Shown: positions 1-64,000 of the stretch, in pieces
How the letters are laid out: each line of letters begins with the position of its first letter
Numbering within the stretch: the first letter of the stretch is position 1
NCBI RefSeq assembly: GCF_001971785.1
Contig: NZ_CP019389.1
Location: 3,235,001 to 3,299,000, forward strand
Direction: 5' to 3'
Source: Seonamhaeicola sp. S2-3
Lineage (GTDB): Bacteria > Bacteroidota > Bacteroidia > Flavobacteriales > Flavobacteriaceae
DNA length: 64,000 bases
Program-made: the position numbers and the translations under genes
The notes under the pieces: model-generated
What the model was told of the DNA's origin: nothing
Database searches by the model: none
The model's input: the letters and a program-made list of their open reading frames with translations, nothing else

Positions 1-215
1 TAGGTAAAGTCATCTCTCATTGCGGTTACCCATGAGGTTTGTAAATTGTATTCTGTACTAGCCTCATTAAATTCTTTTGCAATTTTTTCATAGTCTGCTG
101 ATTTTGATGGCTTCACATTGTCTTGATGAATTTGAAAAGCTTGTTGCGCAGATAAGAAAGTTACATTTAACGAGAGTAGAACAGCTAATACAAAAGATAA
201 TTTAATTGTTTTCAT
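1..215 (-). CDS. Secreted hypothetical protein, N-terminal part (runs off window)
   Basis: Only the first 71 codons lie in the window; the gene continues past its left edge. The protein begins MKTIKLSFVLAVLLSLNV and continues to LSAQQ, a typical signal peptide with a likely cut after the Ala-Gln near residue 24, so export to the periplasm or surface is expected. The mature part seen here (AFQIHQDNVKPSKSADYEK onward) is charged and probably helical. I do not recognise the family. The ATG at 213-215 was chosen because the signal peptide starts directly there. Confidence 0.7.
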   Translation of the reverse strand, partial: MKTIKLSFVLAVLLSLNVTFLSAQQAFQIHQDNVKPSKSADYEKIAKEFNEASTEYNLQTSWVTAMRDDFT

Positions 216-377
216 TTCATTTATGGTTTAAAAGTTAGTAATACAATTTTAAGCCCATAAACATGACCAGAAAAACAAACGTTTTTCTAATTTGAGAGAA
301 GTGCTAAATAGAGTCTGGGACTCTTAAGGAGAGTTGTAAGATACTGAAAAAAAAGAAATTACCTATACAAGTGACTG

Positions 378-920
378 TTATTTTGTTAATTTAAAAAAGC
401 TAAAGGTATTTCCGCCATAACTTTTTGAATAATCAAAATTAACATGATTTGATAAATCTGTGTGCTTAGAATGTTCTATAATTAACACACCATCATTAAG
501 CAACAAATTATTATTAAAAACATAATCTGAAATGGTTAAAAATTGTTCTGTTGTAAAGTTATAGGGTGGGTCTGCAAAAATAATATCAGATTGCATTTTA
601 GTTTTTTCTAAAAATTTAAACACATCACTTTTTATGGTTTGTATAGGCATCTCAAAAGAAGCGGCTGTTTTATTTATAAACTTAATGCAGTTAAAATTTT
701 CATCAACGCTCACAATATTTGTTGTTCCTCTTGATGCAAATTCATAGCTAATGTTACCAGTACCAGCAAATAAATCTAGCACCGAAATATCTTCAAAATA
801 ATACGAGTTATTTAAGATATTGAATAACGATTCTTTTGCCATATCTGTTGTAGGGCGAACTGGAAGGTTTTTTGGCGCAACAATTTTGCGTCTTTTGTAT
901 GTTCCTGATATTATACGCAT
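378..920 (-). CDS. rsmD: 16S rRNA (guanine(966)-N(2))-methyltransferase RsmD
   Basis: RsmD methylates G966 of 16S rRNA with S-adenosylmethionine during 30S assembly. The 180-residue length is normal for the family. The start MRIISGTYKRRKI is the usual RsmD opening, the SAM-binding motif LDLFAGTG lies at residues 48-55, and the catalytic N2-methyltransferase motif DPPY at 117-120. The gene follows a DUF3822 gene and the two meet at base 920 with a one-base stop/start overlap, so they are probably co-translated. This pairing is common in flavobacteria. Confidence 0.93.
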   Translation of the reverse strand: MRIISGTYKRRKIVAPKNLPVRPTTDMAKESLFNILNNSYYFEDISVLDLFAGTGNISYEFASRGTTNIVSVDENFNCIKFINKTAASFEMPIQTIKSDVFKFLEKTKMQSDIIFADPPYNFTTEQFLTISDYVFNNNLLLNDGVLIIEHSKHTDLSNHVNFDYSKSYGGNTFSFFKLTK

Positions 921-1741
921 TAAAAACTTTTAATTAAAGCAAAATTTGAATAGTTGGTTTTTGTATTTTCAATAAATTTAAAAGAGTCGTTTCTATTTCC
1001 AAAAGTTACATGTCTTACATATCGGTATGTAATTTTATAAAACTCGTCATCTTTATCTATATCGCCTACAAATACTAAATTAAAAACTTCTGGATTTAAG
1101 TTTAATTGTTCGGCAGTAAATAGAATGTAATAAATAAAATCTTCTTTTGTAATATACTCAAAGGTATTGTAGAATATTAGTTTTGCTTTTTCAATAACTA
1201 TTATTTCAAGGTGGCTAGCGCTAACGTTTACATAAACTTTTGTTACTTCTGCATTTTTTTCTAATTGAAGAATGGATTCAATTAATACGGTTGAAATATG
1301 TTTAAAAGTAAAAGCCCCAAATTTATCAATTAAATAGTTATTAATATTTATGTATGGTATATAAACACAAACACTATCGCTTAATAAAACATTATCATAA
1401 GTAATGTAATCAGACTTTAGAATTTTAGAGTTGAATTTTAAATAATCTGCTAAGGCATCTTTATTAAATAGAGGTTTGGGTACAAGTGTAGACAACTCAT
1501 TATCGTGTATTACGCAAACGCTATCAAAGTCTTCATGTAGAGATGTTTCTGTGTTGAATAGCCCTTTTAATTCATCTAAAAGTTCTATAGGGTTTAGTTT
1601 TCTATCAAAGTCAATAACTTTTAAAGTAGAAATAGTATTTGTATCTTTTTGTAGAATACAAAAAGAAAGTCCATTCAAACTAAGTTGAATGGACAATTGT
1701 TTATTAGTTAGTTTATTTATATTTCTATTCGTTATCGCCAT
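920..1741 (-). CDS. DUF3822 family protein
   Basis: The protein matches the DUF3822 family of Bacteroidota by its overall pattern and by its place directly upstream of rsmD. Function is not established. The body contains repeated short beta segments such as LSIQLSLNGLSFCIL near the N terminus and VYVNVSASHLEIIVIE in the middle, which is compatible with the actin-like ATPase fold sometimes proposed for this family, although I see no clear phosphate-binding loops. I place the start at the ATG 1739-1741 (MAITNRN, 273 residues). An in-frame ATG at 1762 would add seven residues but lies deeper inside the upstream gene, with which this start already overlaps by 17 bp. Confidence 0.75.
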   Translation of the reverse strand: MAITNRNINKLTNKQLSIQLSLNGLSFCILQKDTNTISTLKVIDFDRKLNPIELLDELKGLFNTETSLHEDFDSVCVIHDNELSTLVPKPLFNKDALADYLKFNSKILKSDYITYDNVLLSDSVCVYIPYININNYLIDKFGAFTFKHISTVLIESILQLEKNAEVTKVYVNVSASHLEIIVIEKAKLIFYNTFEYITKEDFIYYILFTAEQLNLNPEVFNLVFVGDIDKDDEFYKITYRYVRHVTFGNRNDSFKFIENTKTNYSNFALIKSF

Positions 1742-2462
1742 ATGTTTTAGGCCAGTTCCCATTAGTTTTAACCTCTTCCATTGATCCTACTTTTAAGGCA
1801 TCTCCATTAACACCATCTACCGAAACTACTTGGTTTTCTTGCACTAATAAATCTTTATCTAAATCGTATAGAATAACATCTTTTTTAACAGATGCTTCAA
1901 ATACAGGTATGTTTAAACCATTTTGCTCTAAAAATCCAGCTTGCATTTTAAATTTTTCACCTGGTTTACCTACTGGTACATTCATCATAGTTTTGTATCT
2001 ATCAGAATTTTTAAATAAAGAGTCTTTAACAGATACAAAGCCTAAAGTATCAATAATTACTTCGTCTTTAAACATATCAACTTGATAGCGTTTAGTCATT
2101 TCAACATCTAAAACACTAGTATCTCTTCGTTGTGTAATAGTAAACTGCGCTGTATCAACAAACTTGATTAATCCATCAAAACCTTGAGCAAATTTACCTG
2201 TAACCGTTTTATGTGCTAATTGAGCATCTCTAATATCTTTTAGACTTTCTATTACTTGAGCATAACGCTTCTTCTTAATCTTATTGAATTTAATTGGCTC
2301 GTAAATAGATTGGTAAGTTTGGTAGCCAAGGTATCCTATCAATACCCAAAGTAATATGCTTAAAAAAGGTTTTAGTTTTAGTGGTACAAATTTGTCTACT
2401 ATTTTAACCAATACAATAGTTAATAGTACTACACCAACAGCAATAAGAATAAATTTTAACAT
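1725..2462 (-). CDS. Conserved membrane-anchored hypothetical protein
   Basis: A 245-residue protein with two hydrophobic segments at about residues 2-20 and 33-50, followed by a soluble domain of about 190 residues rich in Asp, Lys and Val. The second segment ends in GYLGYQTYQSIYEP. The soluble part should lie on one side of the inner membrane. No enzyme motif is visible and I do not recognise a named family. It is the first gene of the run DUF3822-rsmD, overlapping DUF3822, and a TAnnTTTG element lies about 45 bp upstream. Confidence 0.6.
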   Translation of the reverse strand: MLKFILIAVGVVLLTIVLVKIVDKFVPLKLKPFLSILLWVLIGYLGYQTYQSIYEPIKFNKIKKKRYAQVIESLKDIRDAQLAHKTVTGKFAQGFDGLIKFVDTAQFTITQRRDTSVLDVEMTKRYQVDMFKDEVIIDTLGFVSVKDSLFKNSDRYKTMMNVPVGKPGEKFKMQAGFLEQNGLNIPVFEASVKKDVILYDLDKDLLVQENQVVSVDGVNGDALKVGSMEEVKTNGNWPKTYGDNE

Positions 2463-2506
2463 TGTTATATTGTTATTTTAATTAAAAAGTTATCAAAGGT
2501 CTTTCG

Positions 2507-2568
2507 CAAATCTACAATTTTTTTTTAATGGTTAAAACACCAATTCAATAAAAATCATTCTATATTTG
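2507..2568. promoter_or_regulatory. Divergent promoter elements
   Basis: The 122-bp gap between divergent genes holds a Bacteroidota-type -7 box on each strand: TATATTTG at 2561-2568 facing the helicase gene, 17 bp before its ATG, and TAGATTTG on the minus strand at 2507-2514 facing the membrane-protein gene. No good -33 TTG is present at the right distance for either, so the assignment rests on the -7 boxes and the divergent layout. Confidence 0.45.
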
Positions 2569-2584
2569 AATAATTTATTTTTTA

Positions 2585-4009
2585 ATGACAAGTTCAGAAT
2601 TTTATTCGCTTATAAAACAGCAGTTTCCGTTTCAACCTACTTTAAAACAAGATATTGTTTTACAGCAATTATCTAACTTTATTTTTAGTAAATCACCAAA
2701 TGCTTTATACGTTTTAAAAGGTTATGCTGGTACAGGAAAGACCACAATTATAGGTACAATTGTTACTCATTTATGGAAAGCCAAAAAAAGTGCTGTTTTA
2801 ATGGCGCCTACAGGTAGGGCTGCTAAAGTAATTTCTAATTACTCTAAAAAGGAGGCTTTTACTATTCATAAAAAAATTTATTTTCCAAAAAAAGAAAAGG
2901 GTGGAGGCGTTAAATTTGTGCTACAGCCAAATAAGCATAAAAACACGCTTTTTATTGTAGATGAAGCGTCTATGATTCCTGATACTCCTGGAGATTCTAA
3001 ACTTTTTGAAAACGGTTCTTTGTTAGATGATTTAATGCAGTACGTATATTCTGGTCACCAATGTAAACTACTTTTAATTGGTGATACCGCACAATTACCT
3101 CCTGTAAGATTAGATTTAAGTCCGGCGTTAAACGAAAATACTTTAAGCCTAAATTACAACAAAGAAGTTAGTAAAATGGAACTTGATGAAGTGGTAAGGC
3201 AAGAACAAGATTCTGGTATTTTAATGAACGCTACGGTATTACGTGAAGCTTTATCAAATGAAGTGTTTGATTATTTTAAATTTGATTTAAAAGGGTTTAA
3301 AGATATTGTAAGGCTTATTGATGGGCATGAAATTATGGATGCTATAAATGACGCATATAGTGATTTAGGTAATGAAGAAACCGCCATTATTGTAAGAAGT
3401 AATAAACGCGCCAATTTATACAACCAACAAATAAGAAGTAGAATCCTTTTTAATGAAAACGAATTATCTGCTGGTGATTATTTAATGGTAGTTAAAAACA
3501 ATTATTTCTGGATTAAACCAACCACCGAAGCTGGTTTTATTGCCAATGGAGATATTATTGAAGTTTTAGAAATTTTTAAAATTGAAGATCTCTATGGTTT
3601 TAGGTTTGCAACAGTTAAAATAAGAATGGTAGACTACCCCAGAATGAGACCTTTTGAAACCGTATTGCTTTTAGATACAATTAATGCAGAAACCCCTTCG
3701 TTGTCTTATGAAGATTCTAACAGATTATACCAAGAAGTAGCCAAAGATTTTGAAAACGAAAGTAACTACCGCAAGTTTTTAAAAATAAAAGCAAGCAAAC
3801 ACTTTAATGCACTACAAGTGAAATTTTCATATGCTATAACTTGTCATAAATCTCAAGGCGGGCAATGGCACACCGTTTTTGTAGAGCAGCCATATTTACC
3901 TAATGGTATTGATAAAGAATATTTGCGTTGGCTTTACACAGCTGTAACCAGAGCCAAAGAAAAATTGTATCTTATTGGTTTTAAAGACGATTTTTTTGAA
4001 GAATTATAG
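2585..4009 (+). CDS. RecD/Pif1-like SF1 ATP-dependent DNA helicase
   Basis: A 474-residue superfamily 1 helicase of the RecD-like AAA type. Visible motifs in order are Walker A GYAGTGKT (46-53), motif Ia APTGRAAK (74-81), Walker B FIVDEAS (123-129), motif III GDTAQLPPV (166-174), an arginine-bearing VRQE motif near 207, CHKSQGGQW near 420 and the C-terminal motif VI YTAVTRAKEKLYLIG. It is likely a 5'-3' DNA helicase in repair or replication-fork processing. It lacks the long N-terminal extension of RecD2, and no recB or recC gene lies nearby. Known flavobacterial relatives are simply called AAA or RecD-like ATPases. Confidence 0.85.
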   Translation: MTSSEFYSLIKQQFPFQPTLKQDIVLQQLSNFIFSKSPNALYVLKGYAGTGKTTIIGTIVTHLWKAKKSAVLMAPTGRAAKVISNYSKKEAFTIHKKIYFPKKEKGGGVKFVLQPNKHKNTLFIVDEASMIPDTPGDSKLFENGSLLDDLMQYVYSGHQCKLLLIGDTAQLPPVRLDLSPALNENTLSLNYNKEVSKMELDEVVRQEQDSGILMNATVLREALSNEVFDYFKFDLKGFKDIVRLIDGHEIMDAINDAYSDLGNEETAIIVRSNKRANLYNQQIRSRILFNENELSAGDYLMVVKNNYFWIKPTTEAGFIANGDIIEVLEIFKIEDLYGFRFATVKIRMVDYPRMRPFETVLLLDTINAETPSLSYEDSNRLYQEVAKDFENESNYRKFLKIKASKHFNALQVKFSYAITCHKSQGGQWHTVFVEQPYLPNGIDKEYLRWLYTAVTRAKEKLYLIGFKDDFFEEL

Positions 4010-4011
4010 CT

Positions 4012-4578
4012 ATGACACCAGAAACCATTATTAGTTTATGTTTAGGAATTGGACTTGCTGCTTCAGTAGGTTTTAGAGTGTTTTTGCCTTTATTTGCACT
4101 TAGTTTAGCAGCATATTTTGATGTTTGGCACCTAAATGAATCTTGGCAATGGATAGGCAGCACAACAGCATTAATAACTTTAGGAGTGGCTACTTTAGTA
4201 GAAATTGTAGCATATTTTATACCATATATAGATAATCTTTTAGATAGCATTGCAGTACCTTTGGCAGGTATTGCAGGTACCATAGTTATGCTTTCTACTG
4301 TAGCAGATTTAGATCCCGTAATTACTTGGTCTTTAGCTATTATTGCAGGTGGTGGTACAGCGGCAGCCATAGCAGGAACATCTGGTACCACAAGGTTGGC
4401 ATCAACAGCTACCACAGCTGGTGTTGCAAACCCTGTAATTTCAACTTTAGAAACGGGAACGTCAGTAGTAATGTCTGTTGTATCTATTTTTATGCCTTTT
4501 CTAGCCATTATATTGGTTATAATAATTCTATTTATAATTTTAAAGTTGTATAAAAAGTTTAAAAGGGCTAAAGGCTGA
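4012..4578 (+). CDS. DUF4126 family membrane protein
   Basis: A 188-residue integral membrane protein whose opening, MTPETIISLCLGIGLAAS, and the following VGFRVFLPLFALSLAA are characteristic of DUF4126. About five hydrophobic segments are visible, with a Gly/Ala/Thr-rich stretch around residues 110-145 and a Lys-rich cytoplasmic tail (KLYKKFKRAKG). The function of the family is unknown. It starts two bases after the helicase stop, so the two are probably transcribed together. Confidence 0.8.
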   Translation: MTPETIISLCLGIGLAASVGFRVFLPLFALSLAAYFDVWHLNESWQWIGSTTALITLGVATLVEIVAYFIPYIDNLLDSIAVPLAGIAGTIVMLSTVADLDPVITWSLAIIAGGGTAAAIAGTSGTTRLASTATTAGVANPVISTLETGTSVVMSVVSIFMPFLAIILVIIILFIILKLYKKFKRAKG

Positions 4579-4626
4579 ACCATAAAAAAATATCCTATTT
4601 TTGAAGCCATGTAGATTAATTAGCTT

Positions 4627-5355
4627 ATGAGAATAATTTCAATGATTCCAGCACGTTACAGTGCAACCAGATTTCCAGGAAAACTCATGCAAGACCTTAA
4701 CGGAAAGTCTGTTATTTTAAGAACCTATCAAGCAACGGTTGGCACTAACTTATTTGATGATGTTTTTGTAGTGACCGATAGTGATGTTATTTATAACGAA
4801 ATTGTTAATAATGGTGGTAAAGCCATAAAAAGTAAAAAAGAACATAACTCTGGTAGCGATAGAATAGCCGAAGCTGTAGAAGATATGGATGTTGATATTG
4901 TTATTAATGTGCAAGGAGACGAACCTTTTACTGATAAAGAATCTCTATCTAAATTAATTAATGTTTTTAAAAATGATGATGATAAGGTAATTGACTTAGC
5001 TTCTTTAATGGTACATATTACAGATGAAGACGAAATAAATAATCCTAACACTGTAAAAGTTATTATAGATACTTTTGATTTTGCATTATACTTTTCCCGA
5101 AGTCCAATTCCATACCCAAGAGACAAGCATGTAAATGTTAAGTACTATAAACATAAAGGGGTTTATGCCTTTAGAAAAGAAGCGTTAATGGATTTTTATA
5201 AACTCCCCATGCTAACGCTTGAAGCCTCAGAAAAATTAGAACAACTAAGGTATTTAGAATACGGAAAAAGAATAAAAATGGTAGAAACCAATGTACAAGG
5301 CATAGAAATTGATACTCCTGAAGATTTAGAACGCGCAAAAAAAGCATGGAAATAA
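4627..5355 (+). CDS. kdsB: 3-deoxy-manno-octulosonate cytidylyltransferase (CMP-Kdo synthetase)
   Basis: KdsB activates Kdo with CTP to give CMP-Kdo for inner-core lipopolysaccharide. The 242-residue length is typical. The nucleotide-binding start [13 protein letters not shown] (7-19), the substrate loop QGDEP (96-100), the RSPIPYPR stretch and the closing [12 protein letters not shown] are family hallmarks. The next gene starts inside its last codons, and a KdnB-like Kdo 8-oxidase lies just downstream. That context raises the possibility that this enzyme activates 8-amino-Kdo, as the Shewanella enzyme does; sequence alone does not settle the substrate. Confidence 0.93.
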
Positions 5356-6050
5356 ATTATAAAAACATAAAAGTTATCGGCTTTGATGCCGATGATACAC
5401 TTTGGGTAAACGAAACCTACTTTAGAGAGGCAGAAGAGGCATTTTGTAAGTTACTTTTAGAATATGAAACACCTAACAAAATAGACCAAGAATTATTTAA
5501 AATGGAAATGAATAATCTAAACCTTTATGGTTATGGTGTTAAAGCCTTTGTTTTGTCAATGGTAGAATCTGCTTTAGAAATTTCAAACAACAATGTTTCA
5601 AATAAAACCATAGAAAAAATATTAAACATAGGTAAAAATATGCTTAATAAGCCAGTAGAATTGTTAGATGGGGTAGAAGATGTGTTAAAAGAGCTATCAA
5701 AAAAATACCGTTTAATTTTGGCTACTAAAGGCGATTTATTGGATCAAGAACGAAAACTAGAAAAATCTGGATTAACAAGCTATTTTCATCACATTGAAGT
5801 ATTAAGCGATAAAAAAGAAGCCAATTACTCTAAATTATTAAATCATTTAGACGTACAACCTTCAGAATTTTTAATGATAGGGAATTCTCTAAAATCTGAT
5901 GTATTACCTATAGTAAATTTAAAAGCCCACGCCATACATGTTCCTTTTCATACCACTTGGGCACATGAAGAAGTTAGTGAAAATGAAACTAACGGAAAAT
6001 CCTATAAAACTATAAGCTCTCTAAGAGAATTATTGAAAATATTAAATTAA
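5346..6050 (+). CDS. HAD-superfamily hydrolase (YjjG-like)
   Basis: A 234-residue haloacid-dehalogenase-type phosphatase. Motif I is GFDADDTLW with nucleophile D14 and acid D16, motif II is LATKGD, motif III the Lys of DKKEANY, and motif [13 protein letters not shown] helical cap is inserted between motifs I and II. It overlaps the end of kdsB by 10 bp, so it is translated with it. The short tetrameric KdsC family that removes phosphate from Kdo-8-phosphate lacks such a cap, so this is not an ordinary KdsC. The context still suggests a sugar phosphate substrate (inference). Confidence 0.85.
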
Positions 6051-6155
6051 AACATAGAATATAAATATATATTCTGAAGAAATTTCAACAGTATTACAAC
6101 CAGTAAAAATTAAAATAGTTTTATTTTTACATTTTGAAAAAGAAAACAACAATAA

Positions 6156-7238
6156 ATGAGTTATAAAAACTTTCCCATGGTGCCAAGAGTTATTTTTGGC
6201 AGAGGTAGTTTCAATCAGTTAAGCGATATTTTAGCCCCAAAACGCTTAAGTATAAATGCTCCATTTATATTTTTAGTAGATGATGTTTTTAAGGCAGATA
6301 CATGGTTAACTTCAAGAATACCATTATCTTATGAAGATAAAATTCTTTATATATCGGCAAATGAAGAACCAAAAACAGAACAAGTTGATGATTTGGTTGA
6401 AGAAATTATTTTAAACACAAAAGAAAGACCTTCTGGAATTATAGGCATAGGAGGCGGTACCCTTTTGGATTTGGCTAAAGCAGTAGCCATAATGCTAACC
6501 AATGAAGGTGAAGCTAAAGATTATCAAGGTTGGGATTTAGTTAAAAACCCTGCCGTTTATCACGTAGGTATTCCAACTATTTCTGGTACAGGAGCCGAAG
6601 TTTCTAGAACTACTGTGTTAACAGGACCAAGTAAAAAGCTAGGAATTAATTCTGATTTCACACCGTTTGATCAGGTTGTTTTAGATTCAGAACTTACAAA
6701 AAATGTTCCCACAGACCAATGGTTTTATACAGGAATGGATTGTTACATTCATTGCATAGAATCATTAAACGGAACATATTTAAACGCCTTTAGCCAGAGT
6801 TACGGAGATATTGCTTTAACATTATGTAAAGAAGTATTTTTAAGTGATGAATTGTCAAAAACTGAAATTCAAGAAAAACTCATGATGGCTTCATGGCATG
6901 GAGGTATGAGTATTGCATACTCTCAAGTAGGGGTAGCTCATGCTATGAGTTATGGTCTATCTTATCTATTAGGTACCAAACACGGCATTGGTAATTGTAT
7001 TGTTTTTGACCACTTAGAAGAGTTTTATCCCGAAGGCGTGAAACTTTTTAAGGAAATGAAAATTAAACACAATATTTCTTTACCTAAAGGTATTTGTGCC
7101 GATTTAAGTGATGACCAATTAGATACAATGATAGATATAGCATTAGACCTTGTGCCGCTATGGGAAAATGCTTTAGGAAAAAATTGGCAGAAAAAAATTA
7201 CAAGAAAAAAGCTAAAAGAGCTATACCAAAAAATGTAA
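6156..7238 (+). CDS. kdnB: KdnB-like 3-deoxy-D-manno-octulosonate 8-oxidase (Fe-dependent alcohol dehydrogenase)
   Basis: A 360-residue type III (iron) alcohol dehydrogenase. Nucleotide-binding GIGGGT is at 98-102, and likely metal ligands are D195, H199 (MDCYIHCIES), H262 and H276 (KHGIGNCIVFD). The segments NYQGWDL-like DYQGWDLVKNP, GIPTISGTGAE, DQWFYTGMDCYIHC and AYSQVGVAHAMSYGLSYLLG closely resemble, from memory, Shewanella KdnB, which oxidises C8 of Kdo before KdnA transaminates it to 8-amino-Kdo. Position downstream of kdsB supports this role. No kdnA-type aminotransferase is in the window, so function beyond the oxidation is inferred. Confidence 0.78.
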   Translation: MSYKNFPMVPRVIFGRGSFNQLSDILAPKRLSINAPFIFLVDDVFKADTWLTSRIPLSYEDKILYISANEEPKTEQVDDLVEEIILNTKERPSGIIGIGGGTLLDLAKAVAIMLTNEGEAKDYQGWDLVKNPAVYHVGIPTISGTGAEVSRTTVLTGPSKKLGINSDFTPFDQVVLDSELTKNVPTDQWFYTGMDCYIHCIESLNGTYLNAFSQSYGDIALTLCKEVFLSDELSKTEIQEKLMMASWHGGMSIAYSQVGVAHAMSYGLSYLLGTKHGIGNCIVFDHLEEFYPEGVKLFKEMKIKHNISLPKGICADLSDDQLDTMIDIALDLVPLWENALGKNWQKKITRKKLKELYQKM

Positions 7239-7239
7239 T

Positions 7240-7788
7240 ATGCAATGGTTAGCTAAATTTATCTACTATAAAATTCTTGGTTGGAAAGTTGTTGGAAATA
7301 CAACACTTTCTAAAGACCAAATTAAAAAAGCAGTTATTATAGCTGCTCCCCACACTAGTTGGCATGATTTCTATATAGGCGTTCTTTTGCGCTCTGTTTT
7401 AGGAGTAAAAACAAATTTTGTTGGTAAAAAAAGTTTGTTCGCTTTTCCTTTTGGATGGTTTTTTAGAGCACTTGGTGGCGCACCAGTTAACAGATCTTCA
7501 AATAAAAATCAAGTTCAAGAAATAGCAAATATATTTAAGAAAAAAGAAGAGTTTAGGTTAGCCATGTCTCCTGAAGGAACAAGAGAAAAAGTTGAAAAAT
7601 GGAGAACGGGATTTTATTATATTGCTAAAGAAGCACAAGTACCAATAATAATGTTTACGTTAGATTTTGAAAATAAGCAAAATAAAATTTCAGAACCATT
7701 TTATCCAACTAATGATACCGAAGCAGATTTTAAGTTTATTCGTAATTTTTTTAAGAACGTAAAAGGGAAAATACCCGAATATTCTTAA
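7240..7788 (+). CDS. 1-acyl-sn-glycerol-3-phosphate acyltransferase family protein
   Basis: A compact 182-residue PlsC-type acyltransferase. The catalytic HX4D motif is PHTSWHD with H38 and D43, and the glycerol-phosphate binding motif is SPEGTR (110-115). The Gly/Pro-rich stretch FRALGGAPVNRSS between them matches motif II. It starts one base after the kdnB stop, so it belongs to the same transcript. Members of this short subgroup act on lysophospholipids or other envelope lipids; coupling to Kdo genes suggests a lipid-A or outer-membrane role, but this is inference. Confidence 0.82.
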   Translation: MQWLAKFIYYKILGWKVVGNTTLSKDQIKKAVIIAAPHTSWHDFYIGVLLRSVLGVKTNFVGKKSLFAFPFGWFFRALGGAPVNRSSNKNQVQEIANIFKKKEEFRLAMSPEGTREKVEKWRTGFYYIAKEAQVPIIMFTLDFENKQNKISEPFYPTNDTEADFKFIRNFFKNVKGKIPEYS

Positions 7789-7912
7789 TACTATTTTAGT
7801 AATTTAATTTTTGGCATAGAATTTGAAAATATGTAGATGTGCTAGTAAATGAAACATAAAGTAAACAATTTATTGTCACTAAAAAGAAACATCAACTAAT
7901 ACACTTAAAGCA

Positions 7913-7940
7913 AAAAGCTATTTCAAAAGAAATAGCTTTT
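7913..7940. terminator. Intrinsic terminator between convergent genes
   Basis: Perfect arms AAAAGCTATTT and AAATAGCTTTT with a six-base loop, followed on the plus strand by ATTTTT. It ends the kdsB-acyltransferase transcript and could also serve the minus-strand gene ending at 7994. Confidence 0.75.
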
Positions 7941-7993
7941 ATTTTTAAGATTGTCTACAATAATTAATTTTTAGGATTGTACCTTTAAAAGAA

Positions 7994-8992
7994 TTATAGA
8001 TTACCTAAAATTTTATCCATTACCCAATTAGCATGTAAGGCAGTTTCACCTGTTGAAGGGTGTTTAAAGTTGTTAAAAACAAGCTCATCTCTCATACCTT
8101 CAACATGCGGATGTTGAATATGTTTTGGGTTTTCAATAAAAACGGTTTCATTTTTAGATTGGCTAGTTAAAACAATGGGGGTTTCATGAAACACTGCAAA
8201 TTCAATTTTTCCTGTGCTTCCAAAAATTGTAACTGAGTCTAAATGGTTAGAGGCACCAAAATTCCATGTTCCAGAGCCAGTAATGCCGTTTTCATGAATC
8301 CAGCTAGCAGTAAAAGCATCTTTGGCACTATATAAATTTTGCTGATTAGCGCTAAAGCCATAAGCATCTTTAATGTTGCCTAGTAAAAAATTGAATAAAT
8401 CTAAACCATGACTAGCTAAATCATCAAAATAACCACCAGGAGCTATTTTAGAGTCTGTTCTCCAATTATATGCTTTAGATTTGTCTAGCTCACTAGCAGG
8501 TTTGGTTTGAATCCAACTAATATGTCTAATTTCACCAATAAAATTAGCATCTAACCATTCTTTTACTTTTAGAAATCTAGGTAATGAACGCCTGTAATAA
8601 GCTACAAAAAGTGGAATGTTTTTTTCTTTAAAGGTTTTATATATAGCTAAACTATCTTGGTAATTTGAAGTCATTGGTTTTTCAATACAACAAATTTTAC
8701 CAGCATTTGCCACTTTTAGGGCATATTCTTTATGGCTATCTGGCGGGGTGGCAATATAAACAGCATTAATTTCATCATCATTAATTAAATCATTGGCATT
8801 GGTGTAGTATTTTTTTACTTGATGCCTTTTAGCGTAATCTTTGGCTTTTTCTTCATTACGCCTCATTACTGCCACTAATTCAAACCCATTAGTTTGTTGA
8901 TATGGAGGGCCACTTTTAACCTCGGTAACATTACCACAACCTATAATTCCCCATTTAATTGTTTTTGTAACTGACTTTACGTTGGGGTTCAT
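7994..8992 (-). CDS. Gfo/Idh/MocA family oxidoreductase
   Basis: A 332-residue NAD(P)-dependent sugar-type dehydrogenase. The Rossmann start is WGIIGCGNVTEVKSGPPYQ, AVYIATPPDSH is the second nucleotide-binding strand, and CIEKPMTSN carries the conserved EKP lysine. The C-terminal half has the family pattern PGGYFDDLASHGLDLFNFLLG with Asp and His in the active-site region. The true substrate, a cyclic polyol or sugar, cannot be told from sequence. It sits 21 bp downstream of yebC, with no obvious functional link. Confidence 0.85.
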   Translation of the reverse strand: MNPNVKSVTKTIKWGIIGCGNVTEVKSGPPYQQTNGFELVAVMRRNEEKAKDYAKRHQVKKYYTNANDLINDDEINAVYIATPPDSHKEYALKVANAGKICCIEKPMTSNYQDSLAIYKTFKEKNIPLFVAYYRRSLPRFLKVKEWLDANFIGEIRHISWIQTKPASELDKSKAYNWRTDSKIAPGGYFDDLASHGLDLFNFLLGNIKDAYGFSANQQNLYSAKDAFTASWIHENGITGSGTWNFGASNHLDSVTIFGSTGKIEFAVFHETPIVLTSQSKNETVFIENPKHIQHPHVEGMRDELVFNNFKHPSTGETALHANWVMDKILGNL

Positions 8993-9013
8993 ATATTTTA
9001 AATTGACTTATGT

Positions 9014-9760
9014 TTAATCTGTAAGTTCTTGCATGGTATGATATACATTTTGTACATCATCATCTTCTTCTAGCTTTTCTAAAAGCTTTTCTACATCTGC
9101 AGCTTGTTCAGCATTAAGCTGTTTAGTTACTTGTGGTATACGCTCAAATCCAGATGAAAGTATTTCAATATTATTTTCTTCTAAGTATGATTGAATTTTG
9201 CCAAAACTTTCAAAAGGCGCGTAAACCATTACGCTAGTAACTTCATTACCATCGGCATCTTCATCGGTATCTTCAAAAATTTCTTCAACACCAAAATCTA
9301 TTAGCTCAAGTTCTAATTCCTCTAAATCTAAATTATCGCCTTTTATTTTAAAATTACAAGTGTGATCAAACATAAAAACTACAGAGCCCGAAGTTCCTAA
9401 GCTACCATCACATTTATTAAAATAGCTACGAACATTGGCTACGGTACGGGTATTGTTATCGGTAGCAGTTTCTACTAAAACAGCTATTCCGTGAGGAGCA
9501 TAACCTTCAAAAATTACTTCCTTATAATCGCCTTGGCTTTTATCTGTAGCTCGTTTTATAGCACGCTCAATATTGTCTTTAGGCATGTTTACAGATTTGG
9601 CATTCTGTATAACGGCTCTTAAGCGGGAATTACTACTGGGGTCTGGACCACCTTCTTTTACTGCCATTACTATATCTTTACCAATACGAGTAAAGGCTTT
9701 ACTCATTGCTGACCAACGTTTTAATTTTCTTGCTTTTCTAAACTCAAAAGCTCTTCCCAT
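9014..9760 (-). CDS. yebC: YebC/PmpR family protein (TACO1-like)
   Basis: A 248-residue member of the YebC/PmpR/TACO1 family. The start MGRAFEFRKARKLKRWSAM, the conserved GPDPSSNSRLR and the NMPKDNIERAIKRA segment are diagnostic. The acidic middle and the closing EEDDDVQNVYHTM match the third domain. Family members have been described as DNA-binding regulators and more recently as translation factors that help ribosomes through difficult stretches; sequence does not choose between these. The length fits a complete protein. Confidence 0.93.
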   Translation of the reverse strand: MGRAFEFRKARKLKRWSAMSKAFTRIGKDIVMAVKEGGPDPSSNSRLRAVIQNAKSVNMPKDNIERAIKRATDKSQGDYKEVIFEGYAPHGIAVLVETATDNNTRTVANVRSYFNKCDGSLGTSGSVVFMFDHTCNFKIKGDNLDLEELELELIDFGVEEIFEDTDEDADGNEVTSVMVYAPFESFGKIQSYLEENNIEILSSGFERIPQVTKQLNAEQAADVEKLLEKLEEDDDVQNVYHTMQELTD

Positions 9761-9830
9761 AATTAATTTGTATTTTTTATTTCCGCGTAAGCGAAATTAC
9801 TGTGTTAATTTTTATTTTGACAAAAATAAA

Positions 9831-10121
9831 TTATTCTACCGGTTCTACAATAGTTTCAATAGCTTCGGCTAATTTGAAATCTTTATTTGTTACACCTCCA
9901 GCATCATGTGTAGAAAGTGATATGGTTAGCACGTTATATACATTGCTCCAGTTAGGGTGATGGTTTTGTGCTTCACATTCAAAAGCAATTCTGCTCATAG
10001 CACTAAAGCAGTCTTTAAAATTTTCAAATTCAAATTCGGCATGAATTGCGTTATCAAAATAGTCCCAATCTGGAAAATGTAACAATTTTTTTTCAATATC
10101 CTGTTCTGACAATTTACTCAT
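9831..10121 (-). CDS. 4a-hydroxytetrahydrobiopterin dehydratase (PCD/DCoH)
   Basis: A 96-residue pterin-4a-carbinolamine dehydratase. The active-site block ECEAQNHHPNWSNVYN has the family HHP signature, followed by LSTHDAGGVTNKDFKLA, where the second His and the Asp are conserved. The enzyme regenerates pterin cofactor used by aromatic amino-acid hydroxylases; no such hydroxylase lies in the window. It ends 70 bp before the yebC start, so the two may share a transcript. Confidence 0.92.
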   Translation of the reverse strand: MSKLSEQDIEKKLLHFPDWDYFDNAIHAEFEFENFKDCFSAMSRIAFECEAQNHHPNWSNVYNVLTISLSTHDAGGVTNKDFKLAEAIETIVEPVE

Positions 10122-10178
10122 TATGATAATAATTAAGGATTAATAAGCAATTAAAATTAATGAATAATATGCTTTAAA

Positions 10179-11012
10179 TCAATTTATTTTTAACTCTTCT
10201 ATAATATCTGCACTTACAATTTTTAAATGCTTTGGTAGTGTGTTTGTTTTAGGTAAAACAGCTAAGTAACGCTCATCATTTGTTGTGTAAACGTGTTTGT
10301 AAATAGCGTTTGGCAGACAAAGGGTTTCTACCATTTCTTTAATAAAATCATCATGATGCACCAAATCTGTGCTTCCTAAGTGGAAAATTCCTGATTTATT
10401 TCTATTAATTATATAATGTATTTGTTGTGTAAGTTTATCATCATTAGTAACATTCATTACTAAGTTTGGAAAAACTTCTACAGGTTCTTTTTCTTTTATA
10501 TTTTTAATAATTTCTTGTAACCTAGGAGATTGTACGCCAAAAACCATTGGTAATCTTAAAATGGCCATTTGTTTTTTAGGCAAACGAAGCAACATGTTTT
10601 CTATTTTTATTTTAAAATGCCCATAAACACTATTGCTTAATGTTTTATCTTCTTCATAGCTTGGATATTTACTATAAGCATCAAAAACATTGGCTGATGA
10701 TAAAAATATAAGTTTTGTTTTTTTAGAACGCACATATTCTATTAAATGCTCATGCAGTAGAACTTGTTTAGAAAAATCACCTCTAAGTGCAGAAACTATA
10801 ACGGTTGGTTTAACAATATTTAAAATTTCATAAATATCATCTTCTTCAAAATTATATTCAAAAAAGTGGTGGTTTTTTTCGTATTGTTTATTGGGTGTGT
10901 GGTAAGTTCCGTAGGTGTTGAAATAGGCGCAGAGTTCTTTATAAATAGCATTTCCTAAAAATCCGCTAGCTCCAAGTATTAATATTCTGTGCTTTTCATT
11001 CTTCATTAACAA
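10179..11012 (-). CDS. RmlD-like SDR (sugar-nucleotide reductase/epimerase family)
   Basis: A 277-residue extended short-chain dehydrogenase. The NAD(P)-binding motif ILGASGFLG is at residues 10-18, VIVSALRGD follows as the adenine-side strand, and the pattern resembles dTDP-4-dehydrorhamnose reductases. In place of the canonical YxxxK it has SVYGHFKIKIE, which keeps Tyr and Lys with the right spacing. No rhamnose genes lie beside it. An ATG three codons downstream (MKNEKHRI) is an equally good start. Substrate unknown. Confidence 0.75.
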   Translation of the reverse strand: MLMKNEKHRILILGASGFLGNAIYKELCAYFNTYGTYHTPNKQYEKNHHFFEYNFEEDDIYEILNIVKPTVIVSALRGDFSKQVLLHEHLIEYVRSKKTKLIFLSSANVFDAYSKYPSYEEDKTLSNSVYGHFKIKIENMLLRLPKKQMAILRLPMVFGVQSPRLQEIIKNIKEKEPVEVFPNLVMNVTNDDKLTQQIHYIINRNKSGIFHLGSTDLVHHDDFIKEMVETLCLPNAIYKHVYTTNDERYLAVLPKTNTLPKHLKIVSADIIEELKIN

Positions 11013-11036
11013 TCAATAAATTTTTGAATATTAAAA

Positions 11037-11951
11037 CTAAAAAATAGAAAGTTTAGTATTGGTTGTAAATTGCTCTAAAGCGGTCATACCTAATAGTGAA
11101 TTTCCTTTTTTATTTAAACCTGGAGCCCAAGTGGTTATAATAAAATTCTTTGGCAATAAGGCAACAATACCGCCACCAACACCACTTTTTCCTGGTAAAC
11201 CAACTTCAAAAGCAAATTCGCCAGCTTCATCATAAAACCCACAAGTTAGCATTAAAGCATTTATACGTTTTACTTGAGAACGTGTTAAGCGGAGTTTATT
11301 TTTTAAGCAGTACCCATCATTGGCTAAAAAGTAGAAAGCGTTTGATAGTTGACTACATGTCATTTCTAAAGAACATTGATGGAAATAAAAATCTAAAACA
11401 TCTTCTACATCATTTTCAAGATTGTTGAATGATTTTAAAAGATTGGCTGCCGCATAATTTTTAAAACCTGTCTGTTTTTCTGAAAGTGCCACAGATGCGT
11501 TATAATTTATATCATCTACGCCACATAAGTCTCTAACAAAATTTAAAAAATCGGTTTTAGGATTTTTTAAATTTGAAAGCAATATATCTGCAATAACAAT
11601 GGCGCCAGAATTTATAAACGGATTTCTAGGAACGCCATTTTCAACTTCAAGAAGTGCTAGTTGATTAAATGGGTGACCCGAAGGTTCTACATCAATACGT
11701 TTCCATATAGATTCTCTAACCAATTCCATAGCCTTTGCTAAGGCCAAAACTTTAGAGATACTTTGAATTGAAAATGGTGTGTTAAAATTACCAACACCTA
11801 AACTTTCTCCGTCAACTATTTTTAAGCAAATACCAAAATTGTTGATATCAATTTTTGCTAATTCTGGAATATAGGTAGCTACTGTTCCTTTTTCAATTTG
11901 ATTAGTAGCACTATTATAAATGGTGCGTAATATAGATTGAAAATCTGGCAT
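11037..11951 (-). CDS. glsA: Glutaminase A
   Basis: Hydrolyses glutamine to glutamate and ammonia. The 304-residue beta-lactamase-like fold shows the catalytic Ser-Lys pair in SISK (S64, K67), the PFINSGAIV stretch and the late GLPGKSGVGGGIVAL motif typical of bacterial GlsA. Its ATG shares one base with the gcvT stop codon, so translation is coupled to gcvT. The pairing is unusual metabolically but the two products both deal with nitrogen and one-carbon units. Confidence 0.94.
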   Translation of the reverse strand: MPDFQSILRTIYNSATNQIEKGTVATYIPELAKIDINNFGICLKIVDGESLGVGNFNTPFSIQSISKVLALAKAMELVRESIWKRIDVEPSGHPFNQLALLEVENGVPRNPFINSGAIVIADILLSNLKNPKTDFLNFVRDLCGVDDINYNASVALSEKQTGFKNYAAANLLKSFNNLENDVEDVLDFYFHQCSLEMTCSQLSNAFYFLANDGYCLKNKLRLTRSQVKRINALMLTCGFYDEAGEFAFEVGLPGKSGVGGGIVALLPKNFIITTWAPGLNKKGNSLLGMTALEQFTTNTKLSIF

Positions 11952-13033
11952 TAGCTTTTATAAAATGGCAGTTTTACTACCGTTGCAGGAATAGTTTTTT
12001 TTCGAATTTGAATATTAATTTTACTGCCTATTTCAGAAAACACTACGGGTACATAACCTAAACCTATGCCTTTACTAAGACTAGGAGACATGGTGCCAGA
12101 TGTAACATTACCTATTTTATTACCGTTGCCATCAACAATATCATATCCATTTCTAGGGATACCACGTTCATCTAATTCAAAGGCAACCAGTTTTCGTTCT
12201 GGCCCACGCCGTTTTTCATCTTCTAAAGCTTCAGAATTTGTAAATGCTTTGGTGAATTTGGTAATCCAGCCTAAACCAGCTTCAATAGGAGAGGTGGTAT
12301 CATCAATATCATTTCCATAAAGGCAATAGCCCATTTCTAAACGTAAAGTATCTCGGGCAGCTAGTCCAATTGGTTTAATACCATAATTAGCTCCTGCTTC
12401 AAAAACTTTATCCCAAATTTGTTTAACCTCAGTGTTTTTACAATAAATTTCAAAACCACCACTGCCTGTATAACCTGTAGCCGAAATAATAACATTTTCA
12501 ATACCTGCAAAGTCACCAACTATGAAATTATAGAATTTAATAGCAGATAAATCATGACTTGTTAAGTTCTGCATAGCTTCAACTGCTTTTGGACCTTGAA
12601 TAGCAAGTAATGAATAGTCATCACTTAAATTTCTCATGGTAGCACCAACGTTGTTTTTAGAGGCAATCCAATTCCAATCTTTATCAATATTACTAGCATT
12701 AACAACCAGTAAATAGGTGTTTTCTTTTATCCTATAAATAATTAAATCATCAACTATACCACCCGTTTCATTTGGCATACAACTATATTGGGCTTTACCA
12801 ATGGTTAGCTTACTAGCATCATTACTACTTACTTTTTGAATCAAATCTAAGGCAGTTTCGCCTTCAATTAAAAACTCGCCCATATGAGATACATCAAACA
12901 CACCAACAGCGTTTCTAACGGTTTCGTGTTCAATATTTACGCCTTCGTATTGTACAGGCATATTAAATCCTGCAAAAGGCACCATTTTAGCACCTAGAGC
13001 TTTGTGTGTTTCAGTTAAGGCTGTATTTTTCAT
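11951..13033 (-). CDS. gcvT: Aminomethyltransferase (glycine cleavage system T protein)
   Basis: GcvT transfers the aminomethyl one-carbon unit from the lipoylated H protein to tetrahydrofolate. The 360-residue length is standard. Conserved stretches include [12 protein letters not shown] near the N terminus, [11 protein letters not shown] with the catalytic-region Asp, the folate-binding loop [13 protein letters not shown] and [18 protein letters not shown]. The other glycine cleavage genes (gcvH, gcvP) are not in the window. A -7-like TAAATTTG box lies 33 bp upstream. Confidence 0.95.
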
Positions 13034-13065
13034 AAAAATTGCTATTAATTATTTTTTAAGCGAAG

Positions 13066-13073
13066 CAAATTTA
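13066..13073 (-). promoter_or_regulatory. Putative gcvT -7 box
   Basis: TAAATTTG on the minus strand matches the Bacteroidota TAnnTTTG element and lies 33 bp before the gcvT ATG. No convincing -33 TTG is found. Confidence 0.4.
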
Positions 13074-13146
13074 TTGAAAAAATACAGATAAAGGTTAAGC
13101 TAAAGCTGTAAAGATTTAAATGCGATAAAGTTTTAGTAACTTTTAC

Positions 13147-13362
13147 CTATACCTTGTTACCACATAAACCTGTAACATTATCTGTTATAGTGCCGTCACC
13201 ATTATTAGTGTAAGAGGGTTGATTTACTTTGTAGTTAGTTTTTTGTCTGTAAAATGATTCTCCAACAAGGGGAGGGATTGGGTAATTTTGTTGTATTAAA
13301 ATAGTAGTCTTTAACCCCTGTATCAACAATTGGATAGCTAAGTTTTAAATTTGTGTCCTGTT
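13147..13362 (-). pseudogene. Decayed fragment of a DUF1566 (Lcl-type) protein gene
   Basis: The minus strand encodes LSYPIVDTGV at its upstream end, then, after a change of frame, GESFYRQKTNYKVNQPSYT and NNGDGTITDNVTGL. These match in order the start of DUF1566 repeats (YPIVDTG...GESFYGQD...PSYTDNGDGTVTDNVTGLMW). After GL the expected MW is reached only by another one-base shift, and a stop follows at once. Nothing of the remaining domain is present. It is therefore a short, multiply frameshifted relic of a secreted DUF1566 protein and not a working gene. Confidence 0.6.
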
Positions 13363-13374
13363 TTGTAGTTATAT

Positions 13375-14271
13375 TTATTTAAAAGGTAAAACCATTAAAT
13401 CTTTGCCATATATAATTGTTCCAGAATAATTCTTTCTTATCTCTGCACTTGTAGCATTTTCATCTACATTGGTAAAATTGAAGTGTGTTAAAACTAAATT
13501 TTTAACATTAGCTTCTTTAGCCATTTGTGAGCTTTCTGCTAGATTAACGTGGGCTTTTTGTTTTGTTTTGCGGATGTTTTTATTTCTATTGTTAATCTTT
13601 TTAGCTCCTAATCTAATAGCTCCACCAGAGTCCATTATTAAATAATCTGCATTTTTAGCTAAAACTGGTAAAGATTCTGAGTAGGTTAAATCTCCCGAAA
13701 TTACTATAGATTCATTACCAACATCAAAACGATAGGCTAGTGTAGCAATGGTGTGTTTTACAGGAGTACACGTAATTTTAATATCACCAATATAGAAGGA
13801 GGTGTTTCCTTTTAAATTTTTTGCAGTAAAATTTGAAGTGACATTATTTGTATTTCTTCTAGTTCTTGACAATCAGTATGTAATATCTTCTTTATAGATT
13901 TCAAGAATATTATCGACTATAGATGTGGTTTGTTCTGGTCCAGCAATAATTATTTGATTACCACCAAGAAGTGATTTTATAAAAATAGGGGCAAACTCCT
14001 CATTGTGGTCTAAGTGATGATGTGTAAAAAGCAATCCATCAATATTTTTAATTTTTATACCTGCTTTATTCAAATTAGCTTGTGTTCCATTACCCATATC
14101 TACTAAAATATGAGTGTTTTTATAGGATATTAATACTGAAGGGCCAGAGCGTTCTGTATTAAATTTTGGTGATCCAGAGCCAATTATAGTTGCTGTTAAA
14201 TACTCATTATTATTTTGAGAGAATAACTGAGTGTTTAAAAAAAATAATATTAAGATTACGTATACTTTCAT
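13375..14271 (-). pseudogene. MBL-fold metallo-hydrolase, secreted, interrupted by an in-frame TGA
   Basis: Two consecutive open stretches in the same frame make one complete metallo-beta-lactamase-fold protein. The first (13873-14271) has a signal peptide (MKVYVILILFFLNTQLFSQ) and the metal motif THHHLDH. The second (13375-13872) has the later ligands PVKHT, SGDLTYSESL and LTHFN. They are separated only by a TGA at 13873-13875 after DITY, followed directly by TTG. An exported RNase Z- or arylsulfatase-like hydrolase is suggested. The stop could be a nonsense mutation, a sequence error, or a restart on TTG; one half alone lacks some metal ligands. Confidence 0.72.
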
Positions 14272-14487
14272 ATGTTATAATTTCTTTATACGACACTTGA
14301 TTATCTTAAAAGTTTAATTGATTATATAAAAAATGTATTAAATTTGATGCGTGATTAAGTGCTAAACTAAGTTTAGTACAGGTGTTTTTACATCAAAAAT
14401 TTAGTTATAATAAACTAAAAACGTTGTGTAAATTCAAGTTTTATAAAAACAAAAAGTATGGCTTTTTTAATGTTTTTTGCGGTACTA

Positions 14488-15780
14488 TTAACTTAACAAA
14501 AACCTTTTTAAATCATTGTAAGTACTAATAATTGTAGATTCCTTTTCTTTCCCCATAACTGCTTGAATCTGTTTTGGTAATGGTTGTTCCACTTTGATAA
14601 CTTCTTCAACTACATCTAAAAACTTAGTAGGGTGTGCCGTTTCTAAAAATACGCAATGCGCATTAGGGTTTTCTTTTAAATATGCTTTACTACCTAAATA
14701 TCCCACAGCTCCATGTGGGTCTGCCACATAGTTGTATTTATTGTACATTTCTAACATAGCTTCTTTGGTTTCATCATCTGTGAAGCTATATGAAGAAAGG
14801 TTTGTTTTTAAATTATCAAACTTATTTTTATAAATTTCTTGGATGCGGATAAAGTTACTAGGTGCTCCTACATCCATAGCATTACTAATGGTTTGAATAG
14901 ATGGTTTTGGCTCATATAACTGTGATTGTAAATAACGTGTTACCACATTATTAACGTTATTAGAAGCAACAAAATGTTTTATTGGTAATCCTAACTGTTG
15001 TGCCATCATACCTGCACAAATATTACCAAAATTCCCACTAGGCACAGAGAATACAATGTTGTTATATTTTTTATGAAGTTGTTTGAAGGCAAACATAAAA
15101 TAGAATAGTTGTGGCAACCATCTAGCTACATTTATTGAGTTTGCCGAAGTTAACTGCATATTACTAGTTAATTCTTCGTCTAAAAAAGCCGTTTTAACCA
15201 TGGCTTGACAATCATCAAAAGTGCCATTAACTTCTAACGCTTTAATATTTTGACCTAAGGTAGTTAGTTGTTTTTCTTGAATATCACTAACTTTTCCGCT
15301 AGGGTAAAGAATAACTACATTAACACCTTTTACTCCAAGGAAACCGTTAGCTACGGCGCCACCAGTATCTCCAGACGTGGCTACTAAAACAGTAACTTCA
15401 TTGTTATTATCTTTATTAAAATAGCCTAAACAACGTGCCATAAATCGTGCGCCAACATCTTTAAATGCCATTGTTGGACCATGAAATAATTCTAAAGTAG
15501 AAATACTATCATTTAATTGAACCACCGGAAAATCAAACGACAAAGTTTCTTCAACAATAGTTTTTAAAACATCTTCAGGAATTTCTGGATAAACAAATTG
15601 TTTTATAGCTTCAAAAGCAATTTCTGTATTAGATAAATTATCTATGTTCTTAAAAAAATCTTGACTTAACGGTGTAATGCTTTCTGGGAAGTACAGACCT
15701 TTATCTGGTGCTAATCCTTTTATAACTGCATTTTCAAAAGTAGAATCTGGAGCTTGTTTATTTAAAGAGTAATAATTCAT
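14488..15780 (-). CDS. thrC: Threonine synthase
   Basis: PLP-dependent conversion of O-phosphohomoserine to threonine, the last step of the pathway. The 430-residue length fits. The PLP lysine is K107 in HGPTMAFKDVGARF, the phosphate loop is SGDTGGAVANGF and SGNFGNICAGMMAQ is a second conserved block. The gene follows thrB with a three-base gap and closes the operon thrA-thrB-thrC. A weak six-bp stem plus T-run follows near 14447-14467 on the minus strand and may help termination. Confidence 0.96.
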   Translation of the reverse strand: MNYYSLNKQAPDSTFENAVIKGLAPDKGLYFPESITPLSQDFFKNIDNLSNTEIAFEAIKQFVYPEIPEDVLKTIVEETLSFDFPVVQLNDSISTLELFHGPTMAFKDVGARFMARCLGYFNKDNNNEVTVLVATSGDTGGAVANGFLGVKGVNVVILYPSGKVSDIQEKQLTTLGQNIKALEVNGTFDDCQAMVKTAFLDEELTSNMQLTSANSINVARWLPQLFYFMFAFKQLHKKYNNIVFSVPSGNFGNICAGMMAQQLGLPIKHFVASNNVNNVVTRYLQSQLYEPKPSIQTISNAMDVGAPSNFIRIQEIYKNKFDNLKTNLSSYSFTDDETKEAMLEMYNKYNYVADPHGAVGYLGSKAYLKENPNAHCVFLETAHPTKFLDVVEEVIKVEQPLPKQIQAVMGKEKESTIISTYNDLKRFLLS

Positions 15781-15783
15781 TTT

Positions 15784-16707
15784 TTAATCCAAAATTTTAA
15801 TTCCGTTACTGTTTATTTTTGAAACATGTATATCGTAATCAATACCTGTTTTAGAATATATTTTGTTAATTGCATCTTTCACATTTAAAGCAATTTCCTT
15901 TCCTTTACTTAAAGAAAAAATTGAAGGTCCAGAACCAGAGATTCCAGAGCCCAAAGCCCCAGCTTTTATAGCTGCTTCTTTTACTTCTGCAAAGCATGGA
16001 ATTAGCTTACTTCTATGTGGTTCTACAATAACATCATGTAAAGCGTTTTTAATTACTTGATAATTATTTGTATGTAACCCATGAATTAAACTTCCAAAAT
16101 TAGCCCATTGTGTAATGGCATCTTGTAAAGCAACTTCTTTAGGTAAAAGTGCTCTAGATTCGGATGTTTTAATTTCAATTTGAGGATGAATGATAGTTGC
16201 ATACAAATCTTTTGGAGCTGGAATTTCTAATATTTCTAAAGGAGACACACTTTTTACTAAAGCAAAACCACCAAACATGGCAGGAGCCAAATTATCGGCA
16301 TGTTCACATTTACTGGCTAAAGCTTCTCCTTTAATAGCAAATTCTGTTAATTGTGTTTTATTAAAAGGTCTGCCCAAAAGTTCATTCATTCCAAATACAC
16401 TACCAACGGCACTAGCAGCACTACTACCAATACCACTGCCTGGTTTTATTTTTTTGTAGATTTCAATTTCAAAACCAAAATCTACATTTATAGCATTATA
16501 CATTGCTAAAGCGGACACTCCTGAAACATTTTTTTCAGCTTCATAAGGCAAGTCAAAACCTTCTATTTTGGTAATATGAATACCTTTCTTTTCTACTTTT
16601 CTTATTACCATTTCATCACCAATGCTGTCTAAACAAAAGCCCATAACATCAAACCCGCAAGAAACATTTGCAACTGTAGCTGGTGAAAATATTTTTATTT
16701 CGTTCAT
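15784..16707 (-). CDS. thrB: Homoserine kinase
   Basis: GHMP-family kinase that phosphorylates homoserine. I start it at the ATG 16705-16707 (MNEIKIFSPATVANVSCGFD), giving 307 residues, the family size. An in-frame ATG at 16773, four bases before the thrA stop, would add 22 residues (MELHKESSCFCSSAAENY...) that do not resemble known homoserine kinases. The ATP loop GSGIGSSAASAVG and the C-terminal SGSGPSIFSLS are clear. It is the second gene of the thr operon. Confidence 0.93.
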   Translation of the reverse strand: MNEIKIFSPATVANVSCGFDVMGFCLDSIGDEMVIRKVEKKGIHITKIEGFDLPYEAEKNVSGVSALAMYNAINVDFGFEIEIYKKIKPGSGIGSSAASAVGSVFGMNELLGRPFNKTQLTEFAIKGEALASKCEHADNLAPAMFGGFALVKSVSPLEILEIPAPKDLYATIIHPQIEIKTSESRALLPKEVALQDAITQWANFGSLIHGLHTNNYQVIKNALHDVIVEPHRSKLIPCFAEVKEAAIKAGALGSGISGSGPSIFSLSKGKEIALNVKDAINKIYSKTGIDYDIHVSKINSNGIKILD

Positions 16708-16776
16708 CTTTTCTATTAAATAGTTCTCGGCTGCACTAGAGCAAAAACAAGAACTTTCTTTATGTAACTCCATGTT

Positions 16777-19221
16777 TTATTCGCTTCCTAATCTTATGAT
16801 ATCTGCAAATAATCCAGAGGCTGTTACATCTGCTCCAGCACCTGCACCTTTAATAATCATAGGTTGTTTAGGGTAGCGTTCTGTGTAAAACATTACAATA
16901 TTATCGCTTCCTTCTAAATTATAAAACGGGTGTCCTACAGGAATTTCTTGTAAGCTTACACTAGCGTTACCATTATCAAATTTTGCTACGTATTTAAGTT
17001 GGCAATTGTTTGCTTTGGCAGAAGCGTACAAACTTTGGTAGTGATCTTCATCATCAATTAAAGTTTGATAGAAATCGTCAACCGTATCACTTTTTAATCC
17101 AGCTTCAGAAAGGAAAGATTCATTTTTGATATCTTCTAAATTCATTTCAACACCACTTTCTCTTGCTAAAATTAATATCTTTCTTGCTACATCTACACCA
17201 CTTAAATCTATTCTTGGGTCTGGTTCTGTGTAGCCTTCTGCTGCAGCTTGTTTTACAATATCGTAGAATTTAGTAGTGTCGTTAAAATTATTGAACACAA
17301 AGTTTAAACTCCCACTTAATACAGCTTGAATAGACTTAATTTTATCTCCAGAAGCCACAAGATTATTTAAAGTGTCTATTACAGGTAAACCTGCGCCAAC
17401 GTTAGTTTCAAATAAGAAAGGTGCATTGTATTTAAGAGATAAACGTTTTAATTCTTTGTAATTAGCAAAATCACTTGAACACGCTATTTTATTACAAGCT
17501 ACAATAGAAATACTTTCTCTTAAATATTGTGCGTAAAGGTCTGCAACATCTTTGTTTGCAGTAACATCAACAAATATGCTATTGCGTAAATTAAAAGCTT
17601 TAGTTTTTTCAAAGAAGCCTTGCAAAGATGCTTGTTCTCCATTAGCTAAAAGCTCTTTCCATACATTTAAATTTAAACCATGTTCATCAAAAACCATTTT
17701 TCTGGAGTTTGATAAGCCTATAACTCTTAAGTTTATTTTAAGGTTTTCTTTTAAGTATTTGCGTTGTTGCTTAATTTGTTCAACTAAACGTTCTCCTACA
17801 TTTCCAACGCCTGTAATAAATACATTAAGTTGTTTGGTTTTAGACTCAAAGAATTGTTCATGTAATACATTTAAAGCCTTTTTCACATCGTTTTCTGCAA
17901 TAACAACCGAAATGTTTTTTTCTGAAGCGCCCTGTGCAATGGCTCTAACATTTACGTTATTTTTACCTAAAGCACTAAATAATTTGCCGCTAATACCTTG
18001 GTGATTTTTCATGTTATCTCCAACAAGCGCTACAATTGATAGTTTGTCTTCAATTATAATAGGTTCAATTTTATGGAGAGCTATTTCATTTTCAAAAGCA
18101 GTATCAATAGCTTTTTTAGCAATTTGCGCATCTTTTGCTTCAACCCCTAAACAAATAGAGTGTTCTGAAGATGCTTGAGTTATTAAAATAATATTGATTT
18201 TTTCTTGAGAAAGCGTTTCAAATAATCGTTTTGAAAACCCTGGAATACCTATCATTCCACTACCTTCAAGAGTTAATAATGCAATATTACCAATGTTGCT
18301 AATGCCCTTTACAGGTTTGTTAGAGTTTATAGCGTCATTTGAAATTTTAGTACCAGCTGCTTTAGGATCTAAAGTGTTTTTAATGAAAATTGGTATTTCT
18401 AAATCTAATACGGGCTGTACAGTAGGTGGGTATAGCACTTTTGCACCAAAATGCGATAACTCCATAGCTTCTTGGTAAGAAATCTCTTCTATAGGATAAG
18501 CATGTTTAACAATTTTAGGGTTGGTAGTAAACATACCACTTACATCTGTCCAAATCTCTAACTGTTTAACTTTTAAAGCAGCAGCAACAATAGCAGCAGT
18601 AAAATCAGAGCCACCACGCCCTAAAGTAGTTTGTTCTCCAAGTGTTGAATTTGCTACAAAACCAGGTAAAATAGTGATTTTTTGTGAAGCAGATTTAAAA
18701 TAATCTTGAATATTTTTATTAGTAATGCTATAGTTTACTTCTGCTTTTGTAAAATTAGAATTGGTTATAATAAGCTCTTGAGAATTTTTACGTTCTGCCG
18801 ATAAGCCTTTACTTTTCATAGTTTCAGCAATAATGAAAGAGGATAACAACTCTCCATAACTTACTAACTTATCAGATGTTTTAGGCGATAATTCATTAAT
18901 TAAATAAATACCTTCTAATAAACTTTTTAACGCCTTTAAATTTTCCTCAACAAAAGCTATAACATTGCTGTTATTGTTTGGTATTAGTTCATTTATTATG
19001 CTTAAATGAATGTCTTTTATTGTTGTGAAAACTTTAGAGTATTCAGAATCTTTATTTTGAGCCAGTTTCCCTGCTAAAAGTAATTTATCTGTAATGCCTC
19101 CAACTGCAGAAACTACACATATTACAGAATCGTTTTTAGAATAATCTTCTAAAATATTTATAACGTTATTTATGTTTTTTGAAGAACCTACAGATGTTCC
19201 TCCAAATTTTAAAACTTTCAT
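16777..19221 (-). CDS. thrA: Bifunctional aspartate kinase / homoserine dehydrogenase I
   Basis: An 814-residue fusion. The kinase half opens KFGGTSVGSSKNINN and contains GRGGSDFTAAI; two ACT-type regulatory segments follow around residues 310-455 (for example SEHSICLGVEAKDAQ and ISVVIAEND); the dehydrogenase half begins NVFITGVGNVGERLVEQ and contains the catalytic-region AAAEGYTEPDPRIDLSGVD. It makes homoserine from aspartate with NAD(P)H and ATP. The ACT region implies feedback control by threonine, and the leader peptide upstream adds expression control. Confidence 0.96.
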   Translation of the reverse strand: MKVLKFGGTSVGSSKNINNVINILEDYSKNDSVICVVSAVGGITDKLLLAGKLAQNKDSEYSKVFTTIKDIHLSIINELIPNNNSNVIAFVEENLKALKSLLEGIYLINELSPKTSDKLVSYGELLSSFIIAETMKSKGLSAERKNSQELIITNSNFTKAEVNYSITNKNIQDYFKSASQKITILPGFVANSTLGEQTTLGRGGSDFTAAIVAAALKVKQLEIWTDVSGMFTTNPKIVKHAYPIEEISYQEAMELSHFGAKVLYPPTVQPVLDLEIPIFIKNTLDPKAAGTKISNDAINSNKPVKGISNIGNIALLTLEGSGMIGIPGFSKRLFETLSQEKINIILITQASSEHSICLGVEAKDAQIAKKAIDTAFENEIALHKIEPIIIEDKLSIVALVGDNMKNHQGISGKLFSALGKNNVNVRAIAQGASEKNISVVIAENDVKKALNVLHEQFFESKTKQLNVFITGVGNVGERLVEQIKQQRKYLKENLKINLRVIGLSNSRKMVFDEHGLNLNVWKELLANGEQASLQGFFEKTKAFNLRNSIFVDVTANKDVADLYAQYLRESISIVACNKIACSSDFANYKELKRLSLKYNAPFLFETNVGAGLPVIDTLNNLVASGDKIKSIQAVLSGSLNFVFNNFNDTTKFYDIVKQAAAEGYTEPDPRIDLSGVDVARKILILARESGVEMNLEDIKNESFLSEAGLKSDTVDDFYQTLIDDEDHYQSLYASAKANNCQLKYVAKFDNGNASVSLQEIPVGHPFYNLEGSDNIVMFYTERYPKQPMIIKGAGAGADVTASGLFADIIRLGSE

Positions 19222-19306
19222 TGTTTAATGAATTGATAATTGAAAAAATATTTTTTTGAATTGTGATTATTATTAAAACCACAAATATAGCCTGAAGTAT
19301 ATATAA

Positions 19307-19411
19307 TTAACAACCCCAAAGGGTAGTTGTTGTAGTATTACCAATAAAAGAAGTTGTTCCTTTGGTAAAAGAAGCGAAAGTAAATCTTATATTTTGGTCT
19401 AAATGATTCAT
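19307..19411 (-). CDS. thrL: Threonine-rich leader peptide of the thr operon
   Basis: A 34-codon ORF that ends 85 bp before thrA. It starts MNHLDQNIRFTF and ends GTTSFIGNTTTTTLWGC, with five consecutive Thr codons just before the stop and nine Thr among the 34 codons. Such runs in front of thr operons serve as sensors of charged tRNA-Thr in attenuation. I chose the ATG at 19409-19411; an in-frame ATG at 19522 would give a 71-residue form. A -7 box TACTTTTG lies 21 bp upstream of the short form. The symbol is by analogy; there is no homology to E. coli ThrL beyond the Thr run. Confidence 0.68.
   Translation of the reverse strand: MNHLDQNIRFTFASFTKGTTSFIGNTTTTTLWGC
19309..19331 (-). promoter_or_regulatory. 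Hairpin overlapping the Thr codons of the leader
   Basis: AACAAC-CCC pairs with GGG-(TA bulge)-GTTGTT around a three-base loop. The hairpin covers the Thr run and stop codon, where a stalled ribosome would prevent it from forming. Downstream up to thrA only AT-rich, weak stems are seen, so the terminator partner expected in classic attenuation is not obvious. Confidence 0.45.
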
Positions 19412-19432
19412 AGATGCTATGATAATACAACC

Positions 19433-19440
19433 CAAAAGTA
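19433..19440 (-). promoter_or_regulatory. Putative thr operon -7 box
   Basis: TACTTTTG on the minus strand fits TAnnTTTG and would start the transcript just upstream of the short leader ORF. The -33 position carries only a T-run, so support is partial. Confidence 0.45.
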
Positions 19441-19564
19441 TTACATTTAACCTAATAAAAAAACTAAAACTTTTTTTTTGTAAAATTCTTAAATAGAATC
19501 CATATTCTTTTAAGAAATTCAACGTATTTATAAAACAATTAGAAAATCAATAATTTAACAATTA

Positions 19565-21124
19565 ATGAAAATATTCTCTAGAGAACAGATTTATGAAGGC
19601 GATAAATTAACCGCTGAACGGCAAAACATAACTTCAACAGATTTAATGGAACGTGCAGCTACCCAAATTTTTAATTGGATACACACGCGCATGCAAGGAG
19701 CACAAGTACCTATTCATGTATTTTGTGGTATAGGAAATAATGGCGGAGATGGTTTAGTACTGGCAAGGCATTTAATTTTGCACGGATATAATGTTAAAAC
19801 TTATGTAGTTAATTATAGTGATAAGCGTTCAAAAGACTTTTTAATTAATTATGATAGAATTAAAAATGTTACTAAAGAATGGCCTATTTTAATGACAAGT
19901 GAAGAAGATTTTCCTCAAATTCATCCAGATGATATTATTGTAGATGCCATTTTTGGTATTGGATTAAATCGTCCTGTGGTAGATTGGGTTAAAAACCTTT
20001 TTAAACATTTTAGAACCACAAAGGCGTTTACACTTTCGGTTGATATTCCTTCTGGTTTAAGAACAGATGCAGTTCCTGAAAATGAAGACGATGTTGTTTG
20101 GGCAGGATTTACGCTAAGTTTTGCTTCTCCTAAATTAGTATTCTTTTTACCAGAAACTGCAAAATATACGGCACAATGGCAAGTTTTAGACATTGGTTTA
20201 GATCAAGAGTTTCTCCACACTACGGTTACAGATGTTGAACTTATAGGCAAGTTTGAAGTTTTACCTAATTATATCCCTAGAAATAAATTTTCACATAAAG
20301 GGCAATTTGGACATAGTTTAATAATTGGAGGAAGCTACGGTAAAATAGGCGCAGTAACATTGGCTAGTAAAGCTACCTTGTCTGCTGGGGCGGGATTAGT
20401 ATCGGTTTTTATTCCTAAATGTGGATACAATATTATGCAATCTGCTTTTCCTGAAGCTATGGTAATTACAGATGCTGATGAAGAAATAATTACAAATATT
20501 AACTTTGAAATAGAGCCAACTGTAGTAGGCATTGGAATAGGAGCAGGAACTAATGAAAAAACAGCAAAAGCTTTTGAGACATTTTTAAAAGAAAACAAAG
20601 CGCCTTTAGTAATTGATGCAGATGGTATTAATATGCTTTCTAAAAACAAGGATTTATTAAAATTATTACCAGAAAATACAGTTTTAACACCACACCCCAA
20701 GGAACTTGAGCGTTTAATAGGAACTTGGAAAAACGACTTTGATAAATTAGAAAAAGTAAAAGCGTTTTCAAAAAAGTATAAGACAATTGTAGTTATAAAA
20801 GGTGCTAATACTATTACTGTTTTAGAAGATAAACTTTATATAAATACTACCGGGAACCCAGGGTTATCAACCGCAGGTAGTGGCGATGTTTTAATGGGAA
20901 TAATAACAGGACTAATTTCACAAGGATATAATCCTTTAGTGGCATCTATTTTTGGAGTGTATTTACATGGAAAATCGGCAGATATAGCTGTTGGAGATTA
21001 TGGGTATGAAAGCTTAATAGCCAGCCATATTATTGAATATTTAGGTGAAGCTTATATAGATTTATTTAAACAACCAGAGCAACAACAAGCACCCGAAGCG
21101 AATAGTGAAGAAAAGGAACAATAA
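19565..21124 (+). CDS. nnr: Bifunctional NAD(P)H-hydrate epimerase / ADP-dependent NAD(P)H-hydrate dehydratase
   Basis: A 519-residue two-domain metabolite-repair enzyme that restores damaged NADHX and NADPHX. The N-terminal YjeF_N epimerase part contains CGIGNNGGDGLVLARHL; the C-terminal ribokinase-like dehydratase part contains HKGQFGHSLIIGGSYGKIG, VIDADGINML, LTPHPKELERL and the catalytic NPGLSTAGSGDVLMGI. The Gln- and Glu-rich tail (PEQQQAPEANSEEKEQ) is extra. It stands alone, divergent from the thr operon and followed by a clear terminator. Confidence 0.95.
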   Translation: MKIFSREQIYEGDKLTAERQNITSTDLMERAATQIFNWIHTRMQGAQVPIHVFCGIGNNGGDGLVLARHLILHGYNVKTYVVNYSDKRSKDFLINYDRIKNVTKEWPILMTSEEDFPQIHPDDIIVDAIFGIGLNRPVVDWVKNLFKHFRTTKAFTLSVDIPSGLRTDAVPENEDDVVWAGFTLSFASPKLVFFLPETAKYTAQWQVLDIGLDQEFLHTTVTDVELIGKFEVLPNYIPRNKFSHKGQFGHSLIIGGSYGKIGAVTLASKATLSAGAGLVSVFIPKCGYNIMQSAFPEAMVITDADEEIITNINFEIEPTVVGIGIGAGTNEKTAKAFETFLKENKAPLVIDADGINMLSKNKDLLKLLPENTVLTPHPKELERLIGTWKNDFDKLEKVKAFSKKYKTIVVIKGANTITVLEDKLYINTTGNPGLSTAGSGDVLMGIITGLISQGYNPLVASIFGVYLHGKSADIAVGDYGYESLIASHIIEYLGEAYIDLFKQPEQQQAPEANSEEKEQ

Positions 21125-21159
21125 GTGGTTGCTGTAAATAGTTTCACTTTATAAAATAT

Positions 21160-21183
21160 AAAAGCCTCTTAAAAGAGGCTTTT
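21160..21183 (+). terminator. Intrinsic terminator after nnr
   Basis: AAAAGCCTCTT and AAGAGGCTTTT form an 11-bp stem with a two-base loop, followed by TATATTTG. It is also placed to end the minus-strand lipoprotein gene ending at 21203. Confidence 0.8.
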
Positions 21184-21202
21184 ATATTTGAAAAATAATT
21201 TT

Positions 21203-22252
21203 TTAGATTTTTAACTTATCAAAAAGTTCAATAAGTTTTGGGCTTGATGGTCTTGGTGCATTGGCATCTACCACATTACCATCAGGGTCAATTAAAATAA
21301 ATCTGGGAATACCTCTTATTTGATAGCCTTGAACAAAATCTGATTTCCAATCCTTATCAGCTAATAATTGAATACCACCCATATTTTTTTCAGCAATCAT
21401 TTTTTTCCATCCCTCAACAGAGGCTGCTTTTTTTGCTTCGGGAGTTTCTCCTTTATATCCTCTACCATTATCAACAGAAATACTTACAAACTCAATGTTT
21501 TTGTTATGATACTTTTTTTCAATTTCTTGCAAAAATGGAATTTCTCTTTTGCATGGTCCACACCAAGTAGCCCAAATATCAACATATACATATTTTCCTT
21601 TTAAATCACTTAAAGATGTGGTGCCACCTTTATAATTTTGATAGTTCTCAAAAGTAGGAGAGGGCTTGCCAACAAAATCTGCATACTGATTAGCCATGGC
21701 TTTTTGTTGCTTATATACATTTAAAAGACCTTCTTCTAATTTATTAAAACTAGCTGTTTCATTTGCAAAAACTGTAGAATCTACTTTTTTTGAACTTTCT
21801 AATAATTCAATAAAGCTTTTTTTGGCATCTGCTACTTTTACTTTAAAAGTTTCTTCTTCTAAATCTAATAAATCAGGCGTTAATAGTTTTTCTTGTAAAA
21901 GTGCTTTTTTAGCTAAATAGTTACTAGTTTCAGAACCTTTTCCTGTATAGGTTATAGTTTCATCAAACTCTTTTGTGTCTAGAGTTAAATTAATGTTGGC
22001 ATCATTTTCAAGAAATAAATTGGTAGACTCTTTACCATCAAAAAGATTAAAAATTCCAGCTTTAACTTTTAAGGTATCTTTAAAAGTGCCATCTTCATTA
22101 ACTTTAATTGTTTTTGAGTAATCTCTAGATCTTACAACTAAAGAGTCACTGTTTTTATTTGTTATTTTACCAGATAATGTTACATAATCTTTAGGTTCTT
22201 GTTTACAAGAAACAAGCGCTAACACAAATAATACTGAAAGTAGATTTTTCAT
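21203..22252 (-). CDS. TlpA-like thioredoxin-fold lipoprotein with DUF4369-like N-terminal domain
   Basis: A 349-residue exported lipoprotein. From the ATG 22250-22252 the signal peptide MKNLLSVLFVLALVSC ends in a lipobox Cys at residue 16. Residues about 25-130 look like the beta-rich DUF4369 domain that often precedes such reductases, then a helical spacer, then a thioredoxin domain with WATWCGPCKRE (CGPC at 231-234) and a cis-Pro region RGIPRFILID. It probably reduces disulfides in periplasmic proteins. An ATG eight codons upstream is in frame but spoils the signal peptide. Confidence 0.88.
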   Translation of the reverse strand: MKNLLSVLFVLALVSCKQEPKDYVTLSGKITNKNSDSLVVRSRDYSKTIKVNEDGTFKDTLKVKAGIFNLFDGKESTNLFLENDANINLTLDTKEFDETITYTGKGSETSNYLAKKALLQEKLLTPDLLDLEEETFKVKVADAKKSFIELLESSKKVDSTVFANETASFNKLEEGLLNVYKQQKAMANQYADFVGKPSPTFENYQNYKGGTTSLSDLKGKYVYVDIWATWCGPCKREIPFLQEIEKKYHNKNIEFVSISVDNGRGYKGETPEAKKAASVEGWKKMIAEKNMGGIQLLADKDWKSDFVQGYQIRGIPRFILIDPDGNVVDANAPRPSSPKLIELFDKLKI

Positions 22253-22357
22253 TAATAAAATTTTAATTTTTACCAAAAATAACTATTTATTGTACTTATA
22301 ACATCAATTTTTGTTTATAATTAACATTTGGTTATGTTAAAACAAAATTGATGATTT

Positions 22358-23212
22358 TTATAATTTAAAAACTAATTTGTTGTATTCTACAGTTTTTGGA
22401 ATAATATTTAAAGATAATAACTCTTTTTGTATTTTATTTACGGTTTTTTCATCAATAACGTTTTGAGACCATTCTGTTAAGCCTAACCATTCTTGAACAT
22501 CTTCTAGTTTTTGTTCATATCTGTTAGCTATGGTTTTATCTATACTAGGTATGTGTTTAAAGTCTTTAGTGGTATTGTTTATAATATTGAGAATAGTTTT
22601 TAAAGTGTCTTTTTCGTTTTCAATAAAATCTTCTCTAACAGCAATTACAAAACAAGGCCATGGAGTAGGGCAATCACCTACACTTCTAAAGGTGCCATTA
22701 TCAACTAAAGGTTTTGTGGTGAATTTTTCCCACATAAAATAATCGGCAGTACCGTTTTTTAAACCTTCAACTGCACCATCTAAGTTTTTAATAACTTCAA
22801 AATTTAAATCTTTTTCTAAATTCCAATTATTGTTTTTGGCATTTATGTAAGCCATTAAATGAGAACCAGATCCATATCTACTAATGGCTGCTTTGGTTCC
22901 TTTTAAACTTGCAATAGAATTATATTTTGAGTTTGCAGCTACGTGTATGCCCCATATTAATGGCGATTTAACAAATGTTTGTACTATTTTACTAGGGTTT
23001 CCTGCTATAATATCTTTTATGATACCTTCGGTAAGAATAACGGCTATATCAATATCCTTTTCTCTTAATGCTTTACACATTGCACCTGTGCCTCCATAAT
23101 AATCATGCCACCTTAAGTTAATACCTTGGTCTTTATATTCGCCATTTTTCAAGGTTAAATACCAAGCTAAATTGAAGTGTTCTGGTACACCACCTATATT
23201 TACGTTCTTCAT
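22358..23212 (-). CDS. Substrate-binding-like protein without signal peptide (NMT1/SsuA-type fold)
   Basis: A 284-residue protein with the type 2 periplasmic-binding-protein pattern: NIGGVPEHFNLAWYLTLKNG at the start (binding-site opening), YYGGTGAMCKALREKDIDIAV, then SLKGTKAAISRYGSGSH and DGAVEGLKNGTADYF. It has no signal peptide or lipobox and no ABC permease or ATPase beside it. It therefore probably works in the cytoplasm as a binding protein or enzyme. It starts 10 bp after a nucleoside phosphorylase gene, so the pair probably forms an operon. Ligand unknown. Confidence 0.72.
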   Translation of the reverse strand: MKNVNIGGVPEHFNLAWYLTLKNGEYKDQGINLRWHDYYGGTGAMCKALREKDIDIAVILTEGIIKDIIAGNPSKIVQTFVKSPLIWGIHVAANSKYNSIASLKGTKAAISRYGSGSHLMAYINAKNNNWNLEKDLNFEVIKNLDGAVEGLKNGTADYFMWEKFTTKPLVDNGTFRSVGDCPTPWPCFVIAVREDFIENEKDTLKTILNIINNTTKDFKHIPSIDKTIANRYEQKLEDVQEWLGLTEWSQNVIDEKTVNKIQKELLSLNIIPKTVEYNKLVFKL

Positions 23213-23222
23213 ATTAATTTAT

Positions 23223-24092
23223 CTATTCTACAATTTTGTTTAGTGTATAAGTAATGAGCTCTTCAACTGCTTTAGATGGATTTTTACTAAAATTACCTGT
23301 AGCTCTATTTGCAATTATAGCATTGAGAGAAACAGCATGATGCCCCAATAATTTTGATAAACCAAAAATGGCTGAAGTTTCCATTTCAAGGTTAGTAATT
23401 TTGAGACCGTTGTAGTTAAAAGTATCCATATTATGATTTAACTCAGGGTCATGAACAGGTAATCTTAGTACACGCCCTTGCGGGCCATAAAAACCACCCG
23501 CAGTAGCTGTCATTCCTTTGTGAGTTTCATCACTTTCCAGTCTTTTTTCAAGAGTGCTACTATTTTTAACTACAATTGGTTTTGCTTTATTGCTATCCCA
23601 ATTAGTTTGTTTTATAAAGGCATCTTCAATATCGGGGTTTTTTATGTCATTTATTTGATAATAATGTAGCATACCGTTTAAGTCTAGTCCGTATTGACTT
23701 AAAACAAATGCATCTACAGGAATTTCTTTTTGAAGTGAACCTGAAGTACCAACTCTAATTATATCAAGACTTGTGAGTTTCTCTTTTGGCTGTCTAGTTT
23801 CCAAATTAATATTAACTAGCGCATCTAGTTCATTTAAAACAATATCTATATTATCTGGACCAATACCTGTTGATATTACAGAAATATGCTTGCCTTTATA
23901 ATATCCTGTATGTGTTTTGAACTCACGTTTTTGAGTTTTAAACTCAACGGAATCAAAATGTTTTGAAATTTTATCTACGCGGTTTTGATCGCCAACAAAA
24001 ATGATAGTGTTAGCAATGTTTTCGGGTTTTAAGTTTAAATGATAGACACTCCCGTCTGGATTTAAAATGAGTTCAGATTCTTTAATGGGCAT
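23223..24092 (-). CDS. Nucleoside phosphorylase (uridine phosphorylase-like)
   Basis: A 289-residue member of the PNP/UDP family. Visible features are the phosphate-binding IIFVGDQNRVDKI, the STGIGPDNIDIVLNELDAL block, IRVGTSGSLQ and the base/ribose site ITNLEMETSAIFGLSKLLGH, where the MET(S) motif binds ribose. It likely splits a nucleoside with phosphate. The substrate, uridine or a purine, is not fixed by sequence. It overlaps the upstream DUF1835 gene by 11 bp and is followed closely by the substrate-binding-like protein. Confidence 0.85.
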   Translation of the reverse strand: MPIKESELILNPDGSVYHLNLKPENIANTIIFVGDQNRVDKISKHFDSVEFKTQKREFKTHTGYYKGKHISVISTGIGPDNIDIVLNELDALVNINLETRQPKEKLTSLDIIRVGTSGSLQKEIPVDAFVLSQYGLDLNGMLHYYQINDIKNPDIEDAFIKQTNWDSNKAKPIVVKNSSTLEKRLESDETHKGMTATAGGFYGPQGRVLRLPVHDPELNHNMDTFNYNGLKITNLEMETSAIFGLSKLLGHHAVSLNAIIANRATGNFSKNPSKAVEELITYTLNKIVE

Positions 24093-25023
24093 TTATTATG
24101 GTTTTTACCAGTTTATTTTCTTTTGCATTGAATTGGAAATCTAATTTTTTTACACCACCAAAAATGGTTTTATCATTTATTTCGGCAGAAAAATTATATT
24201 GCTCTAACAAGGCTTCATACCCTTTTCTGTTTAGTTTAATGCTTTTTTCATCTTCATGGTAAAATATAGATAGCTGGTCTATAATTCTACCTAGTTGCAT
24301 ATCGCTAAACCCGTAAAACCCTTGATAGTTAAGCGCATAACCCAATAAGTGGTGCTTAGATTTAATGGTGTTTTTATTAATTATTCCTAGAATATTTTTC
24401 TCTAAGGTACTTAATCCACTTTTACTATCTGGAAATCGTTCTAAGTGTGCTTTTAAACAATTACTTAAATAATCAAACGACGAACTTTTAACAATAAAGG
24501 GTTTAAATAAATTATGATCTTTACCATTGTATATTTGCCAAAGTGTTTCGGCTAATTCAATATCATCTTCACTTAACCTAATCCTGTTGTTATAATGGTT
24601 TTTTAATTGTTCAGCATTTAACTCTGATAACGCTTTTAAGTTTTTACTACCTTTAACAAAACCACTGCAAACCAAATAAAGCGGAAGGTTAATATGCTTT
24701 TGCTTAATAAGACTTATTACTGCAATAAGGTTAATATGGCAAAATAAATCGTATTCAAACCAAAGAATTATTTCAGAAACATCTTCAAGATTATCTAGTT
24801 TATTTATTTCAGTTTTAAAAGCATCAACATCTAAATATACATTATAAGTTGCGCTAAAAAAATTAGTTCTAGCTTTAAAAAACTCTTTAGATAAGATATT
24901 TACATGAGTTGGCCCTTCACAAAGCATTTCATGCCATGTGATAATATTTCCTTTGTAGCCATAATCATTAAGGTAATTAGTTAAAACACTACCGTTAGTA
25001 ATATGCAGTTGACTTTTTTTCAT
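24082..25023 (-). CDS. DUF1835 domain-containing protein
   Basis: A 313-residue protein whose opening, LHITNGSVLTNYLND, then IITWHEMLCEGPTH, matches DUF1835. The family is widespread but uncharacterised. The C-terminal third (GYALNYQGFYGFSDMQLGR) looks helical and may be a winged-helix-like region. It begins two bases after the SUI1-like gene ends and overlaps the nucleoside phosphorylase, so the four genes from 22358 to 25355 probably form one transcript. Confidence 0.78.
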   Translation of the reverse strand: MKKSQLHITNGSVLTNYLNDYGYKGNIITWHEMLCEGPTHVNILSKEFFKARTNFFSATYNVYLDVDAFKTEINKLDNLEDVSEIILWFEYDLFCHINLIAVISLIKQKHINLPLYLVCSGFVKGSKNLKALSELNAEQLKNHYNNRIRLSEDDIELAETLWQIYNGKDHNLFKPFIVKSSSFDYLSNCLKAHLERFPDSKSGLSTLEKNILGIINKNTIKSKHHLLGYALNYQGFYGFSDMQLGRIIDQLSIFYHEDEKSIKLNRKGYEALLEQYNFSAEINDKTIFGGVKKLDFQFNAKENKLVKTIINAH

Positions 25024-25025
25024 GC

Positions 25026-25355
25026 TTAGCCACCAACACGTTTTACTTTAAACCCTTTGTTTTTTAAAATATCCATTATTTTATCTCGGTAATCTCCTTG
25101 AATAATAATTTTATCATCTTTAAAACTACCACCAACGCTTAATTGCTTTTTTAAATCTTTGGCTAATAGTTTAAAATCTTCTGTAGCACCAGTATAGCCT
25201 TCTAAAATAGTAATGGGTTTGCCTTTACGTTTTTCGTATTTGCAAATAATTGGATCATCTTGAATCCAGAGGTTGTCACTTTCATTAATATCTTCTGAAG
25301 TGTTTTCAGAAACATGGTCTGGAAATAAATTTTTAAGTTGATCTTGTAAATCCAT
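25026..25355 (-). CDS. SUI1/YciH family translation factor
   Basis: A 109-residue protein with an acidic N-terminal part and a SUI1 fold (eIF1-like). The C-terminal stretch LKKQLSVGGSFKDDKIIIQG followed by DYRDKIMDILKNKGF is the family core, with the conserved GGS and QGD elements. Bacterial members such as E. coli YciH are thought to affect start-codon fidelity. It leads the small operon that runs on to DUF1835. Confidence 0.9.
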   Translation of the reverse strand: MDLQDQLKNLFPDHVSENTSEDINESDNLWIQDDPIICKYEKRKGKPITILEGYTGATEDFKLLAKDLKKQLSVGGSFKDDKIIIQGDYRDKIMDILKNKGFKVKRVGG

Positions 25356-25428
25356 TTTTTCGGTAGTATTTTTAAAGCAAGCAAGCAGTGATGTTTATTT
25401 TGTTTGATATTAGAGACTGCAATCCTTT

Positions 25429-26379
25429 TTACTTTTTAATTAAGCCTAATTCAATTAAACGCTCTGTTAAAAACTCGCCAGCAGTAATGTCTTCAAATTG
25501 TTTTGGGTTATTTTCATTAATACAGCCTTCTAAAACATCTAATTTCATATCGCTAATTGGGTGCATAAAAAATGGAATAGAATATCTTGATGTGCCCCAA
25601 AGTTCTTTTGGCGGATTTACAACACGGTGAATAGTAGACTTTAATTTGTTATTGGTATGTCTTGATAACATATCACCAACATTAATCATTAATTCATCGG
25701 GTTGTGCTATGGCGTCAATCCATTCACCTTTATGATTTTGAACCTGTAAACCTCTTCCTTGAGCGCCCATTAAAAGCGTGATTAAATTAATGTCTCCATG
25801 AGCTGCTGCTCTTACAGCTTCTTTAGGCTCTTTGGTTATAGGCGGGTAATGAATGGGTCTTAAAATAGAGTTTCCGTTAAAAATATATTCGTCAAAATAG
25901 GTTTCTTCTAACTTAAGGTGTAATGCTAAAGCTCTTAAAACGTATTTTGCTGTTTTTTCAAGCATTTTATAGGCCTCTTTACCAACCTTGTTAAACTCTG
26001 GTAATTCTTCAACAATAACATTATCTGGGTATTCTTTTTTTAGTTTCTCATTGTTTTCTACGTATTGCCCAAAATGCCAAAACTCTTTTAAATCACCTTC
26101 TTTTTTACCTTTAGCACTTTCTTTTCCAAATGAAACATAACCACGTTGTCCACCAATACCAGGGATTTCATATTTCTGTTTTGTTTCTAATGGTAAGTCA
26201 AAAAATTTTTTAACCTCTTCATATAATTTTTCAACCAAAGCATCATCTAAAAAATGCCCCTTTAAAGCTACAAAACCTATTTCCTCATAGGCTTTTCCTA
26301 TTGCATTTACAAAGCTTTGTTTTCTAACGGCATCACCAGAAACAAAATCTTCTAAATTAACACTTGGAATAATATTCAT
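25429..26379 (-). CDS. Isopenicillin-N-synthase-like 2-oxoglutarate/Fe(II) oxygenase
   Basis: A 316-residue non-heme iron oxygenase. The N-terminal DIOX_N part includes GFVALKGHFLDDALVEKL. The iron ligands are in AAHGDINLITLL (HxD) and the later His of STIHRVVNPP; the 2-oxoglutarate-binding RxS is in SRYSIPFF. A conserved GGQRGYVSFGKE segment is typical of this bacterial subgroup. The substrate is unknown, and no peptide synthetase or biosynthetic cluster is nearby, so antibiotic synthesis is not implied. Confidence 0.87.
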   Translation of the reverse strand: MNIIPSVNLEDFVSGDAVRKQSFVNAIGKAYEEIGFVALKGHFLDDALVEKLYEEVKKFFDLPLETKQKYEIPGIGGQRGYVSFGKESAKGKKEGDLKEFWHFGQYVENNEKLKKEYPDNVIVEELPEFNKVGKEAYKMLEKTAKYVLRALALHLKLEETYFDEYIFNGNSILRPIHYPPITKEPKEAVRAAAHGDINLITLLMGAQGRGLQVQNHKGEWIDAIAQPDELMINVGDMLSRHTNNKLKSTIHRVVNPPKELWGTSRYSIPFFMHPISDMKLDVLEGCINENNPKQFEDITAGEFLTERLIELGLIKK

Positions 26380-26406
26380 GCTATATAATTTTAATAGTGA
26401 GTTTTA

Positions 26407-26489
26407 CAAATGTACAAAAACATAGAAAAGTTTACAGCTATTAATTAAGGCTTCGTTTTAAGTTAAGTTTACTTTTTATGGTATATTTG
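26407..26489. promoter_or_regulatory. Divergent promoter elements
   Basis: TATATTTG at 26482-26489 faces the E1 dehydrogenase gene (21 bp between box and ATG). TACATTTG on the minus strand at 26407-26414 faces the oxygenase gene. Both fit the TAnnTTTG -7 box; -33 elements are poor. Confidence 0.45.
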
Positions 26490-26510
26490 ATAGTTACTCT
26501 TTAATTAAAT

Positions 26511-28514
26511 ATGAACCACAATTTTTCTTTTAGGGCTTTAGAATATCATACTGATAATATTGATAAAAAAATATTAATACAGTTATATAAAAATATGCTA
26601 AAACCAAGGCTAATTGAAGAAAAAATGTTGGTGTTACTTAGGCAAGGTAAAATAAGTAAATGGTTTTCTGGAATTGGTCAAGAAGCCATTTCGGTTGGTG
26701 TTACTATGGCGTTGCATAAAGATGAATATATTTTGCCAATGCATAGAAATTTAGGTGTTTTTACAACTAGAGGTATTCCTTTATACAGGTTATTTGCCCA
26801 ATGGCAAGGAAAAGTGTTTGGGTTTACTAAAGGTAGAGATAGGTCTTTTCATTTTGGCACTCAACAGTATAAAATTGTAGGTATGATTTCGCATTTGGGT
26901 CCGCAACTAGGTGTGGCTGATGGCATTGCACTTGCTAGTAAGTTAAAAAATAAAAGTCAGGTTACGGCTGTATTTACTGGCGAAGGAGGTACAAGCGAAG
27001 GCGATTTTCATGAAGCTTTAAACATAGCCTCGGTATGGCAACTTCCTGTATTGTTTTGTGTTGAAAATAATGGTTATGGTCTTTCTACACCTACTAGCCA
27101 ACAGTATAATTGTAAGGATATTGCTGATAGAGGTTTGGGTTATGGAATGGAATCTCATATTATTGATGGTAATAATATTATTGAAGTTTATAAATCTATA
27201 TGTGAATTAGCCGAAAGTATTCGTAAAAATCCACGACCAATTTTAATAGAATTTAAAACTTTTAGAGTGCGTGGACACGAAGAGGCTAGTGGTACAAAAT
27301 ATGTGCCTGAAGATTTATTAGATACTTGGACCAAAAAAGATCCTATTGAAAACTATCTGAATTTTTTAAAGGAAACCGATGTTATTAATGAAACATTAGA
27401 AGTACAATTTAAAACTGAAATTACTAATGAAATCAATGAACATTTAGAGACTGCTTTAAATGAAGGTGATATTATACCTAATATAACTAATGAGTTGAAT
27501 GATGTATTTAAACCATTTGATTATCAAGAGATTAATAATAAGTTAAAAACTTGTAATGTTAGATTTGTTGATGCTATATCTGAAAGTTTAAAACAAAGTA
27601 TGGAGCGCCATAATGATTTAATAATTATGGGGCAAGATATTGCAGAATATGGCGGTGTTTTTAAAATTACCGAAGGTTTTGTTAATCAATTTGGTAAAGA
27701 TAGAGTAAGAAATACGCCTATTTGCGAATCTGCTATAATTGAAACAGCTATGGGTTTATCTATTGCAGGTATGAAAGCTGTTGTTGAACTTCAGTTTGCA
27801 GACTTTGTGAGTTCTGGATTTAATCCGGTGGTGAATTATTTAGCAAAATCTTATTATAGATGGTCTCAAAACGCAGATGTAGTTTTACGAATGCCTTGTG
27901 GAGGAGATGTTGGAGCAGGACCGTTTCATTCACAAACTAATGAAGCTTGGTTTACAAAAACACCTGGTTTAAAAGTGGTTTATCCAGCATTTCCTTATGA
28001 TGCAAAAGGCTTATTAGCAACAGCTATTAATGACCCTAATCCGGTGTTATTTTTTGAACATAAAGCACTTTATAGGAGTATTCGTCAGGAAGTTCCAACA
28101 GATTATTACACATTACCTTTTGGTAAAGCTTCTCTTTTGAAGGAAGGATATGACATTACCATTATTTCCTTTGGAGCAGCTATACATTGGGCTTTAGAAA
28201 CTTTGGATAAAAATCCCAATATTTCAGCAGATGTAATTGATTTAAGAACGCTTAAGCCCTTAGATACTGAAACTATCTATAATTCCGTTAAAAAAACAGG
28301 AAAAGTCATTATTTTGCAAGAAGATACGTTATTTGGTGGAATAGCTAGTGATATATCGGCTTTAATTAATGAGCATTGTTTTGAGTTTTTAGATGCACCA
28401 GTTAAACGGGTAGCTAGTTTAGATACACCAGTTCCTTTTGCAAAAGCTCTGGAAAATCAATTTCTACCAAAAGATAGGTTTGAAACTGAGTTAAAATTAC
28501 TTTTAGCATATTAA
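26511..28514 (+). CDS. Fused alpha/beta 2-oxoacid dehydrogenase E1 (branched-chain type)
   Basis: A 667-residue single-chain E1. The alpha part (about 1-330) has the thiamine diphosphate motif GEGGTSEGDFHEALN and VENNGYGLSTPTSQ; the beta part (about 345-667) starts RFVDAISESLKQSM and contains GQDIAEYGGVFKITEG, PICESAIIETAMG and FFEHKALYRS. It decarboxylates a 2-oxoacid and passes the acyl group to an E2 lipoyl protein. The branched-chain (2-oxoisovalerate) type is most likely. Fusion of the two chains is common in flavobacteria. No E2 or E3 gene lies nearby. Confidence 0.88.
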   Translation: MNHNFSFRALEYHTDNIDKKILIQLYKNMLKPRLIEEKMLVLLRQGKISKWFSGIGQEAISVGVTMALHKDEYILPMHRNLGVFTTRGIPLYRLFAQWQGKVFGFTKGRDRSFHFGTQQYKIVGMISHLGPQLGVADGIALASKLKNKSQVTAVFTGEGGTSEGDFHEALNIASVWQLPVLFCVENNGYGLSTPTSQQYNCKDIADRGLGYGMESHIIDGNNIIEVYKSICELAESIRKNPRPILIEFKTFRVRGHEEASGTKYVPEDLLDTWTKKDPIENYLNFLKETDVINETLEVQFKTEITNEINEHLETALNEGDIIPNITNELNDVFKPFDYQEINNKLKTCNVRFVDAISESLKQSMERHNDLIIMGQDIAEYGGVFKITEGFVNQFGKDRVRNTPICESAIIETAMGLSIAGMKAVVELQFADFVSSGFNPVVNYLAKSYYRWSQNADVVLRMPCGGDVGAGPFHSQTNEAWFTKTPGLKVVYPAFPYDAKGLLATAINDPNPVLFFEHKALYRSIRQEVPTDYYTLPFGKASLLKEGYDITIISFGAAIHWALETLDKNPNISADVIDLRTLKPLDTETIYNSVKKTGKVIILQEDTLFGGIASDISALINEHCFEFLDAPVKRVASLDTPVPFAKALENQFLPKDRFETELKLLLAY

Positions 28515-28515
28515 A

Positions 28516-29391
28516 ATGAATATATATTTAGAAGCTTTTATAAAAGCATTTTTTAATTCTGTGAATTGGACATGGAATTCAATAATTTTTAATGTGCCTT
28601 GGTACAATAATTTCTTTTGGGGTTTAATTGTTATTTCAATAGCTGTATGGCTGCTTGAAATTGCATTTCCTTGGAGAGAGGAACAAGCTATTTTTAGAAA
28701 AGATTTTTGGCTAGATGGGTTTTATATGTTTTTCAACTTTTTCATTTTTACTATTATTATAAGTGGGGTTTATGGTATTTTAGAAATATTATTTTCCAAA
28801 ATAGGCCTTACAATGGCATCTTTTCAATTAATAGACCTTGCTTCTTTACCAGTTTTTTTAGAGTTACTTATTTTCTTTTTAATCTTAGATTTTGTGCAGT
28901 GGTTTACCCACGTTATGTTACATAGGTTTGAGTTTCTTTGGCGGTTTCATAAAGTACACCACTCTGTAAAAGAAATGGGATTTGCGGCGCATTTACGTTA
29001 CCATTGGATGGAGAATGTTTTATACAAACCTTTAAAAGTATTTGCTGTAATGTTAATTGGTGGTTTTGAACCCCAACAGGCATTCATTATTCACTTTGTA
29101 GCTATTTCAATTGGGCATTTAAACCATGCTAACATAAAGTTAACTTATGGTCCGTTAAAGTATATTTTTAATAATCCTGTAATGCATTTATATCACCATG
29201 CTTACACGTTACCTAAATCGCATAAACATGGTGTAAATTTTGGAATTAGTCTCAGCCTGTGGGATTACATTTTTAAAACCAACTACGTACCAGAAAATAG
29301 TGGTAAAATTAAATTAGGCTATTCTGATGATTATAAGATGCCTAAAAGCTTTTTAGGACAACTTTTTTATGGTTTTAGAAAAAAAGACTAA
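28516..29391 (+). CDS. Sterol desaturase / fatty acid hydroxylase family protein
   Basis: A 291-residue membrane di-iron oxygenase. Four to five transmembrane segments are visible, with the histidine clusters HVMLHR, HKVHHS, HLNHAN and HLYHHA that bind iron. It starts one base after the E1 stop codon, so the two are co-transcribed. Members hydroxylate sterols, hopanoids, carotenoids or fatty acids. Since the E1 probably supplies branched-chain acyl-CoA primers, a fatty-acid substrate is attractive, but this is inference from position only. Confidence 0.87.
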   Translation: MNIYLEAFIKAFFNSVNWTWNSIIFNVPWYNNFFWGLIVISIAVWLLEIAFPWREEQAIFRKDFWLDGFYMFFNFFIFTIIISGVYGILEILFSKIGLTMASFQLIDLASLPVFLELLIFFLILDFVQWFTHVMLHRFEFLWRFHKVHHSVKEMGFAAHLRYHWMENVLYKPLKVFAVMLIGGFEPQQAFIIHFVAISIGHLNHANIKLTYGPLKYIFNNPVMHLYHHAYTLPKSHKHGVNFGISLSLWDYIFKTNYVPENSGKIKLGYSDDYKMPKSFLGQLFYGFRKKD

Positions 29392-29479
29392 GTGTTTTAC
29401 CTTTTTTCAGCTTCAGAAAGTATAAAAGAGCTACGCTTCTATAAGGGGCTTTAATAAATCCTTATAAATAAATTATAAA

Positions 29480-29614
29480 CTAGTGCGCGTATCGCTTAGA
29501 ACCTTTCCATAGTGTATCATTAGAATATTTAAAGTTAATATATCTTCTGGAAGGTAATAGGTTTTCTTGAGTAAGGTTATTTAAATGGTTTGATATCTTA
29601 ATAACTGTTCGCAT
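29480..29614 (-). CDS. Tiny ORF, MRT...LWKGSKRYAH type (44 codons)
   Basis: Begins MRTVIKISNHLNNLTQ and ends NDTLWKGSKRYAH. It resembles the neighbouring tiny ORF at 29660-29746, which also begins MRT and ends with Trp, Ser-Lys-Arg and Tyr (HWNSKRRYR). Basic and Asn-rich, no signal peptide. It lies in an otherwise empty 600-bp gap. I do not know the family; the paired resemblance is the main support that it is translated. Confidence 0.4.
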   Translation of the reverse strand: MRTVIKISNHLNNLTQENLLPSRRYINFKYSNDTLWKGSKRYAH

Positions 29615-29659
29615 TTTATTTTGATTGATTAATTGATTGTTTTTTTTTAAAGACGCTAC

Positions 29660-29746
29660 TTATCTGTAACGTCTTTTACTGTTCCAATGGTTACTTTTAG
29701 TGTTACCTAAAGTTCCTGAAATTTGATTGTTGTTTAAAGTTCTCAT
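29660..29746 (-). CDS. Tiny ORF, MRT...HWNSKRRYR type (28 codons)
   Basis: Begins MRTLNNNQISGTLG and ends NTKSNHWNSKRRYR. It has the same start (MRT), Asn content and C-terminal W-x2-KR-x-Y pattern as the ORF at 29480-29614. The last codons fall in a stem-loop with arms AAAGACG/CGTCTTT. About 75 bp upstream a minus-strand TTG-N19-TACTTTG resembles a Bacteroidota promoter. Function unknown. Confidence 0.4.
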   Translation of the reverse strand: MRTLNNNQISGTLGNTKSNHWNSKRRYR

Positions 29747-29988
29747 AATTGTTTGTTTTTTTATTGATTATACCAAGTAGACGACCATGAATTAAATTTG
29801 TTACAGTACTATGTATAACAAAGTAGTAATTTAACAGATTTTAACAATTTTACATGCATAAACAGGGTAGAAGTGACGTTTAAAATAAGCTTAGGAATGG
29901 TTTTTGTGTTAAATGAATACAAATATTTATTAGTTTTTAAGAGAATAAAATATCTTTGAAACGTTATTGATGATAGATTATCATTGTT

Positions 29989-30675
29989 ATGAATCCAAAA
30001 CATTTAAAAACATATTTATCAATTTTTGTTGTATTAGTTTTTTCAATGTCAATGTTTGCTCAAATTGATTCAAAGAAAAAAACAGTATTAATACAAGCTG
30101 AAGAAAATGAAAATGACTCTTTAGATGCTTCTCCAACTATACCTTCTAAACCGCTTTTTAGTGGTGATTTGGGTGGATTAGGTACACCAAAGGAAACACC
30201 AAGTTTAAAAATGCCCAAAAAGGAGTTCTCTATGTTTGAGCAAGAAGAATTTGGTAATCCCGGAGAATTATATGTTGACAGATTAAAAAAACATGAAAAT
30301 AGTATTAAACAGTCTGAAGGTTTAGGAACCAAGGGTAGTAAAGTTGATGTGTTTTTTGGAAACCATCGTACCAAGTCTAAGCATGTACGTGTTTTATATA
30401 GAGATTATGGCTTAGAAGATGGTGATTTAGTAAGAGTTTCTGTAAATGATGAAATTATAGAGTACAGAGTGTCTTTAACCAACTCATTTAAAGGTTTTAA
30501 AATAGAACTAAAAGAAGGCATTAATGTTATAGAATTTTTAGCTATAAACGAAGGTTATGCACTTCCAAACACAGCACATTTTAGAATAGTTGATGATAAT
30601 AATAACCTTGTAGCTTCAGATCTTTGGGCTTTATCTGTAAATGTTAAAGGAACAGTACATGTAATTAAAGAATAA
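29989..30675 (+). CDS. Secreted hypothetical protein with C-terminal beta-rich domain
   Basis: A 228-residue exported protein. The signal peptide runs to about residue 24 (SIFVVLVFSMSMFAQ). A Pro- and Gly-rich, probably unstructured section follows to about residue 105 (SGDLGGLGTPKETPSLKM), then a compact beta-rich domain with VRVLYRDYGLEDGDLVRVSV and GFKIELKEGINVIEFLAIN, which looks like an immunoglobulin-like sandwich. A -7 box TATCTTTG lies at 29951-29958. The last codon pair is followed one base later by the stop of the convergent aldo/keto reductase. Family not recognised. Confidence 0.65.
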   Translation: MNPKHLKTYLSIFVVLVFSMSMFAQIDSKKKTVLIQAEENENDSLDASPTIPSKPLFSGDLGGLGTPKETPSLKMPKKEFSMFEQEEFGNPGELYVDRLKKHENSIKQSEGLGTKGSKVDVFFGNHRTKSKHVRVLYRDYGLEDGDLVRVSVNDEIIEYRVSLTNSFKGFKIELKEGINVIEFLAINEGYALPNTAHFRIVDDNNNLVASDLWALSVNVKGTVHVIKE

Positions 30676-30676
30676 T

Positions 30677-31690
30677 TTAACTTACAATTTTATCAATTAA
30701 ATTAAGTTCTTCTGTAGAAAATTCTAAATTATCTAAAGCTTTTAAATTTTCTTTTAATTGATTAGCCGAACTTGCTCCTAAAAGTACCGATGCTACTTGT
30801 GGTTGCCTTAAAATCCAACCAATGGCCATTTGAGATAATTTTTGACCACGCTCTTGTGCAATAGTATTTAGTTTTACAATCTTTTCAAGGTTGCTGTTTA
30901 CAGTATCACTATTTAAATAAGACATGTTTTTAGAAGCTCTAGAACCCGCTGGTATGCCTTTTAAATACTTATCGGTTAACATGCCTTGTGCTAATGGTGA
31001 AAAAGCAATACAGCCCACACCATTCTTATCAAGAGTATCTAAAAGTCCGTTTTCAACCCAACGGTCAAATATAGAATAGCGCGCTTGATGTAAAATAAAA
31101 GGCACATTTAAATTTTTAAGAATAATAGCAGCTTCTTGAGTTTCTTTAGGCTGGTAATTAGAAATACCAACGTACAAAGCTTTTCCTTGACGAACAATAT
31201 CGGCTAAAGCTCCCATAGTTTCTTCTAAAGGGGTATCAGGGTCTGGTCTGTGGTGATAAAAAATATCAACATAATCTAATCCCATTCGTTTTAAACTTTG
31301 GTCTAAACTTGCAATTAGGTATTTTCTTGAGCCCCAGTTGCCGTAAGGCCCCGGCCACATATCAAAACCTGCTTTTGTAGCTATAAACAATTCGTCTCTA
31401 TAACTCTTAAAATCTTGTTTAAAAATAGTGCCAAAATTTTCTTCTGCTGAACCATATGGTGGACCGTAATTGTTAGCCAAATCAAAGTGAGTAATACCTA
31501 AATTAAAGGCACAACGCATAATTTCTCTAGCGTTTTGAAGACTGTCTATAAACCCAAAATTATGCCATAACCCCAAAGAAATGGCAGGGAGTAATACACC
31601 GCTTTTTCCTGTACGGTTGTATTTCATGGTGTTATATCTGTTTTGTGATGCTTTGTATTCTGTTACACCAGATTTATCGTTGATTTGCAT
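30677..31690 (-). CDS. Aldo/keto reductase, YghZ (L-glyceraldehyde 3-phosphate reductase) type
   Basis: A 337-residue TIM-barrel NADPH reductase. KSGVLLPAISLGLWHNFGF followed by THFDLANNYGPPYGSAEE is the YghZ subgroup pattern, with catalytic Asp and Tyr; the Lys is in IATKAGFDMWPG and the His in IFYHHRPD. I keep the upstream start (MQINDKSGV) because the KASQNRYNTMKYNR segment aligns with the N terminus of E. coli YghZ; MKYNR is an alternative. Likely role is reduction of toxic aldehydes such as methylglyoxal. Confidence 0.9.
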   Translation of the reverse strand: MQINDKSGVTEYKASQNRYNTMKYNRTGKSGVLLPAISLGLWHNFGFIDSLQNAREIMRCAFNLGITHFDLANNYGPPYGSAEENFGTIFKQDFKSYRDELFIATKAGFDMWPGPYGNWGSRKYLIASLDQSLKRMGLDYVDIFYHHRPDPDTPLEETMGALADIVRQGKALYVGISNYQPKETQEAAIILKNLNVPFILHQARYSIFDRWVENGLLDTLDKNGVGCIAFSPLAQGMLTDKYLKGIPAGSRASKNMSYLNSDTVNSNLEKIVKLNTIAQERGQKLSQMAIGWILRQPQVASVLLGASSANQLKENLKALDNLEFSTEELNLIDKIVS

Positions 31691-31743
31691 AACTTTAAAT
31701 TTAGAGTACTAATGTATTAATTAGTTTAAAATTGAAAAATAAA

Positions 31744-31775
31744 AAAAGCCTTTAAAGTTAACTTTAAAGGCTTTT
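31744..31775 (-). terminator. Intrinsic terminator after the S9 peptidase gene
   Basis: A perfect 32-bp palindrome with 16-base arms (AAAAGCCTTTAAAGTT and its complement), followed on the minus strand by a further T-run. It lies 25 bp past the stop of the S9 peptidase gene. Confidence 0.85.
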
Positions 31776-31799
31776 AAATAATTTTAAAAAATAATAATG

Positions 31800-34106
31800 C
31801 TAATCTTTAATGGGTTGTTTCATGTTTTTATTTAAATGTTTTGCAAAAAAGCCCATCATTGCTTTGTATAAAGCTATACTGTTTTCTTCTTTGGCAAACC
31901 CATGACCTTCGTTGTATTTAACCATATAGGGTACATCAAACCCTTTAGCTCTAAGCGCTTTAACTATTTGGTCAGATTCGTCAATGTTAACTCTGGGATC
32001 ATTAGCTCCTTGTGCTACAAAAAGTGGTTTTTTAATTTTATCAATTTGAAATGCAGGAGACACTTCTTTCATAATTGCTTTTTCTTCAGGAACATCTTCA
32101 TCATACCAAATTTCTTTAATTATTTTTAAATAGGGTTTCCAGTAAGGAGGGATAGTTTTCATAAAAGTGAAAATATTAGACACGCCAACATAATCAACTC
32201 CACAGGCATATAAATCAGGTGTTTTAGTTAAACCACGTAATACTGCGTAACCGCCATGACTTGCTCCGTAAATAGCTATATTGTCTTTATCTACCCAACC
32301 TTGGTCTATTACATATTGAATTCCATCTTCTACATCATCCATAGCTTTTCTTCCAATTTGTTTAAAACCAGATTCTAAAAATGTTTTACCATATCCTCCT
32401 GAAATTCTAAAATTTACCTGTAGGGTAGCATAACCTCTACTAGCAAATAACTGTACTTCTGGATTGAATCCCCAAGAATCTCTAATTCCTTGTGGCCCAC
32501 CATGAGGATTAACAATAAGCGGTACTTTTTCACCGTTTAGTGCTTCTTTAGGTAAGGTTATATAACCGTGTAAAGTTAAGCCGTCTCTACTTTTAAAAGT
32601 AATAGGACGCATTTCGGCCATATCACTTTCTTTAAGATTTGGCATTAAATTATATAGCAACTCAAATTTATCTTTAGCAGGATCATAAGAGTAGTAGGTA
32701 CCATATAATTTATCACTTTGAATAAAAAACAAGTATTTACTTTCATCATCAGTAACATCGGCTACTGAAATGTTGTAACCAGGGAATTTATTATTTAATT
32801 TTTTGTAAAGTTTTTTTGCGTAATCACTAACAGGTACTATAACTTTTTTTTCACCTTCATAAGAAAAATAATCTAATTCATAGCCTCTATGCCTTGATAA
32901 ACTTAGTCCAGAAACATCGTATTCTTCATGAGAAAATAGTTTTTTAATGACTTTATCTTCTTTTAAATCATATAAAAAAATCTGTGTTTTATCTGTTTCT
33001 AAATTAGAAACAACGTAAGCTTCATGCGGATTGTTTGAAGCATAATTAAAAGAAGCAATACTAAAACTATCTTTCCAGTTTAATTGTTTTTTTAGTTCAT
33101 AATTTTCGCCATCAACTGTATAATAAAAATCCATATTAACACCATCTCTCATTTTAACAAAGCCACGTAGGTTTCCGTCTTTATCAAAAATATAACTGTT
33201 TATGGGGTTTGCTGCATCTTCATTTTTATATAGTTGTTTAAGCTCTCCTGTTACAATGTTTATTTTATAGGGTTCAAATATTTGAGGATTGTTTTGGTTC
33301 ATTGAAATAATCATATGGTCTTTATCTTCTTTTAAACCATTAAGAATATTTACTTTTACACCATCAAAAGGCGTTAATTCTTTTTGGTTTGAACCATCTA
33401 TGTTTACAGCAAATAAATGATAATCTTCATTTCCGCCTTTATCCATAACATATACCAATCTATTTTCATTTGCCCATCCAAAACCTCTAATTAATTCTTC
33501 TTTTTCTTCAATAACCCTTTTAATTTCACCTGTTTTTAAGTTTTTTACATAGACATGGTTTTTGGCATTTTCATCTTTTTCTCTGTAGGACATATAATTT
33601 CCATTGGGAGATAAATTGAATGATCTTGCTTTAGGTCTTGCAAAATAATCTTCAACAGAGTATTTGTAGTTGGTAGCATTCCAATTAGACAATTTTTCTA
33701 ATTCTTCATCTGAAGTAGGTAACGATGTGTCTCCTGGAAGTGTTTTCTCTGTTTTAGTAAGTGTTAGAGGAAATTCCATACCGCTTTGATAAAAAGTACC
33801 ACTTAAACTAGTTTGTTTTAAAGTGGCTACATATTTAATGCCTGCTTTAGTGAATTTAATAGTTAGTGTGTCATTTACAAAGGTTGTTTCATCCATAGGG
33901 ATTCCGGTAGCTCCTTGAGATGGACTATCCATAGTGGAAGTGAATCCGTCATCAGTGGTTGTTATATCAAAAACTAAAGGAATCTCCGTTCCTTGTACAG
34001 ATAGTTTTCCTTTCCAAGAGCCTGTAATGTCTTGTGCGTTTACTTGTGTTGCCATAGCTAAAAATAAAACCGCAAGAATAGTTAATTTTAATGTAATACG
34101 TTTCAT
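31800..34106 (-). CDS. Secreted prolyl oligopeptidase family (S9) serine peptidase
   Basis: A 768-residue exported peptidase. Signal peptide ends LAMATQVNAQ (about residue 24). Residues about 25-120 form an extra beta domain (ITGSWKGKLSVQGTEIPLV) seen in flavobacterial enzymes, followed by a beta-propeller region (about 150-500) and the alpha/beta hydrolase domain with NPHGGPQGIRDSWG, the nucleophile motif YGASHGGYA, the Asp region ANDPRVN and the His of NEGHGFAKE. It should cut peptides in the periplasm, probably as an oligopeptidase. Single gene with its own terminator. Confidence 0.9.
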   Translation of the reverse strand: MKRITLKLTILAVLFLAMATQVNAQDITGSWKGKLSVQGTEIPLVFDITTTDDGFTSTMDSPSQGATGIPMDETTFVNDTLTIKFTKAGIKYVATLKQTSLSGTFYQSGMEFPLTLTKTEKTLPGDTSLPTSDEELEKLSNWNATNYKYSVEDYFARPKARSFNLSPNGNYMSYREKDENAKNHVYVKNLKTGEIKRVIEEKEELIRGFGWANENRLVYVMDKGGNEDYHLFAVNIDGSNQKELTPFDGVKVNILNGLKEDKDHMIISMNQNNPQIFEPYKINIVTGELKQLYKNEDAANPINSYIFDKDGNLRGFVKMRDGVNMDFYYTVDGENYELKKQLNWKDSFSIASFNYASNNPHEAYVVSNLETDKTQIFLYDLKEDKVIKKLFSHEEYDVSGLSLSRHRGYELDYFSYEGEKKVIVPVSDYAKKLYKKLNNKFPGYNISVADVTDDESKYLFFIQSDKLYGTYYSYDPAKDKFELLYNLMPNLKESDMAEMRPITFKSRDGLTLHGYITLPKEALNGEKVPLIVNPHGGPQGIRDSWGFNPEVQLFASRGYATLQVNFRISGGYGKTFLESGFKQIGRKAMDDVEDGIQYVIDQGWVDKDNIAIYGASHGGYAVLRGLTKTPDLYACGVDYVGVSNIFTFMKTIPPYWKPYLKIIKEIWYDEDVPEEKAIMKEVSPAFQIDKIKKPLFVAQGANDPRVNIDESDQIVKALRAKGFDVPYMVKYNEGHGFAKEENSIALYKAMMGFFAKHLNKNMKQPIKD

Positions 34107-34409
34107 TATATTAAATTCATTTAATTAAGTTAAAAAATAAAGCTGTTATTAGTTAGATGAAAAATAGTAAATTTTGTTACAGAATTTACTTAAAAATCAT
34201 TGTTTTTTGTTGTTTAGCTGTAAGTTTCATTTAATTAAGTAATCAATTTACCTTTTTATCATGTTGTTTGTATTGTTTAGGTATCAGCTTAATAACATAC
34301 AATTATTACAAAATTTAACTAGCCGTTAATAATCTTTTATATTTTTTAGGCTAAACATTCGGTATAAACGCTTTAAGGTGTTATTTTTGCAGGCGTCAAA
34401 ATTGTTTGC
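34107..34409. other. Divergent intergenic region
   Basis: A 300-bp AT-rich gap between the S9 peptidase and a helicase gene. The only element I can support is TATTTTTG at 34382-34389, a -7 box 20 bp before the helicase ATG. No ORF, hairpin or repeat of note. Confidence 0.5.
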
Positions 34410-35963
34410 ATGTCCGTATCTCAAATAGAATTAGCAGAAAGAAAAACCGGTAAAGACCTTTATAGTTATCAAAAAGGTGCTATTGATAAAATTTTTAAAA
34501 GTTTTGATGAATCGCCTCCAGATTATCATTTATTATATCAATTGCCAACAGGGGGAGGAAAAACAGTTATTTTCTCTGAAATAGTTAGGCAATATCTAAA
34601 AACCCATAAAAAAAAGGTTTTAGTAATGACACACCGTATTGAGTTGTGTAAGCAAACTTCAAAAATGCTTACAGAATTTGGTGTAATAAATAAGGTGGTA
34701 GATAGTAAGGCAGATTTAAGTGATCAAGCAGATTATAGCTGCTTTGTAGCAATGGTTGAAACCTTAAATAACCGGTTAAATGATAATAAATTAGATATTT
34801 CTGATATTGGACTTGTTATTATTGATGAAGCTCATTATAATTCCTTTACAAAGCTATTTAAATTTTTTAGTCAGTCATTTATTTTAGGAGTTACAGCTAC
34901 ACCACTAAGTTCTAGTATTGAATTACCAATGACCGATAATTATGATGAATTAATTGTTGGAGAAAGTATAGAATCCTTAATTGAAAACGGATTTTTAGCT
35001 AGAGCCGAAATGTTTAGTTATAATGTGGGCTTAACGTCTTTAGTTGTTGGAGCTAACGGAGATTACACGGTAAAATCATCAGAAGATTTATATACCGATG
35101 ACAACATGCTCTCAAAGCTTTTAAGAGCCTATGAAGAACGGTCAAAAGGAAAGAAAACCTTAATATTTAATAATGGTATTAATACTTCTTTACATGTTTA
35201 TGATACCTTTAGAAGAGCAGGTTACCCTATTGCACACTTAGATAATACACACTCTAAAAAAGAAAGAGCCCATATTTTAAAATGGTTTAAAGAAACACCA
35301 GATGCTATTTTAACCTCGGTAAGCATATTAACCACTGGTTTTGATGAACCTACTGTAGAAAGTATTATTCTTAATAGAGCAACTAAATCTTTAACACTTT
35401 ACTATCAAATGATTGGTAGAGGCTCTCGTGTTTTAGAAAATAAAAAAACCTTCCAAGTAATTGATTTAGGTAACAATTTTCACAGATTTGGCCCTTGGGG
35501 AGATAATTTAGATTGGCAACGTATTTTCAAATCTCCAAATTATTACTTAGATACTTTATTAAGTGATGAAGAATTAGAAAGCAATTTTAGATATGAAATG
35601 CCAGACGATTTAAGAGCTGAGTTTGGTAAATCGGAAGAAGTTTATTTTGATATTCAAAAAACCTACGTAGATTCTATTAGAGCAGGAGAGTCTTCAAAAG
35701 TAGTTTTAGAACGCTCCATTGCTCAACATGCTAAAATTTGTATTGAAAACAGTGAAGATGTTTATGATGCGCTTGCATTAGCCAAAAAATTGGGTGATGA
35801 TATAGATTTTAGAATAGGGCGTTATACAAAATGTATAAGTAAAAGCACCTTTAATTTTGTAGAATGGTTAAAAGGTGAGTATCGAAAAAAACTAAATTCT
35901 TACTTGCGTACAAATTTTGATAAAGTCTTTGAGGAAATTCATGGATATCCTCCAGAAGATTAA
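34410..35963 (+). CDS. DEAD/DEAH-box superfamily 2 helicase
   Basis: A 517-residue SF2 helicase. Walker A is PTGGGKT (46-52), DEAH at 139-142, motif III GVTATPLSS, and the second RecA domain ends in YYQMIGRGSR. The C-terminal about 150 residues carry no extra nuclease or zinc motif that I can see. It resembles the short stand-alone helicases related to RadD/SSL2-type proteins in DNA repair. Standing alone behind its own promoter, with no restriction or defence gene beside it, it is probably a housekeeping repair helicase. Confidence 0.85.
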   Translation: MSVSQIELAERKTGKDLYSYQKGAIDKIFKSFDESPPDYHLLYQLPTGGGKTVIFSEIVRQYLKTHKKKVLVMTHRIELCKQTSKMLTEFGVINKVVDSKADLSDQADYSCFVAMVETLNNRLNDNKLDISDIGLVIIDEAHYNSFTKLFKFFSQSFILGVTATPLSSSIELPMTDNYDELIVGESIESLIENGFLARAEMFSYNVGLTSLVVGANGDYTVKSSEDLYTDDNMLSKLLRAYEERSKGKKTLIFNNGINTSLHVYDTFRRAGYPIAHLDNTHSKKERAHILKWFKETPDAILTSVSILTTGFDEPTVESIILNRATKSLTLYYQMIGRGSRVLENKKTFQVIDLGNNFHRFGPWGDNLDWQRIFKSPNYYLDTLLSDEELESNFRYEMPDDLRAEFGKSEEVYFDIQKTYVDSIRAGESSKVVLERSIAQHAKICIENSEDVYDALALAKKLGDDIDFRIGRYTKCISKSTFNFVEWLKGEYRKKLNSYLRTNFDKVFEEIHGYPPED

Positions 35964-35989
35964 AGTTATTACTGGCTAAAACTTAAATT

Positions 35990-36850
35990 TTGGATATAAA
36001 AAAAGCTTTAAAATTCATGCTGATAAGTACATTATCATTTGCATGCATGAATAGTATTGTAAAAGATTTAGTTCATATTAGTGCTTATCAAATAGTTTTT
36101 TTTAGGTCTATCTCTACGTTAGTTATTACAACTTCTATTCTATTAAAATATAACATATCCATTTTAGGAAATAATAAAAAGTTATTGATTATTAGAGGTT
36201 TGGTAGGAGTAACTTCTATGACTTTATTTTTTATGTCAACAAAATATTTACCTATAGGTACAGCAGTTTCCTTACGGTATTTAGCACCTATATTTGCTGC
36301 TGTTTTTGCAATTTTCTTTTTAAAAGAAAAAGTAAAACCCATTCAGTGGTTGTTTTTTACCATGGCTTTTAGTGGGGTTGTTATTTTAAAAGGGTTTGAT
36401 ACAAATATAGACACCTATGGTCTTTTACTTATTATTTGTTCTGCAATATTTAGCGGATTAGTTTATGTAGTTTTAAGTAAAATAGGAAAAAGTGAACACC
36501 CCGTTGTAGTTGTAAACTATTTTATGATTATTTCTGTTTTGGTTGGCGGTGTGCTTTCTATTAAAAATTGGGTAAATCCTGTAGGTATAGAGTGGCCTAT
36601 GCTACTTGGCTTAGGTATATTTGGTTATTTTGGACAAATTTATATGACTAAAGCCTTTCAAACAGCAGTATCAACCAGTCAAATAGCTCCTTTAAAATAC
36701 CTTGAAACTATTTTCACAGTGCTTTTTGGGGTATTTATATTTGCCGAAGTTTATTCGTTTTGGAGCATTTTAGGTATTGGATTAATAATTATTGGATTGG
36801 TATTAAACGCTCGTTTTAAGGAACGATCAAAAAAACTAAATAATGAGTAA
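35990..36850 (+). CDS. DMT family (EamA) transporter
   Basis: A 286-residue membrane protein with about ten hydrophobic segments arranged as two EamA repeats. YLPIGTAVSLRYLAPIFAAV in the first half and TSQIAPLKYLETIFTVLFGV in the second are the matching family signatures. The start is either TTG at 35990 (MDIKKALKFML) or ATG at 36017; the Lys-rich segment before the first helix favours the TTG. Substrate unknown, possibly amino acids or nucleobases. It overlaps the next transporter gene by 8 bp. Confidence 0.85.
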   Translation: MDIKKALKFMLISTLSFACMNSIVKDLVHISAYQIVFFRSISTLVITTSILLKYNISILGNNKKLLIIRGLVGVTSMTLFFMSTKYLPIGTAVSLRYLAPIFAAVFAIFFLKEKVKPIQWLFFTMAFSGVVILKGFDTNIDTYGLLLIICSAIFSGLVYVVLSKIGKSEHPVVVVNYFMIISVLVGGVLSIKNWVNPVGIEWPMLLGLGIFGYFGQIYMTKAFQTAVSTSQIAPLKYLETIFTVLFGVFIFAEVYSFWSILGIGLIIIGLVLNARFKERSKKLNNE

Positions 36851-38144
36851 CCCCAATAAGTTTTCTATTGTAAATCCTGCAAAGTCGCCAGTATTTTACG
36901 GTTATATTGTACTTTTTTTTGGTAGTTTAGGGGTGTTAGCCAGTATTCCAGGGCAAACTGTAGGAGTATCTGTTTTTACAGACCCTGTTAAAGATGCTTT
37001 GGGGCTTACTAGAAATGAGTTTAGTAATGCCTATATGTTTGGTACTTTTTTGAGTTCTTTTTTTATAAGTAGAGCAGGGAAGTGGTTTGATAAATTTGGA
37101 GCACGTTATGTAGCATTTTTTGCGGCATTACTTTTAAGTGTTTCATTACTTTTATGCTCATTTTCTGCTAAAATAAGTAGTGTTTTTTCAGAGCTTTTAA
37201 ATACCAAATCTTGGGTAGTACCATTTCTAGTAATAACTATTTTATTCTTTTTAATAAGATTTAGCGGGCAAGGAGTAATTACTATGTCTTCTAGAAACAT
37301 GATTATGCTTTGGTTTGATAAAAACAGAGGAAAGGTCAATTCAATAAGTAGTATAGGAGTTTCGTTAGGGTTTTCTATGTCTCCATTAGTTTTTAATTAT
37401 TTAATTGAAAATTATGGTTGGGAAAAAAGTTGGCAAATTCTAGCTTTAGTATTGGTAGTGTTTAGTTTTTTTATTATTCAATTTTATAGAGATAAACCAG
37501 AAGATTTTAATTTAAAACCCGATGGACACAGTGTTAATAATTCTAAAACAAACATTGTAAGTACTGTAAAAGATTTTACACTTACCGAAGCAAAAAAAAC
37601 AAGAGCTTTTTGGATTATTGGTTTAATTCTAGCTTTTAATAGCTTTTTTATCACCGGTTTTACCTTTCATGTAGTATCTATTTTTGAAAGTCAGGGGTTT
37701 GAAAAATCACAAGCCATAGCCATATTTGTACCTATTTCAATTATTGCTATTATTATTTCTACTATAGCTAACATTTTAAGCGACTACATTAAACATAACA
37801 TCTATGTCCTAATCATGATTTTTAGTGGGTTTTTAGCATCCATTGGCTTGTTATTATTATCAAAATCTATGGGTATATACCTTTTAATTAGTGGTTTAGG
37901 CGTTTTAGGTGGGTTGTTTGCAGTGGTAAATGCCGTTACATGGCCAAGGTACTTTGGACGAAAACATTTAGGAGCTATAACAGGTAAATCTATGAGCTTT
38001 TTGGTAATTGCCAGTGCCATAGCACCTACTATTTTTAGTTATTGCTACACTACTTTGGGTTCTTATAGCTTTATGAGTTATATAACTATAGCATATTTAA
38101 TAGTACTAGGTATTGGCTTTATTAAGTTTAAAAACCCCCAATAA
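36843..38144 (+). CDS. Major facilitator superfamily transporter
   Basis: A 433-residue, roughly 12-helix MFS protein. The loop between helices 2 and 3 reads GKWFDKFGARY, a degenerate form of the GxxxDRxGRR motif, and SSRNMIMLWFDKNRGKVN matches the loop 4-5 region of the oxalate/formate antiporter-like subgroup. It overlaps the DMT transporter gene, so both are made together and may move related solutes. Substrate cannot be assigned. Confidence 0.85.
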   Translation: MSNPNKFSIVNPAKSPVFYGYIVLFFGSLGVLASIPGQTVGVSVFTDPVKDALGLTRNEFSNAYMFGTFLSSFFISRAGKWFDKFGARYVAFFAALLLSVSLLLCSFSAKISSVFSELLNTKSWVVPFLVITILFFLIRFSGQGVITMSSRNMIMLWFDKNRGKVNSISSIGVSLGFSMSPLVFNYLIENYGWEKSWQILALVLVVFSFFIIQFYRDKPEDFNLKPDGHSVNNSKTNIVSTVKDFTLTEAKKTRAFWIIGLILAFNSFFITGFTFHVVSIFESQGFEKSQAIAIFVPISIIAIIISTIANILSDYIKHNIYVLIMIFSGFLASIGLLLLSKSMGIYLLISGLGVLGGLFAVVNAVTWPRYFGRKHLGAITGKSMSFLVIASAIAPTIFSYCYTTLGSYSFMSYITIAYLIVLGIGFIKFKNPQ

Positions 38145-38230
38145 ATGTAACTATTTTTAATTATAAAGTAAGTTTGATTTAGCACTACTATATTTGTACT
38201 TTTAACATCTTATTTTACAGGAAATAGACT

Positions 38231-39277
38231 ATGATTTTTAAGACTCGAATCAATAATTTCAGAAGAAAAATAATGGGCTGTATAACAAAACATGTTGGCA
38301 GCTCTTATACAAATCCCCAACAGGGTGATTTAAAAGTAGAAGACATTAAAAATGTTTTAATTATCAGGCCCAATCATCGTTTAGGTAATCAACTTCTTTT
38401 AACACCCATAGTTCAAGAGGTTTTAAACACTTTTCCAAATTGTACGGTAGATTTATTTGTGAAAGGAGGCGTAGCACATCCTGTTTTTCAAAATTATAAA
38501 AGAGTTGATAAAATTATTAAACTACCCAGAAAGCCTTTTAATAACTTATTTAAATATGCTAAAAGTTGGGTGTCTGTTAAAAATAAAACATACGATTTAG
38601 TTATTAATGGTGATAAAAATTCTTCTTCAGGAAGATTATTAACCCAATCTGCTAAAGCAAAATTTAAATTATTTGGAGAATCAACTCCTGAAATTGAAAA
38701 TAAATACTCTGATTATGAGCATATTTCTAAATATCCCATTTATAATTTACGATATTTTTTAGAGAAATTAGGTGTTGAAATTCCCAAAACTAAATTACCT
38801 TTATTAGACATAAAACTTACTGATGCTGAAATTGAAAACGGTAAAATAATATTAGATAATTTAATTAAAAACAATAAAAAAACTATTTGCATTTATACCA
38901 ATGCCACGGGTAATAAGTGTTATTCTGAAGCATGGTGGGAAACTTTTTACAACCGTTTAAAAAAGGAGTACCCAAATTATAATATTATAGAAATGCTTCC
39001 TATTGAAAATATTTCAAAAATAAATTTTAAAGCGCCGCATTTTTACAGTAAAGATATTAGAGAAATGGGTAGTGTTTTACGTAATACAGCTATTTTTATT
39101 GCTGCAGATAATGGTGTTATGCATTTAGCAAGTGCTTCTTTAGTGCCAACGGTCGGCTTTTTTTCCGTAACCAACGAAAATAAATATCAACCCTACGGTA
39201 ATGATAGCTTTGCGCTAAATACTAATAATACTAATATTGACGATTGGTTTAAGGCTATTCATGAAATTTTAGCTTAA
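38231..39277 (+). CDS. Glycosyltransferase family 9 protein (heptosyltransferase-like)
   Basis: A 348-residue GT-B glycosyltransferase. NVLIIRPNHRLGNQLLLTPI near residue 40 is the GT9 N-terminal signature and FIAADNGVMHLASASLVPTV near 300 the nucleotide-sugar-binding signature. It probably adds a sugar, often heptose, to the lipopolysaccharide core or a surface glycan, acting on the cytoplasmic membrane face. It is not clustered with other glycan genes here. The first 30 residues are basic and may help membrane binding. Confidence 0.87.
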   Translation: MIFKTRINNFRRKIMGCITKHVGSSYTNPQQGDLKVEDIKNVLIIRPNHRLGNQLLLTPIVQEVLNTFPNCTVDLFVKGGVAHPVFQNYKRVDKIIKLPRKPFNNLFKYAKSWVSVKNKTYDLVINGDKNSSSGRLLTQSAKAKFKLFGESTPEIENKYSDYEHISKYPIYNLRYFLEKLGVEIPKTKLPLLDIKLTDAEIENGKIILDNLIKNNKKTICIYTNATGNKCYSEAWWETFYNRLKKEYPNYNIIEMLPIENISKINFKAPHFYSKDIREMGSVLRNTAIFIAADNGVMHLASASLVPTVGFFSVTNENKYQPYGNDSFALNTNNTNIDDWFKAIHEILA

Positions 39278-39578
39278 CCTTCTATTATTTCGCCTTTTCA
39301 TTTACTACTTAAGCTCCCTAATTTGCAATAGATTTTTAAATGGGGCTTGATGTTTTTCTAAAATGAGTTATTTCATAAACAACCTTAAATGGAGGTTTTT
39401 TAAGTTTAGAATTTAGATAGTATGTATTCTTTTAAAAAAATGCTACAAACTTTTTAAAGGTTAGTATTATTTACAGAATATAATCTAAATGATAAGTAAA
39501 ACTTGTTTTATGATATTAGTAATGAAAACAATTATTAATGATTTTAAGAAATGAGAGATGATTTTTTTTTAAATAATA
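39278..39578. other. Convergent intergenic region
   Basis: A 300-bp AT-rich gap between convergent genes. I see only a weak five-bp stem (AACCT/AGGTT) with a T-run near 39393-39412 that might end the GT9 transcript. No ORF or repeat. Confidence 0.4.
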
Positions 39579-40313
39579 TTATATAAACTTATTTATAATT
39601 TCTTCTTTTTTTAAAGGATTAGTTGAAACTAAAAAAGATTTAAGTAAATAAACTGCAAGTGTGTGACATATCATGATTATGGTTACAAATGTTTTATTAT
39701 AATGAAGAAACTCATTAATAATACTCAGGCTTACTTGAAAAAAACAAAACAAACCCGATGTTAATAACATGGTACCAGTCTTGTAATTGTATCCAATATA
39801 AATAAAAGCTATTGTAATAAGAAAAACTATTAAGCATATTGTAGCTGTAAAAACTAAAAACATAGTATTTCCTGGTAATACAGAAAATAGTAAATCAATT
39901 AATATATAAATAATATAACTTAATAAACCTACGGTTAAAAAAGTTGTAAAAGATAATATAGATTTTAACTTTTCTTTAGTTACATAACCACGTATTGCAT
40001 ATGTACTACAAATAAGGTATATAGTTGTAAGTATGGTTATGTAAATAAAATGAGTTTGAAAATCTAGAGAAGCTAGTACGTCCGACACTAATAAAACTAA
40101 TAGTCCAAAAATGTACACAAAATTAGAATTATTTTTCTTTTGGTAAATATAGCTTAAACAAACACACACAATTGTAAGAGGCATTACATACACTAAATCT
40201 CTTTTTATAGAAATTATGCTAACAATGACAGAAATAAATAAGAACACAAAAAAAAGCAGGTCGAAAATATTCAAACCGCTTTTTAATTGTTTCATATGAT
40301 TGGTTGTCATCAT
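39579..40313 (-). CDS. YhhN-like integral membrane protein
   Basis: A 244-residue, very hydrophobic protein with about eight transmembrane segments separated by short basic loops. The spacing and the segment FGLLVLLVSDVLASLDF suggest the YhhN (lysoplasmalogenase/TMEM86) family, which has catalytic Asp residues in such helices; the match is distant. The short start MKQLKSG six codons later is possible. It lies downstream of hxlR with a 45-bp gap. Confidence 0.5.
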   Translation of the reverse strand: MMTTNHMKQLKSGLNIFDLLFFVFLFISVIVSIISIKRDLVYVMPLTIVCVCLSYIYQKKNNSNFVYIFGLLVLLVSDVLASLDFQTHFIYITILTTIYLICSTYAIRGYVTKEKLKSILSFTTFLTVGLLSYIIYILIDLLFSVLPGNTMFLVFTATICLIVFLITIAFIYIGYNYKTGTMLLTSGLFCFFQVSLSIINEFLHYNKTFVTIIMICHTLAVYLLKSFLVSTNPLKKEEIINKFI

Positions 40314-40358
40314 TAAGAATATAATAATAAATTAAAGATACATATATTTTATTCAATT

Positions 40359-40691
40359 TTAAACCTTTTTACTAACAGCATAAACACCCCAATCTGCAAT
40401 AGATTGTACAACTGGAATTAACGTCTTTCCAAAATCTGTTAAAGAGTATTCTACTTTTAATGGTGGTTTAGAAGTATAAACTTTACGTTTTATAATACCA
40501 TCTTCTTCTAAATTTTTAAGTTGTAAACTTAACGTACGCTCAGTTACTGTAGGCATTTCTTTTCTAAGCTCATTGTACCGTAATGTCTTATCAATAAGAT
40601 GAAATATGATAACAGTTTTCCATTTTCCACCAATAAGTCCCATTGTTAAACTGGCACAACAAGGGTATTCTTTACCTTTAAATTTATACAT
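40359..40691 (-). CDS. HxlR family transcriptional regulator
   Basis: A 110-residue winged-helix regulator. CCASLTMGLIGGKWKTVII, LRYNELRKEMPTVTERTLS and LKNLEEDGIIKR are the HxlR hallmarks, including the N-terminal Cys pair that in relatives senses electrophiles or oxidants. It is divergent from a nitroreductase gene, and its own promoter region contains the same operator sequence as that of the nitroreductase. This is the usual layout for an HxlR protein controlling an adjacent quinone/nitro reductase and itself. Confidence 0.92.
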   Translation of the reverse strand: MYKFKGKEYPCCASLTMGLIGGKWKTVIIFHLIDKTLRYNELRKEMPTVTERTLSLQLKNLEEDGIIKRKVYTSKPPLKVEYSLTDFGKTLIPVVQSIADWGVYAVSKKV

Positions 40692-40711
40692 AAACTTAAT
40701 TTTAACTTATA

Positions 40712-40758
40712 CAAAGGTATTATACTATCATTAATTATACAACTATACTTTTTATAGT
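40712..40758 (-). promoter_or_regulatory. hxlR promoter with operator copy 1
   Basis: On the minus strand TTG (40740-40742), 20 bp, TACCTTTG (40712-40719): a near-ideal Bacteroidota promoter 20 bp before hxlR. The palindrome AACTATACTTTTTATAGT (40741-40758) overlaps its -33 box and the half-site ATACTATCA (40722-40730) lies between the boxes. Binding here would block hxlR transcription. Confidence 0.72.
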
Positions 40759-40825
40759 TTATTTAACATTTTGTATAAACACCTATTATTACTGGTATTA
40801 TCAGATGTTATAACCATTAAATTTT

Positions 40826-40834
40826 ATACTATCA
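40826..40834 (+). promoter_or_regulatory. Half-site ATACTATCA
   Basis: Second direct copy of the nine-base half-site also found at 40722-40730 and, inverted, at 40891-40899, midway between the two promoters. Confidence 0.5.
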
Positions 40835-40847
40835 TTTATGACCGTTA

Positions 40848-40899
40848 TTGCACAGAATGTAAACTACCAATACTTTTGTAACTATACTTTTGATAGTAT
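40848..40899 (+). promoter_or_regulatory. Nitroreductase promoter with operator copy 2
   Basis: TTG (40848-40850), 20 bp, TACTTTTG (40871-40878) form a strong Bacteroidota-type promoter. AACTATACTTTTGATAGT (40880-40897), identical to operator copy 1 in 17 of 18 bases, covers the expected start point. HxlR bound there would repress the nitroreductase gene. Confidence 0.72.
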
Positions 40900-40930
40900 C
40901 AATTAAAACCATAATAAAAATCAATTAAAA

Positions 40931-41590
40931 ATGAATTTAAAAGAAACATTAAATTGGAGATACACTACTAAAGAATTTGACCCAACAAAAAAAATATCTA
41001 AGGAAGATATGGCTCAAGTTAAAAGCTTGTTAAGAATGAGTGCATCAAGTGTAAACTTACAACCTTGGCATTTTATTATTGCTGAAACTGAAGAAGGTAA
41101 AGCACGTATAGCAAAAGGAACACAAGGTTTTTTTCATTTTAACGAACCTAAAGTAACTAATGCTTCAGCTGTTGTGCTTTTTTGTGCAAAAACAGATGCA
41201 GATGAAGAATATTACAAACACATTGCAGATGTAGATGATAAAAATGGACGATTCCCAAATGAAGACATAAAAAACGGATTTATAGGTGCTGTTAAAACAT
41301 TTGCAGATATTCATAAATATGATTTAAAAGACTTACAACATTGGATGGAAAAGCAAGTTTATCTTAATATTGGAAGCTTTTTACTAGGAGTAGCAAGTTT
41401 GGGTATAGATGCTACACCAATGGAAGGTATTGATGTAAAAGCATTAGATGAAGAATTCGGGTTAAGAGAAAAAGGTTTCACTGCTTTAGTTGCCGTTTCT
41501 ATTGGATATAGAGCAGCATCTGATTTTAACTCAACCGATAAAACACCAAAATCTAGATTGCCAGAAAGTGAAATATTCACTGAAATATAA
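40931..41590 (+). CDS. NfsB-like NAD(P)H-dependent nitroreductase
   Basis: A 219-residue flavin reductase. [17 protein letters not shown] and [20 protein letters not shown] are the FMN-binding opening of the NfsB/nitroreductase family, and [18 protein letters not shown] is the conserved later block. It reduces quinones or nitro compounds with two electrons. Control by the divergent HxlR regulator suggests induction by electrophilic stress. The next gene, DUF4437, starts 17 bp downstream on the same transcript. Confidence 0.9.
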
Positions 41591-41607
41591 ATCATATTAA
41601 AACCATA

Positions 41608-42447
41608 GTGATGAAAAAAATTATAATGGTTGTTTTGTTATTCTTAGCAATTGGAGTAAATGCTCAAACACCAACAACAGACCATACAAAATCCAAAAAC
41701 GAAGTTGTTACTACAGACAATGTAGAATGGGGCTGGCTAAATCCGTTGAGAGGTGATAAAAGTCCAGCTGCAGGAAAACTTTGGGGCGACCGTACAAAAA
41801 ACGAGCCAGCAGGCTTTTTAGTGAAATTTAAAAAAGGATTTTCATCGCCACCACATATTCACAACATTACCTATCGTGGTGTCGTGATTAAAGGATTGTT
41901 ACATAATGATGATGAAAACGCCGAAAAACAATGGTTGCCAGCCGGTTCGTACTGGCAGCAACCAGCAGGAGAAGCGCATATAACAGCAGCAGACGCTGAA
42001 GATAATATGGCTTTTTTAGATATTCAAGAAGGGCCATATTTAGTAAAACCAACGTCGGAAGCTTTTGATAATGGTGAGCGTCCAATTAATGTGGATAAAT
42101 CCAATATGGTTTGGTTAAATGCTAACGATATAGAATGGGTAGCTTCAAAAAGTAATGTAGAAACTGCCTTTTTATGGGGAAGTCACGAAAAGAATCAACT
42201 ACGTGCAACATTATTAAAATTATCAGCTGGTTTTAAAGGAAAAATTAAAAATTTGAGTCCGAATTTTAGAGCAGTTGTTATTTCTGGTAAAGTAACCCAT
42301 CAATTTTCTAAAAAAGATGACGAAAATGTGTTAGAATCAGGTTCTTATTTTGGTGTAGAAGAAGGTGCTTCACCTCGTTTAAGTACAGATGTTGAAACAG
42401 TGATTTACATGCGTTCTAATGGTAAATTCAAAATAAAATGTAGCTGA
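41608..42447 (+). CDS. Secreted DUF4437 (cupin) protein
   Basis: A 279-residue exported protein with a signal peptide ending LAIGVNAQ. Two cupin-like beta-barrel repeats follow. The first contains [19 protein letters not shown] with a potential metal-binding His pair and the second [14 protein letters not shown]. The pattern is that of DUF4437. It may be a metal-dependent enzyme or binding protein acting outside the cytoplasm on the same kind of compound as the nitroreductase; this is inference from the shared operon. MMKK or MKK are both possible starts. Confidence 0.82.
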
Positions 42448-42499
42448 AACCTAATGAAATATTTAATTAAAGTTTAGTTTGATTGATTGTTAATAGTAG

Positions 42500-42540
42500 A
42501 AAAAGCCACCAAATATGTAAATAGTATTTGTGGCTTTTTT
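42500..42540 (+). terminator. Intrinsic terminator after DUF4437 gene
   Basis: AAAAAGCCACCAAATA pairs with TATTTG-TGGCTTTTT around a short loop and is followed by more T residues. Confidence 0.8.
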
Positions 42541-42560
42541 TTTAACATAAGAAATAAATA

Positions 42561-43391
42561 ATGAAGAAAACCATATTAATTACAGGAAGTACCGACGGTA
42601 TCGGGAAACTTACGGCTTTAAAACTAGCCAAAGAAGGACATGATATATACCTTCACGGTAGAAGTGAAGAAAAATTAAATGCAGTCATTAACGAACTAAA
42701 AGAAGTTTCAAACAACCCAAACATCAAAGGTTTTGTAGCTGATTTTTCAAATTTGAAAGCTGTAACACAAATGGCTGAAAACATTAAAAATGATATTGAA
42801 AAACTAGATGTTCTTATCAATAATGCTGGTATTTATAAAACGTCATCAAGTAAAACTAAAGACAGTTTAGATATAAGAATGGCTGTAAATTATTTGGCGC
42901 CATTTATCTTAACAGAAAATATTATTTCCGTTTTAGAAAAAGGATTAGAACCCAGGATTGTAAATTTAAGTTCGGCAGCACAATCTACAGTTCAAAAAGG
43001 AGTATTAACAGGCAATGCAACTGTAAACGCCAGTGAAAGCTACGCACAAAGTAAGTTGGCATTAACCATGTGGTCGTTTCATTTTGCAAAACAACACCCC
43101 AGTATTACAACCATTGCTGTTAATCCAGGGTCGTTATTAAACACCAAAATGGCTAAAGAAGCCTACGGACAACACTGGTCGCCAGCTGAAAAAGGTGTAG
43201 ATATTCTTTATGATTTAACCATGTCTGAAGCAAATAAAAACGAATCAGGCAAGTATTTTGACAACGATAAAGGAAGTTATAATAATGCACATCCTGATGC
43301 TTATAATGACGATAAAATTAAATTATTACTAACTTTAACCCGAACCATTATAAGTAATCAACGTTTTAAAATACTTATTTATATTTATTAA
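42561..43391 (+). CDS. Short-chain dehydrogenase/reductase
   Basis: A 276-residue classical-type SDR. The nucleotide-binding TGSTDGIG is at 8-15, DVLINNAGIY gives the NNAG motif, and the catalytic Tyr-Lys pair is in ESYAQSKLAL with a Ser in NLSSAAQS. NADP preference is suggested by the HGRSEEK after strand 2. The last about 20 residues (RTIISNQRFKILIYIY) look unlike a normal SDR end and may reflect an altered stop. Substrate unknown. Confidence 0.87.
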   Translation: MKKTILITGSTDGIGKLTALKLAKEGHDIYLHGRSEEKLNAVINELKEVSNNPNIKGFVADFSNLKAVTQMAENIKNDIEKLDVLINNAGIYKTSSSKTKDSLDIRMAVNYLAPFILTENIISVLEKGLEPRIVNLSSAAQSTVQKGVLTGNATVNASESYAQSKLALTMWSFHFAKQHPSITTIAVNPGSLLNTKMAKEAYGQHWSPAEKGVDILYDLTMSEANKNESGKYFDNDKGSYNNAHPDAYNDDKIKLLLTLTRTIISNQRFKILIYIY

Positions 43392-43392
43392 T

Positions 43393-43528
43393 ATGGCTAG
43401 AAATGAAATAGAACACCAGAAAAAATTACTAGAAAAATGATTGTAAACGCGGCATTGTAGCTTACAATAATAATCATAGGGATAGTGAATATATTAGAAA
43501 ACAATTAGGAAAATTAAGTAAAGTATAA
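43393..43528 (+). pseudogene. Small ORF (~45 codons) split by a one-base frameshift
   Basis: Reading from ATG 43393 gives MARNEIEHQKKLLEK and a stop; one base later the frame continues DCKRGIVAYNNNHRDSEYI and on to RKQLGKLSKV, ending TAATG on the start codon of the AraC gene. The total length is 45 codons plus one base. It looks like a formerly intact small protein gene coupled to the regulator, broken by a one-base insertion in the A-run near 43435. Family unknown. Confidence 0.45.
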
Positions 43529-44409
43529 TGCAAAAAGATATCCCAAATATTGAGTTTAATGCTAAAAAGCCTAACAATTCTGGTATAGAAATTCTTACCA
43601 TTGAAAATTTAGCGGCTAGAAAAGATCTTGCAAAAGATCATCATCCAGAAAAAGCACATCAGGTAGCATTTAATATGATTGTGTATTATACCGAAGGAGA
43701 AAGCAAGCAACTGGTAGATTTTGTATGGCATCCGGTGAAAAAGAATACTATTATTCATATTTCAAAAGGACAAATAAATGCCTTTCAGTTTACCAAAGGT
43801 TTAAAAGGATACATATTATTGTTTACTGCTTCATATCTTCAAAAGCAAATCAATGCCTTGCCTAAAAATGAAATTGAAAGACTGTTCAATGCGCATTTAT
43901 TTTCACCAATAATACAGGTGCCAGACGATTCTAATGTATTGCAGTATTTTCATTTATTATTTGAAGAATATACCAATTCAAAAGAAGATTACAGTCAAGA
44001 AAACACATACAAATCGTTACATTCTATCATATTTTCGAAGTTAGAACGCTTAAAGCAATACCAAACGTTTCATTTAAAACATTCTAATCAACTTCATACG
44101 TTTTTAAATTTTAAATCGTTGTTAGAAACACATTACAAAACCAGTAGGAATGCCGATTTTTATGCTGAAAAACTAAACATAACCTACAAACATCTTAATA
44201 CCATTTGTAAGTCTATTATTGGTATTACAGCTAAACAATTTATAGATCAGTTTTTGGTTTTAGAAGCCAAACGCTTACTTGTAAATTCAGATATAAAAAG
44301 TACCGAATTGGCCTATAATTTAGGTTTTGAAGAACCAACAAACTTTGTAAAGTACTTTAAAAAACATACAGGATTTACCCCAAATTCATTCAAAAAACAA
44401 TATATTTAG
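43528..44409 (+). CDS. AraC family transcriptional regulator
   Basis: A 293-residue regulator with a cupin-like N-terminal sensing half (VDFVWHPVKKNTIIHISKG) and a C-terminal double helix-turn-helix. The HTH part includes FYAEKLNITYKHLNTICKS and ELAYNLGFEEPTNFVKYFK followed by HTGFTPNSFKKQ, the AraC signature. The target is probably a nearby gene such as the SDR upstream, but no site is evident. It may be read from the same transcript as the SDR. Confidence 0.9.
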   Translation: MQKDIPNIEFNAKKPNNSGIEILTIENLAARKDLAKDHHPEKAHQVAFNMIVYYTEGESKQLVDFVWHPVKKNTIIHISKGQINAFQFTKGLKGYILLFTASYLQKQINALPKNEIERLFNAHLFSPIIQVPDDSNVLQYFHLLFEEYTNSKEDYSQENTYKSLHSIIFSKLERLKQYQTFHLKHSNQLHTFLNFKSLLETHYKTSRNADFYAEKLNITYKHLNTICKSIIGITAKQFIDQFLVLEAKRLLVNSDIKSTELAYNLGFEEPTNFVKYFKKHTGFTPNSFKKQYI

Positions 44410-44500
44410 CATTTAGGTTCGATATTTACCATTTTTATATCAATATTTATCTTTAGCTAGGTCACGTTCGTTAATAGTTTTGATTAAAAATTTCAAAAAT

Positions 44501-44698
44501 ATGTCAGATGTAAGAACGTGCCCAACTTGTGGTGCAAAAGCAAAGTACAAAGTAAAAGAGGGTTTAGAAACTTTTACAGCAGTTCAAGATGAAGAGGCTT
44601 TTAAAAAAATAGGACAGATGAAAAAAGCCATGGAAAAGTTCAAAGCCAAAGCAGAAGCTTTAGAGAAAGAGTTAAATCAACTAAAGTCTCAACAATAG
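44501..44698 (+). CDS. Small zinc-ribbon-like protein with coiled-coil tail
   Basis: A 65-residue protein. MSDVRTCPTCGAKAKYK holds a single CPTCG knuckle; only one Cys pair is present, so zinc would need a dimer partner. The rest (MKKAMEKFKAKAEALEKEL) is a charged coiled coil. I start at ATG 44501 rather than the in-frame TTG at 44480. A -7 box TAGTTTTG lies at 44475-44482. It precedes egtB by 29 bp and so probably leads the ergothioneine operon. Function unknown. Confidence 0.65.
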   Translation: MSDVRTCPTCGAKAKYKVKEGLETFTAVQDEEAFKKIGQMKKAMEKFKAKAEALEKELNQLKSQQ

Positions 44699-44727
44699 CA
44701 TGACGTTAAAAAAAAAGGATTAGAATA

Positions 44728-45876
44728 ATGGCATTAAGCACAACATATCAGCAAATAAGACAACAAACACTAGCATTTTGTAAACATTTAGCTATTGAAG
44801 ATTTTTCAATTCAAGTAGTGCAATTTGCAAGTCCTGCTAAATGGCATTTAGCGCATACCACTTGGTTTTTTGAAACGTTCATTCTTAAAACTTACAGTGA
44901 TAATTATAAGGTTTTTGATGCCGATTTCAACTTTTTATTTAATAGTTATTACAATAATGTTGGTGATCGCATATTGCAAGCCAACAGAGGTAATATGTCT
45001 AGACCAAGTATTGATAGAGTGTTTGAATACAGAAACTACGTAGATAAACACATGATGAGGCTTTTAAGTGAGGCAACCGATAAAAAGCTGTTAAGTTTGG
45101 TCATCCTTGGTTTAAATCATGAGCAACAACATCAAGAACTTTTGGTAACTGATGTTAAATACATGCTTGGTCATAATCCGTTATTTCCTGTATTTAATGC
45201 TGATTATAATTTAGTAAAAGATTACAATGCAAGTAACACCTCAGTAAACATAAAAGCAGGTAATTATACTATTGGTTATCAAGGTAATGATTTTTGTTAT
45301 GATAATGAATTAGGTGTGCATCAAGTATACTTAAATGATTTTGAAATAAATAACCATTTGGTGACTAATGGTGAGTACTTAGAATTTATGAATTCTGGTG
45401 CGTATTCAGACTTTAATCTTTGGTTAGATGAAGGTTGGACATGGATAAACCAAAACAACATTAAAGCACCTTTATATTGGCATAAAAAAGATGGTGAATG
45501 GTACCAATATACCTTAGCTGGATTGCAAAAGATAGATCCGTTAGCATTGGTAAGTCATGTTAGTTTTTTTGAAGCTCAAGCGTTTGCAGAATGGAAAGGT
45601 ATGCGATTGCCTACAGAATTTGAGTGGGAAATTGCTTCGCAAAAATTTGATTGGGGTAAACGTTGGGAATGGACAAACAGCGCCTATTTACCATACCCAA
45701 ACTTTGTAAAAGAAAATGGGGCAGTAGGCGAGTATAACGGAAAATTTATGAGCAGTAAAATGGTGTTAAGAGGTGCATCTGTTGCAACGTCTAAAAACCA
45801 TAGCAGACCAACGTATCGTAATTTTTTTAACCCAACACAACGCTGGCAATATACAGGAATTAGACTCGTAAAATAA
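44728..45876 (+). CDS. egtB: Ergothioneine biosynthesis sulfoxide synthase EgtB
   Basis: A 382-residue iron enzyme that joins a thiol (gamma-glutamylcysteine or cysteine) to trimethylhistidine. The DinB-like N-terminal half has the iron ligands near H43 (HLAHTTWFFE) and H131/H135 (HEQQHQELL, HxxxHxE). The C-terminal half is a formylglycine-generating-enzyme-like domain (NHLVTNGEYLEFMNSG, RLPTEFEWEIAS, WQYTGIRLVK). It abuts egtD with no gap. Absence of egtA and egtC here leaves open that cysteine is used directly. Confidence 0.93.
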   Translation: MALSTTYQQIRQQTLAFCKHLAIEDFSIQVVQFASPAKWHLAHTTWFFETFILKTYSDNYKVFDADFNFLFNSYYNNVGDRILQANRGNMSRPSIDRVFEYRNYVDKHMMRLLSEATDKKLLSLVILGLNHEQQHQELLVTDVKYMLGHNPLFPVFNADYNLVKDYNASNTSVNIKAGNYTIGYQGNDFCYDNELGVHQVYLNDFEINNHLVTNGEYLEFMNSGAYSDFNLWLDEGWTWINQNNIKAPLYWHKKDGEWYQYTLAGLQKIDPLALVSHVSFFEAQAFAEWKGMRLPTEFEWEIASQKFDWGKRWEWTNSAYLPYPNFVKENGAVGEYNGKFMSSKMVLRGASVATSKNHSRPTYRNFFNPTQRWQYTGIRLVK

Positions 45877-46830
45877 ATGACAAATACATTTAAAGAAGAT
45901 GTTAGGCAAGGTTTAGAGCAAACTCTTAAAACATTGCCTTCAAAATATTTTTATGATAAAAAGGGCGATGCGCTTTTTGTGGAAATCATGAACTTGCCAG
46001 AGTACTATTTAACACGATGTGAGTTAGAGATTTTTCAAAACAAAACAAACGCCTTAATTGAGGCTTTACAGTTAAAAACCAATACACATTTTGAACTTAT
46101 TGAACTTGGTGCTGGCGATGGATTAAAAACCAAACACTTGCTAAAAGCCTTAAAAAATCAACAATTTAATTTTGAATATATTCCTATTGATATTTCGACA
46201 AATGCGTTACAGTTATTACAACAAGATTTAAATAAAACTTTGCCAGATGTTGCTGTGACACCAAAACAAGGTGATTATTTTGAGGTTTTAGCATCATTAA
46301 AACACAATAACAAGCCAAAGGTCATTTTGTTTTTAGGCTCTAATATTGGTAATATGGAAGATGTTGTAGCGCAACAATTTATTTATAATTTAGGTGCTAA
46401 TCTTCAAAAAAATGATATGCTTTTATTAGGCGTGGATTTAATAAAACCTGAAGACATTGTATTGCCAGCTTATAACGATTCTAAAGGCATTACGGCGCAA
46501 TTCAATTTAAATATTTTAGAGCGAATTAATAACGAATTAGATGCCAATTTTAATTTAAATCATTTTGTACATCATCCAGAATATGATGAAAATATAGGTA
46601 TTGCTAAAAGCTACATTAAGAGTACAAAAGCACAAACTGTAACTATTAAAGCTATAAATGCGTCGTATAATTTTAATGAAGGTGAAAAAATTCACACCGA
46701 AATATCTAGAAAATATAACGACAACTTAATTAAGAGTATTATTGCAAATACCGATTTTACCATAGAACATAAAATTTTAGACAGCAAAGCCTATTTTGCC
46801 GATTATATCTTAAAACGCCATCAACTATGA
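45877..46830 (+). CDS. egtD: L-histidine N-alpha-methyltransferase EgtD
   Basis: A 317-residue SAM enzyme that trimethylates histidine to hercynine, the first ergothioneine step. LPSKYFYDKKGDALFVEI and PEYYLTRCELEIF are the DUF2260-like family opening, ELGAGDGLKTKHLL (76-89) binds SAM, and FLGSNIGNM is the later conserved loop. It follows egtB directly and overlaps the next gene by four bases (ATGA), so the three are translationally coupled. Confidence 0.94.
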   Translation: MTNTFKEDVRQGLEQTLKTLPSKYFYDKKGDALFVEIMNLPEYYLTRCELEIFQNKTNALIEALQLKTNTHFELIELGAGDGLKTKHLLKALKNQQFNFEYIPIDISTNALQLLQQDLNKTLPDVAVTPKQGDYFEVLASLKHNNKPKVILFLGSNIGNMEDVVAQQFIYNLGANLQKNDMLLLGVDLIKPEDIVLPAYNDSKGITAQFNLNILERINNELDANFNLNHFVHHPEYDENIGIAKSYIKSTKAQTVTIKAINASYNFNEGEKIHTEISRKYNDNLIKSIIANTDFTIEHKILDSKAYFADYILKRHQL

Positions 46831-47492
46831 GTGATAGCAAACTAGTGGTTTTAGGATTAGGAAGTCGGTCAACAGCCTTTTATTTACAAGCACTTAACCA
46901 AGAATACAACACCAAATTTGGTGGTTATAGCACCTGTCCGTTAGTATTATATAACACTAATTTTCATGCTATAAACACTTTACTACCTAAACCTTCAAAA
47001 GCTTTAGAAACGGTATTGCAACCCGTGTTTAAATCTATTCAATCATTTCAAGCTTCGCATGTATTAATACCTAATATTACATTACACGAAACAATAGATG
47101 GTTTGTTAATTCCAGAACAAATTATCCACCCTATCCATCTAACAATAAATGCTATTAAGGCTAAACAATTAAAAAAAGTTGTGGTGTTTGGTTCTATATA
47201 TACCATGACATCGCATTATATTAAAGATGCTTTTAATGCTCATAATATAGATGTTATTCTACCAGATGCATCAGAAATGCACTTGATTGATTCTGTAAGA
47301 CAAGCAGTTTATAATCATACCGAAACAAAAACATTAATGGATTCATATTACAAGTTATGCCGTACTTACGCATTAAAGCATACCATTATTTTGGCATGTA
47401 CAGAACTATCAATTCTTAAAGCGAAAAACAACGCTATTATTGATATGGCACAACTGCAAATAGAAAACACTATTAAACTGCTGTCTAAATAG
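46827..47492 (+). CDS. Aspartate/glutamate racemase-like protein lacking the first catalytic Cys
   Basis: A 221-residue member of the Asp/Glu/hydantoin racemase family. The second catalytic block LACTELSIL keeps Cys191, but the first block, usually P-C-N-T-x-H, reads IPNITLH (81-87) with Asn in place of Cys. A one-base proton shuttle is therefore broken, as in known one-Cys family members with altered specificity. It overlaps egtD by ATGA, so it is made with the ergothioneine enzymes. A role as lyase, isomerase or modified racemase in that pathway is inference. Confidence 0.75.
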   Translation: MSDSKLVVLGLGSRSTAFYLQALNQEYNTKFGGYSTCPLVLYNTNFHAINTLLPKPSKALETVLQPVFKSIQSFQASHVLIPNITLHETIDGLLIPEQIIHPIHLTINAIKAKQLKKVVVFGSIYTMTSHYIKDAFNAHNIDVILPDASEMHLIDSVRQAVYNHTETKTLMDSYYKLCRTYALKHTIILACTELSILKAKNNAIIDMAQLQIENTIKLLSK

Positions 47493-47598
47493 GTTATATA
47501 TTTACCATTTTTAGGAATGTATTCATCTTATTTTTAGACCAGTTATTACAGAACTTTGTATTCATAATAAACGATATAAATAAAAATTTTAAAATATT

Positions 47599-48453
47599 AT
47601 GAAAATAGCAGTCACATCGGTAAGCGGACAATTAGGCGCAGCCATAGCAAATCAATTAATTAAAACCATAGGAAAAGCTAATGTGGTAGGAATTGCACGT
47701 ACACCAGAAAAAGCGCAGCATTTAGGAATTGAAATTAGAAAAGGCGATTACAACAGTCGCGAACAATTTAACGAAGCCTTAGTTGGTATGGATGCTGTGT
47801 TGCTAGTTTCTGGTATGGATGCACCAGATAAACGTATTGAACAACACCGCAATGTTATTGAAGCGGCTAAACAAAACAAAGTAGCTAAAATTGTTTATAC
47901 CAGTATTATTGGTGCCGAAAAAGGTTCAGCGTTTAGCCCAATAGTACAAAGTAACCGCCAAACAGAAACAGACATTAAAAACTCTGGTTTAGACTTTGTT
48001 ATTGGAAGAAATAGCATTTACATTGAACCCGATTTAGAATACATTGATACTTATGTAAAAGAAGGAGAAATAAGAAATTCTGCCGGAACAGGCAAGTGTA
48101 CCTACACTAGCAGAGAGGCTTTAGCAGTAGCTTATACCAAAATGCTTACAGAAGAAAAACATAACGGAAACACTTATAATTTAGCAGGCGAAGCCATTAC
48201 GCAAGCAGAACTTGCAAATTATATCAATACAGTATATGGCACTAATTTAAGCTATAACGCTATTTCTGTTGATGCTTATACTAAAGAACGCCAAGAAGCA
48301 TTGGGTGAATTTTTAGGCACTGTAATTGGTGGTATTTATGAAAGTATGCGCAATGGTGCTTATGATGTTAAAAGTGATTACCAAAAAGTTGTAGGTGAAC
48401 CACATCCAAGTGCTTTAGAACTGATTAAAGCGTATAAAGCAACTTCAAATTAA
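47599..48453 (+). CDS. NmrA/QorB-like NAD(P)H-binding oxidoreductase
   Basis: A 284-residue atypical SDR. VTSVSGQLGAAIANQL is a variant of the TGATGxLG cofactor loop and VVGIARTPEKAQHLG the NADP-selecting region; KIVYTSIIGAE and GLDFVIGRNSIYIE are typical of NAD(P)H:quinone reductase type 2 (QorB) and NmrA-like proteins. It may reduce quinones or sense NADPH. It lies between the egt operon and a MarR regulator and may be a target of the latter, although no operator precedes it. Confidence 0.83.
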   Translation: MKIAVTSVSGQLGAAIANQLIKTIGKANVVGIARTPEKAQHLGIEIRKGDYNSREQFNEALVGMDAVLLVSGMDAPDKRIEQHRNVIEAAKQNKVAKIVYTSIIGAEKGSAFSPIVQSNRQTETDIKNSGLDFVIGRNSIYIEPDLEYIDTYVKEGEIRNSAGTGKCTYTSREALAVAYTKMLTEEKHNGNTYNLAGEAITQAELANYINTVYGTNLSYNAISVDAYTKERQEALGEFLGTVIGGIYESMRNGAYDVKSDYQKVVGEPHPSALELIKAYKATSN

Positions 48454-48518
48454 GATAAAAATAAATGGTTTTGTTTCTTTAGAAGCAGAAATCAATTGTG
48501 TTTGATGGTTAATAGCAG

Positions 48519-48545
48519 GAAAGGCTACCTAAACGGTAGTCTTTC
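48519..48545 (+). terminator. Intrinsic terminator after the QorB-like gene
   Basis: GAAAGGCTACC pairs with GGTAGTCTTTC (one G-U pair) around TAAAC, followed by a short T-rich tail. Confidence 0.6.
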
Positions 48546-48610
48546 TTAAACTTATACAGGTAACAGAAACATACATCTAACTATTTTTTTTGTTAAAATT
48601 TATAAATAAA

Positions 48611-48656
48611 CGTAACTAGTTACGTTTTTATTCTTACATTTGTGTAACTAGTTACG
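48611..48656. promoter_or_regulatory. Twin palindromic operator and promoter of marR
   Basis: CGTAACTAGTTACG (48611-48624) and TGTAACTAGTTACG (48643-48656) share the perfect 12-bp palindrome GTAACTAGTTAC, centre spacing 32 bp, about three helical turns. The -7 box TACATTTG (48635-48642) lies between them and the second copy covers the start point, 5 bp before the marR ATG. This is a classic autorepression layout. Confidence 0.78.
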
Positions 48657-48661
48657 TAATT

Positions 48662-49141
48662 ATGAATGATTTTTTAATAGCATTAGAGTATGAAGGCATT
48701 ACAAGTAGATTAAAACGCTTAAGTGATACTTTACTATACAGCACTAAAGACTTATACAAATCTGAAGGTTTAGATATAGATCCAAACTGGAATTTAATAT
48801 TTAGACTTCTACAAGAACATAGTGAATTAACCATAACAGAAATGGCAGATACTTTACAATTTTCGCATCCAGCAGTAATTAAGATTGTTAAGAAGATGAA
48901 AAAACGTGGTTACATAAATTCTTATGCAGATAAAGACGATAAACGTAAGCAGGTATTATCGTTAACCGATAAAGCGCATCAACATATAAAAACGTTTGAA
49001 GCCTATTGGACTGCAGGTACAGAAGTGGTAGAAGATCTTTTAGCCGACAGCCCTAATTTGCTAGACGAATTAACCAAAATTGAAGAAAAAGTAAACCAAT
49101 TAGATTATAAACAACGTGTATTATTAAAATTAGAAAAGTGA
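48662..49141 (+). CDS. MarR family transcriptional regulator
   Basis: A 159-residue winged-helix regulator. LTITEMADTLQFSHPAVIK is the recognition helix region and RGYINSYADKDDKRKQVLS the wing with the conserved DxRxxx pattern. The N-terminal helix carries charged residues typical of dimerisation. Two identical palindromes just upstream of its start are the probable binding sites. Its stop overlaps the next start (TGATG). Confidence 0.92.
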   Translation: MNDFLIALEYEGITSRLKRLSDTLLYSTKDLYKSEGLDIDPNWNLIFRLLQEHSELTITEMADTLQFSHPAVIKIVKKMKKRGYINSYADKDDKRKQVLSLTDKAHQHIKTFEAYWTAGTEVVEDLLADSPNLLDELTKIEEKVNQLDYKQRVLLKLEK

Positions 49142-49404
49142 TGAATATACTCGCTGAAACTTTAGGTTACCTTGCAATTGCAGCAGGATTTTACGCTGTA
49201 ACAAAAAAGGAAATGTCAGGATTTAGATTGTGGCATTTAATTTCAAGTTTCTTTTATGTTATTTATGGTGTGTTTTTGTATTCTGGTCCCTTAATTATTT
49301 CTGGTGCTATATTTTGTGTTATTCATATTCATCACTTACGAAAAATGAAACAAAAAAAAGACCCAAAAAACTTTGGGCCAAATTCAAAATGTTCGTCTTG
49401 TTAA
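49141..49404 (+). CDS. Small YgjV-like inner membrane protein
   Basis: An 87-residue protein with three hydrophobic segments (AETLGYLAIAAGFYAV, HLISSFFYVIYGVFLYSG, LIISGAIFCVIHIHHL) and a Lys/Cys-bearing tail (NSKCSSC). The pattern and size fit the YgjV-type membrane family, weakly. The ATG at 49141 overlaps the MarR stop by one base (a GTG at 49138 is less likely), so it is coupled to marR and may be the gene regulated with it. Confidence 0.6.
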   Translation: MNILAETLGYLAIAAGFYAVTKKEMSGFRLWHLISSFFYVIYGVFLYSGPLIISGAIFCVIHIHHLRKMKQKKDPKNFGPNSKCSSC

Positions 49405-49407
49405 AAT

Positions 49408-49929
49408 TTACAATAAACGTTCGGCTATTTCTAACCAACTAGAAACTCTGGTGTAGCCTGTTTCGCCAACATTATGAGGCGAATTAAAGAGTAGGGTGTC
49501 GCCTTCAAATTTTTCAAGATTGTAGGTTCTATCATCAATTAATAAATCACCTCTTAAGATGAATTTATGACCACACATGATGCGATGTTCCCAAGTAATA
49601 AAAGGCATATACTGGTCTAACCAATCACTTTTTTCTTGTAATGAATTAGGGAATTGTGTAGCCGCAGTAGCTATATAAACCTCATGTTTTTTGTATAGCG
49701 CTTCCATAACCTGAATAGCATCTTTAATAGGTTTTAAATCTCTAAAAAAGCCTTTTTTATATGCATGTTGTAAGATGCTTTCTTTATGTGTTTCTGGTAC
49801 GTTTTGCCATACTTCGCCAGATTCAATATGAGCAAGTGAAAGTTTTTGTTGGTGCTCTTTATTATATAACTCTATGTGCTTACCATAAGTGTCGGTAAGT
49901 ACATCGTCCATATCTACAAATATTGTCAT
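49408..49929 (-). CDS. 5'(3')-deoxyribonucleotidase
   Basis: A 173-residue HAD-type nucleotidase. FVDMDDVLTDTYG has the catalytic Asp pair (D6, D8) and DDVLTD of the NT5C group; IATAATQFPNSLQEKSDW is motif II and GDLLIDDRTYNLEKFEG motif IV with the acidic residues. The enzyme dephosphorylates dUMP/dTMP-like substrates. It is convergent with the YgjV-like gene, only three bases apart. Confidence 0.87.
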   Translation of the reverse strand: MTIFVDMDDVLTDTYGKHIELYNKEHQQKLSLAHIESGEVWQNVPETHKESILQHAYKKGFFRDLKPIKDAIQVMEALYKKHEVYIATAATQFPNSLQEKSDWLDQYMPFITWEHRIMCGHKFILRGDLLIDDRTYNLEKFEGDTLLFNSPHNVGETGYTRVSSWLEIAERLL

Positions 49930-50156
49930 AAAAAAGTTTTAAACTAATTACGTTATTTTTTATTTTTTACAAAAGCTATTTTTCACATTTAACGGTTTAA
50001 TAATTTTATTTTAATGCTTAACAAGTCAATTTATCGATGATTTTTGAGTTTCATAATTAGCACCTTTCTATTCATCGTAAATTTTTAACCTTCATAAGAT
50101 TTTTTATTAAAGAACTATTTAATGTTCTAATTTTAAGCAAATTAATTTTTTAATCC

Positions 50157-50780
50157 ATGAAATATTTAATAAAATCCCTAGGCTTATTTGTTTTTATGGC
50201 AAGCTGTTTTACAGTAGTTGCTCAAGAAACTTCTGATATTTTATCAGATATTCCTCAAGATTATAAAAAACGTAGTCCTATTTACGATTTTTCAGAAAAA
50301 AAGCTAAATAGTGTTGACACAATTCCTGATTTTGTTTCAAAGAAAAACAAACTTAAAATTACTGGAACTATTTATGAAAGCGATGGTGTAACACCAGCAA
50401 AAAATGTATTATTGTTTGTACACCAACCCGATGAAGATGGGAATTTTGAATTAAAAAGGGAAAACAAAAAACGCTATGTGTACCATAGAGGTTGGGTAAG
50501 AACCGATGAAAATGGTAAATACACGCTTTATACGTTTGTTCCTGGTAGTTATATTTATGGTAAAGAATTAAAACAAATTTATCCAATAGTTAAAGAACCT
50601 AATAAACCAGAATATAAAATTGAAACGTTTCTTTTTGATAACGATCCTTTATTAACAGATAAATGTAGAACAAAAGTAGAAGAAGTAGACCCACAAAGAA
50701 TACTAAAACTTGATAAAAAAGAAGGTTTATGGGTTGCTACTAGAGATATTATTCTTGGTAAAGAAATAGAGTCTTACTAA
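50157..50780 (+). CDS. Secreted intradiol-dioxygenase-like protein with missing iron ligands
   Basis: A 207-residue exported protein. After the signal peptide (end near VVAQE, residue 24) it shows the transthyretin-like dioxygenase core: KITGTIYESDGVTPAKNVLL, HRGWVRTDENGKYTLYTFVP and GSYIYG. In active intradiol dioxygenases a PxHIHF segment follows and supplies two His ligands; here the place reads LKQIYPIVKEP with no His. The Tyr positions seem kept. It may be a non-catalytic binding protein. Its stop overlaps the patatin gene's stop by four bases. Confidence 0.65.
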   Translation: MKYLIKSLGLFVFMASCFTVVAQETSDILSDIPQDYKKRSPIYDFSEKKLNSVDTIPDFVSKKNKLKITGTIYESDGVTPAKNVLLFVHQPDEDGNFELKRENKKRYVYHRGWVRTDENGKYTLYTFVPGSYIYGKELKQIYPIVKEPNKPEYKIETFLFDNDPLLTDKCRTKVEEVDPQRILKLDKKEGLWVATRDIILGKEIESY

Positions 50781-51565
50781 AAATTATTAAACGCATTGTC
50801 AAGTAATTTTGAGGCATAGTCATATCCAATATTATAGGACTTTTCAATACCACGTTTATCTAAAACTCCAATAGAATCGAGATTTTCTGGCATAAAAAGA
50901 AGATTTGGAATGTGTAACTTACTTTTAACATTGGCGTGAAGCATTAATAGGTTAGCTCTTTGAGATAATTGCAATGAATTTTTAAGCATTCCTTTTTCAA
51001 CTTCTTTAAAAGCTGTTGTATAGGCACCAATTATAAAATTAGATGTATCAATTAATGGCTCAATAGGGAAATTATTCATAATACCTCCATCTGCATAAAG
51101 TTGTCCGTCTATATTAACCGGACTAAAAACAGGAGGTAGCGCAGCAGAGGCTAGTACTTTTTGTAATAATTCGCCTTTATGAAAAAACTGAGATTGTCCG
51201 GTTTGTAAATTGGTAGCAACCACATATAATTGCTTTTTTAAACCTTCAAACTCATTTATTGGAAAATATTTTTTAAATGATGTAAAGTATTTATCGGTAT
51301 CAAAAAGTCCTGGTTTGTATATAGTAAAATGGCTGTATTTAAATAAAGGGGTGTCTTTAAAAAAAGAAATCATATCTGATGGGCTAGTGCCATTAGCATA
51401 AAGTGCACCAACAATAGCTCCAGCACTAGCTCCAGAAACAATATCTGGGTGTATATCTCTTTCTAATAAAGCTTTAATAATACCAACGTGTGCCACCCCT
51501 TTTACACCACCGCCAGATAACACCAAACCTACTTTTTTTCCGGATAATATTGAACTTAAACTCAT
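50777..51565 (-). CDS. Patatin-like phospholipase
   Basis: A 262-residue lipid acyl hydrolase. LSGGGVKGVAHVGI is the oxyanion-hole glycine loop, GASAG (45-49) carries the nucleophile Ser47, and DGG (159-161) the catalytic Asp159. There is no signal peptide, so it should act at the inner face of the membrane. It resembles RssA-type bacterial patatins. Convergent with the dioxygenase-like gene. Confidence 0.9.
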   Translation of the reverse strand: MSLSSILSGKKVGLVLSGGGVKGVAHVGIIKALLERDIHPDIVSGASAGAIVGALYANGTSPSDMISFFKDTPLFKYSHFTIYKPGLFDTDKYFTSFKKYFPINEFEGLKKQLYVVATNLQTGQSQFFHKGELLQKVLASAALPPVFSPVNIDGQLYADGGIMNNFPIEPLIDTSNFIIGAYTTAFKEVEKGMLKNSLQLSQRANLLMLHANVKSKLHIPNLLFMPENLDSIGVLDKRGIEKSYNIGYDYASKLLDNAFNNF

Positions 51566-51668
51566 AGGTTTATAAAATTATTCAAAAAAAAATAAGAAGT
51601 TGTTTTTATTTCAATGTTTTTTCAATTTTAATACAATTTCAAAAAACATCCAACTTGTTAAATGTTAC

Positions 51669-51707
51669 TATGACATTAAAAGCTTAGTATTCAATGTCAT
51701 AATGACA
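51669..51707. promoter_or_regulatory. Inverted-repeat site, TGACAT/ATGTCA x3
   Basis: TATGACATT (51669-51677) and AATGTCATA (51693-51701) form perfect nine-base arms 15 bp apart; the second arm continues into TGTCATAATGACA (51695-51707), itself an inverted repeat. The site lies in the gap between the divergent patatin and secreted-orphan genes and may bind a regulator. Confidence 0.45.
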
Positions 51708-51847
51708 CAGTTATCCTTTATTGTTTATTCATAATAGTTAAAAGTTTTTAGTTAAAACCTAATAAAAATAGCTTGGTATTTTTTTTGAAAGAAACTAGTA
51801 AGCTATTCAAATTAAAATATTTTTTAAACTAATAAATGTAAAAGGTT

Positions 51848-52357
51848 ATGAAGATTAAAAAATTGATTGTTTTTAAAATGTTATTGTTTTTTAGCTTATT
51901 AAATGGATTTGGACAAAATTTTTATGAGGTGTTAGAAGGGCCTATTCCAAATACCAAAAACCTTAGTAGTTTTACCATAAATATTATTGGTTACAATCAG
52001 GATTTTGTGATGGCAGAATGGGAAAACTATATTAACGAGTTAAATGGTTTAACATACCTTAACTCTGTATATAAAGGTGTTATAGATACTACAGTTAAAA
52101 ATATTAAATTTCCTATCTTAAACAATCAAATTGTTAACTTGCACACAAGATTTTCTCCAAACAGTAGTTTAACAGGGATTTTGGTTTCTGTTTGGATTGA
52201 AAAGCAAGATGGCAGTTTTTTTTCTTCAAAAGAAAACTTAGATAAAGCCAAACAAATTAAAAATTGGCTTTTAGGCTTTCAAAACTGGATGCGACAAATT
52301 AATACCAGAATGATTTTAAACAAAAATAGCTTTAAACCAATAAGGCCTCCGTATTAA
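51848..52357 (+). CDS. Secreted hypothetical protein
   Basis: A 169-residue exported protein with a signal peptide ending FSLLNGFGQ (about residue 24). The mature part starts NFYEVLEGPIPNTKNLSS and contains FVMAEWENYINELNGLTY and a basic C-terminal section (NTRMILNKNSFKPIRPPY). No known motif is recognised. It stands alone between the patatin gene and the ABC exporter operon. Confidence 0.65.
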   Translation: MKIKKLIVFKMLLFFSLLNGFGQNFYEVLEGPIPNTKNLSSFTINIIGYNQDFVMAEWENYINELNGLTYLNSVYKGVIDTTVKNIKFPILNNQIVNLHTRFSPNSSLTGILVSVWIEKQDGSFFSSKENLDKAKQIKNWLLGFQNWMRQINTRMILNKNSFKPIRPPY

Positions 52358-52418
52358 TATCATTATTGTTTAATTAAAGAGTAGGTGAGTAGTAAATAGT
52401 GTTAAAACAGGCACAAAA

Positions 52419-53540
52419 TCATGTTGTTTTCTTGTAGCTCCAAACGGCTAACCCATTCATAATTAATGCATACAGCAAGGTTTTTAATAACTGAGGAAGA
52501 ATATCTATAAGTCCAGAACCTTTTAACATTACCATACGCATCACTTCTACAAAGTATTTTATAGGGTTAAATTCGGTAATCATTTGAGCCCATTTTGGCA
52601 TACTTTCAATAGGTGTAAATAAACCACTCATTAAAATAAAAATCACGGTAAAAAACCAAGAAATAAACATGGCCTGCTGTTGGGTTTCTGTAAAATTTGA
52701 GATAAACAAACCAATACCTAAAACCACCAAAATATAGATAGAGGTGTATAAATACATTAGAGATAAGCTACCAAGCATTGGTACATTAAAAATGAGTTTT
52801 GCAATAGTTAAACCTATGGTTAACAATCCCATACCAATTACCCAAAATGGAAAAAGTTTACCAATAATAAACTGGCTTTTTTTAATTGGCGTTACATTAA
52901 TTTGCTCTAAAGTGCCTATTTCTTTTTCTCTTACAATATTCATTCCTGATAAAAACAAAGTAATCATGGTTACTAATAAAACCAATATACCAGGAACCAT
53001 ATAGGTTTTATAGTTAAGTGTTTTATTGTACCAAAATAACGGAATGGTATTTATGTTTGAAACCTGTATTTGTTTATCAGAAACTTGAAATAAGTCTACT
53101 TTTATTTGTTGATTAAATTGTTGAATGATTTGCGAAACATAAACGTTTATTACACCAGCTGCAGCACCATCAATGGCATTAATAGTTACACCTAAACTAT
53201 TGTGTTTGTCGTTTTGTAAATCGCGTTCAAAATAAGGTGGAATTTCTAAAACAACATCTACTTCACCTTTTAACATGGCGGAATTAGCTAGAGTTTCCGA
53301 CGAAAAGTTTTTTAAAACATTAAAATACGTTGAGGCATTAAATTTTTCCACTAATGCTCTTGATGTTGATGTATGATTGTTATCTATATATCCAAATTTG
53401 ATGTTTTTAATCTCAAACGTAGCTGCATTAGATAAAATAAGTAGTTGGAGTAGTGGCATTACAAAAATAATTGGCAGCATCCCTTTATTTCTAAAGATTT
53501 GCTTAAACTCTTTTTGTATGATGTATAAAATGGTTTTCAT
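52419..53540 (-). CDS. ABC-2 type permease (YbhR-like)
   Basis: A 373-residue permease. One N-terminal helix (RNKGMLPIIFVMPLLQLLIL), a periplasmic domain of about 140 residues, then five helices with the ABC-2 loop EKEIGTLEQINVTPIKKSQF. It is last in the exporter operon, two bases after the paired permease gene. The two half-permeases probably form a heterodimer driven by the two ATPases upstream. Confidence 0.9.
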   Translation of the reverse strand: MKTILYIIQKEFKQIFRNKGMLPIIFVMPLLQLLILSNAATFEIKNIKFGYIDNNHTSTSRALVEKFNASTYFNVLKNFSSETLANSAMLKGEVDVVLEIPPYFERDLQNDKHNSLGVTINAIDGAAAGVINVYVSQIIQQFNQQIKVDLFQVSDKQIQVSNINTIPLFWYNKTLNYKTYMVPGILVLLVTMITLFLSGMNIVREKEIGTLEQINVTPIKKSQFIIGKLFPFWVIGMGLLTIGLTIAKLIFNVPMLGSLSLMYLYTSIYILVVLGIGLFISNFTETQQQAMFISWFFTVIFILMSGLFTPIESMPKWAQMITEFNPIKYFVEVMRMVMLKGSGLIDILPQLLKTLLYALIMNGLAVWSYKKTT

Positions 53541-53542
53541 TA

Positions 53543-54649
53543 TTATTCCAATCTAATTTTATATTTCTTCACACTCAAAGCAATAAAAAACACAGTCATA
53601 CCCAATAAAATCAAGGTTTCTTTCCATATAAATTGCATGCCAACACCTTTTAGCATAATACCTTTAATAATGATGATGAACCATTTTGCAGGTATTATGT
53701 TGCTTATAATTTGTAAAGGTATAGGCATACTAGAAATAGGGAAAATAAATCCAGACAATAATATCACCGGAAGCATGAGCCCCATTAACGAAATCATCAT
53801 AGCCGTTTGTTGCGTTGCAGAAACTGTTGATATTAAAATACCTAGCGCTAATGCCGTAATAATAAATAAAATACTCTCTAGCGCTAATAAAAATAAACTT
53901 CCTTGAACGGGCATTTTAAAAATAAAAATACCTAATACTACAATTACTATAGCATTAATAATTGATAGAAAAATATAAGGAAACACTTTACCAACAATTA
54001 CCTGAATGGGTTTTAATGGCGATACCAAAAGGATTTCCATAGTGCCTAATTCCTTTTCTCTTGTAATAGAAATTGAAGTCATCATTGCAGAAACCAACAT
54101 CAAAATAATAGTCATTACTCCAGGAACAAACATGTACACGCTTTTTAATTCTGGATTATAAACCATGCGTGTTTCTGGAATAATTTGGTAAGCTATTGTG
54201 ATATCTTTATTTAGATGTTTTTGATAGTGCTGTAAAATAGCATTCACATAATTACTTATAGTGTTTGCAGTATTTGGGTCTGTGGCATCTGTTATAATTT
54301 GAACTGTTGCTTTATTTTCTTTAATAATATGTTTACTAAAATTTTTTTCAAAATTTAAAACAGCCTTTACATGTCCTTTTTGAAACACCGATTCTATATC
54401 AGATTCTTTATCAATGATTTGTTTAACACTGAAATACTTTGAGGCTGATATTTTATTGATGATTTCTGTTGTAGTAGCGTCTTTAGAATGGTCTAAAATA
54501 GCAATATCAACATTATTGATTTCATTGGTAATGGCGAAACCAAAGAGTAAAATTTGGGCAATAGGCATACCAAAGAGAATAAACAACGAACGTCTGTCTC
54601 TAAAAATATGGTAGTACTCTTTTTTTATAAAACCTATGAATCTTTTCAT
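53543..54649 (-). CDS. ABC-2 type permease (YbhS-like)
   Basis: A 368-residue permease with the same plan as its neighbour: RDRRSLFILFGMPIAQILLF helix, large periplasmic part, and the loop REKELGTMEILLVSPLKPIQ. I start at ATG 54649 (MKRFIGFIKKEYYHIFRD); an upstream in-frame ATG at 54673 adds MGKLKGAN, which lies in a small hairpin region. A 110-bp gap with hairpins separates it from the ATPase gene. Confidence 0.88.
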   Translation of the reverse strand: MKRFIGFIKKEYYHIFRDRRSLFILFGMPIAQILLFGFAITNEINNVDIAILDHSKDATTTEIINKISASKYFSVKQIIDKESDIESVFQKGHVKAVLNFEKNFSKHIIKENKATVQIITDATDPNTANTISNYVNAILQHYQKHLNKDITIAYQIIPETRMVYNPELKSVYMFVPGVMTIILMLVSAMMTSISITREKELGTMEILLVSPLKPIQVIVGKVFPYIFLSIINAIVIVVLGIFIFKMPVQGSLFLLALESILFIITALALGILISTVSATQQTAMMISLMGLMLPVILLSGFIFPISSMPIPLQIISNIIPAKWFIIIIKGIMLKGVGMQFIWKETLILLGMTVFFIALSVKKYKIRLE

Positions 54650-54655
54650 ATTAGC

Positions 54656-54785
54656 CCCTTTTAATTTCCCCAAAAGGGAAAAACGTGTTACTTAAATCGT
54701 GTATGTAAAAATTATTCATTTCTTTAACTATCAGATTTTTAAAGCTTTTTTAATTCCCTTCCTTATGGAAAAGGTTAGAGATGGG
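54656..54785. other. Intergenic hairpins inside the exporter operon
   Basis: CCCTTTT (54656-54662) pairs with AAAAGGG (54672-54678), and a further CCCTTCC...GGAAAAGG pair lies near 54755-54773. These GC-richer, interrupted stems resemble the repetitive intergenic elements common in flavobacterial genomes. They may lower read-through or act as mRNA-stability elements between ATPase and permease genes. Confidence 0.4.
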
Positions 54786-55514
54786 CTATCTCGCCAATTT
54801 CAAAAACACATCATTCATATTATCTACATTAAACTGTACCTTCAATTTTTTTGGTGTATCTAGAGCTTCAATTTTTCCGTTTACCATAATGGAAACACGG
54901 TCGCAATATTCGGCTTCATCCATGTAATGAGTAGTAACGAAAACGGTTGTTCCTTGGTTGGCGGCTTTATATATTAACTCCCAAAACTGACGTCTGGTTA
55001 TTGGATCTACGCCTCCAGTAGGCTCATCTAAAAACACAATTTTAGGATTATGAATTAAGGACACTGAAAAGGATAGTTTCTGTTTCCATCCCAATGGTAA
55101 AGCCCCAACCAATTTATTAGAAACACTTTGCAAGCCTAATTCTTCAATTAAGACATCTGATTTTTCCTTAATTAGCTTTCTAGACAACCCGTAAATACCT
55201 CCAAAAAAAATAATATTTTCTCTCACCGTTAAATCGTCATACAAAGCAAATTTCTGGCTCATATAGCCAATATTTTTCTTAATGTCTTCGGCATTAGAAT
55301 ACACATCAAATCCAGCTACATTAGCCTTACCAGAAGTTGGATTAGAAATGCCAATTAGCATTTTCATTGCGGTAGTTTTTCCTGCGCCATTGGCTCCTAA
55401 AAATCCAAAAATCTCACCTTTTTTAACTTCAAAAGAGATGGCATTTACTGCCGTAAAATCACCAAACATTTTGGTTAACTCTTCTACTTGTATAACGTTA
55501 TTACTATTCATCAT
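54786..55514 (-). CDS. ABC transporter ATP-binding protein (second ATPase)
   Basis: A 242-residue ATPase: Walker A GANGAGKTTAMKML, a helical-domain region, Walker B KIVFLDEPTGGVDP and the switch His in TTHYMDEAEY. The signature motif is degenerate, reading LGWKQKLSFS rather than LSGGQ. It overlaps the first ATPase gene by four bases (ATGA), so the two are made at equal levels; together they correspond to the two halves of E. coli YbhF. Confidence 0.9.
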   Translation of the reverse strand: MMNSNNVIQVEELTKMFGDFTAVNAISFEVKKGEIFGFLGANGAGKTTAMKMLIGISNPTSGKANVAGFDVYSNAEDIKKNIGYMSQKFALYDDLTVRENIIFFGGIYGLSRKLIKEKSDVLIEELGLQSVSNKLVGALPLGWKQKLSFSVSLIHNPKIVFLDEPTGGVDPITRRQFWELIYKAANQGTTVFVTTHYMDEAEYCDRVSIMVNGKIEALDTPKKLKVQFNVDNMNDVFLKLAR

Positions 55515-56413
55515 TTTGCTAATTCCATAAAGGTATCTTCAATAGTGGCTTTGGTTTTTTCTATATGTATATTTGATAAGTTTTTGCTTTCTAAATACAG
55601 TTGTAATTGTTTAGGATTAAAATCAGCTCTACTATCTGTATAATGCACAAACTCGCCAAAAGGGTACACACTATGATTGTGTTCATATTCATTTAAACTA
55701 TTGATGAGCCTATACATATTATTGGCACTAACATTGTAAATTGGCTTTTGATAGTGCTTAACAATGGCTTTAGGCGTATCTATTTCCAAAATTTTTCCGT
55801 CTTGAATAAGTGCTATTCTATCACATAAAGCTGCTTCATCCATATAAGGTGTTGAAACCAAAATGGTAATTTCTTTTTGCTGTAAGCGCTTAAGCATGTC
55901 CCAAAATTCTTTACGCGATACGGGATCAACTCCAGTGGTAGGCTCGTCTAAAAAAAGTACTTTAGGTTTATGTATTAATGCACAACTTAAGGCGAGTTTT
56001 TGTTTCATACCACCTGATAGCTTTCCTGCACGACGGTCTTTAAACGGTTCTATTTGAACATAGATGTCTTTTATTAAATCGTAATTTTCTTCTATAGTAG
56101 TTCCAAAAATGGTTGCAAAAAAGTTTAAGTTTTCTTCAACCGTTAAATCTTGATACAATGAAAATTTCCCAGGCATATAGCCAACACTGTTTCTTATGTT
56201 TTTGTATTCTGAAACCACATTGTAACCAGCAACAGTTGCTGTACCCTTATCTGCAAATAACAGGGTAGTCAATATCCTAAATAACGTAGTTTTTCCTGCG
56301 CCATCAGGACCAATAAGCCCAAAGAGTTCACCTTTTTTAACTTCAAAAGAGATATCTTGTAAGGCATTTACACTTTTATAAGATTTACTAATATGTTTTA
56401 CAGAAATACTCAT
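55511..56413 (-). CDS. ABC transporter ATP-binding protein (first ATPase)
   Basis: A 300-residue ATPase with Walker A GPDGAGKTTLFRIL, an intact signature KLSGGMKQKLALS, Walker B KVLFLDEPTTGVDP and a switch position TPYMDEAALCD in which Thr-Pro replaces the usual Thr-His. The C-terminal extension of about 70 residues contains a partly helical regulatory region. It lies 10 bp after the HlyD adaptor gene. Confidence 0.9.
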   Translation of the reverse strand: MSISVKHISKSYKSVNALQDISFEVKKGELFGLIGPDGAGKTTLFRILTTLLFADKGTATVAGYNVVSEYKNIRNSVGYMPGKFSLYQDLTVEENLNFFATIFGTTIEENYDLIKDIYVQIEPFKDRRAGKLSGGMKQKLALSCALIHKPKVLFLDEPTTGVDPVSRKEFWDMLKRLQQKEITILVSTPYMDEAALCDRIALIQDGKILEIDTPKAIVKHYQKPIYNVSANNMYRLINSLNEYEHNHSVYPFGEFVHYTDSRADFNPKQLQLYLESKNLSNIHIEKTKATIEDTFMELAK

Positions 56414-56423
56414 TAGCGTGTAT

Positions 56424-57311
56424 TTAGTTTAGCCACAATTCTGCTGGCATGCCAATTTTTAGGCTACCATCGTTTTTAACATCTATTTTTACAGCATAAA
56501 CCAAAGCAACACGTTCTTCTTTAGTTTGAATAATTTTTGGCGTAAATTCAGCTTCTGATGCTATCCAACTAATTGTACCACTATAAGATTTCATAGCGTC
56601 TCCATCATCAACTTTTACAGTTACTTTTTGTCCTATTTTTATATTTACCAATTGGGTTTCACTCACATAAACACGTAGTTGCATGATATTTAAATTAGCT
56701 ATTTTATAAAGTGGTTTTCCAAAAGCGGTAATTTCATTTGGTTCGGCATATTTGGTTAACACCGTACCGTTTATAGGATTTATAATTTTACTCTTTTGAA
56801 TTTGGTCATCAATCTGTTTTAGCTGAACGTCAATTGATTTTAATTCATTAACCACAGGAGCGTTTTGAATTTCTACACTTCGAATTTGATTTTTAATTAC
56901 ATCAATTTCACCCTCAACATCATCTAATTGCTTTTGCGTTCCAGCATTTTCTTTTATTAAATTTTCAACTCTATTTTTGTTGATGTTAGCTGTTTTTAAT
57001 TTTGAATTTAATACCGAAATCTGAGACAAAACACCTTTAGATTTAGAGCTAATGATAGCTTTAGACACTTGTAGTTGTTCGCGTTTTAAAGCCAATGGAA
57101 TGGTGTCAATATAACCTATAAACTGGTTCTTTTTAAGTACATCACCTTCATTAATATTAAACTGCATTAGCTTTCCGTTATTTTCGGCTGAAATTGTAAC
57201 TTCTGTGGCTTCAAAATTGCCATAACCATCAGCTTTATCATTGCCATTTCCGCAAGAAAATAGCGTAATAGTTAATAGCGCCATTGCTAGTATATATGTG
57301 TGGTTTTTCAT
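56424..57311 (-). CDS. HlyD-family efflux adaptor lipoprotein (YbhG-like)
   Basis: A 295-residue membrane-fusion protein. The signal peptide MKNHTYILAMALLTITLFSC ends in a lipobox Cys at residue 20. A lipoyl-like half (LMQFNINEGDVLKKNQFIGY), a long coiled-coil hairpin (about residues 75-165), the second lipoyl half (INPINGTVLTKYAEPNEI) and a beta-barrel domain follow. It links the ABC pump to TolC across the periplasm. Confidence 0.92.
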   Translation of the reverse strand: MKNHTYILAMALLTITLFSCGNGNDKADGYGNFEATEVTISAENNGKLMQFNINEGDVLKKNQFIGYIDTIPLALKREQLQVSKAIISSKSKGVLSQISVLNSKLKTANINKNRVENLIKENAGTQKQLDDVEGEIDVIKNQIRSVEIQNAPVVNELKSIDVQLKQIDDQIQKSKIINPINGTVLTKYAEPNEITAFGKPLYKIANLNIMQLRVYVSETQLVNIKIGQKVTVKVDDGDAMKSYSGTISWIASEAEFTPKIIQTKEERVALVYAVKIDVKNDGSLKIGMPAELWLN

Positions 57312-57321
57312 CTTTTAATAG

Positions 57322-58566
57322 TTATTGTCCTTTAATAATATTGTAATTCGCTTTAGCGAGTTGTAATTGTATTTTATGCCTAACCAAAGTGTTTTCATCT
57401 TGGTATAAATTGGTAAGTTCTGTTATGTAATCTGAAGACGTAATTACACCATTTTTAAGTTGCGAATCGGCGGTTTGTAGTACCTCTTTTCTAAGGTTGA
57501 TTATAGCTTCGTCTGATGTTATAATGGCTTGTATTTTCTCTATCTCTTTTTGTTGTTTGTTAAGTTCTATGTTGGTATTGAGTTTAAATGTTTCTGTTTC
57601 GGTATCTACAATTTCTTTATTAATGGCTAAAGATTGACGCTGCTTTTTCTTTGAGTTCCAATCAAAGACATTCCAATTTAATTTAACCCCAACGGTATAA
57701 AATGTTTGAAAGGAATTATCTAACATATTCAACCCTGGATTACCATATCCACCAGTTGCAAAACCTGATAGCTGTGGCGCATTTTGTTTAGAAATTAATG
57801 TTTCAGATTGTGCAATTTCTTCTTTTTTAAGCTGAAATAATTCTAATTCAGGTCTGTTTAAATCATCTTGTAATTGTGTTTCAATACTAGGATTTTGAAA
57901 TAGGGTGGAAGATGGTAACGGTTTATTTATTAAACTTGAAAGCGTTTCAATGAGAGCTGTTTTATTGCTTTTCAGTTCAAGTAATTGTTGACTAATTTTT
58001 AATAATTCGGCTTTTAAAACGTTATCAGAAGCTGGTAAAATAACACCATATTTAATACCAGAAACCACTTCTTTTAGTTTTGCTTCTAATTGCGATTGTT
58101 TGGCTTTTAGCAACAATTCTGATTCCTGAGCTAATAAAATAGAGAAATACAGTTGGTTTATTTGTTGTTTTAATTGGTACAAACTCACCTCAATCTGTTT
58201 TTGTTTTGTTTTAAGTTGAGCAGATTTTAGATGTAATGAGGCATTTGTTAATCCGCCATTATAAATTAGTTGATTTGCCGATAATGTAGCGCGGTATTGG
58301 TCTTTATTTAAGGGGGCTACAGATGAAACTGGTATTTCAATAACATCGGATTGATAGGTTGCTTGCGCACCAAGATTTAATTGTGGTAGTTTTGTTGCTG
58401 CAATGGCTTCTGCATCTAATTGATACTGATTTTCTAATAATTGCGTCTGTTTAGCTAAAGGGTAGTTTTTAGTTACCAAGTTGTAACATTCCTCTAATGT
58501 GATTGCTTTTTGGGCATAAGCAGAACCGGTTATTATGCTAATTAAAATGACTAGTAAAAATTTCAT
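57322..58566 (-). CDS. TolC-family outer membrane efflux protein
   Basis: A 414-residue outer membrane factor with a signal peptide (end near GSAYAQ), the opening ITLEECYNLVTKNYPLA and two long coiled-coil halves with repeated LYQLKQQINQLYFSI-like segments and a beta-strand region YTVGVKLNWNVFDWNSKK. It gives the exporter its own outer-membrane channel, which E. coli ybhGFSR lacks. It starts one base after the tetR stop codon. Confidence 0.92.
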   Translation of the reverse strand: MKFLLVILISIITGSAYAQKAITLEECYNLVTKNYPLAKQTQLLENQYQLDAEAIAATKLPQLNLGAQATYQSDVIEIPVSSVAPLNKDQYRATLSANQLIYNGGLTNASLHLKSAQLKTKQKQIEVSLYQLKQQINQLYFSILLAQESELLLKAKQSQLEAKLKEVVSGIKYGVILPASDNVLKAELLKISQQLLELKSNKTALIETLSSLINKPLPSSTLFQNPSIETQLQDDLNRPELELFQLKKEEIAQSETLISKQNAPQLSGFATGGYGNPGLNMLDNSFQTFYTVGVKLNWNVFDWNSKKKQRQSLAINKEIVDTETETFKLNTNIELNKQQKEIEKIQAIITSDEAIINLRKEVLQTADSQLKNGVITSSDYITELTNLYQDENTLVRHKIQLQLAKANYNIIKGQ

Positions 58567-58567
58567 T

Positions 58568-59182
58568 TTATGAATGCTTTATTGAATTGATAATAAAATT
58601 GGCCACTTCTGTTTTTCGGTCTTCCATAAGCTGTTTGTAGGTATCATTACTTACATTGGCTAATGCCATTACCAAAGGTTTGCCCACAAACGGAAAAACA
58701 TTAAGCGAAATAATATTTATGAATAATTGCTCTCCACTTATAGGTTTTATAATCCCTTTACTAACTTCTTCTTCTACTTGCTTTTTAAAGTTTTCTAAAT
58801 TGGGAAAACTTTTATTGTCTTTTAGTTTTAGAATAAAATCTTGATTTCTATTGAGCTCTTGAATGATGAAATTTGGTAAATATGGATGTTTAATAATGAA
58901 CGCGATATAGTTTGAAGTGAAGTTTCTAATCTTATCTTCAATAGTAGAATCATCATTTAAAATAGCATTTAATTGAGGTGCTAATAAAGAAAAGGCATTT
59001 TTAAAAACAGCCTCAAATAACATCTGTTTACTTCTATAATAATAATGAAGCATAGCTTTATTAATACCCGCTTTATCTGCTATTTCTTGCATACGTGCGC
59101 CATCCATTCCTTTAGTTTGAAACACCTCTTTTGCTGCCGTAAGTATTTGTTGCTCTGTGTTTTTATCTTTTATCCTCGTCAT
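58568..59182 (-). CDS. TetR/AcrR family regulator of the exporter operon
   Basis: From ATG 59182 a 204-residue repressor. The HTH reads MQEIADKAGINKAMLHYYYR and the C-terminal part is helical (ligand pocket). In-frame ATG 59215 would add 11 residues but lies inside the operator. It is first in the operon TetR-TolC-HlyD-ATPase-ATPase-permease-permease, as CecR is for ybhGFSR. Confidence 0.9.
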   Translation of the reverse strand: MTRIKDKNTEQQILTAAKEVFQTKGMDGARMQEIADKAGINKAMLHYYYRSKQMLFEAVFKNAFSLLAPQLNAILNDDSTIEDKIRNFTSNYIAFIIKHPYLPNFIIQELNRNQDFILKLKDNKSFPNLENFKKQVEEEVSKGIIKPISGEQLFINIISLNVFPFVGKPLVMALANVSNDTYKQLMEDRKTEVANFIINSIKHS

Positions 59183-59196
59183 ATTAACTAAACAGT

Positions 59197-59220
59197 TTAA
59201 CCATTTGGTTAACAAATGTA
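59197..59220 (-). promoter_or_regulatory. Exporter operon promoter and TetR operator
   Basis: TTAACCA-TT-TGGTTAA (59197-59212) is a perfect inverted repeat with seven-base arms. It directly abuts the minus-strand -7 box TACATTTG (59213-59220), so it covers the expected start point, 15 bp before the tetR ATG. This fits autorepression of the whole operon. Confidence 0.72.
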
Positions 59221-59390
59221 ATATTAAAATTTTAATAAAAGAAATATGAGCTAATTTTTTATCAAGAATGACTACTGAAATAATGTGAAGTGTGCTTTAT
59301 AAAATTGAAAATCAAAAAAGGTAAAGCGTGATATATTGCGGAAAGTTACCTAATTGGGTTTATTACGTATAAGTGTATATGGCGTAAAAT

Positions 59391-59532
59391 AAAAAGAGAC
59401 TGTCTGAAAAGTCAAATTTTTTGTCAAAATGAGCATATCGAAATTATTAACATAGTAAGATAACCAATATTGGTTTCGACAAGCTTAACCTGACAAACGG
59501 AAAACAAACGGCTTTTCAGACAGTCTCTTTTT
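59391..59532. repeat. 142-bp inverted-repeat element (MITE/REP-like)
   Basis: Two perfect 21-base arms (AAAAAGAGACTGTCTGAAAA... at 59391-59411 and its complement at 59512-59532) enclose 100 bp that themselves hold inner inverted pairs (TTGTCA/TGACAA and TCGAAA/TTTCGA). There is no ORF. The outer stem plus T-runs can also end transcription from the minus-strand gene at 59554. Confidence 0.72.
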
Positions 59533-59553
59533 TTATCCTTTAAATGATTTCTA

Positions 59554-60228
59554 CTAGAGTTTATTTAATAATGTTTCGGCTACTAATTGCGATGATGCAG
59601 GATTTTGTCCTGTAATTAAATTACCATCTTCAAGAACATAAGGTTGCCAAGCATCGGCGTTGGAGTAGAAGCCACCATGTTCAATCAACATATTTTCTAC
59701 TAAAATGGGTACAACTTCGGTTAAACCAACTTGTGCTTCTTCATGATTTGAAAATCCAGTTACATTTTTACCTTTTACTAAGCGTGTACCGTCTTCGTTT
59801 TTTACATCTTTTAAAGCCGCTGGTGCGTGACAAACAAAAGCAATGGGTTTGTTTTGAGCATTAAATTTTTCAATTAAATTTATTGAATTTTTATCGTTTG
59901 CTAAATCCCATAATGGTCCATGACCACCTGGATAAAACACTGCATCAAAATGATCTGGATTTATATCGGTTAATTGCTTTGTGTTTGCTATAAGTGCTTT
60001 AGTTTCAGCATCATTATTAAAACGTTTAGTAGCTTCTGTGGCTGCATCAGGCATTTCACTACTTGGATCAATTGGTGCAGCACCGCCTTTTGGTGTGGCC
60101 AAAGTAATGGTTGCGCCTTTATCTAATAAGGTGTAATAAGGACTTGCAAACTCTTCTACCCAAAATCCTGTTTTTTTCCCTGTATCTCCTAATTTATCAT
60201 GAGATGTTAATACAAATAATACGTTCAT
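59554..60228 (-). CDS. DJ-1/PfpI family protein (Hsp31-like glyoxalase III/chaperone)
   Basis: A 224-residue class I glutamine amidotransferase-like protein. The nucleophile elbow AFVCHAPAAL has Cys133 and His134, with an acidic partner near TGFWVEEFASPY (E25/E26) and GGHGPLWDL at 101-109. This is the pattern of Hsp31-type glyoxalases and chaperones that remove methylglyoxal. It lies in the reductase block, which fits an aldehyde-detoxification theme. Confidence 0.88.
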   Translation of the reverse strand: MNVLFVLTSHDKLGDTGKKTGFWVEEFASPYYTLLDKGATITLATPKGGAAPIDPSSEMPDAATEATKRFNNDAETKALIANTKQLTDINPDHFDAVFYPGGHGPLWDLANDKNSINLIEKFNAQNKPIAFVCHAPAALKDVKNEDGTRLVKGKNVTGFSNHEEAQVGLTEVVPILVENMLIEHGGFYSNADAWQPYVLEDGNLITGQNPASSQLVAETLLNKL

Positions 60229-60353
60229 TTCAATTTATTTTTTAAATGTTGTTTAGCTCCTTAAACCTTCTTTAGAAGCTATTTAATTTTATGGTTAACA
60301 CATTGCAATAACAGATTATGTATTAACCAATGTTTTAATATACTTTACTAAAA

Positions 60354-61514
60354 CTAGTATGCCATTTTTACAATACTTTCTACTTTTTCTGGCGATAAAG
60401 ATTGGTGTTCACCTAATCCTGTCCATCCACGGTCTGTAAATCGTTTTGCAATTTCTTCGGCAGTACCTTCATAGTCTTTAGTATAGTCTGATAGTTTAGT
60501 ATCTATTCCTAATTCATGGAAAAATGCTTCTGTTTTTTCAATGGCAGCATAGGCTTTATCGTCTGTACTTCCTTCAGTAACATTCCAAACACGTTCTGCA
60601 TATTGCGCTAGTTTTTCTTTTTTAGCTTCAAAATTATATTTGTAATGACTAGGAGCAATTACAGCCAATGTGCGCGCGTGGTCAATACCAAATAAAGCCG
60701 TTAATTCATGTCCCATTGCATGAATAGCCCAATCTCCTGGAACGCCTTTTTGAATTAATCCATTTAAAGCCATAGTACAACTCCACATAAAGTTAGAAGC
60801 TGCTTTGTAATTGGTTGGATCTTTTAAAACTGTTGGCGCTACTTCAATTAAAGTTTGTAAAATGCTTTCTGCAAAACGATCTTGCAATAAAGCACCAATA
60901 GGGTAGGTCATGTATTGTTCTAAAACATGGGTAAAAGCATCTGTTAAACCATTTGCTAGTTGACGTTTTGGAATAGAACTTATTACTTGAGGATCTAAAA
61001 CAGAAAATTCTGGGAATAAACCAGGGCCACCCATGGCTAATTTTTCTTCAGTTTCTGCTCTAGAAATTACGGCTCCAGAATTCATTTCAGACCCTGTTGC
61101 AGGTAGAGTTAAAACAGTTCCAAAAGGCATGCCTTTTTCGGTTCTAATATGGTTTGTTAAAATATCCCAAGGGGTGTCTCCTTTGTAAACTGCTGCTGCA
61201 GATAAAAATTTTGTTCCATCTATTACAGAGCCACCACCTACGGCTAATAAATAGTTGATATTTTTATCTTTAATAACCTTAAGCGCTTCCATTAAAATAG
61301 CATATTCTGGGTTAGCAGGAATACCGCCAAACTCCGTTACATCTACATCTGCTAAAGCTGTTTTAACTTGGTTATAAATACCGTTTTTCTTGATACTTCC
61401 GCCACCATAAAGCAATAATACTTTTGCATTGGTTGGAATTTCTTCTTTTACTTGTTTTATGGTATCCTTTCCAAAAATAATTTTTGTAGGATTTTTAAAT
61501 TCAAAATTGTTCAT
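60354..61514 (-). CDS. yqhD: Iron-containing alcohol dehydrogenase (YqhD-like)
   Basis: A 386-residue NADPH-dependent alcohol dehydrogenase. GGGSIKKNGIY and LAVGGGSVIDGTKFL are the nucleotide motifs, LTDAFTHVLEQYMTYP supplies Asp and His metal ligands and IHAMGHELTALFGIDHA the later His residues. YqhD-type enzymes reduce reactive aldehydes. It precedes the DJ-1 gene and follows the MDR reductase with a 13-bp gap. Confidence 0.93.
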   Translation of the reverse strand: MNNFEFKNPTKIIFGKDTIKQVKEEIPTNAKVLLLYGGGSIKKNGIYNQVKTALADVDVTEFGGIPANPEYAILMEALKVIKDKNINYLLAVGGGSVIDGTKFLSAAAVYKGDTPWDILTNHIRTEKGMPFGTVLTLPATGSEMNSGAVISRAETEEKLAMGGPGLFPEFSVLDPQVISSIPKRQLANGLTDAFTHVLEQYMTYPIGALLQDRFAESILQTLIEVAPTVLKDPTNYKAASNFMWSCTMALNGLIQKGVPGDWAIHAMGHELTALFGIDHARTLAVIAPSHYKYNFEAKKEKLAQYAERVWNVTEGSTDDKAYAAIEKTEAFFHELGIDTKLSDYTKDYEGTAEEIAKRFTDRGWTGLGEHQSLSPEKVESIVKMAY

Positions 61515-61527
61515 CTTGTTTTGTTTT

Positions 61528-62526
61528 TTAAATTTTTACTATCATTTTTCCTTTGTTTTTACCTTCAAATAAATCGATAAAAGCATTTGGAATGTTATCA
61601 AAACCTTCTACTATAGTTTCTTTATATTTTAATGTTCCATCTGTTAACCAACCAGATAATTTCTGAATAGCTTCTGGGAATTTATCGGCGTAATTAGAAA
61701 CAATAAAGCCTTGCATTAAGGCACTATTTTTAACTAAAAATGGTTGTACACTCATACTTTTTGGGATTTCCGTTTCATTATAAACAGAAATAGCACCACA
61801 AATAATAATACGAGCAAAACGATTAATATTAAACAATACAGCATCTGATATTGGTCCACCAACATTATCAAAATAAATATCTACACCATTTGGCGCAGCT
61901 TCTGCAATAGCAGCTTTCATATCTTTAGTGGTATTGTAATTGATACCTTCATCAAAGCCGAATTTACTTTTAAGAATCTCAACTTTTTCATCAGTACCAG
62001 CAATACCAATAACTCGTAAGCCTAATATTTTAGCTATTTGTCCAACAACACTACCAACAGCACCAGCAGCACCAGAAACTACAATGGTTTCACCAGGTTT
62101 AGGTTTTCCTATTTGCGTTAAACCTAAGTAGGCGGTAAGTCCGGTCATTCCTAAAACACCTAAGTAAGCGCTTAACGGTGCTTTAGAGCCATCTACTTTA
62201 TTTAAACCTTCACCATTTGAAATTTGTTGAGTTGCCCAATTTAGCATACCTGAAACATAATCGCCAGTATTAAATTTTTCGTTTTTTGAAGCCACTACTT
62301 TTGCAACCACACCAGATTGAATAGGTTGGTTTAGCTCAAAAGGAGGGATGTAAGATTTAGCATCGCTCATGCGTCCTCTTAAATACGGATCTACAGAAAC
62401 ATAAGCGGCTTCTAAAAGAATTTCTCCTTTAGAAATTGTAAGTTCAGAATCTTCAGTAACAAATTCAAAATTTGAAACTATAGGCTTTCCTTTGGGTCTA
62501 TTATTTAATAAAATTGTTTTTATCAT
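61528..62526 (-). CDS. NADP-dependent medium-chain oxidoreductase (CurA / leukotriene B4 dehydrogenase-like)
   Basis: A 332-residue zinc-independent MDR enzyme. VSVDPYLRGRMSD and VSGAAGAVGSVVGQIAKILG with IGIAGTDEKVE are characteristic, as is FDNVGGPISDAVL. It reduces the C=C bond of enals or enones such as curcumin or 4-hydroxynonenal. Start ATG 62526 (MIKTILLNNRPKGKP); upstream in-frame codons back to 62601 overlap the preceding gene and do not look coding. Confidence 0.92.
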   Translation of the reverse strand: MIKTILLNNRPKGKPIVSNFEFVTEDSELTISKGEILLEAAYVSVDPYLRGRMSDAKSYIPPFELNQPIQSGVVAKVVASKNEKFNTGDYVSGMLNWATQQISNGEGLNKVDGSKAPLSAYLGVLGMTGLTAYLGLTQIGKPKPGETIVVSGAAGAVGSVVGQIAKILGLRVIGIAGTDEKVEILKSKFGFDEGINYNTTKDMKAAIAEAAPNGVDIYFDNVGGPISDAVLFNINRFARIIICGAISVYNETEIPKSMSVQPFLVKNSALMQGFIVSNYADKFPEAIQKLSGWLTDGTLKYKETIVEGFDNIPNAFIDLFEGKNKGKMIVKI

Positions 62527-62551
62527 GATTTCTTTTAATTCAAGTTTATAT

Positions 62552-63217
62552 TTAAGTGTTTTTTGATATTTTTTTAATAGCGTTAGAATTGATAATAACA
62601 TTAGCTACACTAGTGCTATTGGCTACATTTATCATGGCCTGAGCAATATCTTCAGAAGCGGTGATTTTATATTTTTTAAGTCCCCCAATAAATAAAGGTT
62701 GTATTACTTTAAAAACGGCTAATCCAATTTTTTCTAGCGTACGATGTTCTTTACGTTGTCCGCCAATTAATGATGGTCTAAAAATGAAAGTGTTTTTTAT
62801 ATTTTGCTTTAAAACATCGCGTTCCATTTCACCTTTAGTTTTATTATAAAACACGGTACTATTTACATTGGCACCTAAAGCCGAAACCACTAAAAATGTA
62901 TTTATGTTATTAGCTTTTGATAGTTTTGCAGCAGCTACAGGAATTCCGTAATCTATTTGTTTATAGGTATCTTTATTTGGCGTTTTGGCTTTAGTTGTAC
63001 CTATGCAACAGTAAACTTCATTAGCTTTAAACTGAGACTTAAATTGTTCTAAGTTTAATAAATTGCCAATATATTGAGAAACCTTAGCAGGTAAGCCTTC
63101 TATTTTAGAACGTGAAAACAATTTGATATTGTCATACCGGTTGTCTTCAATTAATTTTTTAAGTAAATGACTGCCAGTTAATCCTGTTGCGCCTAATATG
63201 ATTGCTGTTTTCTTCAT
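62552..63217 (-). CDS. NAD(P)H-binding oxidoreductase (HTATIP2/YbjT-like atypical SDR)
   Basis: A 221-residue short Rossmann protein. AIILGATGLTGSHLLKKL is the NADP loop, CCIGTTKAKTPNKDTYKQID and FLVVSALGANVNSTVFYN match atypical SDRs of the Htatip2 type, with YNKTKGEME as the YxxxK. It starts one base after the TetR stop codon and probably shares its transcript. Substrate unknown. Confidence 0.87.
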   Translation of the reverse strand: MKKTAIILGATGLTGSHLLKKLIEDNRYDNIKLFSRSKIEGLPAKVSQYIGNLLNLEQFKSQFKANEVYCCIGTTKAKTPNKDTYKQIDYGIPVAAAKLSKANNINTFLVVSALGANVNSTVFYNKTKGEMERDVLKQNIKNTFIFRPSLIGGQRKEHRTLEKIGLAVFKVIQPLFIGGLKKYKITASEDIAQAMINVANSTSVANVIINSNAIKKISKNT

Positions 63218-63218
63218 T

Positions 63219-63803
63219 TTACTTACATACTTTTATACTGCTCCAAGCAGATTGATACGCTTCTTCTAAATGAGTTTCATCTAACTGAAAATCACCACGT
63301 TTTTGAGTAATCATTAAAAATGATAAGGGATTTATTGCATAGGCATATAACAAATAATCAGATAGAGGTTTAATGATGCCTTCCTTTTTGCCACGAGCCC
63401 AAAGATCTAGTAGCGGTTGTAAATGTTTAATACCTTCTTTTCTACTAGCTTCATCAATTATAGGAGTATTGTCACATTGTGCCAAAAACATAGCGTTTTC
63501 ACATTCTTTAAGTTTAAAATCTGCGATACGATACCAAATGAGTTTAAAACCAGCTTCAATAGGCATATCATCTTGATAAGTTTCAAAAGCATAGGCTGTG
63601 TATTTAGCTTTTACTTCTATGTATGTTTGATTGACTAAATCTTGTTTGTTTTTAAAATACAAATAGATTGTAGCAGGCGATACATTGGCCATTTTAGCAA
63701 TTTTACTCATTGGTGTAGCATGAAACCCATTGTTATTAACCAATTGTATGGTTGCTTTAATTAATCTGTTACGCTTGTCTATGCTTTTTTGAAGTTTTGC
63801 CAT
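63219..63803 (-). CDS. TetR/AcrR family transcriptional regulator
   Basis: A 194-residue repressor with HTH region MSKIAKMANVSPATIYLYFK followed by NKQDLVNQ, and a helical C-terminal domain. It leads the minus-strand reductase block (atypical SDR, MDR reductase, iron ADH, DJ-1), which is probably its regulon. An AATGAA-TG-TTCATT repeat lies upstream of its -7 box. Confidence 0.9.
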   Translation of the reverse strand: MAKLQKSIDKRNRLIKATIQLVNNNGFHATPMSKIAKMANVSPATIYLYFKNKQDLVNQTYIEVKAKYTAYAFETYQDDMPIEAGFKLIWYRIADFKLKECENAMFLAQCDNTPIIDEASRKEGIKHLQPLLDLWARGKKEGIIKPLSDYLLYAYAINPLSFLMITQKRGDFQLDETHLEEAYQSAWSSIKVCK

Positions 63804-63820
63804 GGTATTAATTATTGGTA

Positions 63821-63848
63821 CAAAGTTATATAAAAATGAATGTTCATT
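63821..63848 (-). promoter_or_regulatory. tetR promoter box and operator
   Basis: Minus-strand TAACTTTG (63821-63828) fits the -7 box, 17 bp before the tetR ATG. The inverted repeat AATGAA-TG-TTCATT (63835-63848) lies just upstream, between the -7 and -33 positions, and resembles TGAATG/CATTC-type TetR operators. Confidence 0.6.
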
Positions 63849-63912
63849 CTTTTTTTTAACAAAGGTTTAATACAATATTGGGATTGCTGAAATCAAGAAT
63901 GAATTGCAATAA

Positions 63913-63941
63913 AAAACTCCTATCATTACAATAGGAGTTTT
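63913..63941 (-). terminator. Intrinsic terminator of the gene entering from the right edge
   Basis: AAAACTCCTAT and ATAGGAGTTTT form an 11-bp stem around a seven-base loop, flanked by A/T runs on both sides, so it can work in either direction. It follows the stop codon at 63955 on the minus strand. Confidence 0.75.
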
Positions 63942-63954
63942 TTTGAGTTTATAA

Positions 63955-64000
63955 TCATGCTAATAAGAACTTAGCGCTCATTCTAGCTTCTAGATTTTTT
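63955..64000 (-). CDS. C-terminal end of an unidentified protein gene (runs off window)
   Basis: The last 14 codons, reading KNLEARMSAKFLLA and TGA, are open to the right edge in this frame and are followed by a terminator hairpin. Too short to name the family. Confidence 0.5.
   Translation of the reverse strand, partial: KNLEARMSAKFLLA

Follow-up and report, generated by a model that had tools for sequence, protein, structure and literature searches.

A kdsB-kdnB locus of Seonamhaeicola sp. S2-3 as probably one half of an 8-amino-Kdo pathway

The closest described system is the 8-amino-Kdo (Kdo8N) pathway of Shewanella oneidensis, formed by KdnB, KdnA and KdsB. Structures of the first two are available (5k8c and 5k8b, respectively), which we take to come from S. 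oneidensis, in agreement with the cited structure paper. The work of Gattis in 2013 reportedly found that the oxidation of Kdo at C8 by KdnB depends on a metal and on O2, and work published in JBC in 2013 is also said to have shown O2 use by KdnB, along with a higher sensitivity to polymyxin once the pathway is lost. The sections of the literature at hand describe Kdo8N as a hallmark of Shewanella, although one Shewanella section states that it has been confirmed in "other bacterial species" (PMC4052302). For the LPS of Shewanella sp. HM13, the C8 signal is given near 44-45 ppm (PMC6357163). Additionally, an excerpt of a survey of iron-containing alcohol dehydrogenases (Fe-ADHs) lists the S. 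oneidensis KdnB as the characterised member of group FeADH3 (PMC5125639), and kdnB is named in a gene list in part of a Leptospira paper (PMC8510873). In the flavobacterium Bizionia argentinensis, the relevant extract reports that Kdo-8-P was detected and treats the LPS sugar as Kdo, the linker itself not being determined (PMC9478572). Literature searches, mostly outside subscription journals, returned no paper on KdnA or KdnB in Bacteroidota.

The lineage analysed here shares with S. oneidensis the enzyme families and active-site residues of the pathway, but it belongs to another phylum, its kdnA lies outside the cluster, the neighbours are a HAD-type phosphatase and an acyltransferase, and some relatives carry KdsB-KdnB fusions. 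Two further comparisons are relevant. The canonical KdsB/KpsU (1gq9, presumably from E. coli) has the QGDEP and DTP motifs in common with the KdsB of this locus, but has Gly where the latter has Glu, two positions ahead of the DTP Asp. The Fe-ADHs ErcA, lactaldehyde reductase and methanol dehydrogenase share Pfam PF00465 with the KdnB of this locus, while their NCBIfam models match it with at most 118.5 bits, far below their cut-offs.

The locus and its four genes

The window is the whole stretch of 64,000 nucleotides that was analysed (C1:3235001-3299000). As the preliminary description had indicated, reading frames and profile matches place kdsB, a HAD phosphatase, an iron-type dehydrogenase and a PlsC-type acyltransferase in succession, all four on the + strand:

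2585..4009, +: RecD2-like helicase, the conserved left flank (TIGR01448, 148 bits, under its cut-off of 500)
4012..4578, +: DUF4126 protein, flank (PF13548)
4627..5355, +: kdsB, predicted CMP-Kdo/CMP-Kdo8N synthetase, 242 aa (NF003952, 271 bits, cut-off 193)
5305..5307, +: codon of Glu227 in KdsB, a candidate marker of Kdo8N, 2 residues N-terminal of the DTP-motif Asp229
5346..6050, +: HAD-type phosphatase, 234 aa (PF00702; best PDB match 3ddh); adjoins kdsB; not KdsC
6156..7238, +: kdnB, predicted Kdo 8-oxidase, 360 aa (457 bits vs 5k8c, tree, ligand residues)
6738..6983, +: codons of the KdnB metal ligands D195, H199, H262 and H276 (DHHH conserved by 117 of the 118 KdnB rows in the alignment)
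7240..7788, +: PlsC-type acyltransferase, 182 aa (PF01553); kdsB neighbour

Since the HAD gene starts 10 bases ahead of the kdsB end and the acyltransferase gene starts one base past the kdnB stop, the four genes may form one transcription unit; a promoter regular expression run on the window gave no match between 3900 and 8200. Elsewhere in the window (13375-14271, −), two adjoining frames in the same register look, by eye, like a single exported protein of metallo-beta-lactamase type that a stop codon divides in two.

The HAD phosphatase and the acyltransferase had been proposed as parts of a Kdo-modification cluster, a proposal that is not supported, as both persist beside kdsB where kdnB is absent: in the five fetched loci without kdnB, the HAD gene was still beside kdsB in all five and the acyltransferase in four, which led us to reject the latter as a pathway member. 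The HAD gene was rejected in the same role: it is found in 12 of the 22 genomes of the order with both KdnA and KdnB, yet also in 44 of the 174 others. Nor does it appear to substitute for KdsC, as the KdsC model (TIGR01670) has four matches in the genome at E 0.01, the HAD protein not among them, and the best of these is a canonical KdsC at another locus (C1:3691356). Judged by their gene context, both proteins are part of the kdsB neighbourhood rather than of the Kdo8N pathway. A defence library search with the two proteins gave no match.

KdnB, a distant kdnA and the predicted pathway

The resemblance of the dehydrogenase to Shewanella KdnB, noticed previously from the sequence pattern, goes far beyond chance. 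In a phmmer search against the PDB, the protein scored 464 bits with 3rf7 and 457 bits with 5k8c, which was deposited as 3-deoxy-alpha-D-manno-octulosonate 8-oxidase, vs 90 bits for the best other Fe-ADH. A phylogeny, run as a check that could have contradicted the assignment, leaves the dehydrogenase inside the KdnB clade together with 5k8c and 3rf7 (47 of the 49 rows on that side, support 99), although the outgroup consists of only two long-branched Fe-ADHs and the tree does not settle the position of 5k8c and 3rf7 among the KdnB groups. The presumed metal ligands, whose Asp-His-His-His positions we take from the Fe-ADH family, match those of 5k8c, which is among the rows that conserve them. 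No KdnB or KdnA model was among the NCBIfam matches of this protein and of the KdnA of the genome, so automatic annotation likely leaves both without a name.

The preliminary description had also pointed out that kdnA is missing from the window and had considered that it could lie elsewhere, that a different aminotransferase could replace it or that the 8-oxo sugar could be kept. A search of the whole genome for DegT-family proteins gave 12 matches, none of them inside the window. The fourth is a KdnA encoded in the same chromosome, 249 kb from kdnB (C1:3491375-3492562; L004:1351-2541), with 454 bits to 5k8b, deposited as Kdo8N transaminase, and 188 bits to the next PDB match; its presumed Schiff-base Lys186 and the PLP Asp are kept in all 31 aligned rows. 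Thus, the first option is borne out and the gap in the cluster is a window-edge effect, while a replacement enzyme and the retention of the 8-oxo sugar in LPS lose their support with such a close KdnA in the genome.

In addition to this KdnA and the separate kdsC, the genome has a single kdsB match (at E 1e-15) and a WaaA-like protein, to which five PRK05749 models match (171.8 bits and E 1.7e-50 at best, below the model cut-off of 438). Together, these genes suggest the ordinary reading of the pathway, from Kdo through 8-oxo-Kdo and Kdo8N to CMP-Kdo8N. KdnB, as a metal enzyme, would oxidise C8 of free Kdo to an aldehyde, which the PLP enzyme KdnA would convert to Kdo8N; KdsB would then activate Kdo8N as CMP-Kdo8N, and WaaA would transfer the sugar onto lipid A, so that it would become part of the LPS. 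The joint expression of the separated kdnA and kdnB is assumed in this scheme. On these sequence-based grounds, we consider that the genome probably encodes a complete Kdo8N pathway in two parts, kdsB and kdnB at this locus and kdnA at a distance of 249 kb (probability of about 0.86).

Distribution, gene order and losses

Across 196 genomes of the order, KdnB was found in 23 (E 1e-20) and KdnA of at least 246 bits in 23, with both in 22, one of which (G030) is counted on contig-end fragments of the two proteins. The exceptions are G071, with KdnB only, and G158, in which a 4.6-kb contig encodes a KdnA-like protein of 246.6 bits and no KdnB was found. In a survey of Bacteroidota, KdnB was present in 31 of 392 genomes at E 1e-60; among the 19 KdnB genomes new to the survey, 17 have KdnA of at least 361 bits and the remaining two, which belong to family code f31, encode KdnA-like proteins that match less well (223-232 bits). 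KdnA-like proteins of 213-238 bits from f31 (L269, L270, L271) were seen in 13 of the 65 genomes covered by that KdnA search, with KdnB (42-43% identity) in only two of the 13. KdnB was not found in plasmids at E 1e-40 or in viral contigs.

A scan of named genomes gave at least 571 loci with some similarity to KdnB. The best 80 of these are at least 71% identical, with titles of Flavobacteriaceae, on what we take to be the family of the named genera, or of Flavobacteriales/Bacteroidia bins; KdnA was present in all 49 genomes searched from these best 80. In Flavobacteriaceae, the family of the window, 220 of the 298 genomes sampled encode KdnA, with the weakest match at E 6.6e-98, and these represent 142 of 187 genera. 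The counts are for KdnA and come from a sample spread over genera, so they do not measure what fraction of species or cells carries it. In the 14 kdnA-positive loci fetched from this sample, kdnB always adjoins kdsB or is fused to it. Judged from these genomes, the predicted Kdo8N gene set is common in Flavobacteriaceae.

These data also bear on the idea that the pathway genes are silent or conditional, with Kdo8N made only under some conditions, which would be compatible with our main explanation. The separation of kdnA and kdnB speaks in its favour, but the 49 named genomes that were searched all have an open KdnA frame and the KdnB ligand residues are kept in all but one of the aligned rows, pointing to constant use, and we regard silence or conditional use as unlikely.

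In the best 80 of the at least 571 named loci, some of which are cut by contig ends, we found kdsB in 79, the HAD gene in 80, the acyltransferase in 73, a RecD-like gene in 75, DUF4126 in 46 and kdnA in only one. In contrast with the separated arrangement, kdnA lies immediately 5′ of kdsB, in the order kdnA-kdsB-(HAD)-kdnB, in L037, L038, L045, L046, L047 and L145, with the HAD gene between kdsB and kdnB in L038 and L145 only. Among split-gene relatives of the window type, kdnA adjoins a related nitroreductase-like gene in eight of nine (the exception is L061; L065, of a distant type, is outside this count), a pattern consistent with a single ancient relocation. Ancestrally, kdnA most likely lay 5′ of kdsB and would have been transferred later to a site beside the nitroreductase-like gene.

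Alternatively, the substrate of KdnB and KdnA could be a different sugar acid, such as one from a capsule or O-antigen, with Kdo retained as the linker of lipid A. The type 2 group (KdnB with ~50% identity) would be in line with this, as its KdsB lacks Glu227 and one genome, G563, encodes KdsB twice, with one copy next to kdnAB. However, in the window group one kdsB per genome was found, adjoining or fused to kdnB, and the PDB chains closest to the two enzymes carry the names Kdo 8-oxidase and Kdo8N transaminase, and we regard action on another sugar acid as unlikely. As for the two KdsB genes of G563, the copy at L211:283-1032 has altered catalytic motifs (PGANP, INN), and the one on the kdnAB side retains its motifs. 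In the type 2 locus L212:3136-9313, the genes facing kdnB-kdnA were named by eye as a second kdsB, an aldo/keto reductase, a kdsA-like gene and a transaldolase-like protein with a CBS-like end.

The genome with KdnB only, G071, keeps the gene order of the window (L051:5998-8530) with neighbours 67-75% identical, while its KdnB shows 49% identity and carries substitutions at two of the four metal ligands (H199Q and H262R). Its KdsB has Gly at position 227 and no KdnA was found in the genome, the best DegT match having E 8.8e-42. By comparison, KdnA, a DHHH KdnB and Glu227 are all present in G830, which shares the genus code of G071. G071 thus looks like a joint loss of the pathway, as far as its genes tell. 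In G765 (L248), a 20-contig assembly, kdnB is intact and Glu227 is present, with no KdnA at E 1e-60; an assembly gap may explain this. That KdnB acts without KdnA, either with another aminotransferase or with 8-oxo-Kdo left in the LPS, as the lack of kdnA in the window could suggest, is very improbable, as the genome encodes KdnA, KdnA accompanies KdnB across the order and the sole KdnB-only genome of the order survey is the one with altered ligands.

KdsB, residue 227 and fusions

The KdsB of the window passes the NF003952 and TIGR00466 cut-offs and has the QGDEP and IDTPED motifs. In the first comparison of KdsB by kdn status, made without L092 (a fragment) and L125 (no KdsB frame), Glu227 was found in 96 of 100 kdnB-positive rows vs 0 of 28 others, a position chosen post hoc from all alignment columns as the most different one. 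In an enlarged set, it was found in 122 of 137 KdsB rows of kdnB-bearing genomes vs 3 of 59 without an intact pathway, a count in which status was defined by kdnB (by KdnA for L254-L267), L248 (kdnB intact, no kdnA found in its genome) is set aside, six kdnA-minus genomes were picked by their listed KdsB coordinates outside genus code g2 and not at random, and the kdn-minus rows include L051, with the altered KdnB of G071, and seven f31 rows from genomes with KdnA-like proteins (213-238 bits). All 122 rows from genomes with window-type kdnB have Glu227, and the 15 kdn-positive rows without it belong to the f31 pair and to the distant kdnAB group, whose KdnB has ~50% identity.

In the trees, built without L211, L217 and L218 and with the named rows thinned beforehand at 80% identity, Glu227 changes five times, consistent with a single gain followed by four reversions to Gly. 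The reversions (G260; G071 with G630; G646; rows L152-L155) are each found without KdnA or intact kdnB, while a kdnA-minus clade with no kdnB at the locus (G603, G769 and G727) keeps Glu227. When pairs on supported branches were compared in 200 pairings, 155 of these gave three pairs changed the same way, none the opposite way and five alike, and the other 45 gave 2/0/6. As this kinship-aware test is not significant (p 0.25 at best), Glu227 as a marker of Kdo8N is a lead only, a candidate that is not decisive. The KdsB clade was rejected as a kdn marker, as kdn-minus KdsBs of the family reach 74% identity. In viral contigs, the Glu227 motif gave 20 loci, with no KdsB by tblastn and one 24%-identical DegT protein.

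Glu227 may help KdsB to recognise the 8-amino group, an idea that comes from alignments. In a structure model of KdsB (mean pLDDT 80.7), residue 227 lies in a short stretch with Asp229, ahead of the helix 231-241, in a model that does not show the direction of the side chain. By motif, Asp229 corresponds to D219 of the A. aeolicus KdsB, where D219 and D95 have been shown at the Mg site (PMC3149649). On the other hand, according to a review, KdsB is more tolerant of changes at C8 than of those at C7 (PMC12409901), so KdsB would not need to be specialised to accept Kdo8N.

KdsB and KdnB form a single protein in L043:5998-7836 (612 aa), L265:3899-5833 (644 aa) and L266:2858-4756 (632 aa), lengths that assume translation from the earliest start codon in each frame, so that they could be overestimates. 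These fusions span three genus codes and keep E227. A more ambitious proposal, which we put forward tentatively and hold at somewhat under even odds, is that in most Flavobacteriaceae Kdo8N is the standard lipid A linker instead of Kdo. In such a case, KdsB would be a dedicated CMP-Kdo8N synthetase that reads the 8-ammonium group through Glu227 and reverts when kdnAB is lost, and a KdsB-KdnB-KdnA complex would channel the reactive 8-aldehyde, an association frozen as the KdsB-KdnB fusion in some genera.

If true, a positively charged linker sugar thought to be a mark of Shewanella would be common in a large, mostly aquatic family, and the LPS charge, polymyxin tolerance and recognition of Flavobacteriaceae would need rereading. 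Caution would also be advisable with 8-azido-Kdo labelling and Kdo assays, as Kdo modified at C8 might be handled differently. The cases of gain, loss and fusion offer natural material on which residue sets the specificity of KdsB. Judged by its length, a 616-aa frame at the kdsB of G789 is a possible fourth fusion.
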